A stretch of DNA of 64,000 bases, taken from the NCBI RefSeq assembly GCF_030398335.1, contig NZ_JAOAOP010000003.1, positions 124,001-188,000 on the forward strand, in the 5' to 3' direction. Origin of the DNA: Aquibium sp. A9E412 (GTDB lineage Bacteria; Pseudomonadota; Alphaproteobacteria; Rhizobiales; Rhizobiaceae). Position numbers and translations under genes: made by a program. Positions 1 through 64,000 of the stretch are shown in pieces (within the stretch, counting starts at the first letter, position 1; every line of letters begins with the position of its first letter). Under the pieces are notes generated by a model. That model did no database searches, was not told the DNA's origin, and saw only the letters and a program-made list of their open reading frames with translations.

Positions 1-277
1 GCGGGTGCTTGCGGCTGACATGGTGCAGCCGCAGCGTGCTGACCAGAACGCCGTCGAAGAACACGCCGTAGCGGTAGGAGTTGGGCAGGTCGTCGAAGCG
101 GTCCTTCACCTGGCGCGAGGCGTCCGCCTTCACCATGCCCGCCGTGAGATAGGATTCGTAGCGCAGCCGGTAGATCGCCTCGAGATCCTCGCCGCTGTCG
201 CAGTAGCGGTATTCGACACGTTCCAGAAGCGCGAAGACCGACCGGTCGAAAGTCGATTCAGCGCGCGGCGCAGGCAT
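1..277 (-). CDS. FeeM-like N-acyl amino acid synthase / GNAT-fold protein (partial)
   Basis: Only the N-terminal ~92 residues lie in the window; the gene runs off the left edge. They read MPAPRAESTF..., then a segment with YRLRYESYL near residue 38, DRFDDLPNSYRYGVFFDG and LVSTLRLHHVS. A YRLRYxxY block followed by D-F-D and a strand ending in SLRL-like residues is the pattern of the FeeM / acyl-homoserine-lactone-synthase-like GNAT fold, which makes long-chain N-acyl amino acids from acyl carrier protein. That family assignment is from recognition of the motif pattern only. The ATG at 277 is used; another in-frame ATG at 316 would add 13 residues and neither has a strong ribosome site. It is transcribed in the same direction as the GGDEF/EAL gene behind it (182+ bases apart). 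Confidence 0.7.
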   Translation of the reverse strand, partial: MPAPRAESTFDRSVFALLERVEYRYCDSGEDLEAIYRLRYESYLTAGMVKADASRQVKDRFDDLPNSYRYGVFFDGVLVSTLRLHHVSRKHP

Positions 278-502
278 AGTTCCACTCGAGAACCGGAGAG
301 ACGCAAGAACACCCATGATCAAGTCCGCCGCATTGCATGTGTTTCAAAACGATACTCCAGCCCCTGTGTGCCCGGAAGGCTAAAATTTGAATCAAACAGG
401 TTCACGTCTCATTAACGTTAACGGACACCTGGGCCGGCTATTCCGCGATCGCGGAAGTCGCGCTTTACCCAGGGGCAGCGGAACGGGGGATTGCGGGACC
501 GT

Positions 503-2821
503 TCAGACGGGGTCTGAGGCGGTGCGGCGTGCGGCGTGGATCTTCTTGTGGAAGGGCCACACCGTGCGCGACATGGTCGAGATGCCCGAGGCCGTCAGCG
601 CCGAGCCGAACAGGAAGCCCTGGACCAGGTCTGGCTTGACGTCGAGCACCAGGGTCTTGAGCTGCTCGAAGGTCTCGACCCCCTCCACCGTGACGGCGAG
701 GCCGAGCGGGCGCGACAGGTTGACGACGCCCTTGATCAGTTCGAGCGAGCGCGCGTTGCAGGTCACGTCGACGACGAAGGAGCCGTCGATCTTGACCTTG
801 TCGAGCGGCAGCGTGTGCAGGTAGCTGAGGCTCGAGTAGCCGGTGCCGAAATCGTCGAGCGCGATGCGCACGCCGAGCGCCTTGATCTCGGCCAGGAAGT
901 CGTGCGTCGACGACTTGTCGTCGAGCAGCGCCGTTTCGGTGACCTCGATCTCCAGCCGTCCCGGCTCCAGCCCCGAGCCTTCCAGCGCCTCGCGCACCCG
1001 GTCGATGACGCTGCGGTTGCGGAAGTCGCGCGCCGACAGGTTGACCGACACGCAGATGCCGTCCGGCCAGCTCGCGCATTCGCGGCACGCCTGCTCGAGC
1101 ACGAAGGCGCTGATCTCCGAGACGATGCCCATCTCCTCGGCGAGCGGGATGAAGACGGCCGGCGAGACCGGCCCGAGCTCGGGATGGTCCCAGCGGCACA
1201 GCGCCTCGCAGCTCGCGATGCGCATGGTGTCGACCGCGACGATCGGCTGGTAGACGACGCGCAGGCCGCGCGCGGCGATGGCGTTGCGCAGGTCGGCCTT
1301 CATCACCTGGCGGCTGCGGAAGGCCTCGTCCATCGCCGGCTCGAAGAGCTGCCAGCCGTTCTTGCCCATCTCCTTGGCCTTGTAGAGGGCGAGGTCGGCC
1401 TTGACGATCATCGCGTCGACATCGGTGTCGGCGACGCGGGTGACCACCGCGCCGGCGCTGACCTGGATGTGCAGCGCGTGGCCCGCCACGTCGACGTCGC
1501 CGTGCAGCGCGGCGAACACCTCCTCGAGCAGCCGGGCGAACGCCGCCTCCGTCTCCACCCGGTTGGCGAAGATCATGAACTCGTCGCCGCCGAACCGGCT
1601 GATCTTGACCTCGTCTTCGGCGAAGGCGGTGAGCCGCTCGGCCACCGCGTAGATCAGCCCGTCGCCGACCGGATGGCCGAGCGTGTCGTTCACGGTCTTG
1701 AAGTCGTCGAGGTCGAGCACAGCCAGGCCGCAGCGCCGGTCGCGGTCGCCGGTCGTCATCATCTCGTCGACGATCTCGTGGAAGTAGGCCCGGTTGGGCA
1801 GCCCGGTCAGGCTGTCGTAACGCGCCATGAAGCGCACCTTCTCCTCCGCCTGGACGCGCTGCGTCACCTCCTCGAAGGTGATGACGCCGAGCTCGTCGCG
1901 GCCCTCGCGGGCGGAGAACTCGAAGTGCCGGCCGTTGGTCAGCCGCAGCATCAGCTTGCGGTCGCGCCCCTCGCGCAGCGCGCGGGTGAGCTGGCTCTCC
2001 ACGAAGCGGCAGTCCTTCATGCTGAGAAGCCCGCCGGCCACGCCGCGCATCAGAAGCGCCATCAGCGAGCGGCCGAGCAGCTGCGAATGGTGCGAGAAGC
2101 CCATCACCTCCGCCGCCCCGGCATTGGCCACCACCACGCGGCCCTCGGTGTCGAGCATGACGAGGCCGTGCGACATGGTGTTGAGCGCGCGGTCGAAGCG
2201 CTGCGCGAGCTGCCTGGCCTTGCGGTGGCCGATCACCGCGGAAAACAGCACCTGGCGCACATTGTCGGCGCTGCCCTTGATGATGACCATGAAGGGCACG
2301 ATCAAGAGCCCGAGGATTACGTTGGGCACGTCGAGGCGCAGGACCAGGCCGGCGGCGATCGGCCCCACGAAGGTGGTGGCGAAGATCAGCACCATGCGCG
2401 GCGAGCCGTAGTTGCGGCCGACCACGGTGACGATCGAGCCGAGCGTCACCGCGACGGCGCCAAGCTCCGCATACGGATCGGGATAGAGATAGATGGCGAT
2501 GAAGCAGAAGCTGCCGAGCGCCAGGCCCTGCAGGCTGCCCTTGACCACGTATTCGCGTTCCCAGCGCTGCGCGGCGGCGAAATCGAGCTCGCGCGGCGCG
2601 CTGTGGAAGCGCCGCAGCCCCGCATAGCGCCACAGCCCGACGGCCAGCAGCAGCGGCGCCAGCGCGGCGAAGACGGGATTGCCGTTGTTCCAATAGGCCA
2701 TGCCGGCGACGATGGCGTGACACATCGCGCCGATGAGCAGCATGTGGTGGTTGTCGAACAACGACCTGACGAACTGCACATAGACATCGTCGGGAATGTC
2801 GCTGTTGTTTCTGTTCGGCAT
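503..2821 (-). CDS. Membrane-anchored GGDEF-PAS-EAL cyclic-di-GMP protein
   Basis: Predicted 772-residue inner-membrane protein that makes and/or degrades cyclic di-GMP. The first ~200 residues contain five or six hydrophobic segments with no periplasmic sensor domain I recognise, then a PAS-like stretch (about 205-330). A GGDEF domain follows with intact FGGDEF near residue 411, but the RxxD inhibitory site normally five residues upstream is absent, so product inhibition is unlikely. The C-terminal EAL domain keeps CEALCRWDH, NLSARDF, EVTET and LDDFGTGYSSL, the metal and catalytic residues of active phosphodiesterases. Both halves therefore look active. The start at 2821 (MPNRNNSD) is preceded by GGGACGAG at good spacing; an upstream in-frame GTG at 2875 is less well placed. 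It stands alone, followed by the FeeM-like gene. Confidence 0.93.
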   Translation of the reverse strand: MPNRNNSDIPDDVYVQFVRSLFDNHHMLLIGAMCHAIVAGMAYWNNGNPVFAALAPLLLAVGLWRYAGLRRFHSAPRELDFAAAQRWEREYVVKGSLQGLALGSFCFIAIYLYPDPYAELGAVAVTLGSIVTVVGRNYGSPRMVLIFATTFVGPIAAGLVLRLDVPNVILGLLIVPFMVIIKGSADNVRQVLFSAVIGHRKARQLAQRFDRALNTMSHGLVMLDTEGRVVVANAGAAEVMGFSHHSQLLGRSLMALLMRGVAGGLLSMKDCRFVESQLTRALREGRDRKLMLRLTNGRHFEFSAREGRDELGVITFEEVTQRVQAEEKVRFMARYDSLTGLPNRAYFHEIVDEMMTTGDRDRRCGLAVLDLDDFKTVNDTLGHPVGDGLIYAVAERLTAFAEDEVKISRFGGDEFMIFANRVETEAAFARLLEEVFAALHGDVDVAGHALHIQVSAGAVVTRVADTDVDAMIVKADLALYKAKEMGKNGWQLFEPAMDEAFRSRQVMKADLRNAIAARGLRVVYQPIVAVDTMRIASCEALCRWDHPELGPVSPAVFIPLAEEMGIVSEISAFVLEQACRECASWPDGICVSVNLSARDFRNRSVIDRVREALEGSGLEPGRLEIEVTETALLDDKSSTHDFLAEIKALGVRIALDDFGTGYSSLSYLHTLPLDKVKIDGSFVVDVTCNARSLELIKGVVNLSRPLGLAVTVEGVETFEQLKTLVLDVKPDLVQGFLFGSALTASGISTMSRTVWPFHKKIHAARRTASDPV

Positions 2822-2952
2822 ACGCTCGTCCCGGCTCGGCGAGCGAAAACCTGCCATATCTGCATTAAGAAACACTTATTTGGCTTCGGGCCGGCCGCAG
2901 CCTGGGCTCCGGCGCGGCCGCGCCGGAGCCTGTCGCCGCTGCCGGCGGGGCG

Positions 2953-5900
2953 CTATTCGGCGGCCGCCAGAGCCGGTGTCCCGGCCGCCTTGTCGAGGCG
3001 CTCGATCAGCCGGCCGCGCTCGGCCAGCGCCGTCTCGACATTCACCTCCTTGACGTGGCCGAAGCCGCGCATCAGCGCCGGCACCGAGGCGAGCGCGGCG
3101 GCCGCCTCGATGCGGCCGGGCGCCAGCGCCGCCTCGATGCGTTCGAGGTCGGCCTCGTAGTCGGCCAGCAGGCGGCGCTCCATGCGGCGCTCCGCGGTGT
3201 AGCCGAACACGTCGAGCGCGGTGCCGCGCAGGCCCTTCAGCCGCGCCAGAACGCCGAAGGCCGACATCATCCACGGCCCGAAGCGCGCCTTCTTCAGCCG
3301 GCCATTGCCGTCGCGCCGCGCCGTCAGTGGCGGTGCCAGATGAAACTCCAGCCGCTCGTAGCTCTCGAACTCGGCGGCGAGCTGGCGCCTGAAGGCGCCG
3401 TCGCAGAACAGCCGCGCCACCTCGTACTCGTCCTTGATCGCCATCAGCTTGAACAGGTTGCGCGCCGCCGCCTCGGTGACGACGGTCGAGCCGGGCACCG
3501 CGCGCGCCTCCGCCGCGCGCAGCCGCTCGATGCGCCGGCGGTAGCGCTCGGCATAGGCGGCGTTCTGATAGCCGGCGAGGAAGGTGGCGCGCCGCTCGAC
3601 GATCTCGTCCAGCGTCTCGGCCGGTCGCTCGGCCGCCGGCGCGTCGTCGGCCCGGGCGACCATGCCGCGCACGGCCTCCGGCTCGTGCGCGGCGCGCCGG
3701 CCCCAGCGGAAGGCCGCGACGTTCATGTCGACCGCCTGGCCGTTCAGCGCGATGGCACGCTCGATCGCCTCGGCGCCGAGCGGCAGGCCGCCGAACTGGT
3801 AGGCCATGCCGAGCATGAACATGTTGGAGGCGAGCGCGTTGCCGAACAGCGCCGCGGCGGTGCGCGTGGCGTCGAAGAAATGCGCCTGCTCCGCGCCCGC
3901 CGCCTCGCGGATCGCCTTCTTCAGCCGCTCGCTCGGCAGCGAGAAGTCGGCCTGGCGGGTGAAGTCGCCCGGCATCACCTCCGCCGTGTTGGCGACGACC
4001 AGCGTGTGGCCCGGACGCGCGGCGGCCAGCACCTTCTTGGCGCCGGACACGACGAGGTCGCAGCCCAGGATGAGGTCGGCCTTGCCGGCCGACACGCGGA
4101 TCGCGCTGATGTCGGCCGGGCGCGGCGCGATGCGCAGATGGCTGTAGACGGCGCCGCCCTTCTGGGCGAGGCCGGCCATGTCGATGATGCCGGCGCCCTT
4201 GCCCTCCAGATGCGCGGCCATGCCGAGGATGGCGCCGATGGTGACGACGCCGGTTCCGCCGATGCCGTCGACGATGGCCGACCAGCCGGCCTCGAGCGGC
4301 CGCGCGGCGGGCTCCGGCACGCCGTCGAGCGGATCGGCCGCGCCGGCCGCGCCGGAGCTCTTGCGCAGCCGGCCGCCATGCACCGTCACGAAGGACGGGC
4401 AGAAGCCGTTCAGGCAGGAGAAGTCCTTGTTGCACGACGACTGGTCGATGCGCCGCTTGCGGCCGAACTCGGTCTCCACCGGCTGCACCGACACGCAGTT
4501 CGACTGCACGCCGCAGTCGCCGCAGCCCTCGCACACCAGCTCGTTGATGACCACGCGCCGGTCGGGATCGGGAAACGTGCCGCGCTTGCGCCGGCGCCGC
4601 TTCTCCGCCGCGCAGGTCTGGTCGTAGATCAGCACCGACACGCCCTCGACCTCGCGCAGGTCGCGCTGCACCCGGTCGAGGTCGTCGCGGTGGTCGACCG
4701 TGGTGCCGGGCGGGAAGGCGGCGGTGCCGCCGTACTTGTCCGGCTCGTCGCTGACCACCGCGATCCGCTCGACGCCCTCCGCCCGCACCTGGCGCGCGAT
4801 CATGTCGACCGACAGGCTGCCCTCGTGCGGCTGGCCGCCGGTCATCGCCACGGCGTCGTTGTAGAGGATCTTATAGGTCATGGTGACGCCGCTCGCCACC
4901 GCGAAGCGCAGCGCCAGGACGCCGGAGTGGTTGTAGGTGCCGTCGCCGAGGTTCTGGAAGAAGTGCTTGCGCTTGGAGAACGGCGCCTGGCCGACCCATT
5001 GCGCGCCCTCGCCGCCCATCGCCGTGAAGCCGACGGTCGACCGGTCCATCCACAGCGACATGAAGTGGCAGCCGATGCCGGCGCCGGCGAGCGAGCCCTC
5101 CGGCACGCGCGTCGAGCTGTTGTGCGGGCAGCCGGAGCAGAAATAGGGCGTGCGCACGGCGACGTCGGCGGTGTCGGCCAGCATCGCCTGGTACTGGCGC
5201 AGCCGGCTGACGCGCTGGGCGATCTCCTCCGACGGGCCGATCACCCGCAGGATGCGCTCGCCGATGGCGATGGCGATGTCGTTCGGGTCGAGCGCGCCCT
5301 TGGCCGGGAACAGCCAGTCGCCGCGCTCGTCCTTCTTGCCCACCACGGTCGGCTGCATCGCCGTGCCGTAGAGGTTTTCGCGCACCTGCACCTCGATCAG
5401 CGAGCGCTTCTCCTCGACCACGATGACGGTCTCGAGCCCGTCAACGAAGTCCTTCAGGTGCTCGATGTCGAGCGGCCACGGGCAGGCGACCTTGAACAGC
5501 CGCAGGCCGAGCTGCGCGGCGCGCGCCTCGTCGACGCCGAGATCATCGAGCGCCTGGCGCACGTCGAGATAGCTCTTGCCGACGGTGATGATCCCGAGCC
5601 GGGCGTTGCGGCCGCCCGAATAGACGATGCGGTTGAGCCCGTTGGCGCGCACGAAGGCGGCCGCCGCCGCGCGCTTGTGCTCATGCAGCCGCGCCTCCTG
5701 GCCGAGCTGGTCGATCTCGTGGCGGATGTTGAGGCCGCCGGGCGGCATGTCGAACTCCGGCGTCACCACGCCGAGGCGGTCGAGCGCGACATCCACCGAG
5801 GCGGTCGATTCGATGTTGTCCTTGACGCACTTGATCGCCGCCCAGGTGCCGGCGAAGCGCGACAGCGCATAGCCGTACAGGCCGTAGTCGATCAGCTCCT

Positions 5901-6429
5901 GCACCCCGGCCGGGTTGAGGATCGGGATCATCGTGTCGACGAACAGGAACTCGGTGGCATGCGCCACGGTCGAGGATTCGGCCGTGTGGTCGTCGCCCAT
6001 CAGCGCCAGCACGCCGCCGTTGCGCGACGAGCCGGCCAGGTTGGCGTGGCGGAACACGTCGCCCGAGCGGTCGACGCCCGGCCCCTTGCCGTACCACACC
6101 GAGAACACGCCGTCGTAGCGCCCCTCGCCGAGCAGCTCGGCCTGCTGCGAGCCCCAGCACGCGGTCGCCGCCAGTTCCTCGTTGAGGCCGGGCTGGAAGA
6201 CGATGTCGGAGCCGGCGAGCTGGCGCCGCGCCTTCCAGAGCTGCTGGTCGAGGCCGCCGAGCGGCGAGCCGCGGTAGCCCGACACGAAGCCGGCGGTGTT
6301 GAGGCCGGCGCGCCGGTCGCGCTCGCGCTGCATCAGCAGCATGCGCACCACCGCCTGCGCGCCCGAGATGAAGATCCGGTCCTTGGAAAGGTCGTACTTG
6401 TCGTCCAGCGAGACGTCGTGCAGCGTCAT
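2953..6429 (-). CDS. Indolepyruvate ferredoxin oxidoreductase, fused alpha-gamma chain
   Basis: 1158-residue single-chain 2-oxoacid:acceptor oxidoreductase that decarboxylates aryl- or branched-chain 2-oxo acids (indolepyruvate, phenylpyruvate and the like) to acyl-CoA. The order is the usual one: N-terminal pyrimidine-binding domain (ISGAQAVVRMLL..., GYRGSPLGG), thiamine diphosphate region with FCSGCPHNSST and GCHFMSLWMD, a 4Fe-4S segment with VCEGCGDCG and CNKDFSCLNGFCPSF, then the gamma-type catalytic domain with GIGGTGVVTIGAILGMAA. Length matches the fused proteobacterial form. GGAGGATATCG sits directly before ATG 6429, which fixes that start over the longer reading to 6456. It is divergent from the TRAP genes, whose binding protein is of the 2-oxo acid type, so transport and oxidation of 2-oxo acids may be linked (inference). 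Confidence 0.93.
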   Translation of the reverse strand: MTLHDVSLDDKYDLSKDRIFISGAQAVVRMLLMQRERDRRAGLNTAGFVSGYRGSPLGGLDQQLWKARRQLAGSDIVFQPGLNEELAATACWGSQQAELLGEGRYDGVFSVWYGKGPGVDRSGDVFRHANLAGSSRNGGVLALMGDDHTAESSTVAHATEFLFVDTMIPILNPAGVQELIDYGLYGYALSRFAGTWAAIKCVKDNIESTASVDVALDRLGVVTPEFDMPPGGLNIRHEIDQLGQEARLHEHKRAAAAAFVRANGLNRIVYSGGRNARLGIITVGKSYLDVRQALDDLGVDEARAAQLGLRLFKVACPWPLDIEHLKDFVDGLETVIVVEEKRSLIEVQVRENLYGTAMQPTVVGKKDERGDWLFPAKGALDPNDIAIAIGERILRVIGPSEEIAQRVSRLRQYQAMLADTADVAVRTPYFCSGCPHNSSTRVPEGSLAGAGIGCHFMSLWMDRSTVGFTAMGGEGAQWVGQAPFSKRKHFFQNLGDGTYNHSGVLALRFAVASGVTMTYKILYNDAVAMTGGQPHEGSLSVDMIARQVRAEGVERIAVVSDEPDKYGGTAAFPPGTTVDHRDDLDRVQRDLREVEGVSVLIYDQTCAAEKRRRRKRGTFPDPDRRVVINELVCEGCGDCGVQSNCVSVQPVETEFGRKRRIDQSSCNKDFSCLNGFCPSFVTVHGGRLRKSSGAAGAADPLDGVPEPAARPLEAGWSAIVDGIGGTGVVTIGAILGMAAHLEGKGAGIIDMAGLAQKGGAVYSHLRIAPRPADISAIRVSAGKADLILGCDLVVSGAKKVLAAARPGHTLVVANTAEVMPGDFTRQADFSLPSERLKKAIREAAGAEQAHFFDATRTAAALFGNALASNMFMLGMAYQFGGLPLGAEAIERAIALNGQAVDMNVAAFRWGRRAAHEPEAVRGMVARADDAPAAERPAETLDEIVERRATFLAGYQNAAYAERYRRRIERLRAAEARAVPGSTVVTEAAARNLFKLMAIKDEYEVARLFCDGAFRRQLAAEFESYERLEFHLAPPLTARRDGNGRLKKARFGPWMMSAFGVLARLKGLRGTALDVFGYTAERRMERRLLADYEADLERIEAALAPGRIEAAAALASVPALMRGFGHVKEVNVETALAERGRLIERLDKAAGTPALAAAE

Positions 6430-6801
6430 CGATATCCTCCCGCCGTCGCCCGCCACAGCGCGGCACGACGGTTCGGCGCGACAGTGTTTCCATTCGCCCG
6501 CGCCGCGTCAAACGTTTTCACGCCCGCTTTCCAAAGCGCAATTTCCGCTCCGCCGGCCGCCGCGTCGAGCGCGATCCGGTCCGCGTCGACGGCGCGCACG
6601 CAACATCCTTTCGCGCCCGCCGGCGTGCGCCAACCCCGGCCGCCGGCTGCAACGGCAGTCTAATTCACAAGCATCGGGGAAGCTGCTAGGCGGACTCGAC
6701 CACGCGCGCCCGGGGCGGCAGTCGACTTTCGTCCCGTTCGCATGCAGTGTGGCGACCACAACAAGCGGCAAAGCCGCGAGGGGAACATTCGGAGGAGACC
6801 A
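6430..6801. other. Divergent intergenic region, oxidoreductase / TRAP
   Basis: 372 bases between two divergent starts. The only clear signals are the two ribosome sites at its ends (GGAGGATATCG for the oxidoreductase, GGAGGAGACCA for the TRAP small permease). No dyad, terminator or small coding frame with a ribosome site was found. Promoters for both units should lie here but I cannot place them. Confidence 0.6.
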
Positions 6802-7410
6802 ATGGCGGGGCTGCTAGGCCTGGCGCGCGTCGTCGATCGCGTGAACACCTTCATCGGCACAAACGTGTCCTGGCTGGTGCTGGCGGCGGTCCTGGTGTCC
6901 GCCTACAACGCCATCGTCCGCTTCGTCGGCGACGGCCTGCCGCGGTTCCTGCCGATTCCGCGCGCCTCCAACGCGCTGCTCGAGCTGCAGTGGTATCTCT
7001 ACGGCACGGTGTTCATGCTGGCGGCGGCCTACACGCTGCTGCGCAACGAGCACATCCGCATCGACATCATCTCGAACATGCTGTCCAAGCGCACGCGCGA
7101 CTGGATCGACCTGTTCTGCCACGTCTTCTTCCTGCTGCCCTTCGTCGCGCTGCTGGTGTGGCTGAGCTGGCCGTGGTTCCGCCGCTCCTTCCTGTCGGGC
7201 GAGATCTCGGCCAACGCCAACGGCCTGATCATCTGGCCGGCCAAGTTCATGGTGCTCGCCGGCTTCGTGCTGCTCACCGCCCAGGCGGTGTCGGAGATCA
7301 TCAAGCGCTTCGCCGTCATCCGCGGCATCATCGACGAGCCCAACCCGCAGCACGCCCTGCATCCGGCCGCCGAGGCGGCCATCGAGATGGAGGAAAAGGG
7401 CCGTGATTGA
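6802..7410 (+). CDS. TRAP transporter small permease (DctQ family)
   Basis: 202-residue inner-membrane protein with four hydrophobic helices, the size and topology of the DctQ-like small subunit of tripartite ATP-independent periplasmic transporters. It includes the LQWYLYGTVFMLAAAYTL segment typical of the subgroup paired with TakP-type binding proteins. The start at 6802 has GGAGGAGACCA just upstream; the frame is open back to 6742 without a ribosome site. It overlaps the large permease gene by 8 bases, so the two are translationally coupled. Confidence 0.93.
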   Translation: MAGLLGLARVVDRVNTFIGTNVSWLVLAAVLVSAYNAIVRFVGDGLPRFLPIPRASNALLELQWYLYGTVFMLAAAYTLLRNEHIRIDIISNMLSKRTRDWIDLFCHVFFLLPFVALLVWLSWPWFRRSFLSGEISANANGLIIWPAKFMVLAGFVLLTAQAVSEIIKRFAVIRGIIDEPNPQHALHPAAEAAIEMEEKGRD

Positions 7411-9241
7411 CGTCATCGCGCACAACCTGGCGCCGATCATGTTCGTCGCGGTGATGGCGATGCTTTTGATCGGCTATCCGGTCGCCTTCACGCTGGCCGC
7501 CGGCGGGCTGTTCTTCTTCGTCATCGGCGTCGAGCTGTCGCACATCTCGAGCGAGATCCGGCTGTTCTGGCCGCTGCTGCAGTCGCATCCCGAGCGCATC
7601 TACGGGATCATGTACAACGACACGCTGCTCGCCATCCCCTTCTTCACCTTCATGGGGCTGATCCTCGAGCGCTCGCGCATGGCCGAGGACCTGCTCGACA
7701 CCGTCGGCCAGCTCTTCGGCCCGGTGCGCGGCGGCATCGCCTATGCCGCCGTGCTGGTCGGCGCGCTGCTCGCCGCCACCACCGGCGTGGTCGCCGCCTC
7801 GGTGATCGCCATGGGCCTGATCTCGCTGCCCATCATGATGCGCTACAACTACAATGCGAGCTTCGCCACCGGCACCATCGCCGCCTCCGGCACGCTGGCC
7901 CAGATCGTGCCGCCCTCGCTGGTGCTGATCGTCATGGCCGACCAGCTCGGCCGCTCGGTCGGCGACATGTATGTCGGCGCGCTGCTGCCCGCGCTGATCA
8001 TCATCGGCGCCTACTGCCTCTACGTTTTCGCCGTGACGCTGGTGAAGCCGCAATGGGCGCCCGCCCTGCCGCCGGAGACGCGCACGCTGGGCGGCGGCGT
8101 CACCTCGCTGATCGCGCTTCTGGCGGCTGCCGTCGGCATCTACTTCGCCACCTACCACACGGTCTTCGCCGAGATGTCCGACGAGGTGCGGCTGGTCTGG
8201 GCGGCGACCACCGCCACCCTGGTGGCGCTCGCCTTCAGCCTGCTCAACCGCTACCTGAAGCTCGGCATCCTGTCGCGCCTGGCCGAGCAGGTGGTGATCG
8301 TGCTGATCCCGCCGCTGGCGCTCATCTTCCTGGTGCTCGGCACCATCTTCCTCGGCATCGCCACGCCGACCGAGGGCGGCGCGATGGGCGCCACCGGCGC
8401 GCTGGTTCTGGCGATGATCAAGCGGCGGCTGAGCTTCTCCGTTCTCAAGCAGGCGCTTGATTCGACCACCAAGCTCGCCGCCTTCGTCATGTTCATCCTG
8501 ATCGGCGCGCGCGTCTTCGGCCTCACCTTCTACGGCATCAACGGCAATGTGTGGATCGAGGAGCTGCTGCTCAGCCTGCCGGGCGGCGAGAGCGGCTTTC
8601 TCATCGTCGTGACGATCGTCGTCTTCGTGCTCGGCTGCTTCCTCGACTTCTTCGAGATCGCCTTCATCATGGTGCCGCTGCTGGCGCCGGCGGCCGAGAC
8701 GCTGGGCATCGACCTGATCTGGTTCGGCGTCATCCTCGGCATCAACCTGCAGACCTCGTTCCTGACGCCGCCCTTCGGCTTCTCGCTGTTCTACCTGCGC
8801 TCCATCGCGCCCAACAAGGAGTGGTTCGACGAGGTGTCGGGGCGCACGCTGCCGGCGGTCAGGACCTTCGCCATCTACCGCGGCGCCCTGCCCTACATCG
8901 TCATCCAGTTCGCCATGATCCTGCTGGTGATCTCCTTCCCGCAGCTCGTCACCCACTACAAGAGCGAGAACGTGGTCGACCCCGACGACATCGAGATCAC
9001 CGTGCCGCCGTTCGGCCAGGACGGCAACCAGCCGGGCCTGCCGGGCGGCCTCGGCTCGCCCTTCGACACGCCGCCGGGCGGCGAGGGCACCGGCGGCGGT
9101 GGCGGCGGACTGCAGCTTCCCGGCATCGGCACGCTGACGCCGCTCGGCGCGCCGCCGGCCGAGCCGCCGGCCGAAGGCGCGGACGACGCTCCCGCCGGCA
9201 ATGGCGGCAGCGACCTGAGCCAGCCGCCGCGCTTCGACTGA
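7403..9241 (+). CDS. TRAP transporter large permease (DctM family) with Pro/Gly-rich tail
   Basis: 612-residue DctM-type subunit, the sodium-driven transport channel. About 520 residues are strongly hydrophobic, with helices to residue ~515 and family motifs such as LLAIPFFTFMG and TPPFGFSLFYLRS. A hydrophilic loop with extra helices (about 210-300) makes it longer than the ~425-residue dicarboxylate type and is normal for the large 'mannitol/chloroaromatic' subgroup. From about residue 521 the helices give way to a ~90-residue tail very rich in Gly, Pro and Ala with a Gly run near 570. The GTG start overlaps the end of dctQ by 8 bases. Confidence 0.93.
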   Translation: MIDVIAHNLAPIMFVAVMAMLLIGYPVAFTLAAGGLFFFVIGVELSHISSEIRLFWPLLQSHPERIYGIMYNDTLLAIPFFTFMGLILERSRMAEDLLDTVGQLFGPVRGGIAYAAVLVGALLAATTGVVAASVIAMGLISLPIMMRYNYNASFATGTIAASGTLAQIVPPSLVLIVMADQLGRSVGDMYVGALLPALIIIGAYCLYVFAVTLVKPQWAPALPPETRTLGGGVTSLIALLAAAVGIYFATYHTVFAEMSDEVRLVWAATTATLVALAFSLLNRYLKLGILSRLAEQVVIVLIPPLALIFLVLGTIFLGIATPTEGGAMGATGALVLAMIKRRLSFSVLKQALDSTTKLAAFVMFILIGARVFGLTFYGINGNVWIEELLLSLPGGESGFLIVVTIVVFVLGCFLDFFEIAFIMVPLLAPAAETLGIDLIWFGVILGINLQTSFLTPPFGFSLFYLRSIAPNKEWFDEVSGRTLPAVRTFAIYRGALPYIVIQFAMILLVISFPQLVTHYKSENVVDPDDIEITVPPFGQDGNQPGLPGGLGSPFDTPPGGEGTGGGGGGLQLPGIGTLTPLGAPPAEPPAEGADDAPAGNGGSDLSQPPRFD

Positions 9242-9288
9242 CGGTGGGCCGGCGGCGGCGCTGCCGGAAACCGGCCCGCTCGACGACG

Positions 9289-9316
9289 AAGGCCCCGGGC
9301 GGGCACCCGGGGCCTT
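9289..9316. terminator. Strong hairpin between convergent TRAP genes
   Basis: A perfect 11-bp stem (AAGGCCCCGGG / CCCGGGGCCTT) closes a 6-base loop, midway between the convergent ends of dctM and dctP. The stem itself ends in TT on either strand but there is no longer T tract, so it may work as a bidirectional or Rho-assisted terminator. Confidence 0.7.
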
Positions 9317-9423
9317 GCTGCCAGCGCCGGCCTGCGTTTCATGGCTTCGCAGGTCGGCTCCAAGTTATTGTTCTCACGCGTTTGCGAACGGCAACCCGGT
9401 TCCCGCTTCGCTCTGGACGCGGC

Positions 9424-10548
<1,125 letters not shown>

Positions 10549-10591
10549 TCAGACGGATACGAGGCCGTTGTGTTCCCCTTTTGTCGGCCCC

Positions 10592-10614
10592 GGGGCGGTA
10601 TCAATACACGCCCC
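10592..10614. promoter_or_regulatory. Inverted repeat upstream of dctP, possible operator
   Basis: GGGGCGGTAT, CA, ATAC, one unpaired A, CGCCCC: a near-perfect dyad with GTAT-CA-ATAC at its core, 62-84 bases upstream of the TRAP binding-protein start and in the divergent gap before the amidotransferase gene. The core resembles GntR-type sites, but the window contains no adjacent GntR gene. Function is inferred only from symmetry and position. Confidence 0.4.
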
Positions 10615-10740
10615 GCCAAAGCTGTCCAGCACGGGAAGGACTTGCGCCCGCGCGGCGATATTCTACTTAAGTCTGATTGCCGCCGCCGTTGCGGCGCGCT
10701 GTGCAGGGCGGGCCGGAGCGCCGCCCCATGGAGGTTTGCA

Positions 10741-11514
10741 ATGCCGCAGCAGCCGCTCGTCGCCGTGTCGTCCGACGTGCGAGACTTCGCCCGCTACACC
10801 TGGCACGCCACGCCGTCGACCTATCTCGAGGCGGCGGTCGGCGCGGCCGGCGTGCTGCCGCTGATCGTGCCGTCCTTTGGCGAGCGGCTCGACCTCGACG
10901 CCCTGCTCGACGGCGTCGACGGCGTGCTTCTGACCGGCTCGGCGAGCAACGTCCACCCGTCCCGCTACGGCGCCGCGGCGCACGAGCGCGACGGTCCCTT
11001 CGATCTCGCCCGCGACGCCACCACGCTGCCGCTGGCGCGCCGCGCCCTGGCCCGCGGCCTGCCGCTGCTGGCCATCTGCCGCGGCCTGCAGGAGCTCAAC
11101 GTCGCGCTCGGCGGCACGCTGGCGACCGAGCTGCAGGAGCGGCCGGGCGCGCTCGACCACCGCGCGCCCGAAAGCGACGTGCAGGACGAGCGCTTCGCCA
11201 TCCGCCAGACGGTGTCGGTCAAGCCCGGCACCTGCCTGGCGCGCATCGTCGGGGCCGGCGACAAGCGGGTGAACTCGCTGCACCGCCAGGGCATCGACGC
11301 GCCGGCGCCCGGCCTCGTCGTCGAGGCGCTGGCCGAGGACGGCACGGTCGAGGCGGTGTCGGTGGCCGGCGCCCGCGGCTTCGCGGTCGGCGTGCAGTGG
11401 CATCCCGAATACTGGGCTGGCTCGGACGACATGTCGGCGCGGGTGCTGCGCGCCTTCGGCGACGCCGTGCGCGCCCACGCCGCCGCGCGCCGCGCCCCCG
11501 CCGCGGCGGAATAG
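10741..11514 (+). CDS. Class I glutamine amidotransferase, gamma-glutamyl-GABA hydrolase family (peptidase C26)
   Basis: 257 residues of the peptidase C26 / PuuD-like amidotransferase fold, which hydrolyses gamma-glutamyl amides such as gamma-glutamyl-GABA. The nucleophile elbow LLAICRGLQELNVALGG holds the catalytic Cys (about residue 116), and the His-Glu pair is in VGVQWHPEYW near the C-terminus; GVLLTGSASNVHPSRYG is the family oxyanion region. The start at 10741 has GGAGG at ideal distance; the frame is open upstream to 10543 but has no better start. It does not sit beside other putrescine genes, so the exact substrate is open. Its stop codon abuts the stop of the convergent next gene. Confidence 0.9.
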   Translation: MPQQPLVAVSSDVRDFARYTWHATPSTYLEAAVGAAGVLPLIVPSFGERLDLDALLDGVDGVLLTGSASNVHPSRYGAAAHERDGPFDLARDATTLPLARRALARGLPLLAICRGLQELNVALGGTLATELQERPGALDHRAPESDVQDERFAIRQTVSVKPGTCLARIVGAGDKRVNSLHRQGIDAPAPGLVVEALAEDGTVEAVSVAGARGFAVGVQWHPEYWAGSDDMSARVLRAFGDAVRAHAAARRAPAAAE

Positions 11515-11925
11515 CTAGCGCACGGCGACCAGCGCCAGCATCGGCGCGCCCGGCCGGAAGGATTCATAGGCGACGCCGTCGCCGGCGGCGAACTCGACCA
11601 GCGTGCGGCCCTGCGCCAGCACCAGCGCGACGGAGCCGTCGTCCTGCTCGCGCCAGTAGCGCGCCCGCGACAGCCCCTGCATCAGCGCGTCGCAGGCGCC
11701 GAACAGCTCGAGCCGGCGGGTTCCCGGCTCGACGGCCGGCCCGCGCCGCAGCCCGCAGCGCGCTCCGTCGCCCGGCGCCACGACCCGGTAGTGCGGGCGC
11801 TCGGCCGCCGCGTCGACGGCAACGCTGCCGGTCGTCTGCCTGTCGATGCCTGCCGGCCCCGGCGCCAGAAGCGCCGAAATGCCGAGAACCAGCGCCGCCG
11901 CGCCGACCATCGCTGCGCCTTTCAT
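11515..11925 (-). CDS. Exported AprI/Inh-like protease inhibitor domain protein
   Basis: 136 residues: a hydrophobic signal segment (about 5-25, GAAALVLGISALL), a short linker, then a ~90-residue domain with one disulfide-capable Cys pair (RCGLRR and FGACDAL), followed by YWREQDDGSVALVLAQGRTLVEFA. A Cys-x-L start, second Cys about 24 residues later and a repeated W/L-x-x-DG...L.. F pattern resemble the Inh/Omp19 beta-barrel family of periplasmic inhibitors of metalloproteases. I am moderately sure of the family and do not know the target. GGAGGTGAGGCA precedes ATG 11925. The stop touches the stop of the convergent amidotransferase gene with no gap. Confidence 0.65.
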   Translation of the reverse strand: MKGAAMVGAAALVLGISALLAPGPAGIDRQTTGSVAVDAAAERPHYRVVAPGDGARCGLRRGPAVEPGTRRLELFGACDALMQGLSRARYWREQDDGSVALVLAQGRTLVEFAAGDGVAYESFRPGAPMLALVAVR

Positions 11926-12005
11926 TGCCTCACCTCCGGCCGCGGCGCCGGCCAATGCGGCTGCCTGCCTGCACGAGCGTGGGCGCGAAGCCTTAACGAT
12001 CCGCT

Positions 12006-12107
12006 AAAGCGTTGCCCGGCGACGTGGAAACCGTTTCGCCGTTCGCAAAACGCGTCAAGACGACGACTTGGAGCCGATCCGCGCGACCGTGAAGAGCAGA
12101 TCGGCTT
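12006..12107. repeat. Dispersed intergenic repeat, copy A
   Basis: About 100 bases containing the head GGCGACGTGGAAACCG, the centre CAAAACGCGTCAAGACG and a tail hairpin whose arms are AGCCGATC (12072-12079) and GATCGGCT (12099-12106). The same head, centre and tail order recurs at 13706, and parts of it at 35252, 52149 and 56789. The tail overlaps the stop codon of the hydroxyacid dehydrogenase gene. Confidence 0.75.
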
Positions 12108-13092
12108 AAGCCTGCTCGCGGGCTCCGCGCGGCGGCAGCGCCGCGGTCTCCGACACCGGCGTGAGCGGGCGGCCGGTCTCGAACCAGGCGACCAGGTTGT
12201 CGACCACCAGGTCGGCCATCGCCCGGCGCGTCGCCACCGAGGCCGAGCCGACATGCGGCAGCAGGCAGGCGTTGTCACGCGACAGCAGCGCCTCCGGCAC
12301 GTTCGGCTCGTCGGCGAAGACGTCGAGGCCGGCCGCCGCGATGGTGCCGTCGGCCAGCGCGGCGGCGAGCGCCGCCTCGTCGACGGTGCTGCCGCGCCCG
12401 ACATTGACGAACACGCCGTCGGTGCCGAGCGCGGCCAGCACCTCGGCATTGACGGCGCGGTCCGTCGCCGCGCCGCCCGGCGCGACGCTGATCAGCGTGT
12501 CGACGGCCGCCGCCAGCCCGACCAGCGTGTCGTGATAGGTGTAGGGCGTGTCGGCGACCGGCCGCCGGTTGTGGTAGGCGATCGGCAGGCCGAAGGCCGC
12601 CAGCCGGCGCGCCACGGCAAGGCCGATGCGCCCCATGCCGAAGATGCCGACGCTGCGCCCGCGCAGGGTGAGCGGCGACAGCGCGAAGGCGCCCTCGCCG
12701 CGCCAGCGCCCGGCGCGCAGCCAGGCCTCCGCCTGCGGCAGCCGGCGCACGGTGTTGATGAGCAGCCCGACCGCCGTGTCGGCCACCTCGTCGGTCAGCA
12801 CGTCCGGCGTGTTGGTGACAATGACGCCGCGCCGGGCGGCGTGCCCGGCATCGACGGCGTCGTAGCCGACGCCGAAATTGGCGATGATCTCGAGGCCCGG
12901 CAGGGCGTCGATGAAGGCGGCGTCGATCTGCGTCATCGCCGCCACGCCGCGTGCCTCGCCGGCGAGGCCGTCCGGCAGCAGCGCGGCGTCGGCGCGCGCG
13001 ATCGGCACCATCCGGAAGGTGGCCGAGATGCGTTCCACCGCGTGCGGGTGAAGCCGCCCCGGAACGATGATCGGAATGCGCTGCGTGTCCAA
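12106..13092 (-). CDS. D-isomer-specific 2-hydroxyacid dehydrogenase
   Basis: 328-residue NAD(P)-dependent reductase of 2-oxo acids (glyoxylate/hydroxypyruvate reductase-like). The Rossmann motif is GIFGMGRIGLAVARR near residue 150. Catalytic Arg lies in VNVGRGSTVDEAAL, Glu in LDVFADEP, and His in LLPHVGSASVATR. NFGVGYDAVD and NTPDVLTDEVAD are family blocks of the GhrB/YoaD-like group. Translation likely begins at TTG 13092, which has GGAGGG six bases upstream; no ATG or GTG fits better. It is monocistronic, divergent from a small secreted-protein gene, and ends inside repeat copy A. The true substrate cannot be read from sequence. Confidence 0.92.
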   Translation of the reverse strand: MDTQRIPIIVPGRLHPHAVERISATFRMVPIARADAALLPDGLAGEARGVAAMTQIDAAFIDALPGLEIIANFGVGYDAVDAGHAARRGVIVTNTPDVLTDEVADTAVGLLINTVRRLPQAEAWLRAGRWRGEGAFALSPLTLRGRSVGIFGMGRIGLAVARRLAAFGLPIAYHNRRPVADTPYTYHDTLVGLAAAVDTLISVAPGGAATDRAVNAEVLAALGTDGVFVNVGRGSTVDEAALAAALADGTIAAAGLDVFADEPNVPEALLSRDNACLLPHVGSASVATRRAMADLVVDNLVAWFETGRPLTPVSETAALPPRGAREQA

Positions 13093-13303
13093 GCGGGCCC
13101 TCCAGGTTCGCGCCGCGCGGCGGCGGCGCGCAAGCCTAGCCGATTTGCGCCGGCCGCAAAATCGCCGCGGCCGAAGCGCCGGCGGCAGGCGCCACGATCA
13201 CGTTCGTTTGATCGCCGCGCCCTGGGAACAACCCGCCGGGCAGCACGTTGAGGCCGCAGTCGCGCAAGCCAAGCGCGCAAGGAATTCAAAGGAGATCTGA
13301 GTG

Positions 13304-13633
13304 ATGAAAATGAAGCTTCTCACCACCGCCGTGATGGCCGTCGGCCTTGCGACCGGCGGCGCGCTCGCCCAGAGCAAGAACGCCTCCGGCCCGAACTTCA
13401 TGTCGGACGAAGAGCGCGTGATGTACGAGGACAACGCCGAGGTCATGGGCGGCTTCTTCACCGACGAGACGATGGCCGAGCTGCGCACGGACGAGGAGAT
13501 CGAGACGGCGTTCGGCGCCATGGGCGACGACGACCGTGCCGAGGTGGTCGCCGCGTGCGACCGCGCCATGCAGAACCGCGGCTCCTACGGTCCGGTGACG
13601 GTGAGCCTGTGCGAGAAGGTCGGCGCGCTGTAA
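13304..13633 (+). CDS. Small secreted protein of unknown function
   Basis: 109 residues. A clear signal peptide (MKLLTTAVMAVGLATGGALAQ) is followed by an acidic ~85-residue mature part with two Cys (AACDRA and SLCEKVGAL) that could form one disulfide. I do not recognise the family; similar short exported proteins of this style occur in Hyphomicrobiales. AGGAG lies 6-9 bases before GTG 13301 / ATG 13304; ATG is chosen. It has its own strong intrinsic terminator 23 bases past the stop, so it is a single-gene unit and probably well expressed. Confidence 0.85.
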   Translation: MKMKLLTTAVMAVGLATGGALAQSKNASGPNFMSDEERVMYEDNAEVMGGFFTDETMAELRTDEEIETAFGAMGDDDRAEVVAACDRAMQNRGSYGPVTVSLCEKVGAL

Positions 13634-13656
13634 GCGCCCCGCCGTCATTCTCGGGA

Positions 13657-13689
13657 AAAACGGGTCGGGCCCTGTCCGGCCCGTTTTTT
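13657..13689 (+). terminator. Intrinsic terminator of the small secreted-protein gene
   Basis: Arms AAAACGGGTCGG (13657-13668) and CCGGCCCGTTTT (13676-13687) pair over 12 bp with one G-T wobble, around a 7-base loop, and run into six Ts (13684-13689). This is the clearest Rho-independent terminator of the window. Confidence 0.9.
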
Positions 13690-13705
13690 CTTGCGTCGCC
13701 GAGTC

Positions 13706-13806
13706 GAGGCGTTTGCAGGCGAAGTGGACACCGGTTCGCCCTGCGCAAACGCGTCAGAACCATAATCTGGAGACGATCTGCGATCGGGTGAAAGGCGGAT
13801 CGTTTC
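13706..13806. repeat. Dispersed intergenic repeat, copy B
   Basis: The best-preserved copy: GCGTTTGCAGGCGAAGTGG, then ACACCGGTTCGCC, CGCAAACGCGTCAGAACC, then a tail with GACGATC and GATCGTT arms. It lies between a terminator and the 3' end of the convergent LacI-family gene and shares its last bases with that gene's stop codon. Confidence 0.8.
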
Positions 13807-14825
13807 TAGCGCCGCGGCGGCCGTCCGGTCGACTGCCGCACGCGCAATTCGGGCCGGATCAGCACCTCCTGCGGCGCCACGTCCGCCCCGTTGAGCCGCT
13901 CCAGCAGCGCCCGGGCGGCGCGCTTGCCGACCTCGCGCTGGCCGTTCCACACGGTGGTCAGCGCCGGCGTGGCGATCGCCGCCTCCTCGAGGTCGTCGTA
14001 GCCGGTGACGGAGATGTCGACGCCCGGCGTCAGGCCGGCGCGCGCGATGCCGTTCATCAGGCCGATCGCCACCAGGTCGTTCCAGCACACCACGGCGGTC
14101 GGCCGCTCCTTCATCGTCAGCACGCCGATGGCGGCCTCGAAGCCCGCCTGCTTGGTGCGCGGGCCGGGCAGCCGCCAGTGCGGCGGCGCGTCGAGGCCGG
14201 CCTTGTTCATCGCCGCGACATAGCCCTGGTAGCGGTGGCGGCCGGTCGAGGTCTGGTCGGTGCCGCCGACCATGGCGATGCGGCGGTGGCCGAGCGCGAT
14301 CAGGTGGTAGGTGGCCAGCCCGATGCCGTGCGCGTCGTCGCCGCGGAAGGCCGGCGCCGGCGCGTCCTTGACCGTGCGCGCGATCAGCACCGCCGGCAGG
14401 CCGTTCTCCTCGGCCATGCGGATGTCCTCGGGCGGCGTGCCGATGGCCGGCGACATGATGACCCCGTCGGCGCCCAGCTGCAGCAGCGTGTCGACGAAGC
14501 TGCGCTGCTTCTCGAGCTGGTCGTAGTGGTTGGACAGCAGAAAGGTCTGCCGCGAGCGGTCGAGCTCGCCCTCGATGGCGCGCAGGATCTCGGCGAAGAA
14601 CGGGTTCATGATGTCGTGCACCACGACCCCGACGATGCCCGACCGCCGCGTGCGCAGGCTCGCCGCCCGGCGGTTGTAGATGTAGCCGATGGCGCGCGCA
14701 TGCTCCTTGATGCGCTCGCGCGTGGCATCGGCGACCAGCGGGCTGTCGCGCAGCGCCAGCGAGACGGTCGCGGTCGAGACGCCGAGCGCCTCGGCGATAT
14801 GGGAAAGCTTGATCTTCTGGGCCAG
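13806..14825 (-). CDS. LacI-family transcriptional regulator with probable CTG start
   Basis: 339-residue repressor: helix-turn-helix at the N-terminus (KIKLSHIAEALGVSTATVS, then ALRDSPLVADATRERI and the hinge-helix region NRRAASLRTRRSG), then a periplasmic-binding-like sugar domain (VVHDIMNPFFAEILRAIE, GDDAHGIGLATYHLIALGHRRIAMVGG). The in-frame region upstream of the HTH contains no ATG, GTG or TTG before a TAA stop. CTG at 14825 gives (M)AQKIKLSHIAEALG, exactly the usual LacI N-terminus, with GGGAGG six bases upstream. The usual GTG start at 14624 would delete the whole DNA-binding domain. A 13-bp palindrome overlaps the -10 of its own promoter, so it is probably autorepressed. No sugar operon is adjacent; its target is unknown. 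Confidence 0.88.
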   Translation of the reverse strand: MAQKIKLSHIAEALGVSTATVSLALRDSPLVADATRERIKEHARAIGYIYNRRAASLRTRRSGIVGVVVHDIMNPFFAEILRAIEGELDRSRQTFLLSNHYDQLEKQRSFVDTLLQLGADGVIMSPAIGTPPEDIRMAEENGLPAVLIARTVKDAPAPAFRGDDAHGIGLATYHLIALGHRRIAMVGGTDQTSTGRHRYQGYVAAMNKAGLDAPPHWRLPGPRTKQAGFEAAIGVLTMKERPTAVVCWNDLVAIGLMNGIARAGLTPGVDISVTGYDDLEEAAIATPALTTVWNGQREVGKRAARALLERLNGADVAPQEVLIRPELRVRQSTGRPPRR

Positions 14826-14854
14826 CGCGCGCCTCCCAACCGTTCTCCACCCGG

Positions 14855-14883
14855 ATTAAACGGTTTAAAGAGGCATAGGCCAA
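14855..14883 (-). promoter_or_regulatory. LacI-family promoter with overlapping operator
   Basis: On the minus strand, -35 TTGGCC (14883-14878), a 17-base spacer and -10 TTTAAT (14860-14855). The palindrome TTAAACGGTTTAA (14856-14868) covers the -10. It has the LacI/GalR operator shape, an AT-flanked C-G centre. It lies about 30 bases before the CTG start, which points to autoregulation. Confidence 0.65.
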
Positions 14884-14938
14884 GCAGGGCCGCGCGATCA
14901 ACCCCCCCCCTTCGCCCCCGACGGCGGCCCGTCGCGGG

Positions 14939-15409
14939 CTACTCGGCCGCTTCGGTCGCGCCGAGCTCCGGCAGGTCCTGGCTGTCGCCGAGATTGTCCT
15001 CGATGCGCGCCAGCAGCTTGGCGAGCTGCTTCAGCTCCTTCTTGTCGAGGCCGCGCAGCGCCTGCTTCTCGGTCTTGCGCAACGCCTTTTCGATGGAGCG
15101 GATGGCCTCGCGGCCGGCCGGCGTCAGGTGCACGTGCGCCTGGCGGGCGTCGCGGTCGGAGGCGCGCTTCTCCACGAAACCCTGCCCCTGCAGGCGGTTG
15201 ATCGTCTTGGTCACCGTCGGCGGCCGCACGCCGAGCCGCGCGGCAAGGCCGCCGGGCGTCTGGCCGTCCTCCAGGCTGAGCGCCAGCATCACCTGGTCCT
15301 GGCCGGCATAGAAGCCATGCGTGAGCAGACGGGTGGCGAGCGCGGTGCGCGACAGCCGCGCCGCGGCCTGCAGCCGGCCGAGCACGGCACCCTTGGAAGC
15401 CTTGGCCAT
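14939..15409 (-). CDS. MarR-family transcriptional regulator
   Basis: 156 residues. A winged helix-turn-helix occupies about 30-110: QDQVMLALSLEDGQTPGGLAARLGV then RPPTVTKTINRLQGQGFVEKR (recognition helix), and the wing DRDARQAHVHLTPAGREAI, which is the signature of MarR proteins. The acidic C-terminal helix probably completes the dimer interface. GAGGGGAA precedes ATG 15409 at six bases; the frame extends to 15493 but has no better start. It is separated from the LacI gene by a C9 tract and is divergent from the creatininase-family gene, which is its most likely target (inference). Confidence 0.9.
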   Translation of the reverse strand: MAKASKGAVLGRLQAAARLSRTALATRLLTHGFYAGQDQVMLALSLEDGQTPGGLAARLGVRPPTVTKTINRLQGQGFVEKRASDRDARQAHVHLTPAGREAIRSIEKALRKTEKQALRGLDKKELKQLAKLLARIEDNLGDSQDLPELGATEAAE

Positions 15410-15560
15410 CGCCGTTCCCCTCGCGGCGCTCCTGCCGCACCTGCTTGCAAGCTCCACCGGCGACAATAGTCCGGCCCCTCCGTTTGGCAACACCGCCGGC
15501 TTGATCGGCGGCGGCTCCGGGCATTAGGTTTGCCGGCGCATTCCGGCACCCCGCCGGCTC

Positions 15561-16361
15561 ATGCCACAGCGGCGCGACAATTCGATGACAGACGCCTTCG
15601 CCGACCCGTCCGCCCAGCGGCGCATCGCCATCCTGCCGCTCGGCGCGACCGAGCAGCACGGCCCGCACCTGCCACCCGAGACCGACGCCATCATCGCCGG
15701 CCGGCTGGCGCAGGCGGCCGCCGCGCGCGTGCGCCCCGCCCTCGCGGTCGACGTGCTGCCGGTCGAGGCGGTCGGCTACTCGATCGAGCATGCCGGCTTC
15801 CCCGGCACGCGGAGCCTGTCCTTCGCCGCCGCCGTCGAGCGCTGGGTCGCCGCCGGCGAACGCGTCTTCGCCGCCGGCGGCCGGCGGCTTCTGCTGCTCA
15901 ACGCGCATGGCGGCAACGCGCCGCTGATGACGATCGCGGCGACCGAGCTGCGCGCGCGCCACCCGATGCTGGTCGCGACGACGAGCTGGACGCGCTTCGG
16001 CTACCCGGCCGAGGTGGTGGACGCGCGCGAGCGCGCGCTCGGCATCCATGCCGGCTTCATCGAGACCTCGGTGATGCTGGCGCTGGCGCCGGAGCTGGTC
16101 GCCATGGACAAGGCGGCCGACTTCGCCTCCGCCCAGGCCGGCTTCGAAGACCGCTTCCGCCATCTGCGCGCCTACGGCCCGCACGCCTTCGGCTGGATGA
16201 TGCGCGACCTGTCGCCCGAAGGCGCCACCGGCAACGCGGCCGCCGCCAGTGCGGCGGCCGGCCGCCGCATCGTCGACCACGCGGTCGAAGGGCTGGCCGA
16301 GCTGCTTGCCGACATCGCCGCCTTCGATCTCGGCCATTTCGACGCCGCGCCGGCGCGCTGA
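15561..16361 (+). CDS. Creatininase-family amidohydrolase
   Basis: 266-residue metal-dependent cyclic amidohydrolase of the creatininase/MftE fold. Metal ligands are visible in [19 protein letters not shown] (Glu, His, Asp), in LLLNAHGGN (His) and in [12 protein letters not shown] (Glu). These are all intact, so activity is expected, but the family includes creatininase, formamidopyrimidine amidohydrolase ArfB-like enzymes and others, and the substrate cannot be told here. ATG 15561 gives [11 protein letters not shown] 15585 (MTDAFADP) is an equally possible start, neither with a clear ribosome site. Confidence 0.88.
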
Positions 16362-16455
16362 GCCCCGTGCAATGCCGCCCGCGCCGTCCTATATGGGGCG
16401 CCAGACGGGCCGCGCCCGCCGATCTTCCAGTCCCCTTGGTCCGCGAGGTTTCTCC

Positions 16456-17526
16456 ATGGCACACGCCGACGCGCAAATCCCGGTCACCGTTCTGACCGGC
16501 TATCTGGGAGCCGGCAAGACGACGCTGCTCAACCGCATCCTCAGCGAGAGCCACGGCCGCCGCTACGCCGTCATCGTCAACGAGTTCGGCGAGATCGGCA
16601 TCGACAACGACCTGATCGTGGAATCCGACGAGGAGATCTACGAGATGAACAATGGCTGCGTGTGCTGCACGGTGCGCGGCGACCTGGTGCGTGTCGTGGA
16701 GGGGCTGATGCGCCGGCCCGGCCGCTTCGACGCCATCGTCGTCGAGACCACGGGGCTGGCCGATCCGGCGCCGGTGGCGCAGACCTTCTTCATGGACGAG
16801 GACGTGCGCGCCAAGACGCGGCTCGACGCGGTGGTCGCCCTGGTCGACGCCAAGCACCTGCCCGACCGGCTGAAGGACAGCCGCGAGGCGGAGGACCAGA
16901 TCGCCTTCGCCGACGTCGTCGTGCTCAACAAGACCGATCTGGTCGACGCCGCGGCGCTGGAGCGCGTCGAGGCGACGATCCGCGCCATCAATCCGGCCGC
17001 CCGCATCCACCGCACCACGCGCGCCGGCGTCGACCTCGCCGAGGTGCTCGACCGCGGCGCCTTCGACCTGAAGCGCGCCCTCGACAACGATCCGCACTTC
17101 CTCGACCACGATCACCCGGACCATGTCTGCGGCCCCGACTGCGGGCACGACCACCACGACCACGCGCATCACGATCACGGCCATGACCACGGCCACGCCC
17201 ATGGCCCGGCGCCGATCCACGACCCGACGGTCACCTCGATCGCGCTGTCGGCCGGCGAGATGGACCCCAAGCGCTTCTTCCCCTGGCTCGAGAAGACGAC
17301 GCAGATGGACGGCCCCGACATCCTGCGCCTCAAGGGCATCGTCGCCTTCCGCGACGATCCCGAGCGCTATGTCGTGCAGGGCGTGCACATGATCGTCGAG
17401 GGCGACCACCAGCGCCCCTGGAAGCCGGACGAGCCGCGCCGCAGCCGCATGGTCTTCATCGGCCGCAACCTCGACCGCGAACGCCTCGCGCGCACCTTCG
17501 AGGCGTGCCAGGCGGCGCCGGCATGA
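16456..17526 (+). CDS. CobW/COG0523-family GTPase metallochaperone
   Basis: 356-residue G3E GTPase. Walker A is [15 protein letters not shown], the metal-site CxCC motif is [12 protein letters not shown] (about residues 67-70), base specificity is NKTD, and the C-terminal CobW domain ends [16 protein letters not shown]. Between them (about 217-253) is a His- and Asp-rich loop with some 15 His and a CGPDCGHDH segment, which should bind zinc or a similar metal. Such proteins deliver metal to client enzymes, often under zinc limitation. GAGGT lies eight bases before ATG 16456. I saw no convincing Zur box in the 94 bases upstream. The WD40 gene follows 37 bases later and is its probable partner. 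Confidence 0.93.
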
Positions 17527-17563
17527 GCCGCATCGCGCCCGCCCCGGCGCCGGCGGCCGGCTG

Positions 17564-18538
17564 ATGCCGACCGTCGCCCCGCTCGACCTCGACGGCCATT
17601 GCGTCGCCGTCGCCTGGCTCGCCGACGTGCCGCATTTCGCGCTCGCCGACGGCGTCGTCCACCGCCTCGACCACGGCCACAAATCGACCGCGCTGCATGA
17701 CGGCCTGCTCGCCGCCGCGCATGACCGCGCGGCCGGCCGGCTCGTCACCGGCGGCGAGGACGGCCGCGTCATGGCGCTCGGACCCGGCGGCGAGGCGCAG
17801 TGCCTGGCCGAGGCCGGCCGCAAGTGGATCGGCCAGGTGGCGGCCGGGCCGCAGGGCGCGGTCGCCTATGCGACGGGCCGGCTCGCCCATGTGCGGCTGG
17901 CCGACGGCACGACGCGCAGCTTCGAGCACGCCCGCACCGTGGAGGGCCTCGCCTTCGCGCCCAAGGGCCTGCGCCTCGCCGTTGCGCGCTACAACGGCGC
18001 CACGCTGCACTTTCCCGCCGCGCAGGGCCGCCCCGTCGAGCTCGAATGGGCCGGCGCCCACACCGGCGTCACCTTTTCGCCCGACGGCCGCTTCCTGGTC
18101 ACCACGATGCAGGAGAACGCGCTGCACGGCTGGGCGCTCGCCGACGGCCGGCACATGCGCATGACCGGCTATCCGGCCAAGGTGAAGAGCCTGTCGTGGA
18201 GCGCGAAGGGGCGCTGGCTGGCGAGCTCCGGCGCGCCGGCGGCGATCGTCTGGCCGTTCCAGGGCAAGGACGGGCCGATGGGCAAGGCGCCGCTCGAGCT
18301 CGGCACGCGCGGCGACGCGATGGTCACCGCCGTCGCCTGCCATCCGGGCGAGGACGTGGTGGCGATCGGCTATGCCGACGGCATGGTGCTCGCCGCGCGC
18401 ATCGCCGACGCCAAGGAGGTGCTGCTGCGCCGGCCGGGCGCGGCCGCGGTGACGGCGCTCGCCTGGGACGACGCCGGCCGCCGGCTCGCCTTCGGCACCG
18501 AGACGGGACCGTGCGGCGTCGTCGACATCGCCGGCTGA
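17564..18538 (+). CDS. WD40-repeat beta-propeller protein
   Basis: 324 residues built from about seven weak WD40-like repeats, e.g. GRLVTGGEDGRVMALGPGG, AYATGRLAHVRLADG, TGVTFSPDGRFLVTTMQENALHGWAL, VKSLSWSAKGRWLASSG and VTALAWDDAGRRLAFGTETG. No signal peptide or membrane helix is present, so it is cytoplasmic. It lies 37 bases behind the CobW-type gene; I recall this gene pair as recurrent in Hyphomicrobiales, which suggests a scaffold for metal delivery, but no function is known to me. The ribosome site is weak. Confidence 0.85.
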   Translation: MPTVAPLDLDGHCVAVAWLADVPHFALADGVVHRLDHGHKSTALHDGLLAAAHDRAAGRLVTGGEDGRVMALGPGGEAQCLAEAGRKWIGQVAAGPQGAVAYATGRLAHVRLADGTTRSFEHARTVEGLAFAPKGLRLAVARYNGATLHFPAAQGRPVELEWAGAHTGVTFSPDGRFLVTTMQENALHGWALADGRHMRMTGYPAKVKSLSWSAKGRWLASSGAPAAIVWPFQGKDGPMGKAPLELGTRGDAMVTAVACHPGEDVVAIGYADGMVLAARIADAKEVLLRRPGAAAVTALAWDDAGRRLAFGTETGPCGVVDIAG

Positions 18539-18627
18539 CGAGGCTGCCGGTCGCACCGGACAAGACACGGCCGGCGGCCGGCGCGGGCCTGCGGCAACCG
18601 CGCGCAGGGCCGGTGCCACGCGGGGGC

Positions 18628-18660
18628 TGGTCAACGGAACGAATGGAACATATCATGAAC
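18628..18660 (+). promoter_or_regulatory. SOS promoter with LexA box
   Basis: GAACATATCATGAAC at 18646-18660 is an exact GAAC-N7-GAAC, the alphaproteobacterial LexA site. A promoter can be drawn with -35 TGGTCA (18628-18633), a 17-base spacer and -10 TATCAT (18651-18656), so the box sits on the -10. Transcription would begin at about the ATG at 18663, implying a leaderless message; there is no ribosome site in front of that ATG. Confidence 0.75.
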
Positions 18661-18662
18661 GA

Positions 18663-19895
18663 ATGTCCCGTCTCCCGCTGCGCGACAAGCTGGCCGTGCT
18701 GGCCGACGCCGCCAAGTACGACGCCTCCTGCGCCTCCTCCGGCGCGGCCGGGCGCAACTCGCTCAGGTCGCGCGGCATCGGCTCGACGGAGGGCAGCGGC
18801 ATCTGCCATGCCTATGCGCCGGACGGCCGCTGCATCTCGCTGCTCAAGGTGCTGCTGACCAACTTCTGCATCTACGACTGCGCCTACTGCGTCAACCGCT
18901 CGTCCTCGAACACGCCGCGCGCCCGCTTCACGGTCGACGAGGTGGTGCGCCTGACGCTCGCCTTCTATGCCCGCAACTACATCGAGGGTCTGTTCCTGTC
19001 GTCCGGCGTCGTCCGCTCGCCCGACGAGACGATGGCCGAGATGGTGGAGGTCGCCCGCCGGCTGCGGGTGGTGCACGGCTTCCAGGGCTACATCCACCTC
19101 AAGACGATCCCCGAATGCGCCGCGGAGCTGATCGAGGCGGCGGGGCTCCACGCCGACCGCCTGTCGATCAATGTCGAGCTGCCGACGGATGCCGGCCTGC
19201 GCCGGCTGGCGCCGCAGAAGCGGCCCGAGACGATCCGCCTGTCGATGGCGTATCTGCGCGGCAAGCTGGAGGAGCATCACGAGCCGGCGCGGCGCGCGGC
19301 GCGGCCGCGCTTCGCGCCCGGCGGCCAGTCGACGCAGATGATCGTCGGCGCCGACGCGACGAGCGACGCGGCGATCCTGGAGACCAGCGCGCGGCTCTAC
19401 GGCAGCTACCGGCTGAAGCGCGTCTACTATTCCGCCTTCAGCCCGATCCCCGACGCGGCGGCGAGCCTGCCGCCGCAGCGCCCGCCGCTGATGCGCGAGC
19501 ACCGCCTCTACCAGGCCGACTGGCTGATGCGCTTCTACGGTTTCGACCGCAGCGAGATCGTCGCCGGCCGGCCCGACGGCATGCTCGATCTGGCCGTCGA
19601 TCCCAAGCTCGCCTGGGCGCTCGCCAACCGCGCCGCCTTTCCCGTCGACGTCAACCGCGCCGCGCGCGAGACGCTGCTGCGCGTGCCCGGCTTCGGCACC
19701 CGCACCGTCGACCGCATCCTGGCCGCCCGCCGCCACCGCCGGCTGCGGCTCGAGGACGTCGCGCGTCTCGTGCGCAGCGTTGCCGGGGTGCGGGCCTTCA
19801 TCGTCGCCGAAGGCTGGTCGCCGGGCCGGCTGACCGACGATCCGGCGCTGCGCGGCCGGCTGGCGCCGCCGCCGCGGCAGCTGAGCCTGCTGTGA
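18663..19895 (+). CDS. Radical SAM protein, putative DNA modification/repair (UdgX partner)
   Basis: 410-residue radical SAM protein. The cluster motif is CIYDCAYC (about residue 76), preceded by AKYDASCASSG and GICHAYAPDGRCISLLKVLLTNF, which mark the family annotated as putative DNA modification/repair radical SAM proteins. The C-terminal ~80 residues (VDVNRAARETLLRVPGFGTRTVDRILAARR) form a helix-hairpin-helix DNA-binding fold. It overlaps the DUF4130-UdgX gene by four bases and always travels with it as far as I recall. The reaction is unknown. The LexA box two bases upstream of the ATG indicates DNA-damage induction. Confidence 0.9.
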   Translation: MSRLPLRDKLAVLADAAKYDASCASSGAAGRNSLRSRGIGSTEGSGICHAYAPDGRCISLLKVLLTNFCIYDCAYCVNRSSSNTPRARFTVDEVVRLTLAFYARNYIEGLFLSSGVVRSPDETMAEMVEVARRLRVVHGFQGYIHLKTIPECAAELIEAAGLHADRLSINVELPTDAGLRRLAPQKRPETIRLSMAYLRGKLEEHHEPARRAARPRFAPGGQSTQMIVGADATSDAAILETSARLYGSYRLKRVYYSAFSPIPDAAASLPPQRPPLMREHRLYQADWLMRFYGFDRSEIVAGRPDGMLDLAVDPKLAWALANRAAFPVDVNRAARETLLRVPGFGTRTVDRILAARRHRRLRLEDVARLVRSVAGVRAFIVAEGWSPGRLTDDPALRGRLAPPPRQLSLL

Positions 19896-21373
19896 GCGGG
19901 GTGGCGCGCCATGCGGTGCGGCTGTCGGGCCCGGCCGATTTCGACGGCTGGCGCAACGCCGCCCGCCGGCTGCTGACCAACGCCGTCGCGCCGGAGCGCG
20001 TGGTCTGGCTCGTTGGCGGCGAGGGCGACCTGTTTGCCGGTGCGCACATGCTGCCGCCGTTGGCGGCCGGCGCCGCGCCGACGGTGCCGCGCGCCTTTCC
20101 CGAGCGCGCGGCGGCGGCCCTCTGCCACCGCGACCCCGAGCGCTTCGCCCTGCTCTACCGGCTGCTGTGGCGGCTGTCGCGCGAGCCGGGCCTGCTCGAC
20201 ATCGCCTCCGACGCCGACGTCGCCCGGCTGGCGCGGCTCGAGAAGGCGGTGCGGCGCGACGGCCACAAGATGCGCGCCTTCGTGCGCTTTCGCCGGCTGG
20301 CCGAGAGCGACCCGCCGCGCCACGTCGCCTGGTTCGAGCCGGACCACCACATCGTCGAACGCAACGCCCCCTTCTTCGTGCGCCGCTTCACCGGCATGCG
20401 CTGGACGATCCTGACGCCGGACGCCTCGGCCGACTGGGACGGCACGCGGCTGACGATCGGACCGGGCGCGCGGCGGGAGGACGCACCGTGCGAAGACGCG
20501 GCGGAAGCGCTGTGGCAGACCTACTTCACCAGCATCTTCAATCCCGCCCGTCTCAAGGTGAAGGCGATGCAGGCCGAGATGCCGAAGAAATACTGGCGGA
20601 ACCTGCCGGAGGCGCGGCTCATTCCCGAGATGATCCGCGGCGCCGGCCGCGCCAGCGACAGGATGATCGAGGCCATGCCGAGCGCTCCGCCCGCCCATCA
20701 CCACAGCCTGCAGCGCCGCCTGTGGGCGGCGCCCGCCGACGCCGCCGGCCGCCCGTCCGGCAGCGGCGAGCCGGGCGCCGACGCCACCACGCTCGACGCG
20801 CTGGCGCACGCGGCGGCCGACTGCCGGCGTTGTCCGCTGTGGCGCGACGCCACGCAGGCCGTGTTCGGCGAGGGGCCCGGCGACGCGCGGCTCGTCTTCG
20901 TCGGCGAGCAGCCGGGCGACCAGGAGGACATCGCCGGCAAGCCCTTCGTCGGACCGGCGGGGCGGCTGTTCGATTCGGTGCTGGAGGAAGCCGGCATCGA
21001 GCGGCGCTCGGTCTACGTCACCAATGCCGTCAAGCACTTCAAGTTCACGCCGCGCGGCAAGCGGCGCATCCACCAGAAGCCGAATGCCGGCGAGGTGCGC
21101 GCCTGCCGCTGGTGGCTCGACAAGGAGCTCGGCCTGGTGCGGCCCAGGCTCGCCGTGGCGCTCGGCGCGACGGCGATCCAGGGCCTGCTCGGCAAGGCGC
21201 TGCCGGTCACCCGCATGCGCGGCCGCACCGTGCAGCGCGACGACGGCCTCGCCGTCTTCCTGACCATCCACCCGTCCTACGTCCTGCGCCTGCGCGACGA
21301 GGCCGAGAAGGCGGCCGAGCGCGCCCGCTTCCTCGACGATCTGCGCGCCGTGCGGGCCGCCGCCGCGGCCTGA
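19892..21373 (+). CDS. udgX: DUF4130-UdgX fusion, uracil-DNA-binding glycosylase-like protein
   Basis: 493 residues. The N-terminal half (to ~235) is the DUF4130 / 'probable DNA metabolism' domain with RDGHKMRAFVRFR and KKYWRNLPEA. The C-terminal half (about 260-490) is a family 4-like uracil-DNA glycosylase of the UdgX type: Cys of the Fe-S cluster in CRRCPLW and later CRWW, GEQPGD near 338, KHFKFTPRGKRRIHQ near 382-395 and HPSYVLR. The KRRIH loop is the UdgX hallmark whose His forms a covalent bond with uracil in the studied enzyme. The GTG start at 19892 overlaps the radical SAM stop (GTGA). Confidence 0.93.
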   Translation: MSGVARHAVRLSGPADFDGWRNAARRLLTNAVAPERVVWLVGGEGDLFAGAHMLPPLAAGAAPTVPRAFPERAAAALCHRDPERFALLYRLLWRLSREPGLLDIASDADVARLARLEKAVRRDGHKMRAFVRFRRLAESDPPRHVAWFEPDHHIVERNAPFFVRRFTGMRWTILTPDASADWDGTRLTIGPGARREDAPCEDAAEALWQTYFTSIFNPARLKVKAMQAEMPKKYWRNLPEARLIPEMIRGAGRASDRMIEAMPSAPPAHHHSLQRRLWAAPADAAGRPSGSGEPGADATTLDALAHAAADCRRCPLWRDATQAVFGEGPGDARLVFVGEQPGDQEDIAGKPFVGPAGRLFDSVLEEAGIERRSVYVTNAVKHFKFTPRGKRRIHQKPNAGEVRACRWWLDKELGLVRPRLAVALGATAIQGLLGKALPVTRMRGRTVQRDDGLAVFLTIHPSYVLRLRDEAEKAAERARFLDDLRAVRAAAAA

Positions 21374-21505
21374 CCGCGCCGCCGCCGGGAGGCCGGCAAG
21401 ACCGTGCTGCGCGTGCTCCACGACACGGCCGACGCGGGCGGCATGAAGCCGGTCCTCCACCTGCTGCGGAAGGCGTTCGCCGCTCCAGCCGCACCGGGTG
21501 GCGGC

Positions 21506-22798
21506 TCAGCCGACCAGCACCGCGCGCAGGTCGTTGACGTTGGTGCCGGTCGGCCCCGGCTCGAACAGGTCGCCGATCGCCGCGAAGGCGCCCCAGGAAT
21601 CGTGCCGGGCGAGCAGCGCCCGCGGATCGAGCCCGGCGGCGCGCATGCGCGCCGCGCTGGCGCCGTCGGCGAACGCGCCGGCGTTGCTTTGCGAGCCGTC
21701 GATGCCGTCCGTATCGGCGGCGAAGCCGTGCACCCGCTCCAGCCCTTCGGCGGCCAGCGCGAAGGCGAGCAGGAACTCCGTGTTGCGCCCGCCGCGGCCA
21801 CCCGGCCCCGCCAGCGTCACCGTCGTCTCGCCGCCCGACAGCATCACCACCGGGCGCAGGAAGGGCCGCTCGCGCAGCGCCACCTCGCGGGCGATCGCGG
21901 CATGCACGCGGCCCACCTCGCGCGCCTCGCCCTCCATGGCGTCGGACAGGATGACGGCCTCGATGCCGTGCGCCTGCGCGGCGACGGCGGCCGCCTCCAG
22001 CGAGCGCGCCGCCGAGGCGATCACCTCGACCGTGTTGCCGGCAAGCCGCGCGTCATCGGGCGCCGGCGCGGCGGCCGCCGCCGAGCGCAGATGCGCCATG
22101 ACGGACGCCGGCAGCGCCAGGCCGTAGGCCTCGACCACGGCGAGCGCGTCGGCCGGCGTCGTGGCGTCGGCCACCGTCGGCCCGGAGGAGACCAGCGCCG
22201 GGTCGTCGCCCGGCACGTCGGAGACGACGAGCGTGACGACGCGGGCGGGATGCGCCGCGGCGGCCAGCCGACCGCCCTTGATCGCCGAGACGTGCTTGCG
22301 CACGGCGTTCATCGCCGAGATCGGCGCGCCGGAGGCGAGCAGCGCCTCGTTGACGGCGATCTCGTCGGCCAGCGTCAGCCCCGGCGGCGGCGCCGGCAGC
22401 AGCGCCGAGCCGCCGCCCGACACCAGCGCCACCAGAAGGTCGTCGCCGCCGAGGCCTGAGACCAGCGCCATCAGCCGGCGCGCCGCGTCGAGCCCGGCCG
22501 CGTCGGGCACCGGATGCGCCGCCTCGACCACCGCGATGCGCCGGCAGTCGGCGGCATAGCCGTAGCGGGTGACGACCAGCCCCTCGAGCGGCCCGTCCCA
22601 CGCCGCCTCGAAGGCGCGCGCCATCTGCGCGGCCGCCTTGCCGGCGCCGATCACCACCGTGCGGCCGCGCGGCCGCGCCGGCAGGTGGGCGCGGATCGTC
22701 TCGGCCGGGTCGGCCGCCGCCACCGCCGCGTCGAACAGCGCCTCGAACAGCGCCCGCGGCGCCTGCCGGCCCGCCGCCGGCGCCGCCCGCGCGCTCAT
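21506..22798 (-). CDS. Glycerate 2-kinase (GckA / MOFRL family)
   Basis: 430-residue kinase that phosphorylates D-glycerate to 2-phosphoglycerate. Family features are VVIGAGKAAAQMARA (N-terminal), VSGGGSALLPAPPPGLTL, AVRKHVSAIKGGRLA, VVSDVPGDDPALVSSGPT and the C-terminal MOFRL block with SGGETTVTL, GGRNTEFLLAFA and DTDGIDG. It is the last gene of the puuD-guaD unit (ATGA overlap with guaD). In this setting it would finish purine carbon recovery: glyoxylate from ureidoglycolate becomes tartronate semialdehyde, then glycerate, then this product. Glyoxylate carboligase is not in the window. Confidence 0.93.
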   Translation of the reverse strand: MSARAAPAAGRQAPRALFEALFDAAVAAADPAETIRAHLPARPRGRTVVIGAGKAAAQMARAFEAAWDGPLEGLVVTRYGYAADCRRIAVVEAAHPVPDAAGLDAARRLMALVSGLGGDDLLVALVSGGGSALLPAPPPGLTLADEIAVNEALLASGAPISAMNAVRKHVSAIKGGRLAAAAHPARVVTLVVSDVPGDDPALVSSGPTVADATTPADALAVVEAYGLALPASVMAHLRSAAAAAPAPDDARLAGNTVEVIASAARSLEAAAVAAQAHGIEAVILSDAMEGEAREVGRVHAAIAREVALRERPFLRPVVMLSGGETTVTLAGPGGRGGRNTEFLLAFALAAEGLERVHGFAADTDGIDGSQSNAGAFADGASAARMRAAGLDPRALLARHDSWGAFAAIGDLFEPGPTGTNVNDLRAVLVG

Positions 22799-24102
22799 GC
22801 CGGCACCGTCTTGGCCGGCCGGCCCGCGACATAGGTCTCGGCCACGGCACGGTCGTCGCCCATCGTCTGCAGCACGAACAGCTCCTCCGCCAGCGTCTGC
22901 GCCCTCTCCATGCGCAGCCGCATGGCCGGCGTCGCCCGCGCGTCGAGCACCACCAGGTCGGCGTCGCGGCCCGGCTCCAGCGTGCCGATGTGCGCGTCGA
23001 GCGACAGCGCCTCGGCGTTGCCGCGCGTGAGCTGCCAGAAGGAGCGCAGCGCATCGACCTTCTCGCCGGCGAGCGCGGCCACCTTGTAGGCCTCGTCCAT
23101 CGTCTTGAGCATCGAGAAGCTGGTGCCGCCGCCGACATCGGTGGCCGTCGCCACGCGCAGCGGCCGCGCCCGCGTGCGCAGCCGCCGGTCGGCGAACAGG
23201 CCGGAGCCGAGGAACAGGTTCGAGGTCGGGCAGAACACGGCGACCGAGCCGCTGTCGGCCAGCGCGTCGGCCTCGCGATCGGAAAGGTGGATGCAGTGGC
23301 CCATCAGGCTGCGCGGCCCGAGCAGGCCGTAGCGCGCATAGACGTCGGCATAATCGCGCGCCTGCGGGTAGAGCTCGCGCGTCAGCGCGATCTCGGCGTG
23401 ATTTTCCGACAGGTGCGTCTGCACGTGCAGCGCGCGGTGCTCGGCCGCCAGCGCGCCGGCCGCCTCGAGCTGCGCCGGCGAGGAGGTGATGGCGAAGCGC
23501 GGCGTGATCGCGTAGTGCAGCCGGCCGCGGCCGTGCCAGGCGGCGATCAGCGCCTTGCTGTCGTCGTAGCCGGCCTGTGCGGTGTCGGTCAGCCCGTCCG
23601 GCGCGTTGCGGTCCATCAGCACCTTGCCGGCGATCATGCGCATGTCGCGGGCGAGCGCGGCCTCGAAGAACGCCTCGGCCGAGGCGCGGTGCACGGTGCA
23701 GTAGACGGCGGCCGTCGTCGTGCCCTGGCGCACCAGCTCGTCGAGATAGAGGCCGGCGATGCGCGCGGCATGGTCGTGGTCGGCGAAGCGGCACTCTTCG
23801 GGAAAGGTGTAGCGGTTCAGCCAGTCGAGCAGCTCGGCGCCGTAGCTGGCGATCACCTGCATCTGCGGATAGTGCGCGTGGGCGTCGATCAGGCCGGGCA
23901 TGACGAGATGCGGCCGGTGGTCGGCCAGCCGCGCCCCCTCGGCCGCCGGCGCCACCGCGGCGTGGTCGCCCGCCGCGCGGATGATGCCGTCCTCGACGAG
24001 CACCGCGCCGTCCTCCTCGTAGGCGACGGCGGCGTGGTCGTCGGGTCCGGCCGGCTCGGCCAGGAACGACAGCACGCGGCCGCGGATCAGCGTGCGGCTC
24101 AC
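22795..24102 (-). CDS. guaD: Guanine deaminase
   Basis: 435-residue amidohydrolase converting guanine to xanthine, the substrate of the nearby xanthine dehydrogenase. Zinc ligands appear in MPGLIDAHAHYPQMQ (HxH), VQTHLSENHAEI, MGHCIHLSDRE and TATDVGGGTSFSML; ELLDWLNRYTFPEE is a guanine deaminase block that contacts the base. GTG 24102 overlaps the puuD stop by four bases and the stop overlaps the glycerate kinase start by four, so the three genes are translationally coupled. Confidence 0.94.
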   Translation of the reverse strand: MSRTLIRGRVLSFLAEPAGPDDHAAVAYEEDGAVLVEDGIIRAAGDHAAVAPAAEGARLADHRPHLVMPGLIDAHAHYPQMQVIASYGAELLDWLNRYTFPEECRFADHDHAARIAGLYLDELVRQGTTTAAVYCTVHRASAEAFFEAALARDMRMIAGKVLMDRNAPDGLTDTAQAGYDDSKALIAAWHGRGRLHYAITPRFAITSSPAQLEAAGALAAEHRALHVQTHLSENHAEIALTRELYPQARDYADVYARYGLLGPRSLMGHCIHLSDREADALADSGSVAVFCPTSNLFLGSGLFADRRLRTRARPLRVATATDVGGGTSFSMLKTMDEAYKVAALAGEKVDALRSFWQLTRGNAEALSLDAHIGTLEPGRDADLVVLDARATPAMRLRMERAQTLAEELFVLQTMGDDRAVAETYVAGRPAKTVPA

Positions 24103-25322
24103 CGGCGCACCTCCTCGAACCAGGTGACGATCAGCGCCCGTTCGGCCTCCGTCAGCCCCGACACGTTGCCCGGCGGCATCGCCCGGCTGACGCCGGCCTG
24201 CAGGTAGATCTCGCGCGCCCGCTCGGCGATCTCGACGGCGCTGTCGAGCGCCACCGCCTTGGGCGGCCGGCGCACGCCCTCCCAGCCCGGCACCGCCGCA
24301 TGGCACATGGCGCAGCGCCCCATCACCGTGTCGCGCACGGCCGGAAAGTGCTCCGAGGCCATGAACGCCTCGGCCACCGGCGAGGGCGGCGCCTCGGCCA
24401 GGCCGTCGAGCGTCTCCGGCTCGCTCGACAGCCATATGATGACGATGAACAGCACCACCGAGCCGGCCCAGGTCCAGTGCGGATTGCCGCGCCCGGCATG
24501 CAGCGAATTGAAGTAGTGGCGGATCAGGACGCCGATCAGGAACACCAGCGCCGCGATCGCCCAGTTGTGCTGCGTGGCGAAGGCGAGCGGATAATGGTTC
24601 GACAGCATCAGGAAGATGACCGGCAGGGTCAGGTAGTTGTTGTGCAGCGAGCGCTGCTTGGCCTGCTGGCCGAGGATCGCCGCCGGCGTGCGCCCCGCCT
24701 TGAGGTCGGCGACAACCACCTTCTGATTCGGGATGATGATGAAGAACACGTTGGCCGACATGATGGTCGCGGTGAAGGCGCCGAGATGCAGAAGCGCCGC
24801 GCGGCCGGAGAAGATCTGCGTGTAGCCCCAGCTCATCGCCACCAGCACGGCGAACAGCACCAGCATCAGCCCGGTGTCGCTGCGCCCGAGCGGCGACTTG
24901 CACAGCAGGTCGTAGACCAGCCAGCCGAGCGCGATCGAGGCGACCGACAGGCCGATCGCCACCGGCGCCGAGACGTCGAGCACGGTGCGGTCGATCAGAT
25001 AGAGGTCGGCACCGGCGTAGTAGAGGATGGCGAGCAGCGCGAAGCCCGACAGCCAGGTGGCGTAGGATTCCCATTTGAACCAGGTCAGGTGCTCGGGCAG
25101 CGTCGCCGGCGCGACCAGGTATTTCTGGATGTGGTAGAAGCCGCCGCCATGCACCTGCCACTCCTCGCCATGCGCGCCGGGCGGCAGCTCGGGGCGCTGG
25201 CGCAGGCCGAGATCGAGCGCGATGAAGTAGAAGGACGAGCCGATCCAGGCAATCGCGGTGACCACGTGCAGCCAGCGCGCGGCGAAGGCCAGCCACTCCC
25301 AGAAGATTGCGAACTCGTTCAT
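24099..25322 (-). CDS. puuD: Urate hydroxylase PuuD (membrane, cytochrome c domain)
   Basis: 407 residues. Eight or nine hydrophobic helices (WLHVVTAIAWIGSSFYFIALD, LVAPATLPEHLTWFKWESYATWLSG, etc.) form the urate hydroxylase domain, followed by a C-terminal periplasmic cytochrome c domain with CAMCHA (CxxCH) and axial-ligand MPPGNVSGLT. The enzyme oxidises urate to 5-hydroxyisourate in the membrane, replacing uricase or HpxO/FAD types, and passes electrons to the respiratory chain. GAGGA lies seven bases before ATG 25322; the longer reading to 25460 runs through the promoter region and is rejected. First gene of the puuD-guaD-glycerate kinase unit, divergent from the LysR gene. Confidence 0.94.
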   Translation of the reverse strand: MNEFAIFWEWLAFAARWLHVVTAIAWIGSSFYFIALDLGLRQRPELPPGAHGEEWQVHGGGFYHIQKYLVAPATLPEHLTWFKWESYATWLSGFALLAILYYAGADLYLIDRTVLDVSAPVAIGLSVASIALGWLVYDLLCKSPLGRSDTGLMLVLFAVLVAMSWGYTQIFSGRAALLHLGAFTATIMSANVFFIIIPNQKVVVADLKAGRTPAAILGQQAKQRSLHNNYLTLPVIFLMLSNHYPLAFATQHNWAIAALVFLIGVLIRHYFNSLHAGRGNPHWTWAGSVVLFIVIIWLSSEPETLDGLAEAPPSPVAEAFMASEHFPAVRDTVMGRCAMCHAAVPGWEGVRRPPKAVALDSAVEIAERAREIYLQAGVSRAMPPGNVSGLTEAERALIVTWFEEVRR

Positions 25323-25393
25323 GCGGTATCCTCGCCCGTGTCGGCCCGACTTTACGGCTTGCGCGGCGATCCGAAAGGGTGACGACGCCCGAT

Positions 25394-25415
25394 GACTTTC
25401 AAAAAAAAGTGGAAA
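25394..25415. promoter_or_regulatory. AT-rich operator candidate between puuD and the LysR gene
   Basis: GACTTTCAAA starts at 25394 and is part of TTTC-N11-GAAA (25397-25415), a dyad of the form expected for a LysR-type regulator, in a 136-base divergent gap that is otherwise GC-rich. The same ten bases GACTTTCAAA recur at 31744 in the other divergent promoter region of the purine island. Confidence 0.5.
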
Positions 25416-25458
25416 ATAATGCCGCCCGCCACCGGCATCGCACAAGGACGCACAGCGC

Positions 25459-26379
25459 ATGGCCTATCTCGACAACATCGCGGTGTTCGTGCGCGTGGTC
25501 GAGCTCGGCAACCTGTCGGCGGCCGGCCGCGACATGCGCATCTCGCCGGCCGTCGCCTCCAACCGCATCAAGGAGCTGGAGAAGCACCTCGGCGTGCGGC
25601 TGTTCAACCGCACGACGCGCCAGCTCACCCCGACCGAGCACGGCCAGGTCTTCTACGGCGGCGCCAAGCGGGTGCTCGACGCCGTCGGCGAGGCAGAGGC
25701 CGCCGTCGCGGCGCTGTCGGGCCAGCCGCGCGGCACCATCAAGGTCACCGCGCCGCTCGGCCTCGGCCGCCGGCTGATCGCCTCCGGCATTCCCGAGTTC
25801 CGCGACCGCTACCCCGACATCGAGGTGCGGCTCAGGCTGTCCGACCACGAGGTCGACATCATGCGCGAGGGCATCGACGTCGCCTTCAAGCTCGGCCTGC
25901 TGGAGGATTCCAGCCTGCGCATGCGCGGCATCATGGAGTGCGAGCGGGTGCTGGCCGCCGCCCCCGCCTATCTCGCCCGGCGCGGCGAGCCGAAGCGGCC
26001 GGAAGAGCTGGTCGGCCAGCGCCACGACTGCCTGATGCTGCGCTTTCCCGGCGCGCGCGAGCACTCCTGGACGCTGCGCACGCCGGACGGACCGAAGAAG
26101 TTCGAGGTCGGCGGGCCGTTCGATTCCGACGACGGCGACGTCGTCACCGGCTGGGCGCTGGCCGGGCGCGGCATCGTCAACAAGCCGCGCTTCGACATCG
26201 AGCCGTTCCTGCGCGACGGCCGCCTCAAGGTCATCCTCTCGGACTATCCGCCGCTGCCGGTCAAGCTTGCCGCGCTCTACCCGCACAAGAAGTTCCAGGA
26301 CCCCAAGGTGCGGCTGCTGCTCGACTTCATGGCCGAGCGCTGCCAGCGCATGATCGGCGAGACCTTGGCCGGGCGGTGA
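25459..26379 (+). CDS. LysR-family regulator, likely controller of purine catabolism
   Basis: 306 residues: N-terminal winged HTH (FVRVVELGNLSAAGRDMRISPAVASNRIKELEKHLGVRLF) and a C-terminal effector-binding domain of two periplasmic-like lobes starting near GTIKVTAPLGLGRRL. The sub-type (xxRTTRQLTPTEHG, GWALAGRGIVNKPRFDIEPFLRDGRL) is the large CrgA/DmlR-like group. It is divergent from the urate hydroxylase unit and its 3' end faces the end of xdhC, so it sits in the middle of the island. Regulation of both neighbouring promoters is an inference supported by the shared GACTTTCAAA element; urate or another intermediate is the likely ligand. Confidence 0.9.
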   Translation: MAYLDNIAVFVRVVELGNLSAAGRDMRISPAVASNRIKELEKHLGVRLFNRTTRQLTPTEHGQVFYGGAKRVLDAVGEAEAAVAALSGQPRGTIKVTAPLGLGRRLIASGIPEFRDRYPDIEVRLRLSDHEVDIMREGIDVAFKLGLLEDSSLRMRGIMECERVLAAAPAYLARRGEPKRPEELVGQRHDCLMLRFPGAREHSWTLRTPDGPKKFEVGGPFDSDDGDVVTGWALAGRGIVNKPRFDIEPFLRDGRLKVILSDYPPLPVKLAALYPHKKFQDPKVRLLLDFMAERCQRMIGETLAGR

Positions 26380-26400
26380 CGTCGCGGCGCCGCACGCGCC

Positions 26401-27219
26401 CTACCGCGCCAGCGCCGCCATCACCTCGGCCGCCGTCATCGCCGCGATCACCGCCGGCCGCTTGTCGCGCGCCGCCAGGCCGCCGATCGGCGTGACGAGG
26501 CGGGCGAGCCGGTCCGGGTCGCCACCCTGCTCGCGCCACCAGCGCGCGAAGGTGGCGCGCTTGGTCTTCGAGCCGATCATGCCGACATAGGCGGCGTCGC
26601 CGCGCGCCAGCGCCTCGCCGACGATCAGGAAATCGAGCGCGTGGTCGTGCGTGAGCACCACGAAGGCGGCGCCCGCCGGCGCCGCGCGCACGGCGTCCTC
26701 GGGCACCGCGGAAAGCCGCGCCTCGACCGTCGCCGGCAGCCCCTCGAGCGCCTCCGCCCGCGTCTCGATCACGCTGGTGCGCACCGGCAGCAGCGCCAGC
26801 GCGGCGGCCAGCGCATGGCCGACATGGCCGGCGCCGAACAGGCAGACCTGCGGCCGTCCGGCCTCCTCCGCCAAAAGCCGCGCGGCGAGCGCCCGGCGCG
26901 TCGGCGCGTCGGCCAGCACGATCGCCAGGCCGACGCGGCCGCCGCAGCACTGGCCGATCTCCGGCCCGAGCGGGATGTCGAGCGCGCCGGAGGCGAGATT
27001 GCTGGCGATCAGCGCGCGCGCCCGCTCGATCGCCAGAAACTCGAGCCGGCCGCCGCCGATGGTGCCGAAGATCGCCGTCGGCGAGACCAGCATCCAGGCG
27101 CCGGCCTCGCGCGGCGTCGAGCCCTTCGCCTCCGTCACCTCGACCAGCGCAGCGGCCGGTGCGGCGGCGAGGAAGGCCTCGAGGCTGGCGGTCGTCTCGG
27201 TCATCGTGCGCTCTGCCAT
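26401..27219 (-). CDS. xdhC: Xanthine dehydrogenase accessory protein XdhC
   Basis: 272 residues. The N-terminal XdhC/CoxI domain (ALVEVTEAKGSTPREAGAWMLV, GTIGGGRLEFLAIERA, GQCCGGRVGLA) binds and sulfurates molybdenum cofactor, and the C-terminal Rossmann part has VCLFGAGHVGHALAAALA and AYVGMIGSKTKRATF. It is the chaperone that loads sulfurated cofactor into XdhB. Last gene of uraH-xdhA-xdhB-xdhC; 67 bases separate it from xdhB. ATG 27219 is used; ATG 27204 (MTETTASL) is a fair alternative. Confidence 0.93.
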   Translation of the reverse strand: MAERTMTETTASLEAFLAAAPAAALVEVTEAKGSTPREAGAWMLVSPTAIFGTIGGGRLEFLAIERARALIASNLASGALDIPLGPEIGQCCGGRVGLAIVLADAPTRRALAARLLAEEAGRPQVCLFGAGHVGHALAAALALLPVRTSVIETRAEALEGLPATVEARLSAVPEDAVRAAPAGAAFVVLTHDHALDFLIVGEALARGDAAYVGMIGSKTKRATFARWWREQGGDPDRLARLVTPIGGLAARDKRPAVIAAMTAAEVMAALAR

Positions 27220-27286
27220 CGTTCGGCCGATCCTTACCGCCCCGCCGGGCGCAACGCGAGGGGCGGCAAGAGCAGTGCCCGTCCGT

Positions 27287-29632
27287 TCAGCCGGCGGCGG
27301 CCTCCGCGCGCAGCCGCTCGATCGCCATCAGCACGCGCTCGGGCGTGGCCGGCGTGTCGAGGCGCGGACAGATGCGGTGGTCGGCGACGCTCGCCACCGC
27401 GTCGGACAGCGCGTGCAGCACCGACATGGCGAGCATGAAGGGCGGCTCGCCGACGGCCTTGGAGCGGTGGACGGTCGGCTCGTGCGCCTCGGACCAGTCG
27501 GCGAGCGCGACGTTGAAGACCTTCGGCCGGTCGGAGGCGAGCGGGATCTTGTAGGTCGACGGCGCATGCGTGCGCAGCCGGCCCTTGTCGTCCCACCACA
27601 GCTCCTCGGTGGTCAGCCAGCCCATGCCCTGCACGAAGCCGCCCTCGATCTGGCCGATGTCGATCGCCCGGTTCAGCGAGCGGCCGGTCTCGTGCAGAAT
27701 GTCGACGCGCTCGACCATGGATTCGCCGGTCAGCGTGTCGACCGCCACCTCGGCCGCCGCCGCGCCATAGGCGAAATAGTAGAAGGGGTGGCCGCGCCCG
27801 GCGTCGCGGTCCCAGTGGATCTTGGGCGTCTTGTAGAAGCCGGTCGCCGAGAGCTGCACGCGCGCGACATAGGCCTGCTTGACCACCTCCTCGAAGGGCA
27901 GCTCCTGGTTGCCGAGCCGCACCCGGTTGGGCAGGAAGACGATCTGCTCGCGCGGCAGCTCGTAGAACTCGGCGGCGAAGTCGATCAGCCGCTGCTTGAT
28001 GGTGCGCGCGGCCGCCTGGGCGGCCATGCCGTTGAGGTCGGAGCCCGACGAGGCGGCCGTCGCCGAGGTGTTGGGCACCTTGCCGGTGGTCGTGGCGGTG
28101 ATCTTCACCCGGTCGATGTCGATCTGGAACTCCTCGGCCACCACCTGCGCGACCTTGACGTAGAGCCCCTGCCCCATCTCGGTGCCGCCGTGGTTCAGAT
28201 GCACCGAGCCGTCGGTGTAGACGTGGACGAGCGCGCCGGCCTGGTTGAAGTGGGTGGCGGTGAAGGAGATGCCGAACTTGACCGGCGTCAGCGCCAGGCC
28301 GCGGCGGATCACCGGGCTGTCGCGGTTGAAGGCGGCGATCTCGGCGCGCCGGCGGGCATAGTCGCAGTCCGCCTCGAGCTCGGCGACGATGCGCTCGACG
28401 ACGTTGTCCTCGACCGTCTGGTGGTAGGGCGTCACGTTGCGCCCCTCGCCGCCGTAGAAGTTCTTCCGGCGGATCTCGAGCGGGTCGCGTCCGGTGGCGA
28501 AGGCGACCTCCTCGATCACCCGTTCCGCCCCCAGCATGCCCTGCGGCCCGCCGAAGCCGCGAAACGCGGTGTTCGACACGGTGTTGGTGAAGATCGGCGC
28601 CGACACCGCCTTGGCCGCCGGCCAGTAATAGGCGTTGTCGCAGTGAAACAGCGCCCGGTCGGTCACCGCGCCCGACAGGTCGGCGGAAAAGCCGCAGCGC
28701 GCGGCATAGGTGAAGTCGACGCCGCGGATGTTGCCTTCGTCGTCGAAGCCGACCGCGTAGTCGATCAGGAAGTCGTGCCGCTTGCCGGTGGCGATCATGT
28801 CGTCGTCGCGGTCCGGCCGCACCTTGACGGCGCGCCCGGTGAGCCGCGCCGCCACCGCGGCGACGGCGGCGAACAGGTTGGCCTGGGTCTCCTTGCCGCC
28901 GAAGCCGCCGCCCATGCGCCGCACGTCGACCGTCACCGCATGCGACGACACGCCGAGCGCGTGCGCCACCATGTGCTGCGTCTCGCTCGGATGCTGGGTC
29001 GAGGAGAACACCTGCATGTCGCCGTCCTCGCCCGGCATGGCGAGCGCGATCTGGCCCTCGAGATAGAAATGGTCCTGGCCGCCGACCCGCATGGTGCCGG
29101 CGAGGCGGCGCGGCGCGGCGGCGATGGCGTGCGCGGCGTCGCCGCGCTGCAGCGTCAGCGGATCGGTGACGAGCCGCGGCGTCTCGCCCGCCTCGACCAC
29201 GTCGATGACGGCCGGCAGCGCGTCGTACTCGACCTTGGCCAGGCGGCAGGCGCGGCGCGCCTGCTCGCGCGTCTCGGCGACCGCCGCGAAGATCGGCTGG
29301 CCCATGAACAGCACCGTGTCGCGCGCGAAGATCGGCTCCTCGTCGCGCCCGGTCGGGCTGACATTGTTGACACCCGGCACGTCGTCGGCCGTCAGCACGG
29401 CGACGACGCCGGGCGCTGCGCGCACGGCCGAAAGATCCACCGAGCGGATGGTGCCGTGCGCCACCTCCGACAGGCCGAGATAGGCGTGCAGCGTGCCGAT
29501 CGGCTCGGCCATGTCGTCGATGTAGACGGCCTCGCCGGTGACGTGCTTGTGCGCCGAATCGTGCCGCTCGTCGGTGGCCACGCCGCCGCGGATCTTCGCC
29601 GTTCCGCGCTCCACCGTCTGGTGCTTGGTCAT
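27287..29632 (-). CDS. xdhB: Xanthine dehydrogenase, molybdopterin-binding subunit XdhB
   Basis: 781-residue catalytic subunit that hydroxylates hypoxanthine to xanthine and xanthine to urate. Molybdopterin-enzyme blocks include SPTGRDEEPIFA, GGQDHFYLEGQ, RRMGGGFGGKETQ, TAFRGFGGPQG, TEMGQGLYVKVAQ and SATAASSGSDLNGMAA. The catalytic Glu is in KAVGEPPFMLAMSVLHA near the C-terminus, and the substrate-binding Arg in TAFRGFG is kept. Length is standard for the split bacterial enzyme (XdhA plus XdhB). It lies 25 bases behind xdhA. Confidence 0.95.
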   Translation of the reverse strand: MTKHQTVERGTAKIRGGVATDERHDSAHKHVTGEAVYIDDMAEPIGTLHAYLGLSEVAHGTIRSVDLSAVRAAPGVVAVLTADDVPGVNNVSPTGRDEEPIFARDTVLFMGQPIFAAVAETREQARRACRLAKVEYDALPAVIDVVEAGETPRLVTDPLTLQRGDAAHAIAAAPRRLAGTMRVGGQDHFYLEGQIALAMPGEDGDMQVFSSTQHPSETQHMVAHALGVSSHAVTVDVRRMGGGFGGKETQANLFAAVAAVAARLTGRAVKVRPDRDDDMIATGKRHDFLIDYAVGFDDEGNIRGVDFTYAARCGFSADLSGAVTDRALFHCDNAYYWPAAKAVSAPIFTNTVSNTAFRGFGGPQGMLGAERVIEEVAFATGRDPLEIRRKNFYGGEGRNVTPYHQTVEDNVVERIVAELEADCDYARRRAEIAAFNRDSPVIRRGLALTPVKFGISFTATHFNQAGALVHVYTDGSVHLNHGGTEMGQGLYVKVAQVVAEEFQIDIDRVKITATTTGKVPNTSATAASSGSDLNGMAAQAAARTIKQRLIDFAAEFYELPREQIVFLPNRVRLGNQELPFEEVVKQAYVARVQLSATGFYKTPKIHWDRDAGRGHPFYYFAYGAAAAEVAVDTLTGESMVERVDILHETGRSLNRAIDIGQIEGGFVQGMGWLTTEELWWDDKGRLRTHAPSTYKIPLASDRPKVFNVALADWSEAHEPTVHRSKAVGEPPFMLAMSVLHALSDAVASVADHRICPRLDTPATPERVLMAIERLRAEAAAG

Positions 29633-29657
29633 CGCCTTCGTCCCCTGCCCCTGCCGG

Positions 29658-31136
29658 TCATGCCGCCGCGTGGCGCGTCAGGCGCACCGGCCGGTCCGCG
29701 CCGCCGGTCTCCAGGAAGAAGCGGCGCAGCAGGTTCTTCGAGGCGAGCATGCGGTATTCGGCCGAGGCGCGCATGTCGGTCAGCGGGCGGAAATCCTCCT
29801 CGAAGGCGGCGAGCGCCGCCTCCACCGTCTCGTGCGTCCACGGCCGGCCGGTCAGCGCCGCCTCGACCGCCAGTGCCCGCTTCGGCGTCGCCGCCATGCC
29901 GCCGAAGGCGATGCGCACCTGCGCGACGCGGCCCGTCTCGTCGCGCCGCAAGAGGAAGGCGCCGAGGGTCGCGGTGATGTCCTCGTCGCGCCGCTTGGAG
30001 ACCTTGTGCACCGCAAAGGCGGCATCGGCCGGCGGCAGCGGCACCGTCACGCTCTCGACAAACTCGCCGGGCCGGCGGTCCTGCCGGCCATAGTCGACGA
30101 AATAGTCCTCGAGCGGCAGATGGCGGCGCGCACCGCCGCGGCGCAGCGTGAGCGTGGCGCCGAGCGCGATCAGCGGCGGCGGCATGTCGCCGATCGGCGA
30201 GCCGTTGGCGATGTTGCCGCCGATCGTGCCCATGTTGCGGATCTGGTCGCCGCCGATGCGGTCGATCAGCCGCGCCAGCTCCGGCACGCGGCCGGCGAGG
30301 AAGGCGAAGGCCTGCGAATAGCTGACGCCGGCGCCGATGGTGACCGCGCCGTCGTCGGCCTGCGCGAGGCCGCGCAGCCCGTCGAGCCCGCCGATGAAGA
30401 CGACCGGCGCAATCGGCCGCATGAACTTGGTCACCCACAGCCCGACATCGGTCGAGCCGGCCACCACCGTCGCCTCCGGCTCTGCGGCCAGCAGGGCGGC
30501 GAGATCGTCGACGTCGGCCGGCACGGCGAGCCGCTCCCCGCCCGCGCCGATCTCCACGCGCGCACCGTCGCGCATCCCGGCGAGCGCCGCCGCGACGGCC
30601 TCCCGCTCGGCGACCAGCGGATCACTGCCGGCCGCGCCGTAGCGCGAGATCGCGCGCGCGGCCCTGACGATCGGCTCGTAGCCCGTGCAGCGGCACAGAT
30701 TGCCCTGCAGCGCCTTCTCCACCGCCGCCTCCGAGGGCGCCGGCTCGCGCATCCACAGCGCGTAGAGCGCCATCACGAAGCCCGGCGTGCAGAAGCCGCA
30801 TTGCGAGCCGTGCATGTCGACCATCGCCTGCTGCACGGGATGCAGCGTGCCGTCCGGCCGCCTGAGATGCTCGACCGTCACCACATGGGTGGCGTCGAGC
30901 GAGCCGAGGAAGCGGATGCAGGCGTTGACGCCCTCATAGACCAGCCCGTCGCCGGACAGCCGGCCGACGAGCACCGTGCAGGCGCCGCAGTCGCCCTCCG
31001 CGCAGCCCTCCTTGGTGCCGCGCAGGCCGCGGCGCAGGCGCAGATAGTCGAGCAGCGTCTCGTCCGGCCGCACGTCGGCGAGCGTCACCGTGCGGCCGTT
31101 GAGCAGGAAGCGGATGTGGTCGCGCGTCGCCGGCAC
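29658..31136 (-). CDS. xdhA: Xanthine dehydrogenase, Fe-S/FAD subunit XdhA
   Basis: 492 residues. Two 2Fe-2S clusters: CAEGDCGACTVL near residue 43 and GSQCGFCTPGFVMALYAL ... GNLCRCTGYEPIVRAA. An FAD domain follows (ATVVAGSTDVGLWVTK, NMGTIGGNIANGSPIGDMPPPLIALGA). It carries electrons from the molybdenum centre to NAD. The start is GTG 31136, with GGGGAG eight bases before it and three bases after the uraH stop. Confidence 0.95.
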   Translation of the reverse strand: MPATRDHIRFLLNGRTVTLADVRPDETLLDYLRLRRGLRGTKEGCAEGDCGACTVLVGRLSGDGLVYEGVNACIRFLGSLDATHVVTVEHLRRPDGTLHPVQQAMVDMHGSQCGFCTPGFVMALYALWMREPAPSEAAVEKALQGNLCRCTGYEPIVRAARAISRYGAAGSDPLVAEREAVAAALAGMRDGARVEIGAGGERLAVPADVDDLAALLAAEPEATVVAGSTDVGLWVTKFMRPIAPVVFIGGLDGLRGLAQADDGAVTIGAGVSYSQAFAFLAGRVPELARLIDRIGGDQIRNMGTIGGNIANGSPIGDMPPPLIALGATLTLRRGGARRHLPLEDYFVDYGRQDRRPGEFVESVTVPLPPADAAFAVHKVSKRRDEDITATLGAFLLRRDETGRVAQVRIAFGGMAATPKRALAVEAALTGRPWTHETVEAALAAFEEDFRPLTDMRASAEYRMLASKNLLRRFFLETGGADRPVRLTRHAAA

Positions 31137-31139
31137 GCC

Positions 31140-31499
31140 TCAGCTCCCCCGGTAGGTCGAATAGCCGTAGGGCGAGACCAGCAGCGGCACGTGATAGTGC
31201 GCCTCCTCGGCCATGCCGAAGCGGATCGGCACGACGTCGAGGAAGGCCGGGTCGGGCAGCGCCGCGCCGCTCCGGCGCAGGTAGTCGCCGACGGCGAAGA
31301 CCAGCTCGTAGCGACCGGCCGAGAACGCCGCGCCGTCGAGGATCGGGCCGTCGCAGCGCCCGTCGGCGTTGGTCGTCACCGTCGTCAGGTGCTCGCGGCG
31401 GTCGCCGTCCAGCCGGTAGAGCGCGATCGCCATGCCGGCCGCCGGGCGTCCCGCCGCGGTGTCCAGCACATGCGTCGTCAGCCGTCCGCCGTCCGCCAT
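31140..31499 (-). CDS. uraH: 5-hydroxyisourate hydrolase (transthyretin-like)
   Basis: 119 residues, the normal size. [24 protein letters not shown] opens the transthyretin-like fold, the catalytic His are in TTHVLD and HYHVPLL, and the protein ends with the diagnostic YRGS. It converts 5-hydroxyisourate from PuuD to OHCU. AAGGAGGAGCC precedes ATG 31499. The frame stays open to 31634 because the upstream tandem repeats lack stops there, but those 45 codons encode a low-complexity Arg/Ala peptide and are not part of the protein. First gene of uraH-xdhA-xdhB-xdhC. Confidence 0.95.
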
Positions 31500-31512
31500 C
31501 AGGCTCCTCCTT

Positions 31513-31670
31513 CGTTTGCGCGCCGCGCGCGCGGGCCTCGTTTGCGCGCCGCAAGGCGCGGGCTTCGTTTGCGCGCCGCGCGCGCGGGCCTCGTTTGCGC
31601 GCCGCAAGGCGCGGGCTTCGTTTGCGCGCCGCAAGGCGCGGGCCTCGTTTGCGCGCCGCAGGCGCGGGCC
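31513..31670. repeat. Six tandem 26-27 bp hairpin-forming repeats
   Basis: Units begin with CGTTTGCGCGCC at 31513, 31539, 31566, 31592, 31619 and 31646. Four have the core CGCGCCGCAAGGCGCG or a one-base variant, a 6-bp stem with a GCAA loop; two carry the variant GCGCGCCGCGCGCGC. The array lies directly upstream of uraH, ending 13 bases before its ATG on the minus strand. It lacks spacers, so it is not a CRISPR array. Confidence 0.92.
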
Positions 31671-31743
31671 GTCTCGATCGCCGGCGATCTTGCGGCAATT
31701 CCCCGCCTTTCATAAGGGGGCGGGCGGCGAACGGCGACAAAAA

Positions 31744-31753
31744 GACTTTCAAA
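31744..31753. promoter_or_regulatory. Shared purine-island element GACTTTCAAA
   Basis: Ten bases identical to 25394-25403, embedded in the only AT-rich stretch of this divergent gap. Read as a half-site for the LysR regulator at 25459; this is inference from identity and position. The second arm seen at 25412 (GAAA) is not matched here. Confidence 0.4.
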
Positions 31754-31848
31754 TTTTTTCGGGGGAATGACGGCCGCGGGCTTTCGACTATCTTGCCCGC
31801 ACGAAGCGCGGCGGGCCCTGCCGGCCCGGCGCAAGGGGGCCAGACGGC

Positions 31849-33288
31849 GTGACACGGCGGTATCCGAGAGACATGCGCGGCTACGGCGCCAGCCCGCCGG
31901 ATCCGCAATGGCCGGGCGGCGCGGCAGTGTGCGTGCAGATCGTCGTCAACTACGAGGAAGGCGGCGAGAATTGCGTGCTGCACGGCGACGCCGCCTCGGA
32001 GGCCTTCCTGTCGGAGATCGTCGGCGCCCAGCCCTGGCCCGGCCAGCGCCACTGGAACATGGAATCGCTCTACGAGTACGGCGCGCGCGCCGGCTTCTGG
32101 CGGCTCTACCGCATGCTGACCGGCGCCCAGGTGCCGGTCACCGTATTCGGCGTGGCGAGCGCGCTGGCGCGCGGGCCCGACCAGGTGGCGGCCATGCAGG
32201 AAGCCGGCTGGGAGATCGCCACGCACGGGCTGAAGTGGATCGACTACCGCGACCACGACGAGGCGGCCGAGCGCGCCGACCTCGACGCCGCCATCGCGCT
32301 GCATGCCGAGGTGACCGGCGAGCGGCCGCGCGGCCTCTATCTCGGCCGCACCTCGGTCAACTCGGTGCGGCTCGCCGCCGCCGAGGGCGGCTTCGACTGG
32401 ATCGCCGACACCTATGACGACGACCTGCCCTACTGGCTCGACCACGACGGCCACGGCAACGCGATCGCCCCGCAGCTCGTCGTGCCCTACACGCTCGACG
32501 CCAACGACATGCGCTTCGCCACCGCGCAGGGCTTCAACTGCGGCGACCAGTTCTTCGCCTATCTGCGCGACAGCTTCGACACCCTGCTGGCCGAAGGCCG
32601 CGCCGGGCGCCCGGCGATGATGAGCGTCGGCCTGCACTGCCGGCTGGCCGGCCGGCCCGGCCGGGCCGCCGCGCTCGCCCGCTTCCTCGACCATGTGCGC
32701 GCGCAGGACGACGTCTGGCTCGCCACCCGCGGCGAGATCGCCCGCCACTGGATGGCCGTGCATCCCTACCGGGCGCCGGCGCTGCGCCCGAGCCGCATGG
32801 ACCGGGACGCTTTCGTCGCCCGCTTCGGCGGCGTCTTCGAGCATTCGCCGTGGATCGCCGAGCGCGCCTTCGCGCTCGAGCTCGGCCCGGCGCACGATTC
32901 GGCCGGCGGGCTGCACAACGCGCTGGCGCGCGTCTTCCGCAGCGCCGGCGCCGACGAACGGCTCGCCGTCCTCAAGGCGCATCCCGACCTCGCCGGCAAG
33001 CTCGCCGCCGCCCGCCGGCTGACGCCGGAATCGGCCGCCGAGCAGGCCTCGGCCGGCCTCGACGCGCTGACCGACGCCGAGCGCGCCCGCTTCACCCGCC
33101 TCAACGAGGCCTATGTGAAGAAGTTCGGCTTTCCCTTCATCATCGCCGTCAAGGGCCTGACCAAGGAGGCGATCCTCGCCGCCTTCGAGCGCCGGCTCGG
33201 CAACGACCGCGACGCGGAGCTGGCGACCGCCTGCCGCCAGGTCGAGCGCATCGCGCTGCTGCGCCTCAAAGACATGCTGCCGCACTAG
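31849..33288 (+). CDS. puuE: Bifunctional allantoinase (PuuE) / OHCU decarboxylase (UraD) fusion
   Basis: 479 residues joining two steps. Residues 1-~310 are PuuE, a polysaccharide-deacetylase-like, metal-independent allantoinase: RYPRDMRGYG, VQIVVNYEEGGEN, WNMESLYEYG, VFGVASAL, ATHGLKWIDYRD, LYLGRTSVNSVRL. Residues ~314-479 are OHCU decarboxylase: MDRDAFVARFGGVFEHSPWIA, LKAHPDLAGKLAA (catalytic His), SAEQASAGLD-like region, LNEAYVKKFGFPFIIAVKG. The fused enzyme turns OHCU to (S)-allantoin and then to allantoate. GTG 31849 gives MTRRYPRDM as in other PuuE proteins. First gene of a four-gene unit. Confidence 0.94.
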   Translation: MTRRYPRDMRGYGASPPDPQWPGGAAVCVQIVVNYEEGGENCVLHGDAASEAFLSEIVGAQPWPGQRHWNMESLYEYGARAGFWRLYRMLTGAQVPVTVFGVASALARGPDQVAAMQEAGWEIATHGLKWIDYRDHDEAAERADLDAAIALHAEVTGERPRGLYLGRTSVNSVRLAAAEGGFDWIADTYDDDLPYWLDHDGHGNAIAPQLVVPYTLDANDMRFATAQGFNCGDQFFAYLRDSFDTLLAEGRAGRPAMMSVGLHCRLAGRPGRAAALARFLDHVRAQDDVWLATRGEIARHWMAVHPYRAPALRPSRMDRDAFVARFGGVFEHSPWIAERAFALELGPAHDSAGGLHNALARVFRSAGADERLAVLKAHPDLAGKLAAARRLTPESAAEQASAGLDALTDAERARFTRLNEAYVKKFGFPFIIAVKGLTKEAILAAFERRLGNDRDAELATACRQVERIALLRLKDMLPH

Positions 33289-33307
33289 GATCTGTTGGGA
33301 TGAGACG

Positions 33308-34144
33308 ATGAACGGGCGCAGCTACCACGTGCCGCAGGGCGGACTGCCGGGCCAGACGACGCTGACCACCGACACCGCCGTGTTCACCGAGGCCTATGCG
33401 GTGATCCCGCGCGGCGCGTTGCGCGACATCGTCGCGAGCCGCCTGCCGCACTGGCGGTCGACCCGGCTGTGGGTTCTGGCGCGGCCGCTGTCGGGCTTCG
33501 CCGAGACCTTCTCGCAATACCTCATGGAGGTGGCGCCGGGCGGCGGCAGCGACCGGCCTGAGGGCGACCCGGCGGCCGAGGCCGCGCTGTTCGTCGTCGA
33601 CGGCGCACTGACGCTGACGATCGGCGACCGACGCCACACGCTCGGCCCGGGCGGCTTCGCCTATCTGCCGCCGGGCGCACGCTGGAGCGCGGCCAACGGC
33701 GCCGACGCGCCGCTGCGCTTCCACTGGATCCGCAAGGCCTATGTGGCGGTCGACGGGCTCGCCGCGCCGGCGGCCTTCGTCGCCGACGAGGCCGACATCG
33801 CGCCCGAGGCGATGCCCGGCACCGAGGGGCGATGGGCGACGACGCGGTTCGTCGACTCGGACGACCTCAGCCACGACATGCACGTGACCATCGTCACGCT
33901 GCAGCCGGGCGCCGCCATCCCCTTCGCCGAGACGCATGTCATGGAGCACGGGCTCTACGTGCTCGAGGGCAGCGCCGTCTACCGGCTCAACCGCGACTGG
34001 GTCGAGGTCGAGGCGGGCGACTTCATGTGGCTGCGCGCCTTCTGCCCGCAGGCCTGCGTCGCACGCGGCCCCGGCCCCTTCCGCTACCTGCTCTACAAGG
34101 ACGTCAACCGGCACATGGCGCTGCGGCCGGGGGCCGACCGGTGA
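33308..34144 (+). CDS. allE: (S)-ureidoglycine aminohydrolase
   Basis: 278 residues forming two cupin domains. The second carries the manganese site in [17 protein letters not shown], and [15 protein letters not shown] and LPPGARWS lie in the first. This matches AllE/UGHY, which removes ammonia from (S)-ureidoglycine to give (S)-ureidoglycolate. Such proteins are often mislabelled as bifunctional allantoicase. GGGATGAG precedes ATG 33308. It overlaps allA by four bases. Its substrate is made by allantoate amidohydrolase, which is not in this window. Confidence 0.92.
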
Positions 34145-34644
34145 GCCGGCGTCTCGTCGCCGCGCCGCTGACGGCGGCGGCCTTCGCCCCCTTCGGCGAG
34201 GTCATCGAGACCGACGGCGCCGAGCACTTCGCCATCAACGACGGCATGTGCACGCGCTATCACGACCTTGCCCGTGTCGAGGCCGCCGGGCCGAACGCGC
34301 GGGTGCTGATCAGCATCTTCCGCGGCCGGCCCTACCCGATGCCGCTCGCGCTGACGATGGTCGAGCGCCATCCCTTCGGCAGCCAGGCCTTCATGCCGCT
34401 GTCGCCGCGGCCCTTCCTGGTCGTCGTGGCGGCCGACGGCGCGGCGGGACCGGAGCGGCCGCAGGCCTTCCTCACGCGGCCCGGCCAGGGCGTCAACTAC
34501 GCCCGCAACACCTGGCACGCCGTGCTCACCCCGATCGGCGCCGAACAGGACTTCCTGGTCGTCGACCGCGGCGGCGACGGCGACAATCTCGAGGCGTTCG
34601 TCTTCGAGACTCCCTACGCGGTGCACCTTCCGGAGGCGACATGA
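34141..34644 (+). CDS. allA: Ureidoglycolate lyase
   Basis: 167 residues, the standard size of All[57 protein letters not shown] and [17 protein letters not shown] are the family blocks; the conserved His and Lys/Arg pocket residues lie in HPFGSQ and NTWHAVL. It splits ureidoglycolate to glyoxylate and urea. GTG 34141 overlaps allE (GTGA) and the stop overlaps the deaminase start (ATGA). Confidence 0.94.
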
Positions 34645-35252
34645 CCGACGACACGCAGCGCCGCGCGACCGCGCCCGTCGCCCGCCTGCTCGACGTGATC
34701 GAGCACGACATCCTGCCGCTCACCGAACGGGGCGTGGCGGCCGGCAACAAGGTGTTCGGCGCGGCGATCCTGCGCAAGGACGACCTGTCGCTGGTGCTGG
34801 CGGAGACCAACAACGAGACCGACAACCCGCTGTGGCACGGCGAGATGCACGCGCTGAAGCGCTTCTACGAGATGCCGCGCGGCGAGCGGCCGGCGACCGG
34901 CGATCTCGTCTTCGTCACCACGCACGAGCCGTGCTCGCTGTGCCTGTCGGCCATCACCTGGACCGGCTTCGACAATTTCTACTACCTGTTCTCCCACGAG
35001 GACTCGCGCGACAGCTTCGCCATTCCGCACGATCTGAGGATTCTCAAGGAGGTGTTCCGCCTCGAGCCGGGCGGCTACGACGCCGACAACGCCTTCTGGA
35101 CGGCCTTCGCCATCCCGCGCCTCGCCGCCGCGCTGCCGCGATCCGCACGCGAGGAGGCCGAGGCGCGTATCGCCGCGCTCGGCCGCCGCTACGCGACGCT
35201 GTCGCAGGCCTACCAGGCGGACAAGGGCGGCCACGACATCCCGCTCGACTAA
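34641..35252 (+). CDS. Nucleoside/purine deaminase (CMP/dCMP deaminase fold)
   Basis: 203 residues with the zinc motifs WHGEMHAL (HxE) and [11 protein letters not shown] (PCxxC) of the cytidine/guanine deaminase fold. The extended C-terminal part ([23 protein letters not shown]) differs from small tRNA or guanine deaminases. ATG 34641 overlaps the allA stop, with GGAGGCGAC before it, so it is co-translated with ureide genes. A substrate among purines or ureides is likely, but GuaD already supplies guanine deamination and I cannot assign this one. Confidence 0.85.
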
Positions 35253-35300
35253 GGCGTTTCCAGGCGAGGCGGAGAGCGGCTCGCCCCGGGTGCGCGGGGC
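35252..35300. repeat. Dispersed intergenic repeat, copy C (head only)
   Basis: AGGCGTTTCCAGGCGAGGCGG followed by AGCGGCTCGCC matches the first third of copy B. It starts at the stop codon of the deaminase gene and is cut off at the frameshifted toxin gene, so this copy is truncated. Confidence 0.6.
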
Positions 35301-35574
35301 TAGATCTTGACGAGATCGGCGTGCGAGCCGGTGCGCGCGAGTTGGAGCTCGCCCCCCCCGCAATCCGGTAGATCAGCAGCCAGTCCGGCTCGACATGCGC
35401 GTCCCGGTAAGCCTGCCATTCGCCTTTCAGGGCGTGATCGCGGTAGGCATGCGGCAGCGGCCTTTCCTCGATCAGAAACAGAACGAGCCTGCGCAGCTTT
35501 TCGAGGTTCTTGCCGCGCTTGGCGGCCAGCCGGACGTCGCGCTTGAACTGGCTGGACCGGACCGCGACGAGCAC
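35300..35574 (-). pseudogene. YafQ/RelE-type mRNA interferase toxin, frameshifted
   Basis: From GTG 35574 the frame reads MLVAVRSSQFKRDVRLAAK ... HALKGEWQAYRDAHVEPDWLLIYRIAGG, a YafQ-family toxin with His and DW of the active region. It then enters a G8 tract (35352-35359 on the plus strand as C8). One base later the family continues in another frame as ELQLARTGSHADLVKI and a stop at 35302-35300. A tract of nine or six Gs would restore a 91- or 90-residue protein of normal size. As given, the product lacks the C-terminal catalytic His (GSH) and runs on to 35044. It may be a decayed toxin, a sequencing error or a phase-variable gene. It begins one base after the antitoxin stop. Confidence 0.85.
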
Positions 35575-35575
35575 G

Positions 35576-35833
35576 TCAGATGCCCAGATCCTTGAACATC
35601 TCCTCGACCGTATCGAAGCGCTTGCCTTCGCCGCGGTCGATCTCCTTCATCGCCTTGACCGTCACCGCGTTCGGCACCTTGACCGCAAACGGCACCGCCT
35701 TGTCGCGCGCCACGCGCACCAGCGCCATGCGGATGTAGTCGGACACCGAAAGCCCCATCTCGGCGAGCGCGGCGGCCGCCTCCTTCTTGGTCTCGGCATC
35801 GATTCGGGCGCGCACGACGCTGTCGGCGGGCAT
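35576..35833 (-). CDS. RelB/DinJ-family antitoxin
   Basis: 85 residues. The N-terminal ribbon-helix-helix (DSVVRARIDAETKKEAAAALAEMGLSVSDYIRMALVRVA) is the RelB/DinJ signature, and the C-terminal part (KVPNAVTVKAMKEIDRG ... VEEMFKDLGI) wraps the toxin. GGAG lies eight bases before ATG 35833. It is followed after one base by the YafQ-like toxin reading frame, the usual antitoxin-first order. It appears intact although the toxin is broken. Confidence 0.92.
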   Translation of the reverse strand: MPADSVVRARIDAETKKEAAAALAEMGLSVSDYIRMALVRVARDKAVPFAVKVPNAVTVKAMKEIDRGEGKRFDTVEEMFKDLGI

Positions 35834-36136
35834 GGCGGACTCCGTCTCGTTTGAGCTCGTTCGTGGCTCAATGTAGCTACAATCGACCACGCGATCAAGG
35901 CGTCGTCCACAAGCCGGCCTGCCCTTCCCCGCGGCTGCGAGCCGCCCCGCGAAAACCGCCGCCGAACGGCGCAAAGCGCGCCGCGGCGCCGCGCAGCGGC
36001 AGCGCCGGCGGCCACGGTGCGGTGTCGCAATCGGAACATCGCTACGCCGATACGGGCTTGCCGTTGCCGGGAAGCTGCTGAATAATCCGGCCAGCGTAAT
36101 GTGCGGGCGACCGCCACCAAGGGGAGCGTGACCACG
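35834..36136. other. Divergent intergenic region, antitoxin / ABC transporter
   Basis: 303 bases. Apart from the antitoxin promoter at 35870-35898 and the GGGGAG ribosome site for the binding protein, I see no coding frame with a ribosome site, no strong dyad and no identifiable promoter for the transporter operon. Confidence 0.55.
35870..35898 (-). promoter_or_regulatory. Antitoxin promoter with operator palindrome
   Basis: Minus-strand -35 TTGATC (35898-35893), a 17-base spacer and -10 TACATT (35875-35870). The perfect palindrome TGTAGCTACA (35872-35881) overlaps the -10 and is the probable binding site of the ribbon-helix-helix antitoxin, i.e. conditional autorepression. Confidence 0.7.
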
Positions 36137-37729
36137 ATGTCGAAGGAACTGGAATTTCTGAGCCGCCGCGTCGCGAACGGGAAGATGAGCCGCCGCGACT
36201 TTCTCGGTCGCGCCGCCGCCCTCGGCGTCGCCGCCCCCTTCGCCAACACGCTGCTGGCCGGCGCGGCCGCCGCGCAGGGGCCGCAGAAGGGCGGCGCGCT
36301 GAAGATGGGCCTGGTCGGCGGCGAGTCGACCAACAGCCTCGATCCCGCCACCTGGCTCACCCAGGTGCCGCAGAACTTCGGCTCGACCTGGGGCGAGCTG
36401 CTCGTCATCCAGTCGCCCGAGGACGGCTCGCCGCAGCCGGTGCTCGCCGAATCCTGGGAGGCCTCGGACGACGCGGCCGAGTGGCGCTTCAAGATCCGCA
36501 GGGGCATCACCTTCCACAACGGCAAGGACCTGACCCCCGACGACGTGGTGCAGACGCTGCGCCGCCATTCCGACGAGAACACCAAGTCGGCGGCGCTCGG
36601 CGTGCTGACCGACATCGACGACCTGTCGACCGACGGCGACAACGTGGTCGTCAAGCTGAAGCGCGGCAACGCCGACCTGCCGCTGCTGCTGACCGACTAT
36701 CACCTGGTCATCCAGCCGAACGGCGGCATGGACGCGCCGGACGCCGGCATCGGCACCGGCCCCTACCGCGTCGAGGTCAACGAGCCCGGCGTGCGCCATG
36801 TCGGCGTGAAGTACGACGGCTACTGGCGCGACGAGGTGGGCCACGTCGATTCCGTCGAAGTCATCGTGATGAACGACAACACCGCGCGCACCGCCGCGCT
36901 GCAGTCGGGCCAGGTGCACATCATCAACCGCGTCGAGCCGAAGACGGTGGCGCTGCTCGGCCGCGCCCCCGGCGTGCGCATCGAGAGCGTGCCGTCGAAG
37001 GGCCACTACGTCTTCATCATGCACTGCAACACCGCGCCGTTCGACAACGCCGACCTGCGCATGGCGCTCAAGCTGGCGATCGACCGGCAGCAGATGATCG
37101 ACCAGATCCTGGTCGGCCACGCCTCGCTCGGCAACGACTTCCCGATCAACCAGGCCTACGCGCTCTATCCCGAGGGCATCGAGCAGCGTCAGTACGATCC
37201 CGACAAGGCGGCCTTCCACTACAAGAAGTCCGGGCATGACGGGCCGATCCTGCTGCGCACCTCGGACGTCGCCTTCCCCGGCGCCGTCGACGCCGCGCAG
37301 CTCTTCCAGCAGCAGGCCAAGGCCGCCGGCATCGACCTCACCATCCAGCGCGAGCCGGGCGACGGCTACTGGAGCGAGGTGTGGAACAAGCAGCCCTTCT
37401 CCGCCTCCTACTGGGGCGGCCGGCCGACGCAGGATTCGATGTACTCGACCGCCTACATCTCGAGCGCCGACTGGAACGACACGCGCTTCTTCCGCGACGA
37501 TTTCGACAAGCTGATCCTCGAGGCGCGCGCCGAGCTCGACAACGCCAAGCGCGCGGAGATGTACCGCGAGGCGGCGATGATGGTGCGCGACGACGGCGGG
37601 CTGATCCTGCCGATGTTCAACGACTTCATCGACGCCCGCCGCGAGGAGGTGAAGGGCTTCATCGCCGATCCCAACCACGAGACCTCCAACCTGCGTGCAG
37701 CGATCCGGGTGTGGCTCGACCAGGCCTGA
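36137..37729 (+). CDS. ABC transporter substrate-binding protein, peptide/opine/nickel family
   Basis: 530-residue SBP family 5 protein. The N-terminus has twin-Arg SRRDFLGRAAALGVAAPF and an AAAAQ cleavage site, indicating Tat export. The mature domain carries GGALKMGLVGGESTNSLDP, the family signature region VLAESWEASDDAAEWRFKIRRGITFHNG and KAAFHYKKSGHDGPI. First gene of a four-gene importer operon. GGGGAG precedes ATG 36137. The ligand cannot be deduced: family members take up di- and oligopeptides, opines, and some quaternary amines. Closeness to the carnitine genes is suggestive only. Confidence 0.93.
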   Translation: MSKELEFLSRRVANGKMSRRDFLGRAAALGVAAPFANTLLAGAAAAQGPQKGGALKMGLVGGESTNSLDPATWLTQVPQNFGSTWGELLVIQSPEDGSPQPVLAESWEASDDAAEWRFKIRRGITFHNGKDLTPDDVVQTLRRHSDENTKSAALGVLTDIDDLSTDGDNVVVKLKRGNADLPLLLTDYHLVIQPNGGMDAPDAGIGTGPYRVEVNEPGVRHVGVKYDGYWRDEVGHVDSVEVIVMNDNTARTAALQSGQVHIINRVEPKTVALLGRAPGVRIESVPSKGHYVFIMHCNTAPFDNADLRMALKLAIDRQQMIDQILVGHASLGNDFPINQAYALYPEGIEQRQYDPDKAAFHYKKSGHDGPILLRTSDVAFPGAVDAAQLFQQQAKAAGIDLTIQREPGDGYWSEVWNKQPFSASYWGGRPTQDSMYSTAYISSADWNDTRFFRDDFDKLILEARAELDNAKRAEMYREAAMMVRDDGGLILPMFNDFIDARREEVKGFIADPNHETSNLRAAIRVWLDQA

Positions 37730-37732
37730 TCG

Positions 37733-38704
37733 GTGAACGGTTCGGGAGGCTTGCCCGTCCTGCGGCTGATCGCCCAGCGCCTCGCGCTGGGCGTGCTGCT
37801 GCTGTTCGCCGTCTCCGTCCTGATCTTCGCCGGCACCGAGATCCTGCCCGGCGACGTGGCGCAGTCGATCCTCGGCCAGGCGGCCACGCCGCAGGCGCTG
37901 GAGAACCTGCGCGAGGAGATGGGCCTCAACCAGCCGGCGATCGTCCGCTACTTCCAGTGGCTCGGCGGCGTCTTGACCGGCGATCTCGGCACCGCGCTGT
38001 CCAACCGGCAGGACATCGCCGAATCGATCGGCCGGCGGCTCGGCAACACGCTGTTCCTCGCCTTCTGGGCGGCGGCGGTGTCGGTACCGCTCGCCATCCT
38101 GCTCGGGCTGCTCGCGGTGCGCTATCGCAACGGGCTGATCGACAAGGCGATCTCCGGCACCGCGCTGGCCTCGACCTCGCTGCCGGAGTTCTTCATCGGC
38201 TACGTGCTGATCTTCTTCTTCGCGGTGAAGCTCGGCTGGTTCCCCAGCGTCTCGACCGTCTATGACGGCATGCCCTTCGTCGACCGCATGCGCGGCATCG
38301 CGCTGCCGGCCGCCGCCCTCACCCTGGTGGTGCTGGCGCACATGATGCGCATGACGCGCGCGGCGATCCTCAACGTCATGCAGTCGGCCTACATCGAGAC
38401 GGCCGAGCTCAAGGGCCTGTCGCAGTTCGACATCATCCGCCGCCACGCCCTGCCCAACGCCATCGCGCCGATCGTCAACGTCGTCATGCTCAACCTGGCC
38501 TTCCTGGTGGTCGGCGTCGTCGTGGTCGAGGTGATCTTCGTCTATCCCGGCATGGGCCAGTATCTGGTCGACCACGTGTCGAAGCGCGACGTGCCGGTGG
38601 TGCAGGCCGTCGGCCTGATCTTCGCCACCGTCTACATCGTGCTCAACATGATCGCCGACATCGCCGCCATCCTCGCCAACCCGCGCCTGCGGCATCCGCG
38701 ATGA
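37733..38704 (+). CDS. ABC transporter permease (DppB type)
   Basis: 323-residue membrane protein with six helices and the DppB pattern: long first periplasmic loop (GTEILPGDVAQSILGQAATP) and the EAA loop TAELKGLSQFDIIRRHALPNAIAPI that contacts the ATPase. It starts with GTG 37733, three bases past the binding-protein stop; GGGAGG at 37744 lies inside the gene, so an initiation slightly downstream is possible. Confidence 0.92.
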   Translation: MNGSGGLPVLRLIAQRLALGVLLLFAVSVLIFAGTEILPGDVAQSILGQAATPQALENLREEMGLNQPAIVRYFQWLGGVLTGDLGTALSNRQDIAESIGRRLGNTLFLAFWAAAVSVPLAILLGLLAVRYRNGLIDKAISGTALASTSLPEFFIGYVLIFFFAVKLGWFPSVSTVYDGMPFVDRMRGIALPAAALTLVVLAHMMRMTRAAILNVMQSAYIETAELKGLSQFDIIRRHALPNAIAPIVNVVMLNLAFLVVGVVVVEVIFVYPGMGQYLVDHVSKRDVPVVQAVGLIFATVYIVLNMIADIAAILANPRLRHPR

Positions 38705-38713
38705 GGCCGGGCC

Positions 38714-39544
38714 ATGCTTGACCTTCGCCGCATCCCGATCGCGGCCCTCGTCGGGCTGGTGCTGTCGACGCTGTTCCTGCTGACGGCGGTCTTCGCGCCG
38801 CTGATCGCGCCCTACGGCATGGCCGAGATCGTCGGCGACGTGTGGGAGCCGTTCTCCGCCGAGCACTGGCTCGGCACCGACAACATCGGCCGCGATCTCC
38901 TGTCGCGGATGATCTACGGCGCCCGCGTGACGATCTTCATCGCCGGGCTGGCGACGGTGCTGTCCTTCACCATGGGCTCGATCCTCGGCTTCACCGCGGC
39001 GGTGGTCGGCGGCTGGTTCGACACGCTGATGTCGCGCTTCGTCGACCTCCTGATGTCGATCCCCACGCTGATCTTCGGCCTCGTCGTCCTGTCGGTGCTG
39101 CCGTCGACGATCATCACGCTGATCCTCGTCATGGGACTGCTCGATTCGACGCGCGTCTACCGGCTGTCGCGCGCGGTCGCCGCCGACATCAACGTGATGG
39201 AGTTCGTCGAGGCCGCGCGGCTGCGCGGCGAGGGGCGCGGCTGGATCATCTTCCGCGAGATCCTGCCCAACGCGCTGTCGCCGCTCGTCGCCGAGCTCGG
39301 CCTGCGCTTCATCTTCGCCGTCCTGTTCCTGTCGGCGCTGTCGTTCCTCGGCCTCGGCGTGCAGCCGCCGGAGGCCGACTGGGGCGGCATGGTCAAGGAG
39401 AACAAGGACGGCATCGTGTTCGGCATTCCCGCCGCGCTGATCCCGGCCGGCGCCATCGCCGCGCTCGCCATCTCCGTCAACCTGGTGGCCGACTGGATCC
39501 TCAACCGCACCACGGACCTGAAGGGAGGCCGCGGCAATGTCTGA
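38714..39544 (+). CDS. ABC transporter permease (DppC type)
   Basis: 276-residue partner permease with six helices; its EAA loop reads EAARLRGEGRGWIIFREILPNALSPL, and the N-terminal HWLGTDNIGRDLLSRMIYGARVT is the DppC signature. It begins nine bases after the DppB-type gene and overlaps the ATPase gene by eight bases. Confidence 0.93.
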   Translation: MLDLRRIPIAALVGLVLSTLFLLTAVFAPLIAPYGMAEIVGDVWEPFSAEHWLGTDNIGRDLLSRMIYGARVTIFIAGLATVLSFTMGSILGFTAAVVGGWFDTLMSRFVDLLMSIPTLIFGLVVLSVLPSTIITLILVMGLLDSTRVYRLSRAVAADINVMEFVEAARLRGEGRGWIIFREILPNALSPLVAELGLRFIFAVLFLSALSFLGLGVQPPEADWGGMVKENKDGIVFGIPAALIPAGAIAALAISVNLVADWILNRTTDLKGGRGNV

Positions 39545-41210
39545 GACCGCGACCGCGCGCGCGCCGGCGAGCGGCGGCGACGACGCGCTGCTCGACATCC
39601 GCAACCTGCGCATCGAGGCGACCGTCTATCCGCCGGGCGAGGACCCGCACGACATCGTCATCGTCGACGACGTGTCGCTCGCCCTGCGGCGCGGCCGGGT
39701 GCTCGGCCTGATCGGCGAATCGGGCGCCGGCAAGTCGACCATCGGGCTCGCCGCCATGGGCTACGGCCGCGGCGGCGTGCGGCTGACCGGCGGCGAGGTT
39801 GTGCTCAACGGCCGCGACATCCGCCGGCTCGGCGTGCGCGGCCTGCGCGCGCTGCGCGGCCGCGAGGTTTGCTACGTCGCGCAGTCGGCGGCGGCCGCCT
39901 TCAACCCCGCCCACCGGCTGATGGACCAGGTGGTCGAGGCCACGCTCGAGCACGGCGTGGCGTCGCGGCGCGAGGCGGAGGAGCGTGCCGTCGCGCTGTT
40001 CGCCCGCCTCGGCCTGCCGGACCCCGAGAGCTTCGGCCGGCGCTTCCCGCACCAGGTCTCCGGCGGCCAGCTGCAGCGCGCCATGACGGCGATGGCGCTG
40101 TGCCCGCAGCCCGACCTGATCGTCTTCGACGAGCCGACCACGGCGCTCGACGTGACGACGCAGATCGACGTGCTGGCCGCCATCAAGGACGCCATTCGCG
40201 ACACCGACGTCGCCGCCCTCTACATCACCCACGACCTTGCGGTGGTGGCGCAGGTCTCCGACGAGATCATGGTGCTGCGCCACGGCAAGATGGTCGAGCA
40301 CGGCGAGACGCGGCAGATCATCGAGGCGCCGCGTGAGGACTACACCCGCGCGCTGGTCTCGGTGCGCTCGATCCGCCACGAGGAGAAGCGGCCGACGCCC
40401 GAGCCGGTGCTCACCGCCGAGCGCATCACCGCCGCCTATGCCGGCTCGCTGAAGGTGCTGGAGGACGTCTCGGTCGCCGTCCATCCCGGCCAGACGCTGG
40501 CCGTGGTCGGCGAATCGGGCTCCGGCAAGTCGACGCTGGCGCGCGTCATCACCGGCCTGCTGCCGCCGATCGAGGGCACGATCACCTTTGCCGGGCGCAC
40601 GCTGCCGCCGGCGCTGGCGCAGCGCGGCCGCGAGGACCTGCGCGAGCTGCAGATGATCTACCAGATGGCCGACGTGGCGATGAACCCGCGCCAGACGGTG
40701 CGCACCATCATCGGCCGGCCGCTCGAGTTCTATTTCGGCATGCGCGGCGCCGAGCGCGACCGCCGCGTCGCCGAGCTGCTCGACCAGATCGAGATGGGCG
40801 ACGGCTTCGCCGAGCGCTATCCGGCCGAGCTCTCCGGCGGCCAGAAGCAGCGCGTGTGCATCGCCCGCGCGCTCGCCGCCAAGCCCTCGCTCATCATCTG
40901 CGACGAGGTGACGAGCGCGCTCGACCCGCTGGTCGCCGACGGCATCCTCAAGCTTCTGCTCGAGCTGCAGAAGCAGCAGGACGTCGCCTATCTGTTCATC
41001 ACCCACGACCTGGCGACGGTGCGCGCCATCGCCGATTCCATCGCCGTGATGTTCCAGGGCAAGGTGGTGCGCTACGGCACCAAGACCGAGGTGCTGTCGC
41101 CGCCCTTCGACGACTACACCGATCTGCTTCTGTCCTCGGTGCCGGAGATGCAGGTCGGCTGGCTGGAAAAGGCGATCGAGAGCCGGCGCATGGAGGCGGC
41201 CGGCCACTGA
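39537..41210 (+). CDS. ABC transporter, fused double ATP-binding protein (DppD-DppF type)
   Basis: 557 residues holding both nucleotide-binding domains. Domain 1: Walker A GLIGESGAGKST, signature VSGGQLQRAM, Walker B LIVFDEPT. Domain 2 (from about 285): [35 protein letters not shown]. All catalytic motifs are intact. The ATG overlaps the permease gene by eight bases. It ends 21 bases from the convergent caiD-like gene. Confidence 0.94.
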   Translation: MSETATARAPASGGDDALLDIRNLRIEATVYPPGEDPHDIVIVDDVSLALRRGRVLGLIGESGAGKSTIGLAAMGYGRGGVRLTGGEVVLNGRDIRRLGVRGLRALRGREVCYVAQSAAAAFNPAHRLMDQVVEATLEHGVASRREAEERAVALFARLGLPDPESFGRRFPHQVSGGQLQRAMTAMALCPQPDLIVFDEPTTALDVTTQIDVLAAIKDAIRDTDVAALYITHDLAVVAQVSDEIMVLRHGKMVEHGETRQIIEAPREDYTRALVSVRSIRHEEKRPTPEPVLTAERITAAYAGSLKVLEDVSVAVHPGQTLAVVGESGSGKSTLARVITGLLPPIEGTITFAGRTLPPALAQRGREDLRELQMIYQMADVAMNPRQTVRTIIGRPLEFYFGMRGAERDRRVAELLDQIEMGDGFAERYPAELSGGQKQRVCIARALAAKPSLIICDEVTSALDPLVADGILKLLLELQKQQDVAYLFITHDLATVRAIADSIAVMFQGKVVRYGTKTEVLSPPFDDYTDLLLSSVPEMQVGWLEKAIESRRMEAAGH

Positions 41211-41231
41211 GCCGGCCCGCGCGCTGGCGCG

Positions 41232-42014
41232 CTACCGCCCCTTCCACACCGGATCGCGCTTTTCCGCGAAGGCGCGGAAGCCCTCCTGGTTGTCCTCCGA
41301 GGCGTAGAGCCGGTCGACGGTCGCGAATTTGCGCCGGTTGATCCGGTTCATCGCGTCCTGGAAGCTCATCGCCTCGGCCTCGCGCGCCACCTCCTTGATG
41401 GCGGCGAAGACGAGCGGCGGCCCGGAGGCAAGCAGCCGTGCCACCTCCCACACGCGCGCCTCGAGCCGGTCGGCCGGCAGCACCTCGTTGACCACGCCCC
41501 AGCGCTGCGCCTCGGCCGCATCCATCCAGCGGCCGGTGAGAAGCAGGTCCATCGCCACATGGTAGGGCATGCGCTTGGGCAGCTTGACGGTCGCCGCGTC
41601 GGCCAGCGTGCCGGCGCGGATCTCCGGCAGCGCGAAGGTGGCGTGCTCGGCGGCGTAGATCAGGTCGCACGACAGCGCCAGCTCGAAGCCGCCGCCCACC
41701 GCCATGCCGTCGACGGCGGCGATCACCGGCTTGTTCATGCCGATCAGCTCCTGCAGGCCGCCGAAGCCGCCGACGCCGTAGTCGCCGTCGACCGCGTCGC
41801 CGCCGGCCGCCGCCTTGAGGTCCCAGCCGGCCGAGAAGAACTTGTCGCCGGCCGTGCGCAGCACCGCCACGCGCAGCGCCTCGTCGTCGCGGAAGGCGCG
41901 GAAGGTCTCGCCCATCGCGCGCGAGGTCGCCAGATCGATGGCGTTGGCCTTCGGCCGGTCGAGCGTCACCTCGAGAATGGCGCCCTCGCGCCGGGTGCGG
42001 ATCACGTCGGACAT
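41232..42014 (-). CDS. caiD: Carnitinyl-CoA dehydratase / crotonobetainyl-CoA hydratase (CaiD-like)
   Basis: 260-residue crotonase. It shares long blocks with E. coli CaiD as I recall it: TLDRPKANAID, KFFSAGWDLKAAA, GGFGGLQEL, GGGFELALSCDLIYAA, TFALPEIRAG, RWGVVNEV, and the C-terminus FAEKRDPVWKGR. The oxyanion-hole Gly are in AGWDLK and GGGFEL. It interconverts crotonobetainyl-CoA and L-carnitinyl-CoA. GGAGGAAAGCGAC precedes ATG 42014. Last gene of the carnitine operon (27 bases after the ligase). The C-terminal similarity to CaiD is stronger than expected for a generic enoyl-CoA hydratase. Confidence 0.88.
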   Translation of the reverse strand: MSDVIRTRREGAILEVTLDRPKANAIDLATSRAMGETFRAFRDDEALRVAVLRTAGDKFFSAGWDLKAAAGGDAVDGDYGVGGFGGLQELIGMNKPVIAAVDGMAVGGGFELALSCDLIYAAEHATFALPEIRAGTLADAATVKLPKRMPYHVAMDLLLTGRWMDAAEAQRWGVVNEVLPADRLEARVWEVARLLASGPPLVFAAIKEVAREAEAMSFQDAMNRINRRKFATVDRLYASEDNQEGFRAFAEKRDPVWKGR

Positions 42015-42041
42015 GTCGCTTTCCTCCAATTGACCAGAGCC

Positions 42042-44159
42042 TTACCCGCGTTCGGCCGCCGCCGCGAGCGGAGCCGCGGACGGCTCGACCCCTTCGAAGC
42101 GGCCGACCATCAGGGCGTCGGCGACGACCGCGCCCGCGCCGGCCCGGCGCACGATCAGCGGATTGACGTCGAGCTCGTCGAGCCGTCCGGCCTGGTCGAC
42201 GGCGAAACCGGCGATGGCGGCGATCGCGTCGACCGCCGCCGCCACGTCGCCCCTCGGCCGGCCGCGATAGCCGTCGAGCAGCGCGAACAGCTTCAGCCCG
42301 CCGAGCGCGTCCTCGATCGCGGCGCGCGTGGCCGGCAGCAGCAGCGTCGCCGTGTCGCCGAGGAGCTCGACCAGAATGCCGCCGGTGCCGAGCGTCAGCA
42401 CCGGCCCGAACACCGGGTCGCGCGTCACGCCGACGATCAGCTCCGCGACGCCGTCTTCCACCATGCGCTCGACGAGCAGGCCGTCGCCGAGCGGCAGCAG
42501 CGCCGCGGCCGCCGCGGCGACGGACGCCGCATCGCCGAGCCCGAGCCGCACGCCGCCGCGCTCCGACTTGTGGGAGAGCCCGAGCGCCTTGACCGCGACC
42601 GGAAAGCCGAGCGCCGCGGCCGCGGCCTGCGCCTCGCCCGCCGTTGCCGCGACCCGGCCGGCCGGCACCGGCAGGCCGCCGGCGGCGAGCCGCGCCTTGG
42701 CCTCCGCCTCGCCCAGCGTGCGCGGTGCCGCCGCCGGGTTGGACGCGACGGACGTCGTCACCGGCGCCGCCGGCGCGGCGCGCCAGGCCGCGCCGATGGC
42801 GGCGGCCGCCTCGGCCGCCTCGAGCGCCTCGGCGACGCCCATCAGCGGCGCCACGCCGCGCGCCGCCAGGCGTTCGGCGGCCGCTTCCGGCAGGTTCTCC
42901 GCCATGGTCGCCACCACCGCGCCGCGCGCCCCGGTGGCGGCCAGCGCGTCGGCGAAGGCGTCGGCGGTCGGCCACCAGTCGTCGTCGGCGCAGCGGTCGG
43001 CGCGCGGGAAATCGAGCACCAGCAGGTTGAGGTCGAAGCCGCCGGCCAGCATGGCCGAAAAGGTGGCGGTGAGCGCCGGCCGGTCGTTCCAGATGAAGGT
43101 GTGGTAGTCGAGCGGGTTGGCGACGGCGACGAGCGGCGACAGCGTCGCCTTGATCGCCGCCCGATGCGCCGCGTCGAGCGCCGGAAAGCCGACCGCGCGG
43201 CCGGCCGCCGCATCGGCCATCAGCGAGGCCTCGCCGCCCGAGCAGCTCATCGACGACAGCCGCGGCCCGGCGAGCGGGCCGCCCGCATGCAAGAGCTTCA
43301 GCGTTTCGAGCAGCGCCGGGACCGAGCCGACGCGGGCGATGCCGAGCCGGCGCAGGAAGGCGTCGGCGGCCGCGTCGGAACCGGCCAGCGAGGCGGTGTG
43401 CGACAGCGCCGCCGTGCGCGCCTGCTCCGAGCGGCCGGCCTTGAAGGCGACCACCGGCTTGCCGAGCGCGCGGGCGCGCGCGGCCAGCCGCTCGAAGCCG
43501 GCCACCGAATCGAAGCCCTCGACGTGCAGCCCCAGCGCGCTGACGCGCGGATCCTCGACGAGGCCGAGCGCCATCTCCGACAGGCCGGTCTGCGCCTGGT
43601 TGCCCGCCGTCATCACATGGGCGAGCGGCAGGCCGCGACGCTGCATCGTCAGGTTGATGGCGATGTTGGAGGACTGGGTGAGGATGGCGACGCCGCGGCC
43701 GCCGGCGTCGAGCCGCCGGCCGCCGTGCTGGTCGGGCCACAACAGCGCGCCGTCGGCATAGTTGATGAGGCCGTAGCAGTTGGGCCCGACGATCGGCATC
43801 GGCCCGGCCGCCGCGACCAGCGCCGCCTGCAGCGCCGCCCCCTCGGCATCGTCGGCGCCGGCCTCGGCGAAACCCGACGCGTAGCACACCGCGCCGCCGG
43901 TGCCGCGCGCGGCGAGCGCGCGCACGATGTCGACGGTCAGATGCCGGTTGACGCCGACGAAGGCGGCGTCCGGCGCCTCCGGCAGTGCGTCGACCGAGCG
44001 GTAGGCCGGCAGCCCGGCGACGGTCTCGCGGCTCGGATGGACCGGCCAGATGGCGCCGGAGAAGCCCATCTTGCGCGACTGTTCGATCACGGCCGCCGCC
44101 TGCGCGCCGCCGAAGACGGCGATCGAGCGCGGCCGGAAAAGACGCTCGAGCCGGCTCAC
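42042..44159 (-). CDS. ADP-forming acyl-CoA ligase (acetate-CoA ligase family)
   Basis: 705 residues. Residues 1-~460 are the alpha part: CoA-binding RPRSIAVFGG, two ligase-CoA domains with GPNCYGLINYADG and the phosphorylatable His in ALSHTASLAGSD. The rest is the beta part, an ATP-grasp domain: EAEAKARLAAGGLPVP, FPVAVKALGLSHKSERGGVRLGL, GTGGILVELLGD, LDELDVNPLIV. It would activate a carboxylic acid with CoA, ATP giving ADP plus phosphate. In this operon the natural candidate is gamma-butyrobetaine or crotonobetaine, the role of the unrelated AMP-forming CaiC elsewhere. That substrate is inferred from neighbours. Starts with GTG 44159 after GAGGGGG. Confidence 0.85.
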   Translation of the reverse strand: MSRLERLFRPRSIAVFGGAQAAAVIEQSRKMGFSGAIWPVHPSRETVAGLPAYRSVDALPEAPDAAFVGVNRHLTVDIVRALAARGTGGAVCYASGFAEAGADDAEGAALQAALVAAAGPMPIVGPNCYGLINYADGALLWPDQHGGRRLDAGGRGVAILTQSSNIAINLTMQRRGLPLAHVMTAGNQAQTGLSEMALGLVEDPRVSALGLHVEGFDSVAGFERLAARARALGKPVVAFKAGRSEQARTAALSHTASLAGSDAAADAFLRRLGIARVGSVPALLETLKLLHAGGPLAGPRLSSMSCSGGEASLMADAAAGRAVGFPALDAAHRAAIKATLSPLVAVANPLDYHTFIWNDRPALTATFSAMLAGGFDLNLLVLDFPRADRCADDDWWPTADAFADALAATGARGAVVATMAENLPEAAAERLAARGVAPLMGVAEALEAAEAAAAIGAAWRAAPAAPVTTSVASNPAAAPRTLGEAEAKARLAAGGLPVPAGRVAATAGEAQAAAAALGFPVAVKALGLSHKSERGGVRLGLGDAASVAAAAAALLPLGDGLLVERMVEDGVAELIVGVTRDPVFGPVLTLGTGGILVELLGDTATLLLPATRAAIEDALGGLKLFALLDGYRGRPRGDVAAAVDAIAAIAGFAVDQAGRLDELDVNPLIVRRAGAGAVVADALMVGRFEGVEPSAAPLAAAAERG

Positions 44160-44265
44160 CGGCCGCCCCCTCTGGCCCGCAACCGCCGCGCGGCGCGCGG
44201 CAGGTCCGCGTGCGCCGCACCCGGCGCCCGCCCCTGCAACCGACCGAACGCCGCCATCGCCCGCC

Positions 44266-45429
44266 TCACGCGCCGAGCGGGCGCAGCAGCGCGCGGGAGA
44301 TGATGTGGCGCTGGATCTCGCTGGTGCCTTCCCAGATGCGCTCGACGCGCGCGTCGCGCCAGATGCGCTCGAGCGGCAGTTCGTCCATCAGCCCCATGCC
44401 GCCATGGATCTGGATCGCCTCGTCGGCCACCATGGCGAGCATCTCGGTCGCCTTCAGCTTGGCCATCGCCATGTCGGAATCGGTGACCGTGCCCTGGTCG
44501 TACTTCCAGCCGGCCTCGAGCGTCAGGAGCTCGGCCGCCTTGAGCTCGGTGGCCATGTCGGCGAGCTTGAAGGAGACGCCCTGGAAGCGGCCGATCGGCT
44601 GGCCGAACTGGCGCCGCGCCGCCGCCCATTCGATGGCGTGGCCGAGCGCCCGCTCGGCGCGGCCGAGCGAGGTGGCGGCGACCTGCAGCCGCGTCGCGCC
44701 GAGCCATTCGTTGGCCACCTCGAAGCCCTTGCCGACCTCGCCCAGCACCTGCGCGTCGGGCACCCGGCAGTCGTCGAACTCGAGCACCGCGTTGGTGTAG
44801 CCGCGATGCGAGACGTTGCCGTAGCCCTCGCGCACGGTGAAGCCGGGCGTGCCCTTGTCGACCAGGAAGGCGGTGATCTGCTTGCGCTTGCCGCGCGGCC
44901 CGTCCTCCTCGCCGGTCGCCATGAAGGCGATGACGAAGCCGGCGATGTCGGCATGGCTGATGAAGTGCTTGGTGCCGTTGAGCACCCAGTCGCCGCCCTT
45001 GCGCACGGCGCTCGCCGCCATGCCGCGCAGGTCGGAACCGGCACCGGGCTCCGTCATCGCCAGGCAGTCCCAGGTCTCGCCGCGCATGCACGGCATCAGG
45101 TAGCGCTCGCGCTGCGCGGGCGTGCCGGCGAGCAGGATGTTGGAGGGCCGCGCCACGCAGGTCCAGTGCAGCGCGTAGTTGGCGCGGCCGAGCTCCTTTT
45201 CGTAGAGCAGCCAGGTCAGCGTATCGAGGCCGGCGCCGCCGACCTCCTCGGGCATGTTGGCGGCGTAGAGGCCGGCGGCCATCGCCTTGGCCTTGATCTC
45301 CTCGATCAGCGCGCGCTCGAGCCGGCCGGTCCGCTCGACCTCGCGCTCGTGCGGATAGAGCTCGTTCTCGACGAAGGCGCGCGTCGTGGCGACGATGGCG
45401 CGCTGTTCCTCGGTCAGGGCGAAATCCAT
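44266..45429 (-). CDS. Acyl-CoA dehydrogenase, probable gamma-butyrobetainyl-CoA dehydrogenase
   Basis: 387-residue FAD acyl-CoA dehydrogenase. FAD/substrate blocks: CLAMTEPGAGSDLRGMAA, HFISHADIAGF, RRQFGQPIGRFQGVSFKLADM, IHGGMGLMDELPLERIWRD and ARVERIWEGTSEIQRHII, where the Glu of WEGTSE is the catalytic base. It would form the double bond of crotonobetainyl-CoA for CaiD hydration. It lies six bases behind carnitine dehydrogenase; a 106-base gap without features separates it from the ligase gene. The specific substrate is inferred from context. Confidence 0.88.
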   Translation of the reverse strand: MDFALTEEQRAIVATTRAFVENELYPHEREVERTGRLERALIEEIKAKAMAAGLYAANMPEEVGGAGLDTLTWLLYEKELGRANYALHWTCVARPSNILLAGTPAQRERYLMPCMRGETWDCLAMTEPGAGSDLRGMAASAVRKGGDWVLNGTKHFISHADIAGFVIAFMATGEEDGPRGKRKQITAFLVDKGTPGFTVREGYGNVSHRGYTNAVLEFDDCRVPDAQVLGEVGKGFEVANEWLGATRLQVAATSLGRAERALGHAIEWAAARRQFGQPIGRFQGVSFKLADMATELKAAELLTLEAGWKYDQGTVTDSDMAMAKLKATEMLAMVADEAIQIHGGMGLMDELPLERIWRDARVERIWEGTSEIQRHIISRALLRPLGA

Positions 45430-45435
45430 GGCCCG

Positions 45436-46443
45436 TCAGTCCTTCTCGGCCGCCGCCTGGAGCGCGGCGACATAGTCGCGATGCAGCGCCCCGGCGCCCC
45501 ATCCCTCGCCGTCTCGCTGTCCGGCGAGGGCGGCCATGATGGCGATCAGATTGTCGTCGCGGATGCGCTCCAGCGCGCGGATCGAAAGCCCGCCCGCCTG
45601 CGCGTCCGACTGCTCGGCGATCTTGTCGACCAGCGCGTCGGTGAGCTCCGGCACGTCGGTCAGCCGGCTCCACGGCCAGGCCAGGCACGGCCCGAACTGC
45701 GCCATGAAGTGGCGCATGCCCGCCTCGCCGCCGGCGATGCGGTAGACCTGGAACAGCCCCATCTGCGCCCAGCGCAGGCCGAACGAGTAGCGCATGATGT
45801 CGTCGAGTTCCTCGACGGTCGTCACGTCGTCGCGGATAAGCCACAGCGCCTCGCGCCACACCGCCTCGAGCAGCCGGTCGGCGACGAAGGCCTCGATCTC
45901 CTTGCGGATGACGACCGGCTTCATGCCGATCGCGGCGTAGACGGCGCGGGCGCGCTCGATCGTGTCGGCCGCGGTGCGCTCGCCGCCGACGATCTCGACC
46001 AGCGGCAGCAGGTAGACCGGGTTGAAGGGATGCGCGACGACGAGCCGCTCCGGCCGCGCCAGCGCGCTCTGCATGTCGCTCGGCTTGATGCCGGAGGTCG
46101 ACGAGCCGATCAGCGCCGTCGCCGGCGCCGCCGCGTCGATCTCGGCCAGCACCTTGTGCTTGATCTCGAGCCGCTCCGGGACGCTTTCCTGAATGAACTC
46201 GGCATCGGCGACCGCCTCGGCCACCGAGGCGGCGTAGCGGATACGCCCTTCCCGCGGCAGCCTGTCCGCCGTCATCGCGGCATAGGCGCGGCGCGCGCCG
46301 TCGAGCACCGCGCCGACCTTGCGCTCGGCCTCCGGGTCGGGATCGTGCACCGCGACGTCGATGCCGTTGAGCGCGAGCCGGGCGACCCAGCCCGCGCCGA
46401 TGACGCCGCCGCCGATGGCGGCGGCCCTTGCCGGCTTGCTCAT
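45436..46443 (-). CDS. cdhA: L-carnitine 3-dehydrogenase
   Basis: 335 residues of the 3-hydroxyacyl-CoA dehydrogenase superfamily. NAD-binding AAIGGGVIGAGWVARLALNG opens the protein, catalytic His is in VVAHPFNPVYLLPLVEIVGG, and RYSFGLRWAQMGLFQVYRIAGGEAGMRHFM followed by CLAWPWSRL is a block characteristic of carnitine dehydrogenases, not the fatty-acid enzymes. It oxidises L-carnitine to 3-dehydrocarnitine. Four bases separate it from the cleavage-enzyme gene upstream. The C-terminal thioesterase domain that some homologues carry is absent. Confidence 0.92.
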   Translation of the reverse strand: MSKPARAAAIGGGVIGAGWVARLALNGIDVAVHDPDPEAERKVGAVLDGARRAYAAMTADRLPREGRIRYAASVAEAVADAEFIQESVPERLEIKHKVLAEIDAAAPATALIGSSTSGIKPSDMQSALARPERLVVAHPFNPVYLLPLVEIVGGERTAADTIERARAVYAAIGMKPVVIRKEIEAFVADRLLEAVWREALWLIRDDVTTVEELDDIMRYSFGLRWAQMGLFQVYRIAGGEAGMRHFMAQFGPCLAWPWSRLTDVPELTDALVDKIAEQSDAQAGGLSIRALERIRDDNLIAIMAALAGQRDGEGWGAGALHRDYVAALQAAAEKD

Positions 46444-46447
46444 CGCC

Positions 46448-47353
46448 CTACCACCGCTTCTCGAGTTTCAGCTTCTCGCGCACGGCATCCGGGCCGAGCA
46501 CGCGGCAGCCCATGTTCTCGGCGATCGCCACGGCGCGTTCGGTGAGCGCCCCGTTGGTCGCCAGAACGCCCTTCGACAGCCACAGATTGTCCTCCAGGCC
46601 GACGCGGATGTTGCCGCCGGCCAGCACCGCCATGGCGACATAGGGAAGCTGGTTGCGGCCGATCGAGAAGGCGGAGAACAGCCAGTCCTCGGGCAGGTTG
46701 CCGACCAGCGCCATCAGCGTGCCGATGTCGTCGGGCGCGCCCCAGGGAATGCCCATGCAGAGCTGCACCAGGACCGGGTCGTCGAGCAGCCCCTGGCTCG
46801 CCAGCCACTTGGCGAGCACCAGGTGGCCGGTGTCGAAGATCTCGATCTCCGGCTTGACGCCGAGTTCGCGGATGCGGCCGGCCATCGCCTGCAGCATGGC
46901 CGGCGTGTTGGCCATGATGTAGTCGCCCTCGCCGAAATTCATCGTGCCACAGTCGAGCGTGCAGATCTCCGGCCGGATGGCGGCGACATGCGCCAGCCGC
47001 TCCTCGGCGCCGATCATGTCGGTGCCCTCGCGCGCCGGCGGCAGCGGCGCCTCGACGCTGCCGAGCGTCAGGTCGCCGCCCATGCCGGCGGTCAGGTTGA
47101 GCACCATGTCGACGCCCGACCGGCGGATCAGCGAGACGGCCTCCTCGTAGAGCGCGACGTCGCGCGCCGGTTTGCCGGTGGCGGGATCGCGGACATGGAT
47201 GTGCACCACGGCGGCCCCCGCCTCGGCCGCCTCGATCGCCGAATCGGCGATCTGCCGCGGCGTCACCGGCACCTTGTCGGAGCGCCCGGCCGTGTCGCCG
47301 GCGCCGGTCAGCGCACAGGTGATGAACACGTCGCGGCTTGCCTTGAGAGCCAT
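46448..47353 (-). CDS. cdhC: 3-dehydrocarnitine cleavage enzyme (BKACE / DUF849)
   Basis: 301-residue beta-keto acid cleavage enzyme. [48 protein letters not shown] (zinc His pair), [21 protein letters not shown] and [14 protein letters not shown] are the family blocks. With acetyl-CoA it splits 3-dehydrocarnitine to betainyl-CoA and acetoacetate. AGGAGGAGAGG precedes ATG 47353. First gene of the operon, divergent from the GlxA-type regulator. Confidence 0.93.
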
Positions 47354-47440
47354 GCCCTCTCCTCCTGGCCTTGATTGTCGGATGGCGCAGATGATGCCGG
47401 ACTTGCCGGCCGGTGCTTTGCGATTTACGAAGATCGCTTG

Positions 47441-48414
47441 ATGCACAGCGAAGCCCTGTCGATCTTCCGGCCCGAGCCGGCCACCCTCACCCTGCGCTTT
47501 CTGGTGCTGTCGGGGGCCTCGGTGATGTGCGTCGCCTCGGCGATCGACCCGCTGCGCGCGGCCAACCGGGTGGCCGGCCGCGAGGCCTTCGCCTGGTCGC
47601 TCGCCTCGCCCGACGGCGCGCCTGCCATCACCACCTGCGGCCTGCCGGTCGCCGTCGCCGGACCGTTCGAGCCGGCCGCGCCCTGCGACGCGCTGGTCGC
47701 CATCGGCGGCTTCGGCACGCGCATCGAGGCCGCCCCGCCGCTCGTCGCCGGCTTCCGCCGCGCCGCGCGCACGGCGCGCGCCGTCGGCGGCGTGGAGGCG
47801 GGAACCTGGCTGCTCGGCCGCGCCGGGCTGCTCGCCGGCCGGCGCGCCACCACCCACTGGGAGGATCTGGAGGACTTCGCCGCCGCCTTCCCCGACACCG
47901 AGGTGGCGCCCGACCGCTACGTCGTCGACGGCGCGGTGTTCACCGCCGGGGGCGCCTCGCCGGTGTTCGACCTGATGCTGCATCTGGTGCGCGCCCGGCT
48001 CGGCATGGCCGTCGCGCTCGATGTGGCCAGCGTGTTCGTCTACGACCAGGCGCGCGCGGCGACCGACGCCCAGCCGCTCGTCTCGCTCGGCCGGCTCGAC
48101 GGCTACGATCCGCGGCTCGCCCAGGCGGTGCGGCTGATGGAAAGCCATCTCGACCGGCCGCTGGCGGTGGCTGCCATCGCGCGCCGCGTCGGCACCAGCA
48201 CGCGCACGCTGGAGACCGGTTTCGCGCGCGCCATCGGCGCCACGCCCGGCGCCTACTATCTGCGTCTGCGCCTCAACGCGGCGCGCCGGCTGGTGCTCGA
48301 CACGGCCGAGCCGATGACCGAGATCGCCGCGCGCACCGGCTTTTCCTCAGCCGCCGCCTTCTCGCGCGCCTTCGCCCGCGCCTTCGGCCGGGCGCCGAGC
48401 CGCATGCGCCGCGG

Positions 48415-48418
<4 letters not shown>
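47441..48418 (+). CDS. cdhR: GlxA-family AraC-type regulator (CdhR-like)
   Basis: 325 residues: an N-terminal DJ-1/amidotransferase-like domain ([60 protein letters not shown]) without a catalytic Cys in the usual elbow, and a C-terminal AraC double HTH ([46 protein letters not shown]). This architecture matches CdhR and GbdR, activators of carnitine and betaine catabolism. Divergent from cdhC, 87 bases apart. Start ATG 47441 gives MHSEALS; the open frame to 47375 is less likely. Its stop shares bases with that of the convergent thiolase gene. Confidence 0.88.
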
Positions 48419-49612
<1,194 letters not shown>

Positions 49613-49620
<8 letters not shown>

Positions 49621-50425
49621 CGTTCGGTCCCTTTCTCGTGCCGCCGCCGGCCCTGCCGGCATGCGCGGCCTCGGTGCGCGCCTTGAGCGCGCGCAGCGTT
49701 TCGAGCTCCACGTCGCTCGGCGGCGGCGTCTCGTCAAGGTCGTCGGCGAAGCGGACCGGCCAGCCGCAGGTCTCCTGCACCGCCTGGCGGGTGACGCCGG
49801 GATGCAGCGAGACGACGGTGAACGCCTTCGTCTCCGGGTCCGGCTTCCAGATCGCCAGGTCGGTGACCAGCAGCGTCGGTCCCTTGGTCTGAAGGCCGAG
49901 CCGGCGGCGGTGGTCGCCGCCCTCGCCGTGGCCGAAGGAGGTGAAGAAGTCGATGCGCTCGACCATGCCGCGCTTCGACTGCGCCATGGTGACGAAGACC
50001 TCGCGCGAGGCCGAGGCGATCTCCGGCGCGCCGCCGCCGCCCGGCAGCCGCACCGTCGGCCGCGCATAGTCGCCGATCACCGTGGTGTTGATGTTGCCGA
50101 ACCGGTCGATCTGGGCGGCGCCGAGAAAGCCGATGGTGATGCGGCCGCCCTGCAGCCAGTAGCGGAACATCTCCGGCACCGACACGGTGGTCAGCGCCGT
50201 CTCGCACAGTTCGCCGTCGCCGATCGACAGCGGCAGCACGTCGGGCGCGGTGCCGATGGTGCCGGATTCGTAGATCAGCGTGATGTCGGGCGCATGCGTC
50301 AGCCGCGCCACGTTGCAGGCGGCCGACGGCGCGCCGATGCCGACGAAGCACACGTCGTCGTTGCTGAGCGCCCGGCTCGCCGCGATGGTCATCATCTCGC
50401 CGGGCGTGACGTTGTCCACGCTCAT
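49613..50425 (-). CDS. catJ: 3-oxoadipate CoA-transferase, subunit B (CatJ type)
   Basis: 270 residues of the GctB/CatJ family. The CoA-transferase catalytic Glu is in LIYESGTIGTAPDVLPLSIGDGEL; VCFVGIGAPSAACNVARLTHAP and FGNINTTVIGDY are further blocks. It pairs with CatI to move CoA from succinyl-CoA to 3-oxoadipate. ATG 50425 overlaps the catI stop (ATGA). The last ~25 residues are a charged Gly/Ala-rich tail. Confidence 0.92.
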
Positions 50426-51279
50426 CGCTCCACCCCCAGTCCGGCGACGCGCTCGGCGAAGACGCCGGGGCCTGCGTCGAGCACGTGCGTCTTCATCCAC
50501 GCGGCGAAGACCTCGCGGTCGGCCGCCACCCGGTCCCACTCCAGATAGGCAGGGTTGTCGCGCTCGTAGTAGCCGTGCGTGTAGGAGGGGTGGGCGCCGC
50601 CCGGCACGACGCTGATCGCCGCCACCGTCCAGTGCGGCAGCACGCACAGATTGGGGTGCAGGCCGGCGAAATCCTCCACCACCTCCTCCACCGTGACGAC
50701 GGCGCGCCGCGCCGCCAGCACCGCCTCCTTCTGGATGCCGACGATGCCCTCGACCAGCACGTTGCCCTTGCGGTCGGCCTTCTGGGCGTGGATGAAGGCG
50801 ACGTCCGGCCGCAGCGCCGGCACCGCGGCCAGCACCTCGCCGGTGAACGGGCAGGTCACCTGCCGGATGTTGGGATTGACGGCGGCGAGCCCGGCCCCGC
50901 GATAGCCGCGAAAGGCGGCGAAGGGCAGCCCCGCCGCGCCGGCCTCGTAGGCGTTGGCCATCGCCGCGTGGCTGTGCTCCTCGAGCGCCAGCGGTCGCGG
51001 CCAGCCGTTTTCCACCGCGTCGCGCAGCCGGCGCAGGAGCCCGACGCCGGGATTGCCGGCGTAGGAGAAGACGAGCTTGCGCGCCAGCCCCATGCCGATC
51101 ATCTGGTCGTAGACGATGTCCGGCGTCATGCGCACCAGCACCAGATCGCTGACGCCCTGGCGGATCGCCTGATGCGCGGCGGCCGTCGGGATGAGATGGG
51201 TGAAGCCCTCGAAGGCGGCCGTGTCGCCGTCCTTCAGATGGGTCGCGACCGCCTCCTCCAGCGGCATGAAACGGGCCAT
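50422..51279 (-). CDS. catI: 3-oxoadipate CoA-transferase, subunit A (CatI type)
   Basis: 285 residues of the GctA/CatI family: FEGFTHLIPTAAAHQAIRQG, KLVFSYAGNPGVGLLRRLRDAVE, FIHAQKADRKGNVLVEGIVGIQKEA, VPGGAHPSYTHGYYERDN. The larger CatI form is used here, not the ~230-residue PcaI form. GGAGGCGTGGGC precedes ATG 51279, so the reading open to 51378 is rejected because it crosses the operator. First gene of catI-catJ-pcaF, divergent from the IclR regulator. Confidence 0.92.
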   Translation of the reverse strand: MARFMPLEEAVATHLKDGDTAAFEGFTHLIPTAAAHQAIRQGVSDLVLVRMTPDIVYDQMIGMGLARKLVFSYAGNPGVGLLRRLRDAVENGWPRPLALEEHSHAAMANAYEAGAAGLPFAAFRGYRGAGLAAVNPNIRQVTCPFTGEVLAAVPALRPDVAFIHAQKADRKGNVLVEGIVGIQKEAVLAARRAVVTVEEVVEDFAGLHPNLCVLPHWTVAAISVVPGGAHPSYTHGYYERDNPAYLEWDRVAADREVFAAWMKTHVLDAGPGVFAERVAGLGVER

Positions 51280-51314
51280 GCCCACGCCTCCGTGCCAGAC
51301 CTGCGAAGCAAAAA

Positions 51315-51329
51315 GTTCGTATTGCGAAC
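51315..51329. promoter_or_regulatory. PcaR-like operator between catI and the IclR gene
   Basis: GTTCGTATTGCGAAC is a perfect GTTCG-N5-CGAAC dyad and closely resembles the PcaR site GTTCGATAATCGCAC. A degenerate second site, GTTCTTTCTGCGATA, follows at 51334-51348. TTGCGA (51323) and GATATT (51345) are 16 bases apart and may be the regulator's promoter, which would give a nearly leaderless message at ATG 51357. Confidence 0.75.
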
Positions 51330-51356
51330 AAAAGTTCTTTCTGCGATATTTGGTAG

Positions 51357-52148
51357 ATGACCGACGATCCGCTGTCAACGCATGGCGCCGCCGGGCGCGA
51401 GCGCATCGGCGCGCTGGTGCGCGGCCTCGCCGTTCTCGAGGTGCTGGCCGCCCGCCCGGACGGGCTGACGCTGACCGAGGTGGCCGCCGAGGCCGGGCTG
51501 ACGCGCGCCGGCGCGCGCCGCCTGCTCTTGACGCTGGTCGAGGCCGGCTATGCGGTGCAGACCGGCCGGCGCTTCGCGCTGTCGGCGCGGCTCTTGTCGC
51601 TGGCGCGCACCTGGCTCGGCGCCGCGCCCTTGTGGACGCGCGCCGAGCCGATCCTGCGCGAGGTGTCCGAGGCGCTCGGCGAATCCTGCTCGGCCGCCGT
51701 GCGCCAGGGCGAGGACGTGGTCTATGTCGCGCGGGCGGCCGGCCCGCGCATCCTGTCGGTGGCGCTGCATGTCGGCACGCGGCTGCCCGCGCACTGCACC
51801 TCGATGGGCCGCGTCCTGCTGTCGGACCTCGACGACGCCGCCCTCGCCGGCTTTCTGGCGACGGCGGCGATCGCCGCGCGCACGCCCAAGACGGTGACCG
51901 ACCGCGCCGCGCTGGCGCGGCTGATCGCGACCGTGCGCGGCGACGGCCACGCGCTGGTCGACGAGGAGCTGGAGCTCGGCCTGCGCTCGATCGCCGTGCC
52001 GGTGCGCGACCGCGCCGGCCGCATCGTCGCCGCCGTCAACCTGTCGGCGCAGGCCGGCCGCACCTCGCTCGCGGCGCTGCGCGAGACCGCGCTGCCGCGG
52101 CTACTCGAGGCCGCCCGCCGCATCGAGGACGTTCTGGCGCTTGCCTAG
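51357..52148 (+). CDS. pcaR: IclR-family regulator of the PcaR/PobR group
   Basis: 263 residues. N-terminal winged HTH (LVRGLAVLEVLAARPDGLTLTEVAAEAGLTRAGARRLLLTLVEAGY) and IclR effector domain (SVALHVGTRLPAHCTSMGRVLLS, ELELGLRSIAVPVRDRAGRIVAAVNLS). RIGALVRGLAVLE plus TRAGARRLLLTL is the PcaR/PcaU/PobR form. Divergent from catI with the operator described above in between; activation of catIJ-pcaF by 3-oxoadipate is the expected scheme. No ribosome site precedes ATG 51357. Confidence 0.88.
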   Translation: MTDDPLSTHGAAGRERIGALVRGLAVLEVLAARPDGLTLTEVAAEAGLTRAGARRLLLTLVEAGYAVQTGRRFALSARLLSLARTWLGAAPLWTRAEPILREVSEALGESCSAAVRQGEDVVYVARAAGPRILSVALHVGTRLPAHCTSMGRVLLSDLDDAALAGFLATAAIAARTPKTVTDRAALARLIATVRGDGHALVDEELELGLRSIAVPVRDRAGRIVAAVNLSAQAGRTSLAALRETALPRLLEAARRIEDVLALA

Positions 52149-52220
52149 AGGGTCACCAGGCGAAGGGGAAACCGGTTCGCCGTCGGCAAACGCGGCAGCA
52201 CGACGCGGTGGAGCCTCAGG
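52149..52220. repeat. Dispersed intergenic repeat, copy D
   Basis: CCAGGCGAAGGGGAAACCGG then TTCGCCGTCGGCAAACGCGG, then GGTGGAGCCTCAG: head and centre of the family, tail lost. It begins one base past the stop of the IclR gene and reaches the stop of the convergent small gene. Confidence 0.65.
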
Positions 52221-52431
52221 CGCGCTCGATCGCCTGGCGCAGGCGCCGGGCGAGCCGCACCTGCAGGCGGTCGTGCACCGCCCGCTCCCACACCGGGTCC
52301 GCCGCGCCGCCCTTGGGCAGCGCGAGCACGCTGTCGACGATCGACAGCTCCTCGCCGGCGGCGAGCAGCGCATCGATCTCCGCCTCGTCGTCGGCGGGTC
52401 CGGTCGCGGGGGCGTTGGCGATTCGTCTCAT
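52216..52431 (-). CDS. Small hypothetical protein
   Basis: 71 residues, MRRIANAPATGPADDEAEIDALLAAG..., acidic first half with no signal peptide, then a basic amphipathic C-terminal helix (VHDRLQVRLARRLRQAIERA). Not recognised. AGGA lies nine bases before ATG 52431 and codon use fits the neighbours. It sits between pcaR and xylA facing the end of pcaR. A real but unassigned small gene is more likely than chance, but unproven. Confidence 0.5.
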   Translation of the reverse strand: MRRIANAPATGPADDEAEIDALLAAGEELSIVDSVLALPKGGAADPVWERAVHDRLQVRLARRLRQAIERA

Positions 52432-52557
52432 GCGGATGATCCTAGCCGCGACATCCTGACGGTTTGAAGGCAGCGTCGCGACGCTTCGACGAAAGTCGGG
52501 AAAAACCGTTGCGCGGCCGCCGCCATGGCCGCAACCGGCGTGCCCGGCCGCGGCCCG

Positions 52558-53868
52558 TCAGACGTAGCGGTTGACGACGTTCTCCAGCGCCTCCTGGCGG
52601 CCCGAGCGCGGCCGCGGGTCGAGCCCCTCGGCCAGCGCCCGCTCGGCGATCTCGGCCAGCGAGCGCTCGCCGTCGAGCATCGCGCGCGCCTCCGCCGTGC
52701 GCCAGCCGGCGTAGCGCTCGGCGAGCGGTCCCGACAGCGCGCCGTCCTCCAGCATGCGCGCGGCCGCCTTGAGCGCCCGCGCGCAGGTGTCGATGCCGCC
52801 GACATGCGCGAGCAGCAGGTCGTCGGCGTCGATCGACTGGCGCCTGAGCTTGGCGTCGAAGTTCGTGCCGCCGGTCGAGAAGCCGCCGCCGGCCAGGATG
52901 TGGTAGTAGGCGAGCGCCACCTCCGGCACGTTGTTGGGGAACTGGTCGGTGTCCCAGCCCGACTGGTAGTCGTTGCGGTTGATGTCGATCGAGCCGAAGA
53001 TGCCGAGCGCGTTGGCGAGCGCGATCTCGTGCTCGAACGAATGGCCGGCGAGGATCGCGTGGCCCTGCTCGATGTTGACGCGTACCTCGTTCTCGAGCCC
53101 GTAGCGCCGCAGGAAGCCGTACACCGTGGCGACGTCGAAGTCGTATTGGTGCTTGGTCGGCTCCTGCGGCTTCGGCTCGACCAGGATGGCGCCGCGAAAG
53201 CCGATCCTGTGCTTGTGCTCGACGACCAGCGACAGGAAGCGGCCGAGCTGGTCGAGCTCGCGTGCGAGATCGGTGTTGAGCAGCGTCTCGTAGCCCTCGC
53301 GCCCGCCCCACAGCACGTAGTTCTCGCCGCCCAGCCGGTGCGTCGTCTCCAGGCACGCCTTCACCGTCGCCGCCGCGTAGGCGAAGACGTCGGGATCCGG
53401 GTTGGTCGCCGCGCCCGCCATGTAGCGCGGGTTGGAGAACAGGTTCGCCGTGCCCCACAGGAGCTTGACGCCGGTGCGCTCCATGTGGCCGGCGAGATGG
53501 TCGGCGATCGCGTCGAGCCGGGCGGTGCTCTCGGCGAGCGTGGCGCCCTCCGGCCTGACGTCGTGGTCGTGGAAGCAGAAGAACGGCGTGCCGAGCAGCG
53601 CGAACATCTCGAAGGCGGTGTCGGCCTTCCGCCGCGCGTCCTCCATGCCGGCGCCGAACCACGGCCGCGCGAAGGTGTCCGCGCCGAACGGGTCGCTGCC
53701 GGGATAGACGAAGTTGTGCCAGTAGCACACGGCCAGGCGCAGGTGCTCCTCCAGCCGCCGGCCCATCACCACGGCGTCGGGATCGTAGTGGCGATAGGCG
53801 AAGGGGTTGTCGCTGTCGGGGCCTTCGTAGCGGATCGGCCCGCGGTCGCCGAAAAAGCCTGTGCTCAC
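52558..53868 (-). CDS. xylA: Xylose isomerase
   Basis: 436 residues, the class II length. [21 protein letters not shown]-like region carries the catalytic His and Asp ([10 protein letters not shown]); metal ligands are in [33 protein letters not shown] and [21 protein letters not shown]. It converts D-xylose to D-xylulose. GTG 53868 overlaps the xylB stop by four bases, with AGGAG eight bases upstream inside xylB. Order is xylB then xylA, reversed from E. coli. Confidence 0.96.
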
Positions 53869-55319
53869 GATGTCGCTCCTTTGAGGGCGGGATAAAGCGC
53901 GCGGTAGCGCCGGTAGGCGTCGTCGAAGGCCGGCTGCAGCCGGGTCTCCGGCGCGAAGGTGGCGGCGACCGGCGGCGCCGTGCACACCGCCGCCGGGTCC
54001 GCTCCCTCGGCGGCGATCATGCCGAGCCGCGCGGCCCCGAAGGCGGCGCCGAAATCGCCGTCGGCCGGCCGCTCGACCGGCACGCCGAGCGCCGTGGCGA
54101 GCACCTTCAGCCAGTAGTCCGAGCGCGCCCCGCCGCCGACCGCCGTCAGCCGCGTCACGGGCGTGCCGGCGGCGGCGAGCGCCTCCAGGCTGTCGCGGAA
54201 GGCGAAGCCGACGCCTTCCAGCACCGCCCGCGTCAGCGCCGCGGCGTCGCTCTGGTGCGCCAGCCCCACGAAGGCGCCGCGTATGGCGGCGTCGTTGTGC
54301 GGCGTGCGCTCGCCGCCGAGATAGGGCAGGAAGGTCGTGCCCGCCGGCGCGGCGAGCGTGTCGCCGAGCGCATCGCTCAGCGCCGCGGCGTCGCGCCCGA
54401 CGATGCCGGCCAGCCAGTCGAGCGCGTCGCTCGCCGACAGGATCACGCCCATCTGGTGCCAGGCGCCCGGCAGCGCGTGGCAGAAGGTGTGCACCGCGCT
54501 GCCGGCGTTCGGCCGAAAACCGTCGGCGGCGGCGAACAGCACGCCCGACGTGCCGAGCGAGACGAAGGCGGCGCCCGGCGCCACCGCGCCGACGCCACAG
54601 CCGGCAGCCGCGTTGTCGCCCGCGCCGCCGGCGACCGCCACCCCGCCGACCATGCCCCAGCGCGCGGCGAGCGCGCCGCGCAGCCGGCCGGAGACCGCCG
54701 TGCCCTCGACCAGGCGCGGCATCTGCCCGACCCGCATGCCGCTCCTGTCGAGCAGCGCTTCCGACCAGCCGCGCGCGCCGACGTCGAGCCAGCCGGTGCC
54801 GGACGCGTCGGACATCTCCGACACGCGCTCGCCGGTCAGCCACAGGCGCAGGACGTCCTTCGGCAGCAGAACGCCGGCGATCCGCGCGAAGACGTCCGGC
54901 TCGTGCCGGGCGAGCCAGACGAGCTTGGGCGCGGTGAAGCCGGGAAACACGATGGTGCCGGTCAGTTGCCGAAAGACGGGGTCGGCGTCGAGCGCGGCGG
55001 CCTCGGCGGCCGCGCGCGTGTCGTTCCACAGGATCGCCGGCCTGAGCACCGCGTCGCCGGCATCGAGCGCCACCGCGCCGTGCATCTGGCCCGACAGGCC
55101 GATGCCGCGCACCGCCGCGAGCGCCGCGGGATGCGCCCGCCGCAACGCGTCGAGCGCGCTTTCGGCCGCCGCGATCCAGTCGGCCGGGTCCTGCTCGGCC
55201 CAGCCCGGCCGCGGCCGCGAGACGGCGAGCGGCGCGCTCGCCGCGCCGACCGGGCGCTGCGCGTCGTCGACCAGGAGCGCCTTCAGCGCCGAGGTGCCGA
55301 GGTCGAGCCCGAGATACAT
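53865..55319 (-). CDS. xylB: Xylulokinase
   Basis: 484-residue FGGY kinase. [18 protein letters not shown] is the phosphate-binding start; [74 protein letters not shown] and [18 protein letters not shown] are the family signatures, and the catalytic Asp is in [15 protein letters not shown] precedes ATG 55319 at about ten bases. No xylose transporter or XylR lies next to it in the window. An AT-rich stretch at 55369-55400 upstream is the probable promoter. Confidence 0.95.
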
Positions 55320-55454
55320 GCCCGCCGTCCTCCCGCGCTCCGCCTCGGGCGCCGGGCCGCGGGCGGAGTCAATTTTTTCGAGTCCCGGAACAAATATGCA
55401 CGGCCGGCCGCGAAAGGCAAAGGCCGCGCGCTCCGCGGCGCCGCCGCCGGCCGC

Positions 55455-56777
55455 TCAGGCGACCGGCGCCAGCGTGCCGGCGCGGCGCGCGAACAGCGCC
55501 GACAAGGGGCTCTGCGGCCGGGCGTCGAAGCGCTCGGCGGCGAGTGCTGCGGCAAGCCGCGCCTGGCCGCCGCGCAGCGCCGCCTCGATCAGCGTCAGGT
55601 CGATCACGTCGCGCTGCGCGTGGCTGCCGCCGAAGCGGTGCGCGAGCGGCCGCACCGGCCGGATGAGCCGCACCGCCGTGCGGTAGTCGCCGGCGCCGAA
55701 GGCGTGGATGGCGCGCGCCAGCGGCTGGCCGACATCGCGCGTGAAGCGGGCGTTGTCGGCGTCGCCGGCCAGCGCCTCGGCCTGCGCCTCGAGCAGCCGG
55801 CGGGCGAGGTCCTCGCGGCCGGCGCCGACGAAGGCCATCATCGCGTGCATGTCGTTGAAGGCGTAGTTGCCGGCCGCCGCATGCGGCGCCCAGTTGCGCG
55901 CCAGCGCCTGCCAGCGGTCGCCGACGTCGACGCCGCCCAGATGCAGCCGCCACAACAGCGCGGCGGCGTCGACCATGTTGAGCGCCACCGTCGACTGCGC
56001 GCCGTAGATCGGCCCGTCATAGAGCGCCAGCACCGCGTCGATCTCGCCGAGCTCGTAGTGGAACAGCGCCAGGTGCCACCAGTTGTGCACCTGGAAGAAG
56101 CTGTCGCGCGTCCAGTTGTCCGGGTTGGCGCGCATCCAGGCGATGCCGTCGCGCTGCCGGCACTGCATCTCCATGACATGCGCCACGGCGTGCTGCGCCC
56201 AGCCGTCGCGCGGCTCGAGCGCCACGGCGCGCCGGCCGGCCGCCTCGGCGCGGGCGTAGTCGCCGGTCTCCTCGAGGCCGAAGGCGTGCATGCCGAGCAC
56301 GGCGTGATGGCCCGGCATCGCCGTGTCCCAGGCCGGCAGCGCACGGGCGATGCGATCGCGCAGCATGCGCGCATTGCCGGTGAAGAAGTCGATCTGGTGG
56401 CCGGCCTGCAGCGCCACCGCGTCGCGCGGATGGTCGATCGTCAGGTCCTCGAGCACCTGGCCGGCCTCGTGCCAGCGCCCGGCGGCGAGATGGCCGAGCG
56501 CGGCGACATGGGCACGCTCCTGCGCGCACGCCGGCAGCGCGGCGGCGGCGCGGTGGCAGGCTTCGACGACGGGCGCGGCGCCGGCCTCCGTCGACAGGCC
56601 GAACAGATAGCCCTTGAAGACATGCGCCATGACGAAGCCGGGATCGGCCGCGATCGCCGCGTCGACGGCGGCCACCGGGTCGCCGACGAAGCGCTGCAGG
56701 TCGGCGACCGCCCGGCGGTAGTGCGCCGCGCCGTCGGCGCCGGCGCCGCTCAGGGGGTTGCCGAGGTCGTCCTGCAT
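55455..56777 (-). CDS. TTC38-like tetratricopeptide-repeat protein
   Basis: 440 residues of helical repeats: VAAVDAAIAADPGFVMAHVFKGYLFGL, AHVAALGHLAAGRWHEAGQVLEDLTIDHPRDAVALQAGH, HHAVLGMHAFGLEETGDYARAEAAGRRAVALEPRDGWAQHAVAHV. The sequence around WAQHAVAHVMEMQ and NWWHLALFHYELGE is the pattern of TTC38 proteins, found in bacteria and eukaryotes with unknown function. No signal peptide. ATG 56777 is chosen; an in-frame TTG at 56813 lies inside repeat copy E. Confidence 0.85.
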   Translation of the reverse strand: MQDDLGNPLSGAGADGAAHYRRAVADLQRFVGDPVAAVDAAIAADPGFVMAHVFKGYLFGLSTEAGAAPVVEACHRAAAALPACAQERAHVAALGHLAAGRWHEAGQVLEDLTIDHPRDAVALQAGHQIDFFTGNARMLRDRIARALPAWDTAMPGHHAVLGMHAFGLEETGDYARAEAAGRRAVALEPRDGWAQHAVAHVMEMQCRQRDGIAWMRANPDNWTRDSFFQVHNWWHLALFHYELGEIDAVLALYDGPIYGAQSTVALNMVDAAALLWRLHLGGVDVGDRWQALARNWAPHAAAGNYAFNDMHAMMAFVGAGREDLARRLLEAQAEALAGDADNARFTRDVGQPLARAIHAFGAGDYRTAVRLIRPVRPLAHRFGGSHAQRDVIDLTLIEAALRGGQARLAAALAAERFDARPQSPLSALFARRAGTLAPVA

Positions 56778-56788
56778 CGCCTGTCGCC

Positions 56789-56872
56789 ACCGCTCCGCGT
56801 GAAAACGCGTCAAAACGATAAGCCGGAGCCGATCTGCGGTGCCGTCAGACGCAGAACGGCTCTGGCCGTTTC
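56789..56872. repeat. Dispersed intergenic repeat, copy E
   Basis: GTGAAAACGCGTCAAAACG then GGAGCCGATCTGCG, centre and tail of the family; the tail forms a hairpin of GAGCCGATCTGCG (56826-56838) with CGCAGAACGGCTC (56850-56862), 12 of 13 paired. The head is diverged. It lies just upstream of the TPR gene and downstream of the permease gene. Confidence 0.7.
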
Positions 56873-56955
56873 GGCGAGAAGCTTAGACCACGACGGCGAA
56901 GCCTGTGAAGCCGCGCGCGGCCACGATCTCGCGGCCGCGCGCCGGGCGCCGGCGC

Positions 56956-57984
56956 TCAGCCGGCGATCAGCCCGTAGGCGAGGCCGGACAGCACCGCGCC
57001 GACCAGGCCGAGCCCGACATAGGCGGCGAAGACGCCCGGCCGGACCAGCGCGAAGACCGCCGTCATCGCCGGGATCGAGCTGACCGCGCCGGCGACCATG
57101 AAGGCCATCGCCGCGCCGGCCGTCATGCCCTGCGCCATCAGGCCCGAGACCAGCGGCGGCGCGGCATAGGCGTTGAGATAGGCCGGCGCGCCGACCAGCG
57201 CCGACAGCACCACCGGCCACAGCCCCGCGCCGCCGACCAGCCCGGCGATCGTCTCGGCCGGCACATAGGCGATCATCAGCGCCTCGATCAGATAGGCGAG
57301 CGCCAGCCACTTGAGCAGGAAATGGGCGTTGGCGAGCGCCTCGGCCGCGAAGGTGCCGCGCCGCACCGGCTCGCGCCAGAAGCGCCATACCGGCCGGCCG
57401 GTGAGCGGCGAGGCGCCGCAGCCGCAGCCGCGCCGGGGCTGCGGCCTGAGCGGCTCGGAAAAGCCGCCGGCGCGCAGCGCCGCCATCATCGCATAGCCGC
57501 CGAACAGGCCGAGCGCCACCGCCAGCCCCGCCTTGGCGAGCGCGAAGGTCCAGCCGAGCGCGCCGGCGGTGATCAGCAGGCTCGCCGGGTCGATCAGCGG
57601 CGAGGCGAGCCAGAACGCCATGACCGCCGACAGCGGCGCGCCCATCGCCAGAAGCCCGGCGATGAACGGGATCACCTCGCAGGAGCAGAACGGCGCCAGC
57701 CCGCCGACCAGCGCCGCCACCGCGACCATGCGCACCTCGCGCCCCTTGAAGGCCTCGGCGACCAGCCCGTCGGCCCCGCTCGCCCGCAACGAGGCGAGCA
57801 GCAGCACGGCAAAGGCGATGTAGGGCGCGGTGGAGACGAGCGCGTCGAGCGCGAAGCGCAGCGTCGGCGCAAGCTGCGCGCGGTCGAGCAGCGCGACGGC
57901 CGCGACGAGCAGGCCGGCGGCCAGCCACGCGCCGTCGATGCGGCGCGGCCCGAGCCGGGCGAGCGACTGGACGAGCGCCGTCAC
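56956..57984 (-). CDS. YraQ/ArsP-type membrane permease
   Basis: 342 residues with about ten hydrophobic helices in two halves of four to five, joined by a Cys-rich loop RRGCGCGASP. PFCSCEVIPFIAGLLAMGAPL contains the CSC motif of the family and SPLIDPASLLITAGAL the Pro-rich helix turn; the second half repeats AYLNAYAAPPLVSGLM. Members export metals or organoarsenicals. GTG 57984 overlaps the ArsR stop (GTGA), so metal-controlled export is likely. The substrate is not visible. Confidence 0.88.
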   Translation of the reverse strand: MTALVQSLARLGPRRIDGAWLAAGLLVAAVALLDRAQLAPTLRFALDALVSTAPYIAFAVLLLASLRASGADGLVAEAFKGREVRMVAVAALVGGLAPFCSCEVIPFIAGLLAMGAPLSAVMAFWLASPLIDPASLLITAGALGWTFALAKAGLAVALGLFGGYAMMAALRAGGFSEPLRPQPRRGCGCGASPLTGRPVWRFWREPVRRGTFAAEALANAHFLLKWLALAYLIEALMIAYVPAETIAGLVGGAGLWPVVLSALVGAPAYLNAYAAPPLVSGLMAQGMTAGAAMAFMVAGAVSSIPAMTAVFALVRPGVFAAYVGLGLVGAVLSGLAYGLIAG

Positions 57985-58304
57985 GCCGTCGCCTCCGCCA
58001 CCGCGGCAGCGCCGATCTCATCGGCGCAGCACTGCGCCAGCAGGAAGGTCGACAGCGCCCTCAGCCGGTCGAAGGCCGGCCGCGAGATCGTCTGCCGGCC
58101 GCGCCGCTCCTGCGTGACGAGGCCGGCGGCGGCGAGAAAGCGCAGATGGTGCAGCAGCGTGGACGGCGGCATGCCGGTGCGCGCCTGGATCTGGCCGAAG
58201 GCGAGTCCCGCCTCGCCGGCGCGCACCAGGCACAGCAGGACCTCGATGCGCGGCTCGGAGCCGACGGCGGCGAATCCCTGGGCGGCTTCCTCCATGGCGA
58301 GCAC
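57981..58304 (-). CDS. ArsR-family transcriptional regulator
   Basis: 107 residues with the ArsR winged HTH: FAAVGSEPRIEVLLCLVRAGEAGLAFGQIQARTGMPPSTLLHHLRFLAAAGLVTQERRGRQTIS. The ELCVCDL metal motif of classical ArsR is missing; potential ligands are the single Cys at LLCLV and the CC pair in AQCCADEIG. GTG 58304 has AGGAG eight bases upstream; ATG 58295 or GTG 58313 are alternatives. It is coupled to the permease gene. Confidence 0.9.
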   Translation of the reverse strand: MLAMEEAAQGFAAVGSEPRIEVLLCLVRAGEAGLAFGQIQARTGMPPSTLLHHLRFLAAAGLVTQERRGRQTISRPAFDRLRALSTFLLAQCCADEIGAAAVAEATA

Positions 58305-58322
58305 GGCAGTCACTCCTATTAT

Positions 58323-58336
58323 TCTAGTTATCTAGA
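58323..58336. promoter_or_regulatory. ArsR-type operator TCTAG-N4-CTAGA
   Basis: TCTAGTTATCTAGA, a perfect dyad in a 20-base AT-rich island (58317-58345), starts 19 bases upstream of the ArsR gene start. It overlaps the expected promoter and is the likely site of autorepression. Confidence 0.7.
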
Positions 58337-58556
58337 TTAATGAGTTTTGGACCGCCGCGCAAGCGCCGGACGGCCGGCGGCCTTGACGCGCCGGCCGGCA
58401 GCCGTCATCCAGAGCGCCGTTCCGGCCCCGCCGCGACGGCGGGGCATCCGCACCGACGGCAGGGAGACGCGCCATCGCAGCGACCACGACAGCCACCATC
58501 CGACGGGGCGTTCCGGCAGGGCCGGCGGCCGCGACGATGCGCGCGGGTGGCCGGCG

Positions 58557-59495
58557 ATGATCCTGTGCTGCGGCGAGGCGCTGATCGACATGCTGCCCTG
58601 CGAGAGCGCCGAGGGGCTGCCCGCCTTCGCGCCGCAGGCCGGCGGCTCGGTCTTCAACACGGCGGTCGCGCTCGGCCGGCTCGGCGCGCCGGTCGGCTTC
58701 TTCGGCGGCCTGTCGAGCGACTTCTTCGGCGACATCCTGCGCGACACGCTGGTCGGCAGCGGCGTCGACCTGCGCCATGCGGTGCGCTGCGACCGGCCGA
58801 CCACGCTCGCCTTCGTGCAGCACTCCGGCGGCCGTCCGCGCTACGCCTTCTTCGACGAGGCGAGCGCCGGACGCATGCTGACCCGCAAGGCGCTGCCGGC
58901 GCTCGCCGACGACACCGACGCCGTGTTCTTCGGCGGCATCAGCCTCGCCGCCGAGCCGGTCGCCGGCGCGCTGGAGGCGCTGCTGGTGCGCGAGGCGCGG
59001 CGCCGCGTCGTCATGCTCGACATGAACGTGCGCCCCGCCTTCGTCGCCGACGCGGCGCGCTATCGCGCCCGCCTCGCCCGGCTCGTCGCGCGCTGCGACA
59101 TCCTCAAGCTGTCGCACGAGGATCTCGCCTGGTACGCCGGCCCCGGCGACCCGGAGGCGCAGGCCCGCGCCCTCCTGCAGGCCGGCCCCTCGGTCGTGCT
59201 GCTGACGCGCGGCGCCGACGGCGCCAGCGCGCACACCGCCGCCCACCGTCTCGAAGCCGCGCCGCCGCCGACCGCGGTGGTCGACACGGTGGGCGCCGGC
59301 GACGCCTTCGACGCCGGCGTCCTGGCCGTGCTGCAGGCGCGGGCGCTGTTCTCGCGCCGCGCGCTGCGCGCCATCGGCGAGGCCGACCTCGCCGCCGCGC
59401 TTGCCGCCGGCGTCGAGGTCGCCGCGATGACCGTCGCCCGGCGCGGCGCCAACCCGCCCTGGCGCGACGAACTGGCCGGCGACGGCGCGCTCTGA
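58557..59495 (+). CDS. PfkB-family sugar kinase (fructokinase-like)
   Basis: 312 residues. MILCCGEALIDMLP and GGSVFNTAVALGRLGAPVGFFGGL are the N-terminal PfkB signature; VVDTVGAGDAFDAGVL is the C-terminal one with the catalytic Asp. MLDMNVRPAF and LKLSHEDLAWY fit fructokinase or ketodeoxygluconokinase. GGTGG precedes ATG 58557; the frame open to 58347 has no ribosome site and is rejected. Divergent from the ArsR unit. The substrate is not certain. Confidence 0.9.
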   Translation: MILCCGEALIDMLPCESAEGLPAFAPQAGGSVFNTAVALGRLGAPVGFFGGLSSDFFGDILRDTLVGSGVDLRHAVRCDRPTTLAFVQHSGGRPRYAFFDEASAGRMLTRKALPALADDTDAVFFGGISLAAEPVAGALEALLVREARRRVVMLDMNVRPAFVADAARYRARLARLVARCDILKLSHEDLAWYAGPGDPEAQARALLQAGPSVVLLTRGADGASAHTAAHRLEAAPPPTAVVDTVGAGDAFDAGVLAVLQARALFSRRALRAIGEADLAAALAAGVEVAAMTVARRGANPPWRDELAGDGAL

Positions 59496-59582
59496 CGGTG
59501 CGGCGCGCCGGTTTGACCCGCATCAAGGCCGCGGCAGGCGCGGCGGCATAGACAGGCGGGCTTCACCGGGACAGCCGAGCGC

Positions 59583-60290
59583 ATGGCAGAGCCGATCTTC
59601 ACAGCCAGGGACGTCACCAAGGTCTACCGCACCGGCGAGGTCGAGGTGTGGGCGCTGCGCGGCGTCGACATCGACCTTTACGAGGGCGAGATGGCGGTGC
59701 TGCTCGGCCCCTCCGGCAGCGGCAAGTCGACCCTGCTCAACATCATGGGCGGGCTCGACCGCGCCTCGGACGGCACCGTCCACTTCCGCGGCCGCGACCT
59801 CACCGCGCTGAGCGAGCGCCAGCTCACCCGCTACCGGCGCGACCATGTCGGCTTCGTCTTCCAGTTCTACAACCTGATCCCCAGCCTGACGGCGTGGGAG
59901 AACGTCGCGCTGGTCACCGAGATCGCCCGCGATCCGATGAGTCCCGACGAGGCGCTCGACCTGGTCGGCCTGGCGCCGCGCATGAGCCATTTCCCCGCGC
60001 AGCTTTCCGGCGGCGAGCAGCAGCGCGTGGCGATCGCCCGCGCCATCGCCAAGCGGCCGGAGGTGCTGCTGTGCGACGAGCCGACCGGCGCGCTCGATTC
60101 CAAGACCGGCGTGCTGGTGCTCGAGGCGCTGTCGCGCATCAACGAGGAGCTCGGCACCACCACCGCCATCATCACCCACAATGCCGGCATCCAGGCGATC
60201 GCGCACCGCGTCTTCACCTTCCACGACGGGCGCATCGCCGAGACGAAGGTCAACGCGACGCGGCTCGAGCCGGCCGAGGTGACGTGGTGA
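59583..60290 (+). CDS. ABC transporter ATP-binding protein (LolD/MacB type)
   Basis: 235-residue single ATPase: [21 protein letters not shown] (Walker A), [17 protein letters not shown] (Q-loop), [14 protein letters not shown] (signature), [16 protein letters not shown] (Walker B) and TIITHNAG (H-loop). [19 protein letters not shown] is typical of the LolD/MacB/FtsE-like group acting with FtsX-type permeases. First gene of a three-gene unit; overlaps the permease by four bases. Confidence 0.94.
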
Positions 60291-62656
60291 GGCTCGCCGT
60301 CCTCGACCGCAAGCTGGTGCGCGACCTGGCGCGCATGTGGGCGCAGATCCTCGCCATCGGCCTGGTGATGGCCTGCGGCGTCGCCACCATCGTCATCGCC
60401 ATGGGCAGCTACCGCTCGCTGGAGGAGACGCGCAGCGCCTTCTACGAGCGCTACCGCTTCGCCTCCGTCTTCGCCTCGGTGACCCGCGCGCCGCTCTACA
60501 TGCACGGCGAGATCGCCCGGCTGCCGGGCGTCAGCGCGGTGGCGCTGCGCGTCGTGCGCACCACCGTGCTCGACATCGAGGGCATGGCCGAGCCGGCCAC
60601 CGGCCTCGCCGTCTCCATTCCCGACCATGGCGAACCGGCCGTCAACCGCCTCTACCTGCGCGCCGGCCGGCTGCCCGACGCCGACCGCGCCGGCGAGGTC
60701 GCCGTCACCGAGCCCTTCGCCGCCGCGCACGGCATGCGCCCCGGCAGCCGCTTCGGCGCAATCCTCAACGGCCGCAAGCGCACGCTGACGGTGACCGGCA
60801 TCGTGCTGTCGCCCGAATATGTCTATGCCATCGGCCCCGGCGACATGGTGCCCGACCAGCGCCGCTTCGGCGTCTTCTTCATGCCGCGCTCGGCCATGGA
60901 GGGGCTGTTCGACATGGCCGGCGCCTTCAACGACGTGGCGCTGAGGACGCATCGCGGCGCCGATGTCGACGCCGTGGTCGACCGCCTCGACACGCTGCTC
61001 GAGCCCTATGGCGGCACCGGCGCGCACGACCGCTCGATCCAGACCTCGCATGCCTTCCTCGACAACGAGCTGGTGCAGCTTTCCGCCATGGCGGCCGTCA
61101 TCCCGCCGGTCTTCCTGTTCGTCGCCGCCTTCCTGGTCAACATGATCCTGTCGCGCCTGATCGCCCTCGAGCGCGAGCAGATCGGCCTCCTGAAGGCGCT
61201 CGGCTACGGCGAGGCCGCCGTCGCCTGGCACTACGCCAAGCTGGTGCTGACCATCGCCGCGGTCGGCGTCCTGGTCGGCGCGCTGGCCGGCAACTGGGCC
61301 GGCCGTGCGCTGACCGAGCTCTATGCCGAGTTCTTCACCTTCCCCTTCCTGATCTTCCGCCAGAGCCTCGATCTCTACGCCATCGCCGCCGGCGTCACCG
61401 CGGCGGCGGCCCTGGCCGGCGCGGCGCGGGCGCTGTGGAGCGTGGTGTCGCTGCCGGCGGCGGTGGCCATGCGGCCGCCGGCGCCGACGCGCTACCGCAC
61501 GGTGTTCTCGCGCGGCACGGCGCTGCTGCGCGTCTTTTCGCAGCTCACCGTCATGGCGCTGCGCCACCTGGTGCGCCGGCCGCTGCGCACCGCGCTCACC
61601 GCGCTCGGCACCGGGCTCGCCGTGGCGCTGCTGGTCACCGCGCTGTTCTCCTTCGATTCGATCGCCTTCATGATCGACACGGTGTTCTTCCGCACCGAGC
61701 GGCAGGACGCGACGCTGACCTTCGCCCATCCGCGCGCGCCGCGCGCGCTGCAGGACGTCGCCCGCCTGCCCGGCGTGCTGCGCGCCGAGCCGTTCCGCGC
61801 CGCGCCCGTGCTGCTGCGCAACGCGCACCGCGAGCGCCGCCTGGCGATCGTCGGCCTGCCACCCGAGGCCGATCTCGCGCGCATCCTCGACCGCGACCTC
61901 GAGGCGGTCGAGCCGCCCGAGCGCGGCCTCGTCGTCTCCGAGCGCGTCGCGCAGATTCTGCACCTTTCGGTCGGCGACCGCGCCCGGGTGGAGCTGCTCG
62001 AGCGCGACCACCGCATCGTCGAGGTGCCGGTGACCAGCATCGTGCAGAGCTATGTCGGGCTCGGTGCCTATATGCGCCTCGACGCGCTCAACCGGCTGAT
62101 CGGCGACGGCGACCGCATCTCCGGCGTGCGCGTGTCGGTCGACCGCGCCGCCCTCGACCGCCTCTATGCCGAGATCAAGCGCACGCCGGCCATCGCCTCG
62201 ATCGCCCTGCAGGGCATCTCGCGCGACCGCTTTCGCGCCACGATCGAGGAGAACATCACGATCATGACGTCGGTCTACACGGCGCTGGCGGTGATCATCG
62301 CCTTCGGCGTGGTCTACAACTCCGCCCGCATCCAGTTCTCCGAGCGCGCCCGCGAGCTCGCCTCGCTGCGCGTGCTCGGCTTCACCAAGACGGAGGTGTC
62401 GAGCGTGCTGCTGATCGAGCTCGGCACCGTGGTGCTGATCGCCCAGCCGCTCGGCTGGACCATCGGCTACCTGTTCTCGCTCGCCGTGGTGCGCGGCTTC
62501 GAGAGCGACCTTTTCACCATCCCCTTCGTCATCGAATCCTCGACCTTCGCCTTCGCCAGCCTCGTGGTGCTGGCGGTTGCCGCGCTGTCGGCGCTGATCG
62601 TGCGCCGGCGCATCAACCGCCTCGACCTCGTGCGCGTGCTCAAGACCCGGGAGTGA
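60287..62656 (+). CDS. FtsX-like ABC transporter permease (two-domain)
   Basis: 789 residues. An N-terminal helix ([20 protein letters not shown]), a periplasmic MacB-like core domain, three helices around 280-400 ([36 protein letters not shown]), then a second set: helix near 445, second periplasmic domain, and final three helices ([41 protein letters not shown]). This duplicated FtsX layout matches large permeases that extract or mechanically transmit instead of pump through. GTG 60287 overlaps the ATPase stop. Confidence 0.93.
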
Positions 62657-62661
62657 CCGCC

Positions 62662-63867
62662 ATGACAGGCGTCTGGATCAAACGTTTGGGCCTCGGCGCG
62701 GCGGCCGTCGCCGTCGTCGCCGGCTTCGCCTATGCGCTGCGCGAGCAGCCGGTGCTGGTCGACGCGGCGGTCGTCGCCGAGGCGCCGATGCAGGTGACCG
62801 TGCGCGAGGAGGGCGTGACGCGCGTGCGCGACGTCTACACGATCTCCGCGCCGATCGCCGGTCACCTCGCCCGCACGCTGCTCGAGGAGGGCGACCCGGT
62901 GGCGGCCGGCGAGACGGTCGTCGCCTCGATCGAGCCGCTCGACCCGCCATTGATCGACAAGCGCACCGAGGCCGAGCTCGTCGCCGCCCGCGAGGCGGCG
63001 CGCTCGGCCGTCGCCATCGCCGAGACCGACCTGAAGCGCGCCCGGGCCGCGCTCAAGCTGGCCGAGGAGGAGCAGGCCCGCGCCCTCAAGCTCTACGGCC
63101 CCGGCATCATCTCCGAAAGCGCGCTGCAGAAGGCGGAGAGCGAGGTCGAGCTGCGCCGCGCCCAGGTCGACGCCGCGCACGCCACCATCGCCGTGCGCAA
63201 GGCCGAGCTGGCCACCGCCGAGGCGCGGCTGATGCCGCCCGAGCGCAACAGCGACGGCGAAGCCGGCTGCTGCGTCAGCGTCACCGCGCCGGTCGACGGC
63301 GTCGTGCTCGAGGTCTTCGCCAAGAGCGAGCAGGCCGTCGCCGTCGGCACCCGCATCGCCGAGATCGGCGATCCGGCCGAGCTCGAGATCGTCGTCGACC
63401 TGTTGTCGGCCGACGCCGTGCGCATCCGCCCCGGCGCCGACGCGACGATCACCGACTGGGGCGGCGACGCGGCGCTGGCGGCCACCGTGCGCCGCGTCGA
63501 TCCCGCCGCCTTCACCAAGGTCTCGGCACTCGGCATCGAGGAGCAGCGGGTCAATGCCGTGCTCGACCTGGCCGAGGCGGAGCCGCGCCTCGGCCACGGC
63601 TACCGCGTCTTCGCCGAGATGACGGTGTGGGAGTGCGCGCGCTGCCTGCAGGTGCCGATCAGCGCGCTGTTCCGCGCCGGCGACGGCTGGAGCGTCTTCG
63701 TCGTCGGCGCCGACGACCGCGTGCGCCGCGCCGACCTGCAGATCGGCCGGATGAACGACGAGACGGCCGAGGTGCTTTCCGGTCTGGCGCCGGGCGACGT
63801 GGTGGTGCTGCATCCCAGCGACACGATCGAGGACGGCACGCTGGTCGACCGGCGCATCGAGGGCTGA
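62662..63867 (+). CDS. HlyD-family periplasmic adaptor protein
   Basis: 401 residues: an N-terminal membrane anchor (LGLGAAAVAVVAGFAYAL), lipoyl-like half ISAPIAGHLARTLLEEGDPVAAGETV, a ~100-residue coiled coil (about 95-190), second lipoyl half VTAPVDGVVLEVFAKSEQAVAVG, then beta-barrel and membrane-proximal parts ending PISALFRAGDGWSVFVV. It would link the FtsX-type permease to an outer-membrane factor, making a MacAB-like exporter; no TolC gene is in the window. GGGAG precedes ATG 62662; GTG 62653 is the alternative. A CC pair lies at GEAGCCVSV. Confidence 0.92.
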   Translation: MTGVWIKRLGLGAAAVAVVAGFAYALREQPVLVDAAVVAEAPMQVTVREEGVTRVRDVYTISAPIAGHLARTLLEEGDPVAAGETVVASIEPLDPPLIDKRTEAELVAAREAARSAVAIAETDLKRARAALKLAEEEQARALKLYGPGIISESALQKAESEVELRRAQVDAAHATIAVRKAELATAEARLMPPERNSDGEAGCCVSVTAPVDGVVLEVFAKSEQAVAVGTRIAEIGDPAELEIVVDLLSADAVRIRPGADATITDWGGDAALAATVRRVDPAAFTKVSALGIEEQRVNAVLDLAEAEPRLGHGYRVFAEMTVWECARCLQVPISALFRAGDGWSVFVVGADDRVRRADLQIGRMNDETAEVLSGLAPGDVVVLHPSDTIEDGTLVDRRIEG

Positions 63868-64000
63868 GGCGCCGCGCGCGGGCCGCATGTCCGGCGCCGC
63901 GAGCCTTGCCGCGGCAAGACGCGCCGAACGAGCGGTCAAGCGCTTCGGCGGCACGCCCGGCGGAGAAGCGCCCCGCCTGAGGAACCGCCTGCCCGAGCCG

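Follow-up and report, generated by a model that had tools for sequence, protein, structure and literature searches.

The radical SAM family to which the first gene of the operon described here belongs is the COG4277 of the literature. The radical SAM, DUF4130 and UdgX components of this operon are already named as linked in NCBIfam, and an association of DUF4130, radical SAM and UDG proteins was noted in 2013 (PMC3765255). A study of the SOS response in Bacteroidetes assigns a COG1573-COG4277 operon to LexA control and regards it as a putative excision-repair system; it also cites earlier SOS reports for this operon in Verrucomicrobia and Alphaproteobacteria (PMC8565304). Footprinting in C. 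acetobutylicum predicted LexA control of CAC3343-CAC3344, where CAC3343 bears the annotation of this radical SAM protein (PMC3828012), and an Acinetobacter gene carrying the same annotation is up-regulated on desiccation (PMC13130816).

The locus analyzed here shares with the COG1573-COG4277 operon a UDG-family gene adjoining a radical SAM gene under LexA control, which the Bacteroidetes study extends to Alphaproteobacteria, but its UDG is a DUF4130-UdgX fusion, its radical SAM gene comes first, and the accessible portion of that account contains neither the placement of the box on the -10 element nor the probable leaderless start (PMC8565304). With CAC3343-CAC3344 it has in common a radical SAM DNA modification/repair protein followed by an uncharacterized protein downstream of a predicted LexA site (PMC3828012); the clostridial pair, however, belongs to another phylum and has another type of LexA box, and CAC3344 is likened to the second gene by its position. 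The SOS control of the operon is strongly supported by comparison, widely conserved and already published for relatives, and its products fall into the named families TIGR03916, TIGR03915 and TIGR03914, so the view taken in the initial annotation of this DNA, that the locus was its strongest candidate for an undescribed system, is not supported. Our literature search, with most subscription papers outside its reach, found nothing on the reaction of the radical SAM enzyme or on a leaderless LexA-box geometry. The features of the locus, in coordinates of the window (the whole 64-kb stretch of DNA that was analyzed), are as follows:

18628-18633, + strand: -35 hexamer TGGTCA of the top-scoring sigma-70-type promoter 5' of the radical SAM gene, read from the sequence
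18646-18660, + strand: LexA box GAACATATCATGAAC, an exact GAAC-N7-GAAC match
18651-18656, + strand: -10 hexamer TATCAT within the LexA box, after a 17-nt spacer and 6 nt from the ATG
18663-19895, + strand: radical SAM protein of 410 aa, TIGR03916 (rSAM_link_UDG; 537.3 bits against a cut-off of 343.5), with PF04055
18729-18833, + strand: N-terminal segment with the extra invariant residues C23, C48 and C57 (and H49), from alignments
18867-18890, + strand: radical SAM motif C69-x3-C73-x2-C76, read from the sequence and invariant in alignments
19596-19727, + strand: helix-hairpin-helix-like segment (PF14520 at 20.4 bits, under the 27-bit cut-off; weak ComEA and RuvA matches)
19892-21373, + strand: DUF4130-UdgX fusion protein of 493 aa with a GTG start, read from the sequence, with TIGR03915 and TIGR03914 over their cut-offs
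20135-20611, + strand: DUF4130 domain (PF13566, 134.4 bits against 27)
20618-21352, + strand: UdgX domain (TIGR03914, 325.6 bits against 189.95)
20903-20917, + strand: UdgX GEQPG motif, residues 338-342
21059-21073, + strand: UdgX KRRIH motif with the adduct-forming His, residues 390-394

Two nucleotides separate the box from the ATG of the radical SAM gene at 18663, and the sequence bears out the earlier description of an exact box lying on a TGGTCA-N17-TATCAT promoter at that distance from the start codon. The two genes overlap by 4 nt (GTGA), the stop codon of the first running into the GTG start of the second.

We read this locus, with a probability of about 0.8, as a LexA-repressed, damage-inducible operon of two genes with a leaderless mRNA and products devoted to DNA repair or modification, a reading in which we infer LexA binding, induction, the transcript 5' end and the enzymology. 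Under the proposed mechanism, LexA bound to GAAC-N7-GAAC would cover the -10 element and block RNA polymerase, and RecA-triggered LexA cleavage would free the promoter. Transcription would then begin at the ATG, or within a few bases of it, yielding a leaderless mRNA in which the GTGA overlap would couple translation of DUF4130-UdgX to that of the radical SAM gene. The radical SAM enzyme, contacting DNA through its helix-hairpin-helix-like segment, would join DUF4130 in acting on a base that is damaged or modified, while the fused UdgX would excise uracil and remain covalently attached to the resulting abasic site.

The first protein matches PF04055 at 40 bits (cut-off 29.5), and TIGR03916 is its sole NCBIfam match at E-values up to 0.001, so that a candidate identification as SplB was rejected. 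The resemblance to SplB is that of a radical SAM protein tied to DNA repair and, in other species, to SOS control; the protein encoded here differs in matching TIGR03916 alone within NCBIfam and in possessing three further invariant cysteines and the C-terminal helix-hairpin-helix-like segment, which is probably a DNA contact. C23, C48, C57 and H49 are invariant among 71 aligned sequences with identities down to 46%, and also in an alignment of 44 sequences; this invariance suggests that the three cysteines may hold an auxiliary iron-sulfur cluster. The predicted model has a pLDDT of about 30 over residues 21-56, so the extra cysteines cannot be placed in space. A search of the PDB with the radical SAM core of the model placed it closest to lipoyl synthase and HydE (Z about 17), and the protein has the CX3CX2C motif that radical SAM enzymes carry in a partial TIM barrel. 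In lipoyl synthase, N-terminal cysteines bind an auxiliary cluster. Neither enzyme, however, has a family-level sequence match to the protein modeled here, their extra-cysteine spacing is unlike the one observed here, and their substrates are not DNA.

In the second protein, DUF4130 is recognized by TIGR03915 at 214.7 bits (cut-off 112.25). A profile search of the PDB with DUF4130 returned nothing significant, and a fold search with the model of the full fusion recovered only UDG folds, with the residues before 292 barely covered. The UdgX domain carries the HPS motif (residues 460-466) in addition to the two motifs given above, and almost every fused copy retains the UdgX motifs intact. Its model superimposes on M. 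smegmatis UdgX (6l6s) with a Z of 31.2 and an rmsd of 1.4 over 200 residues at 52% identity. The domain has GEQPG, KRRIH and a nearly identical predicted fold in common with the M. smegmatis protein (6ajo, 6iod, 6l6s), but that protein is a single domain in the solved structures and the domain studied here is fused to DUF4130. The fusion protein is probably able to trap uracil in DNA. One proposal for UdgX is that, under stress, it keeps abasic sites from fragmenting (PMC10359453), a function that would suit an SOS operon.

Gene content across genomes bears on which of these proteins make up the core of the system. Among 398 Pseudomonadota genomes the radical SAM gene is present in 84 and DUF4130 in 88, with DUF4130 found in every one of the 84 radical SAM genomes. 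UdgX exceeds its cut-off in 63 of these 84 genomes and is missing from 21; in another 15 of the 398, UdgX is present but the radical SAM gene is not. Complete co-occurrence of the first two components and the optional nature of the third point to a core formed by radical SAM and DUF4130, with UdgX as an add-on, and the module is best read as a LexA-repressed DNA-repair or DNA-modification unit built on that core. These distributions also weaken the earlier proposal that the pair acts on uracil. In its developed form, this proposal makes the operon a uracil base-excision repair unit in which UdgX does the work and the radical SAM protein and DUF4130 assist, one possible role being to resolve the adduct of UdgX with DNA. 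In its favor, 99 of the 110 close orthologue loci encode UdgX fused to DUF4130, GEQPG and the adduct-forming His are conserved, and the literature treats the operon as a putative excision system based on a UDG (PMC8565304). Nevertheless, we consider it unlikely, given the 21 radical SAM-DUF4130 genomes that lack UdgX, the 15 in which UdgX occurs without the radical SAM gene, and the orthologues without UdgX that keep the LexA box: DUF4130 occurs without UdgX in nine of the 110 close loci, and the box is retained in all nine (eight exact, one with a single mismatch). In two order-mates without the radical SAM gene (L244 and L245), the alphaproteobacterial box, GTTCATGATATGTTC, still lies 5' of DUF4130-UdgX.

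A second alternative, which we regard as improbable, is that radical SAM and DUF4130 deliberately alter bases during the SOS response, with UdgX handling the products, so as to raise the mutation rate. The operon does share SOS control with error-prone polymerases, but a common regulon cannot separate repair from mutagenesis. More improbable still, to the point of being rather far-fetched, is a damage-induced defense against phages whose DNA contains uracil or modified bases. Uracil-containing DNA would be a target for UdgX, and infection can be accompanied by SOS induction, yet no PADLOC model (in a library that is not exhaustive) matches either protein, metabolic genes lie on both flanks, and the operon follows LexA boxes across the phylum. 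The viral contigs searched contained a single radical SAM match and no DUF4130, and no phage-borne reservoir was found among them. A record named Acinetobacter phage MD-2021a (L183, CAKLQH020000003.1) carries glyS, glyQ and aidB around a radical SAM-DUF4130 pair, and these housekeeping neighbors make it look like a bacterial chromosome. In the window itself, positions 15561-17526 hold a creatininase-family gene and then a CobW-type GTPase gene, and a Urate_ox_N (PF06181) gene lies beyond the operon at 24102-25460.

Genes of the alphaproteobacterial LexA/SOS regulon carry a direct repeat, GAAC-N7-GAAC or GTTC-N7-GTTC, at their promoters. The exact GAAC-N7-GAAC pattern occurs once in the 64-kb window, where 0.89 occurrences are expected by chance, and 72 times genome-wide, against 33 for a reversed control pattern, so many single sites must be noise and significance needs other support. 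The number of boxes, in the window or in the genome, was accordingly dropped as evidence for LexA control, the window count being close to chance. What stands above chance in the sequence at this locus is the position of the box and its conservation. Scanning the upstream regions of orthologues for GAAC-N7-GAAC, as the initial annotation had proposed, we examined 110 orthologue loci, drawn from the same family and from named genomes: an exact direct repeat lies near the start in 107, and the remaining three each deviate by one mismatch. With further loci added and duplicates removed, an exact box is present in 138 of 141 distinct alphaproteobacterial upstream regions, compared to 0.36 expected from shuffled sequence; the flanks of these loci contain ten exact boxes in 637,514 nt. 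Outside the Alphaproteobacteria, the alphaproteobacterial box is found in none of 29 upstream regions from other Pseudomonadota, and an exact CTGT-N8-ACAG appears instead in 19 of them (0.04 expected), with one-mismatch versions in several of the rest. This exchange of one box for another indicates that the link between operon and LexA has outlived changes in the LexA motif. Comparison therefore strongly supports the regulatory reading, and the site first proposed as a LexA/SOS box can be taken as a conserved operator on the promoter. A chance match, with the operon outside LexA control, is hardly credible: about one exact site is indeed expected per 64 kb, but such a match would account neither for the near-universal box in orthologues nor for the alternative LexA motif in other Pseudomonadota. 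In three of the non-alphaproteobacterial loci (L225, L226 and L238) CTGT-N8-ACAG extends into the GTG start as called, and the choice of start there is provisional. GAAC-N4-GTTC is the Gram-positive type of SOS box. Two exact copies of it precede the radical SAM gene in L186, a gut contig of unclear origin whose record classes it as phage.

The SOS regulon of this genome was read at exact pattern matches only. The genome encodes lexA (C66:110119; TIGR00498, 182.5 bits), preceded at about 50 nt by an exact box of its own (C66:110054-110068), and the box of its DinB-type polymerase gene (dinB) lies 6 nt from the start. An imuA-like gene on the minus strand (L152) has a box, GAACATAACAGGAAC, that ends 2 nt before the ATG, the same spacing as in the radical SAM gene; its assignment is tentative, since the 166-aa fragment has no Pfam match. 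We also observed a 28-aa hydrophobic ORF, MTNFVQDVASLVAVSSFIVAAAVLIGAV (L157 and L255; C94:22610-22693 in the same genome), with a Shine-Dalgarno motif and an exact LexA box 33 nt upstream. It is matched in 31 of 101 family genomes (relatives L256-L273); all 19 copies read are exactly 28 aa long, and an exact GAAC-N7-GAAC precedes each of the 18 for which enough upstream sequence was available. The candidate is similar to the SidA-type SOS division inhibitors in its size and membrane character.

The arrangement of promoter, box and start codon in orthologues suggests how the message of the radical SAM operon may begin. In 106 distinct alphaproteobacterial upstream regions the distance from box end to start is most often 2 nt (35 cases) or 14 nt (16 cases), and falls within 0-7 nt in most of them. 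The box lies over the -10 element in the 2-nt class and in the spacer in the 14-nt class, whereas the best sigma-70-type -10 keeps the same position in both, 6 nt from the start. This distance is the mode (46 of 106), and in most alphaproteobacterial orthologues the gap between -10 and start codon measures 5-9 nt; a gap of 3-10 nt occurs in 79% of the 106 regions, compared with 11% in shuffles. With the -10 ending 6 nt before the ATG, the usual +1 falls on the A of that codon, which is the predicted +1 at the locus in the window. Nearly all radical SAM orthologues start with ATG, and a Shine-Dalgarno-like motif is present in only 4 of the 80 upstream regions with a close box and lacking in the other 76, as expected for leaderless messages; the scarcity of this motif is weak as independent proof, because DUF4130 starts mostly lack it too. 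Many alphaproteobacterial messages are leaderless: C. crescentus has 375 of them (PMC4117421), and S. meliloti has 171, all of which start with AUG (PMC3616915). From the position of the promoter we regard the mRNA of the radical SAM operon as probably leaderless, in keeping with the possibility first put forward. Leaderless transcription is not universal among relatives, since the box of Bradyrhizobium-like loci (L204-L207) lies about 80 nt upstream. Orthologues in Bosea have a TTG start and an upstream GGAG-type motif.

The analysis adds to published accounts of this operon an obligate radical SAM-DUF4130 linkage with optional UdgX, three extra invariant cysteines in the radical SAM protein, conservation quantified across two LexA motifs and a promoter-to-ATG distance that, in the sequences compared, appears fixed while the box moves between -10 and spacer. 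A bolder version of our reading, which we hold as a tentative possibility, is that the obligate pair carries out a novel DNA reaction on an undamaged or SOS-generated base, with a second iron-sulfur cluster at C23/C48/C57 and UdgX as a later add-on, and that it is expressed from a leaderless promoter along which the LexA box slides, between -10 and spacer, at a fixed promoter-to-ATG distance. Such a promoter, if real, would amount to a design of its own among SOS genes. For the operon as a whole, SOS control in Pseudomonadota appears to have been kept under at least two LexA specificities, and Gram-positive-type contigs give hints of it as well; the partner to be studied alongside the radical SAM enzyme would be DUF4130 rather than UdgX.
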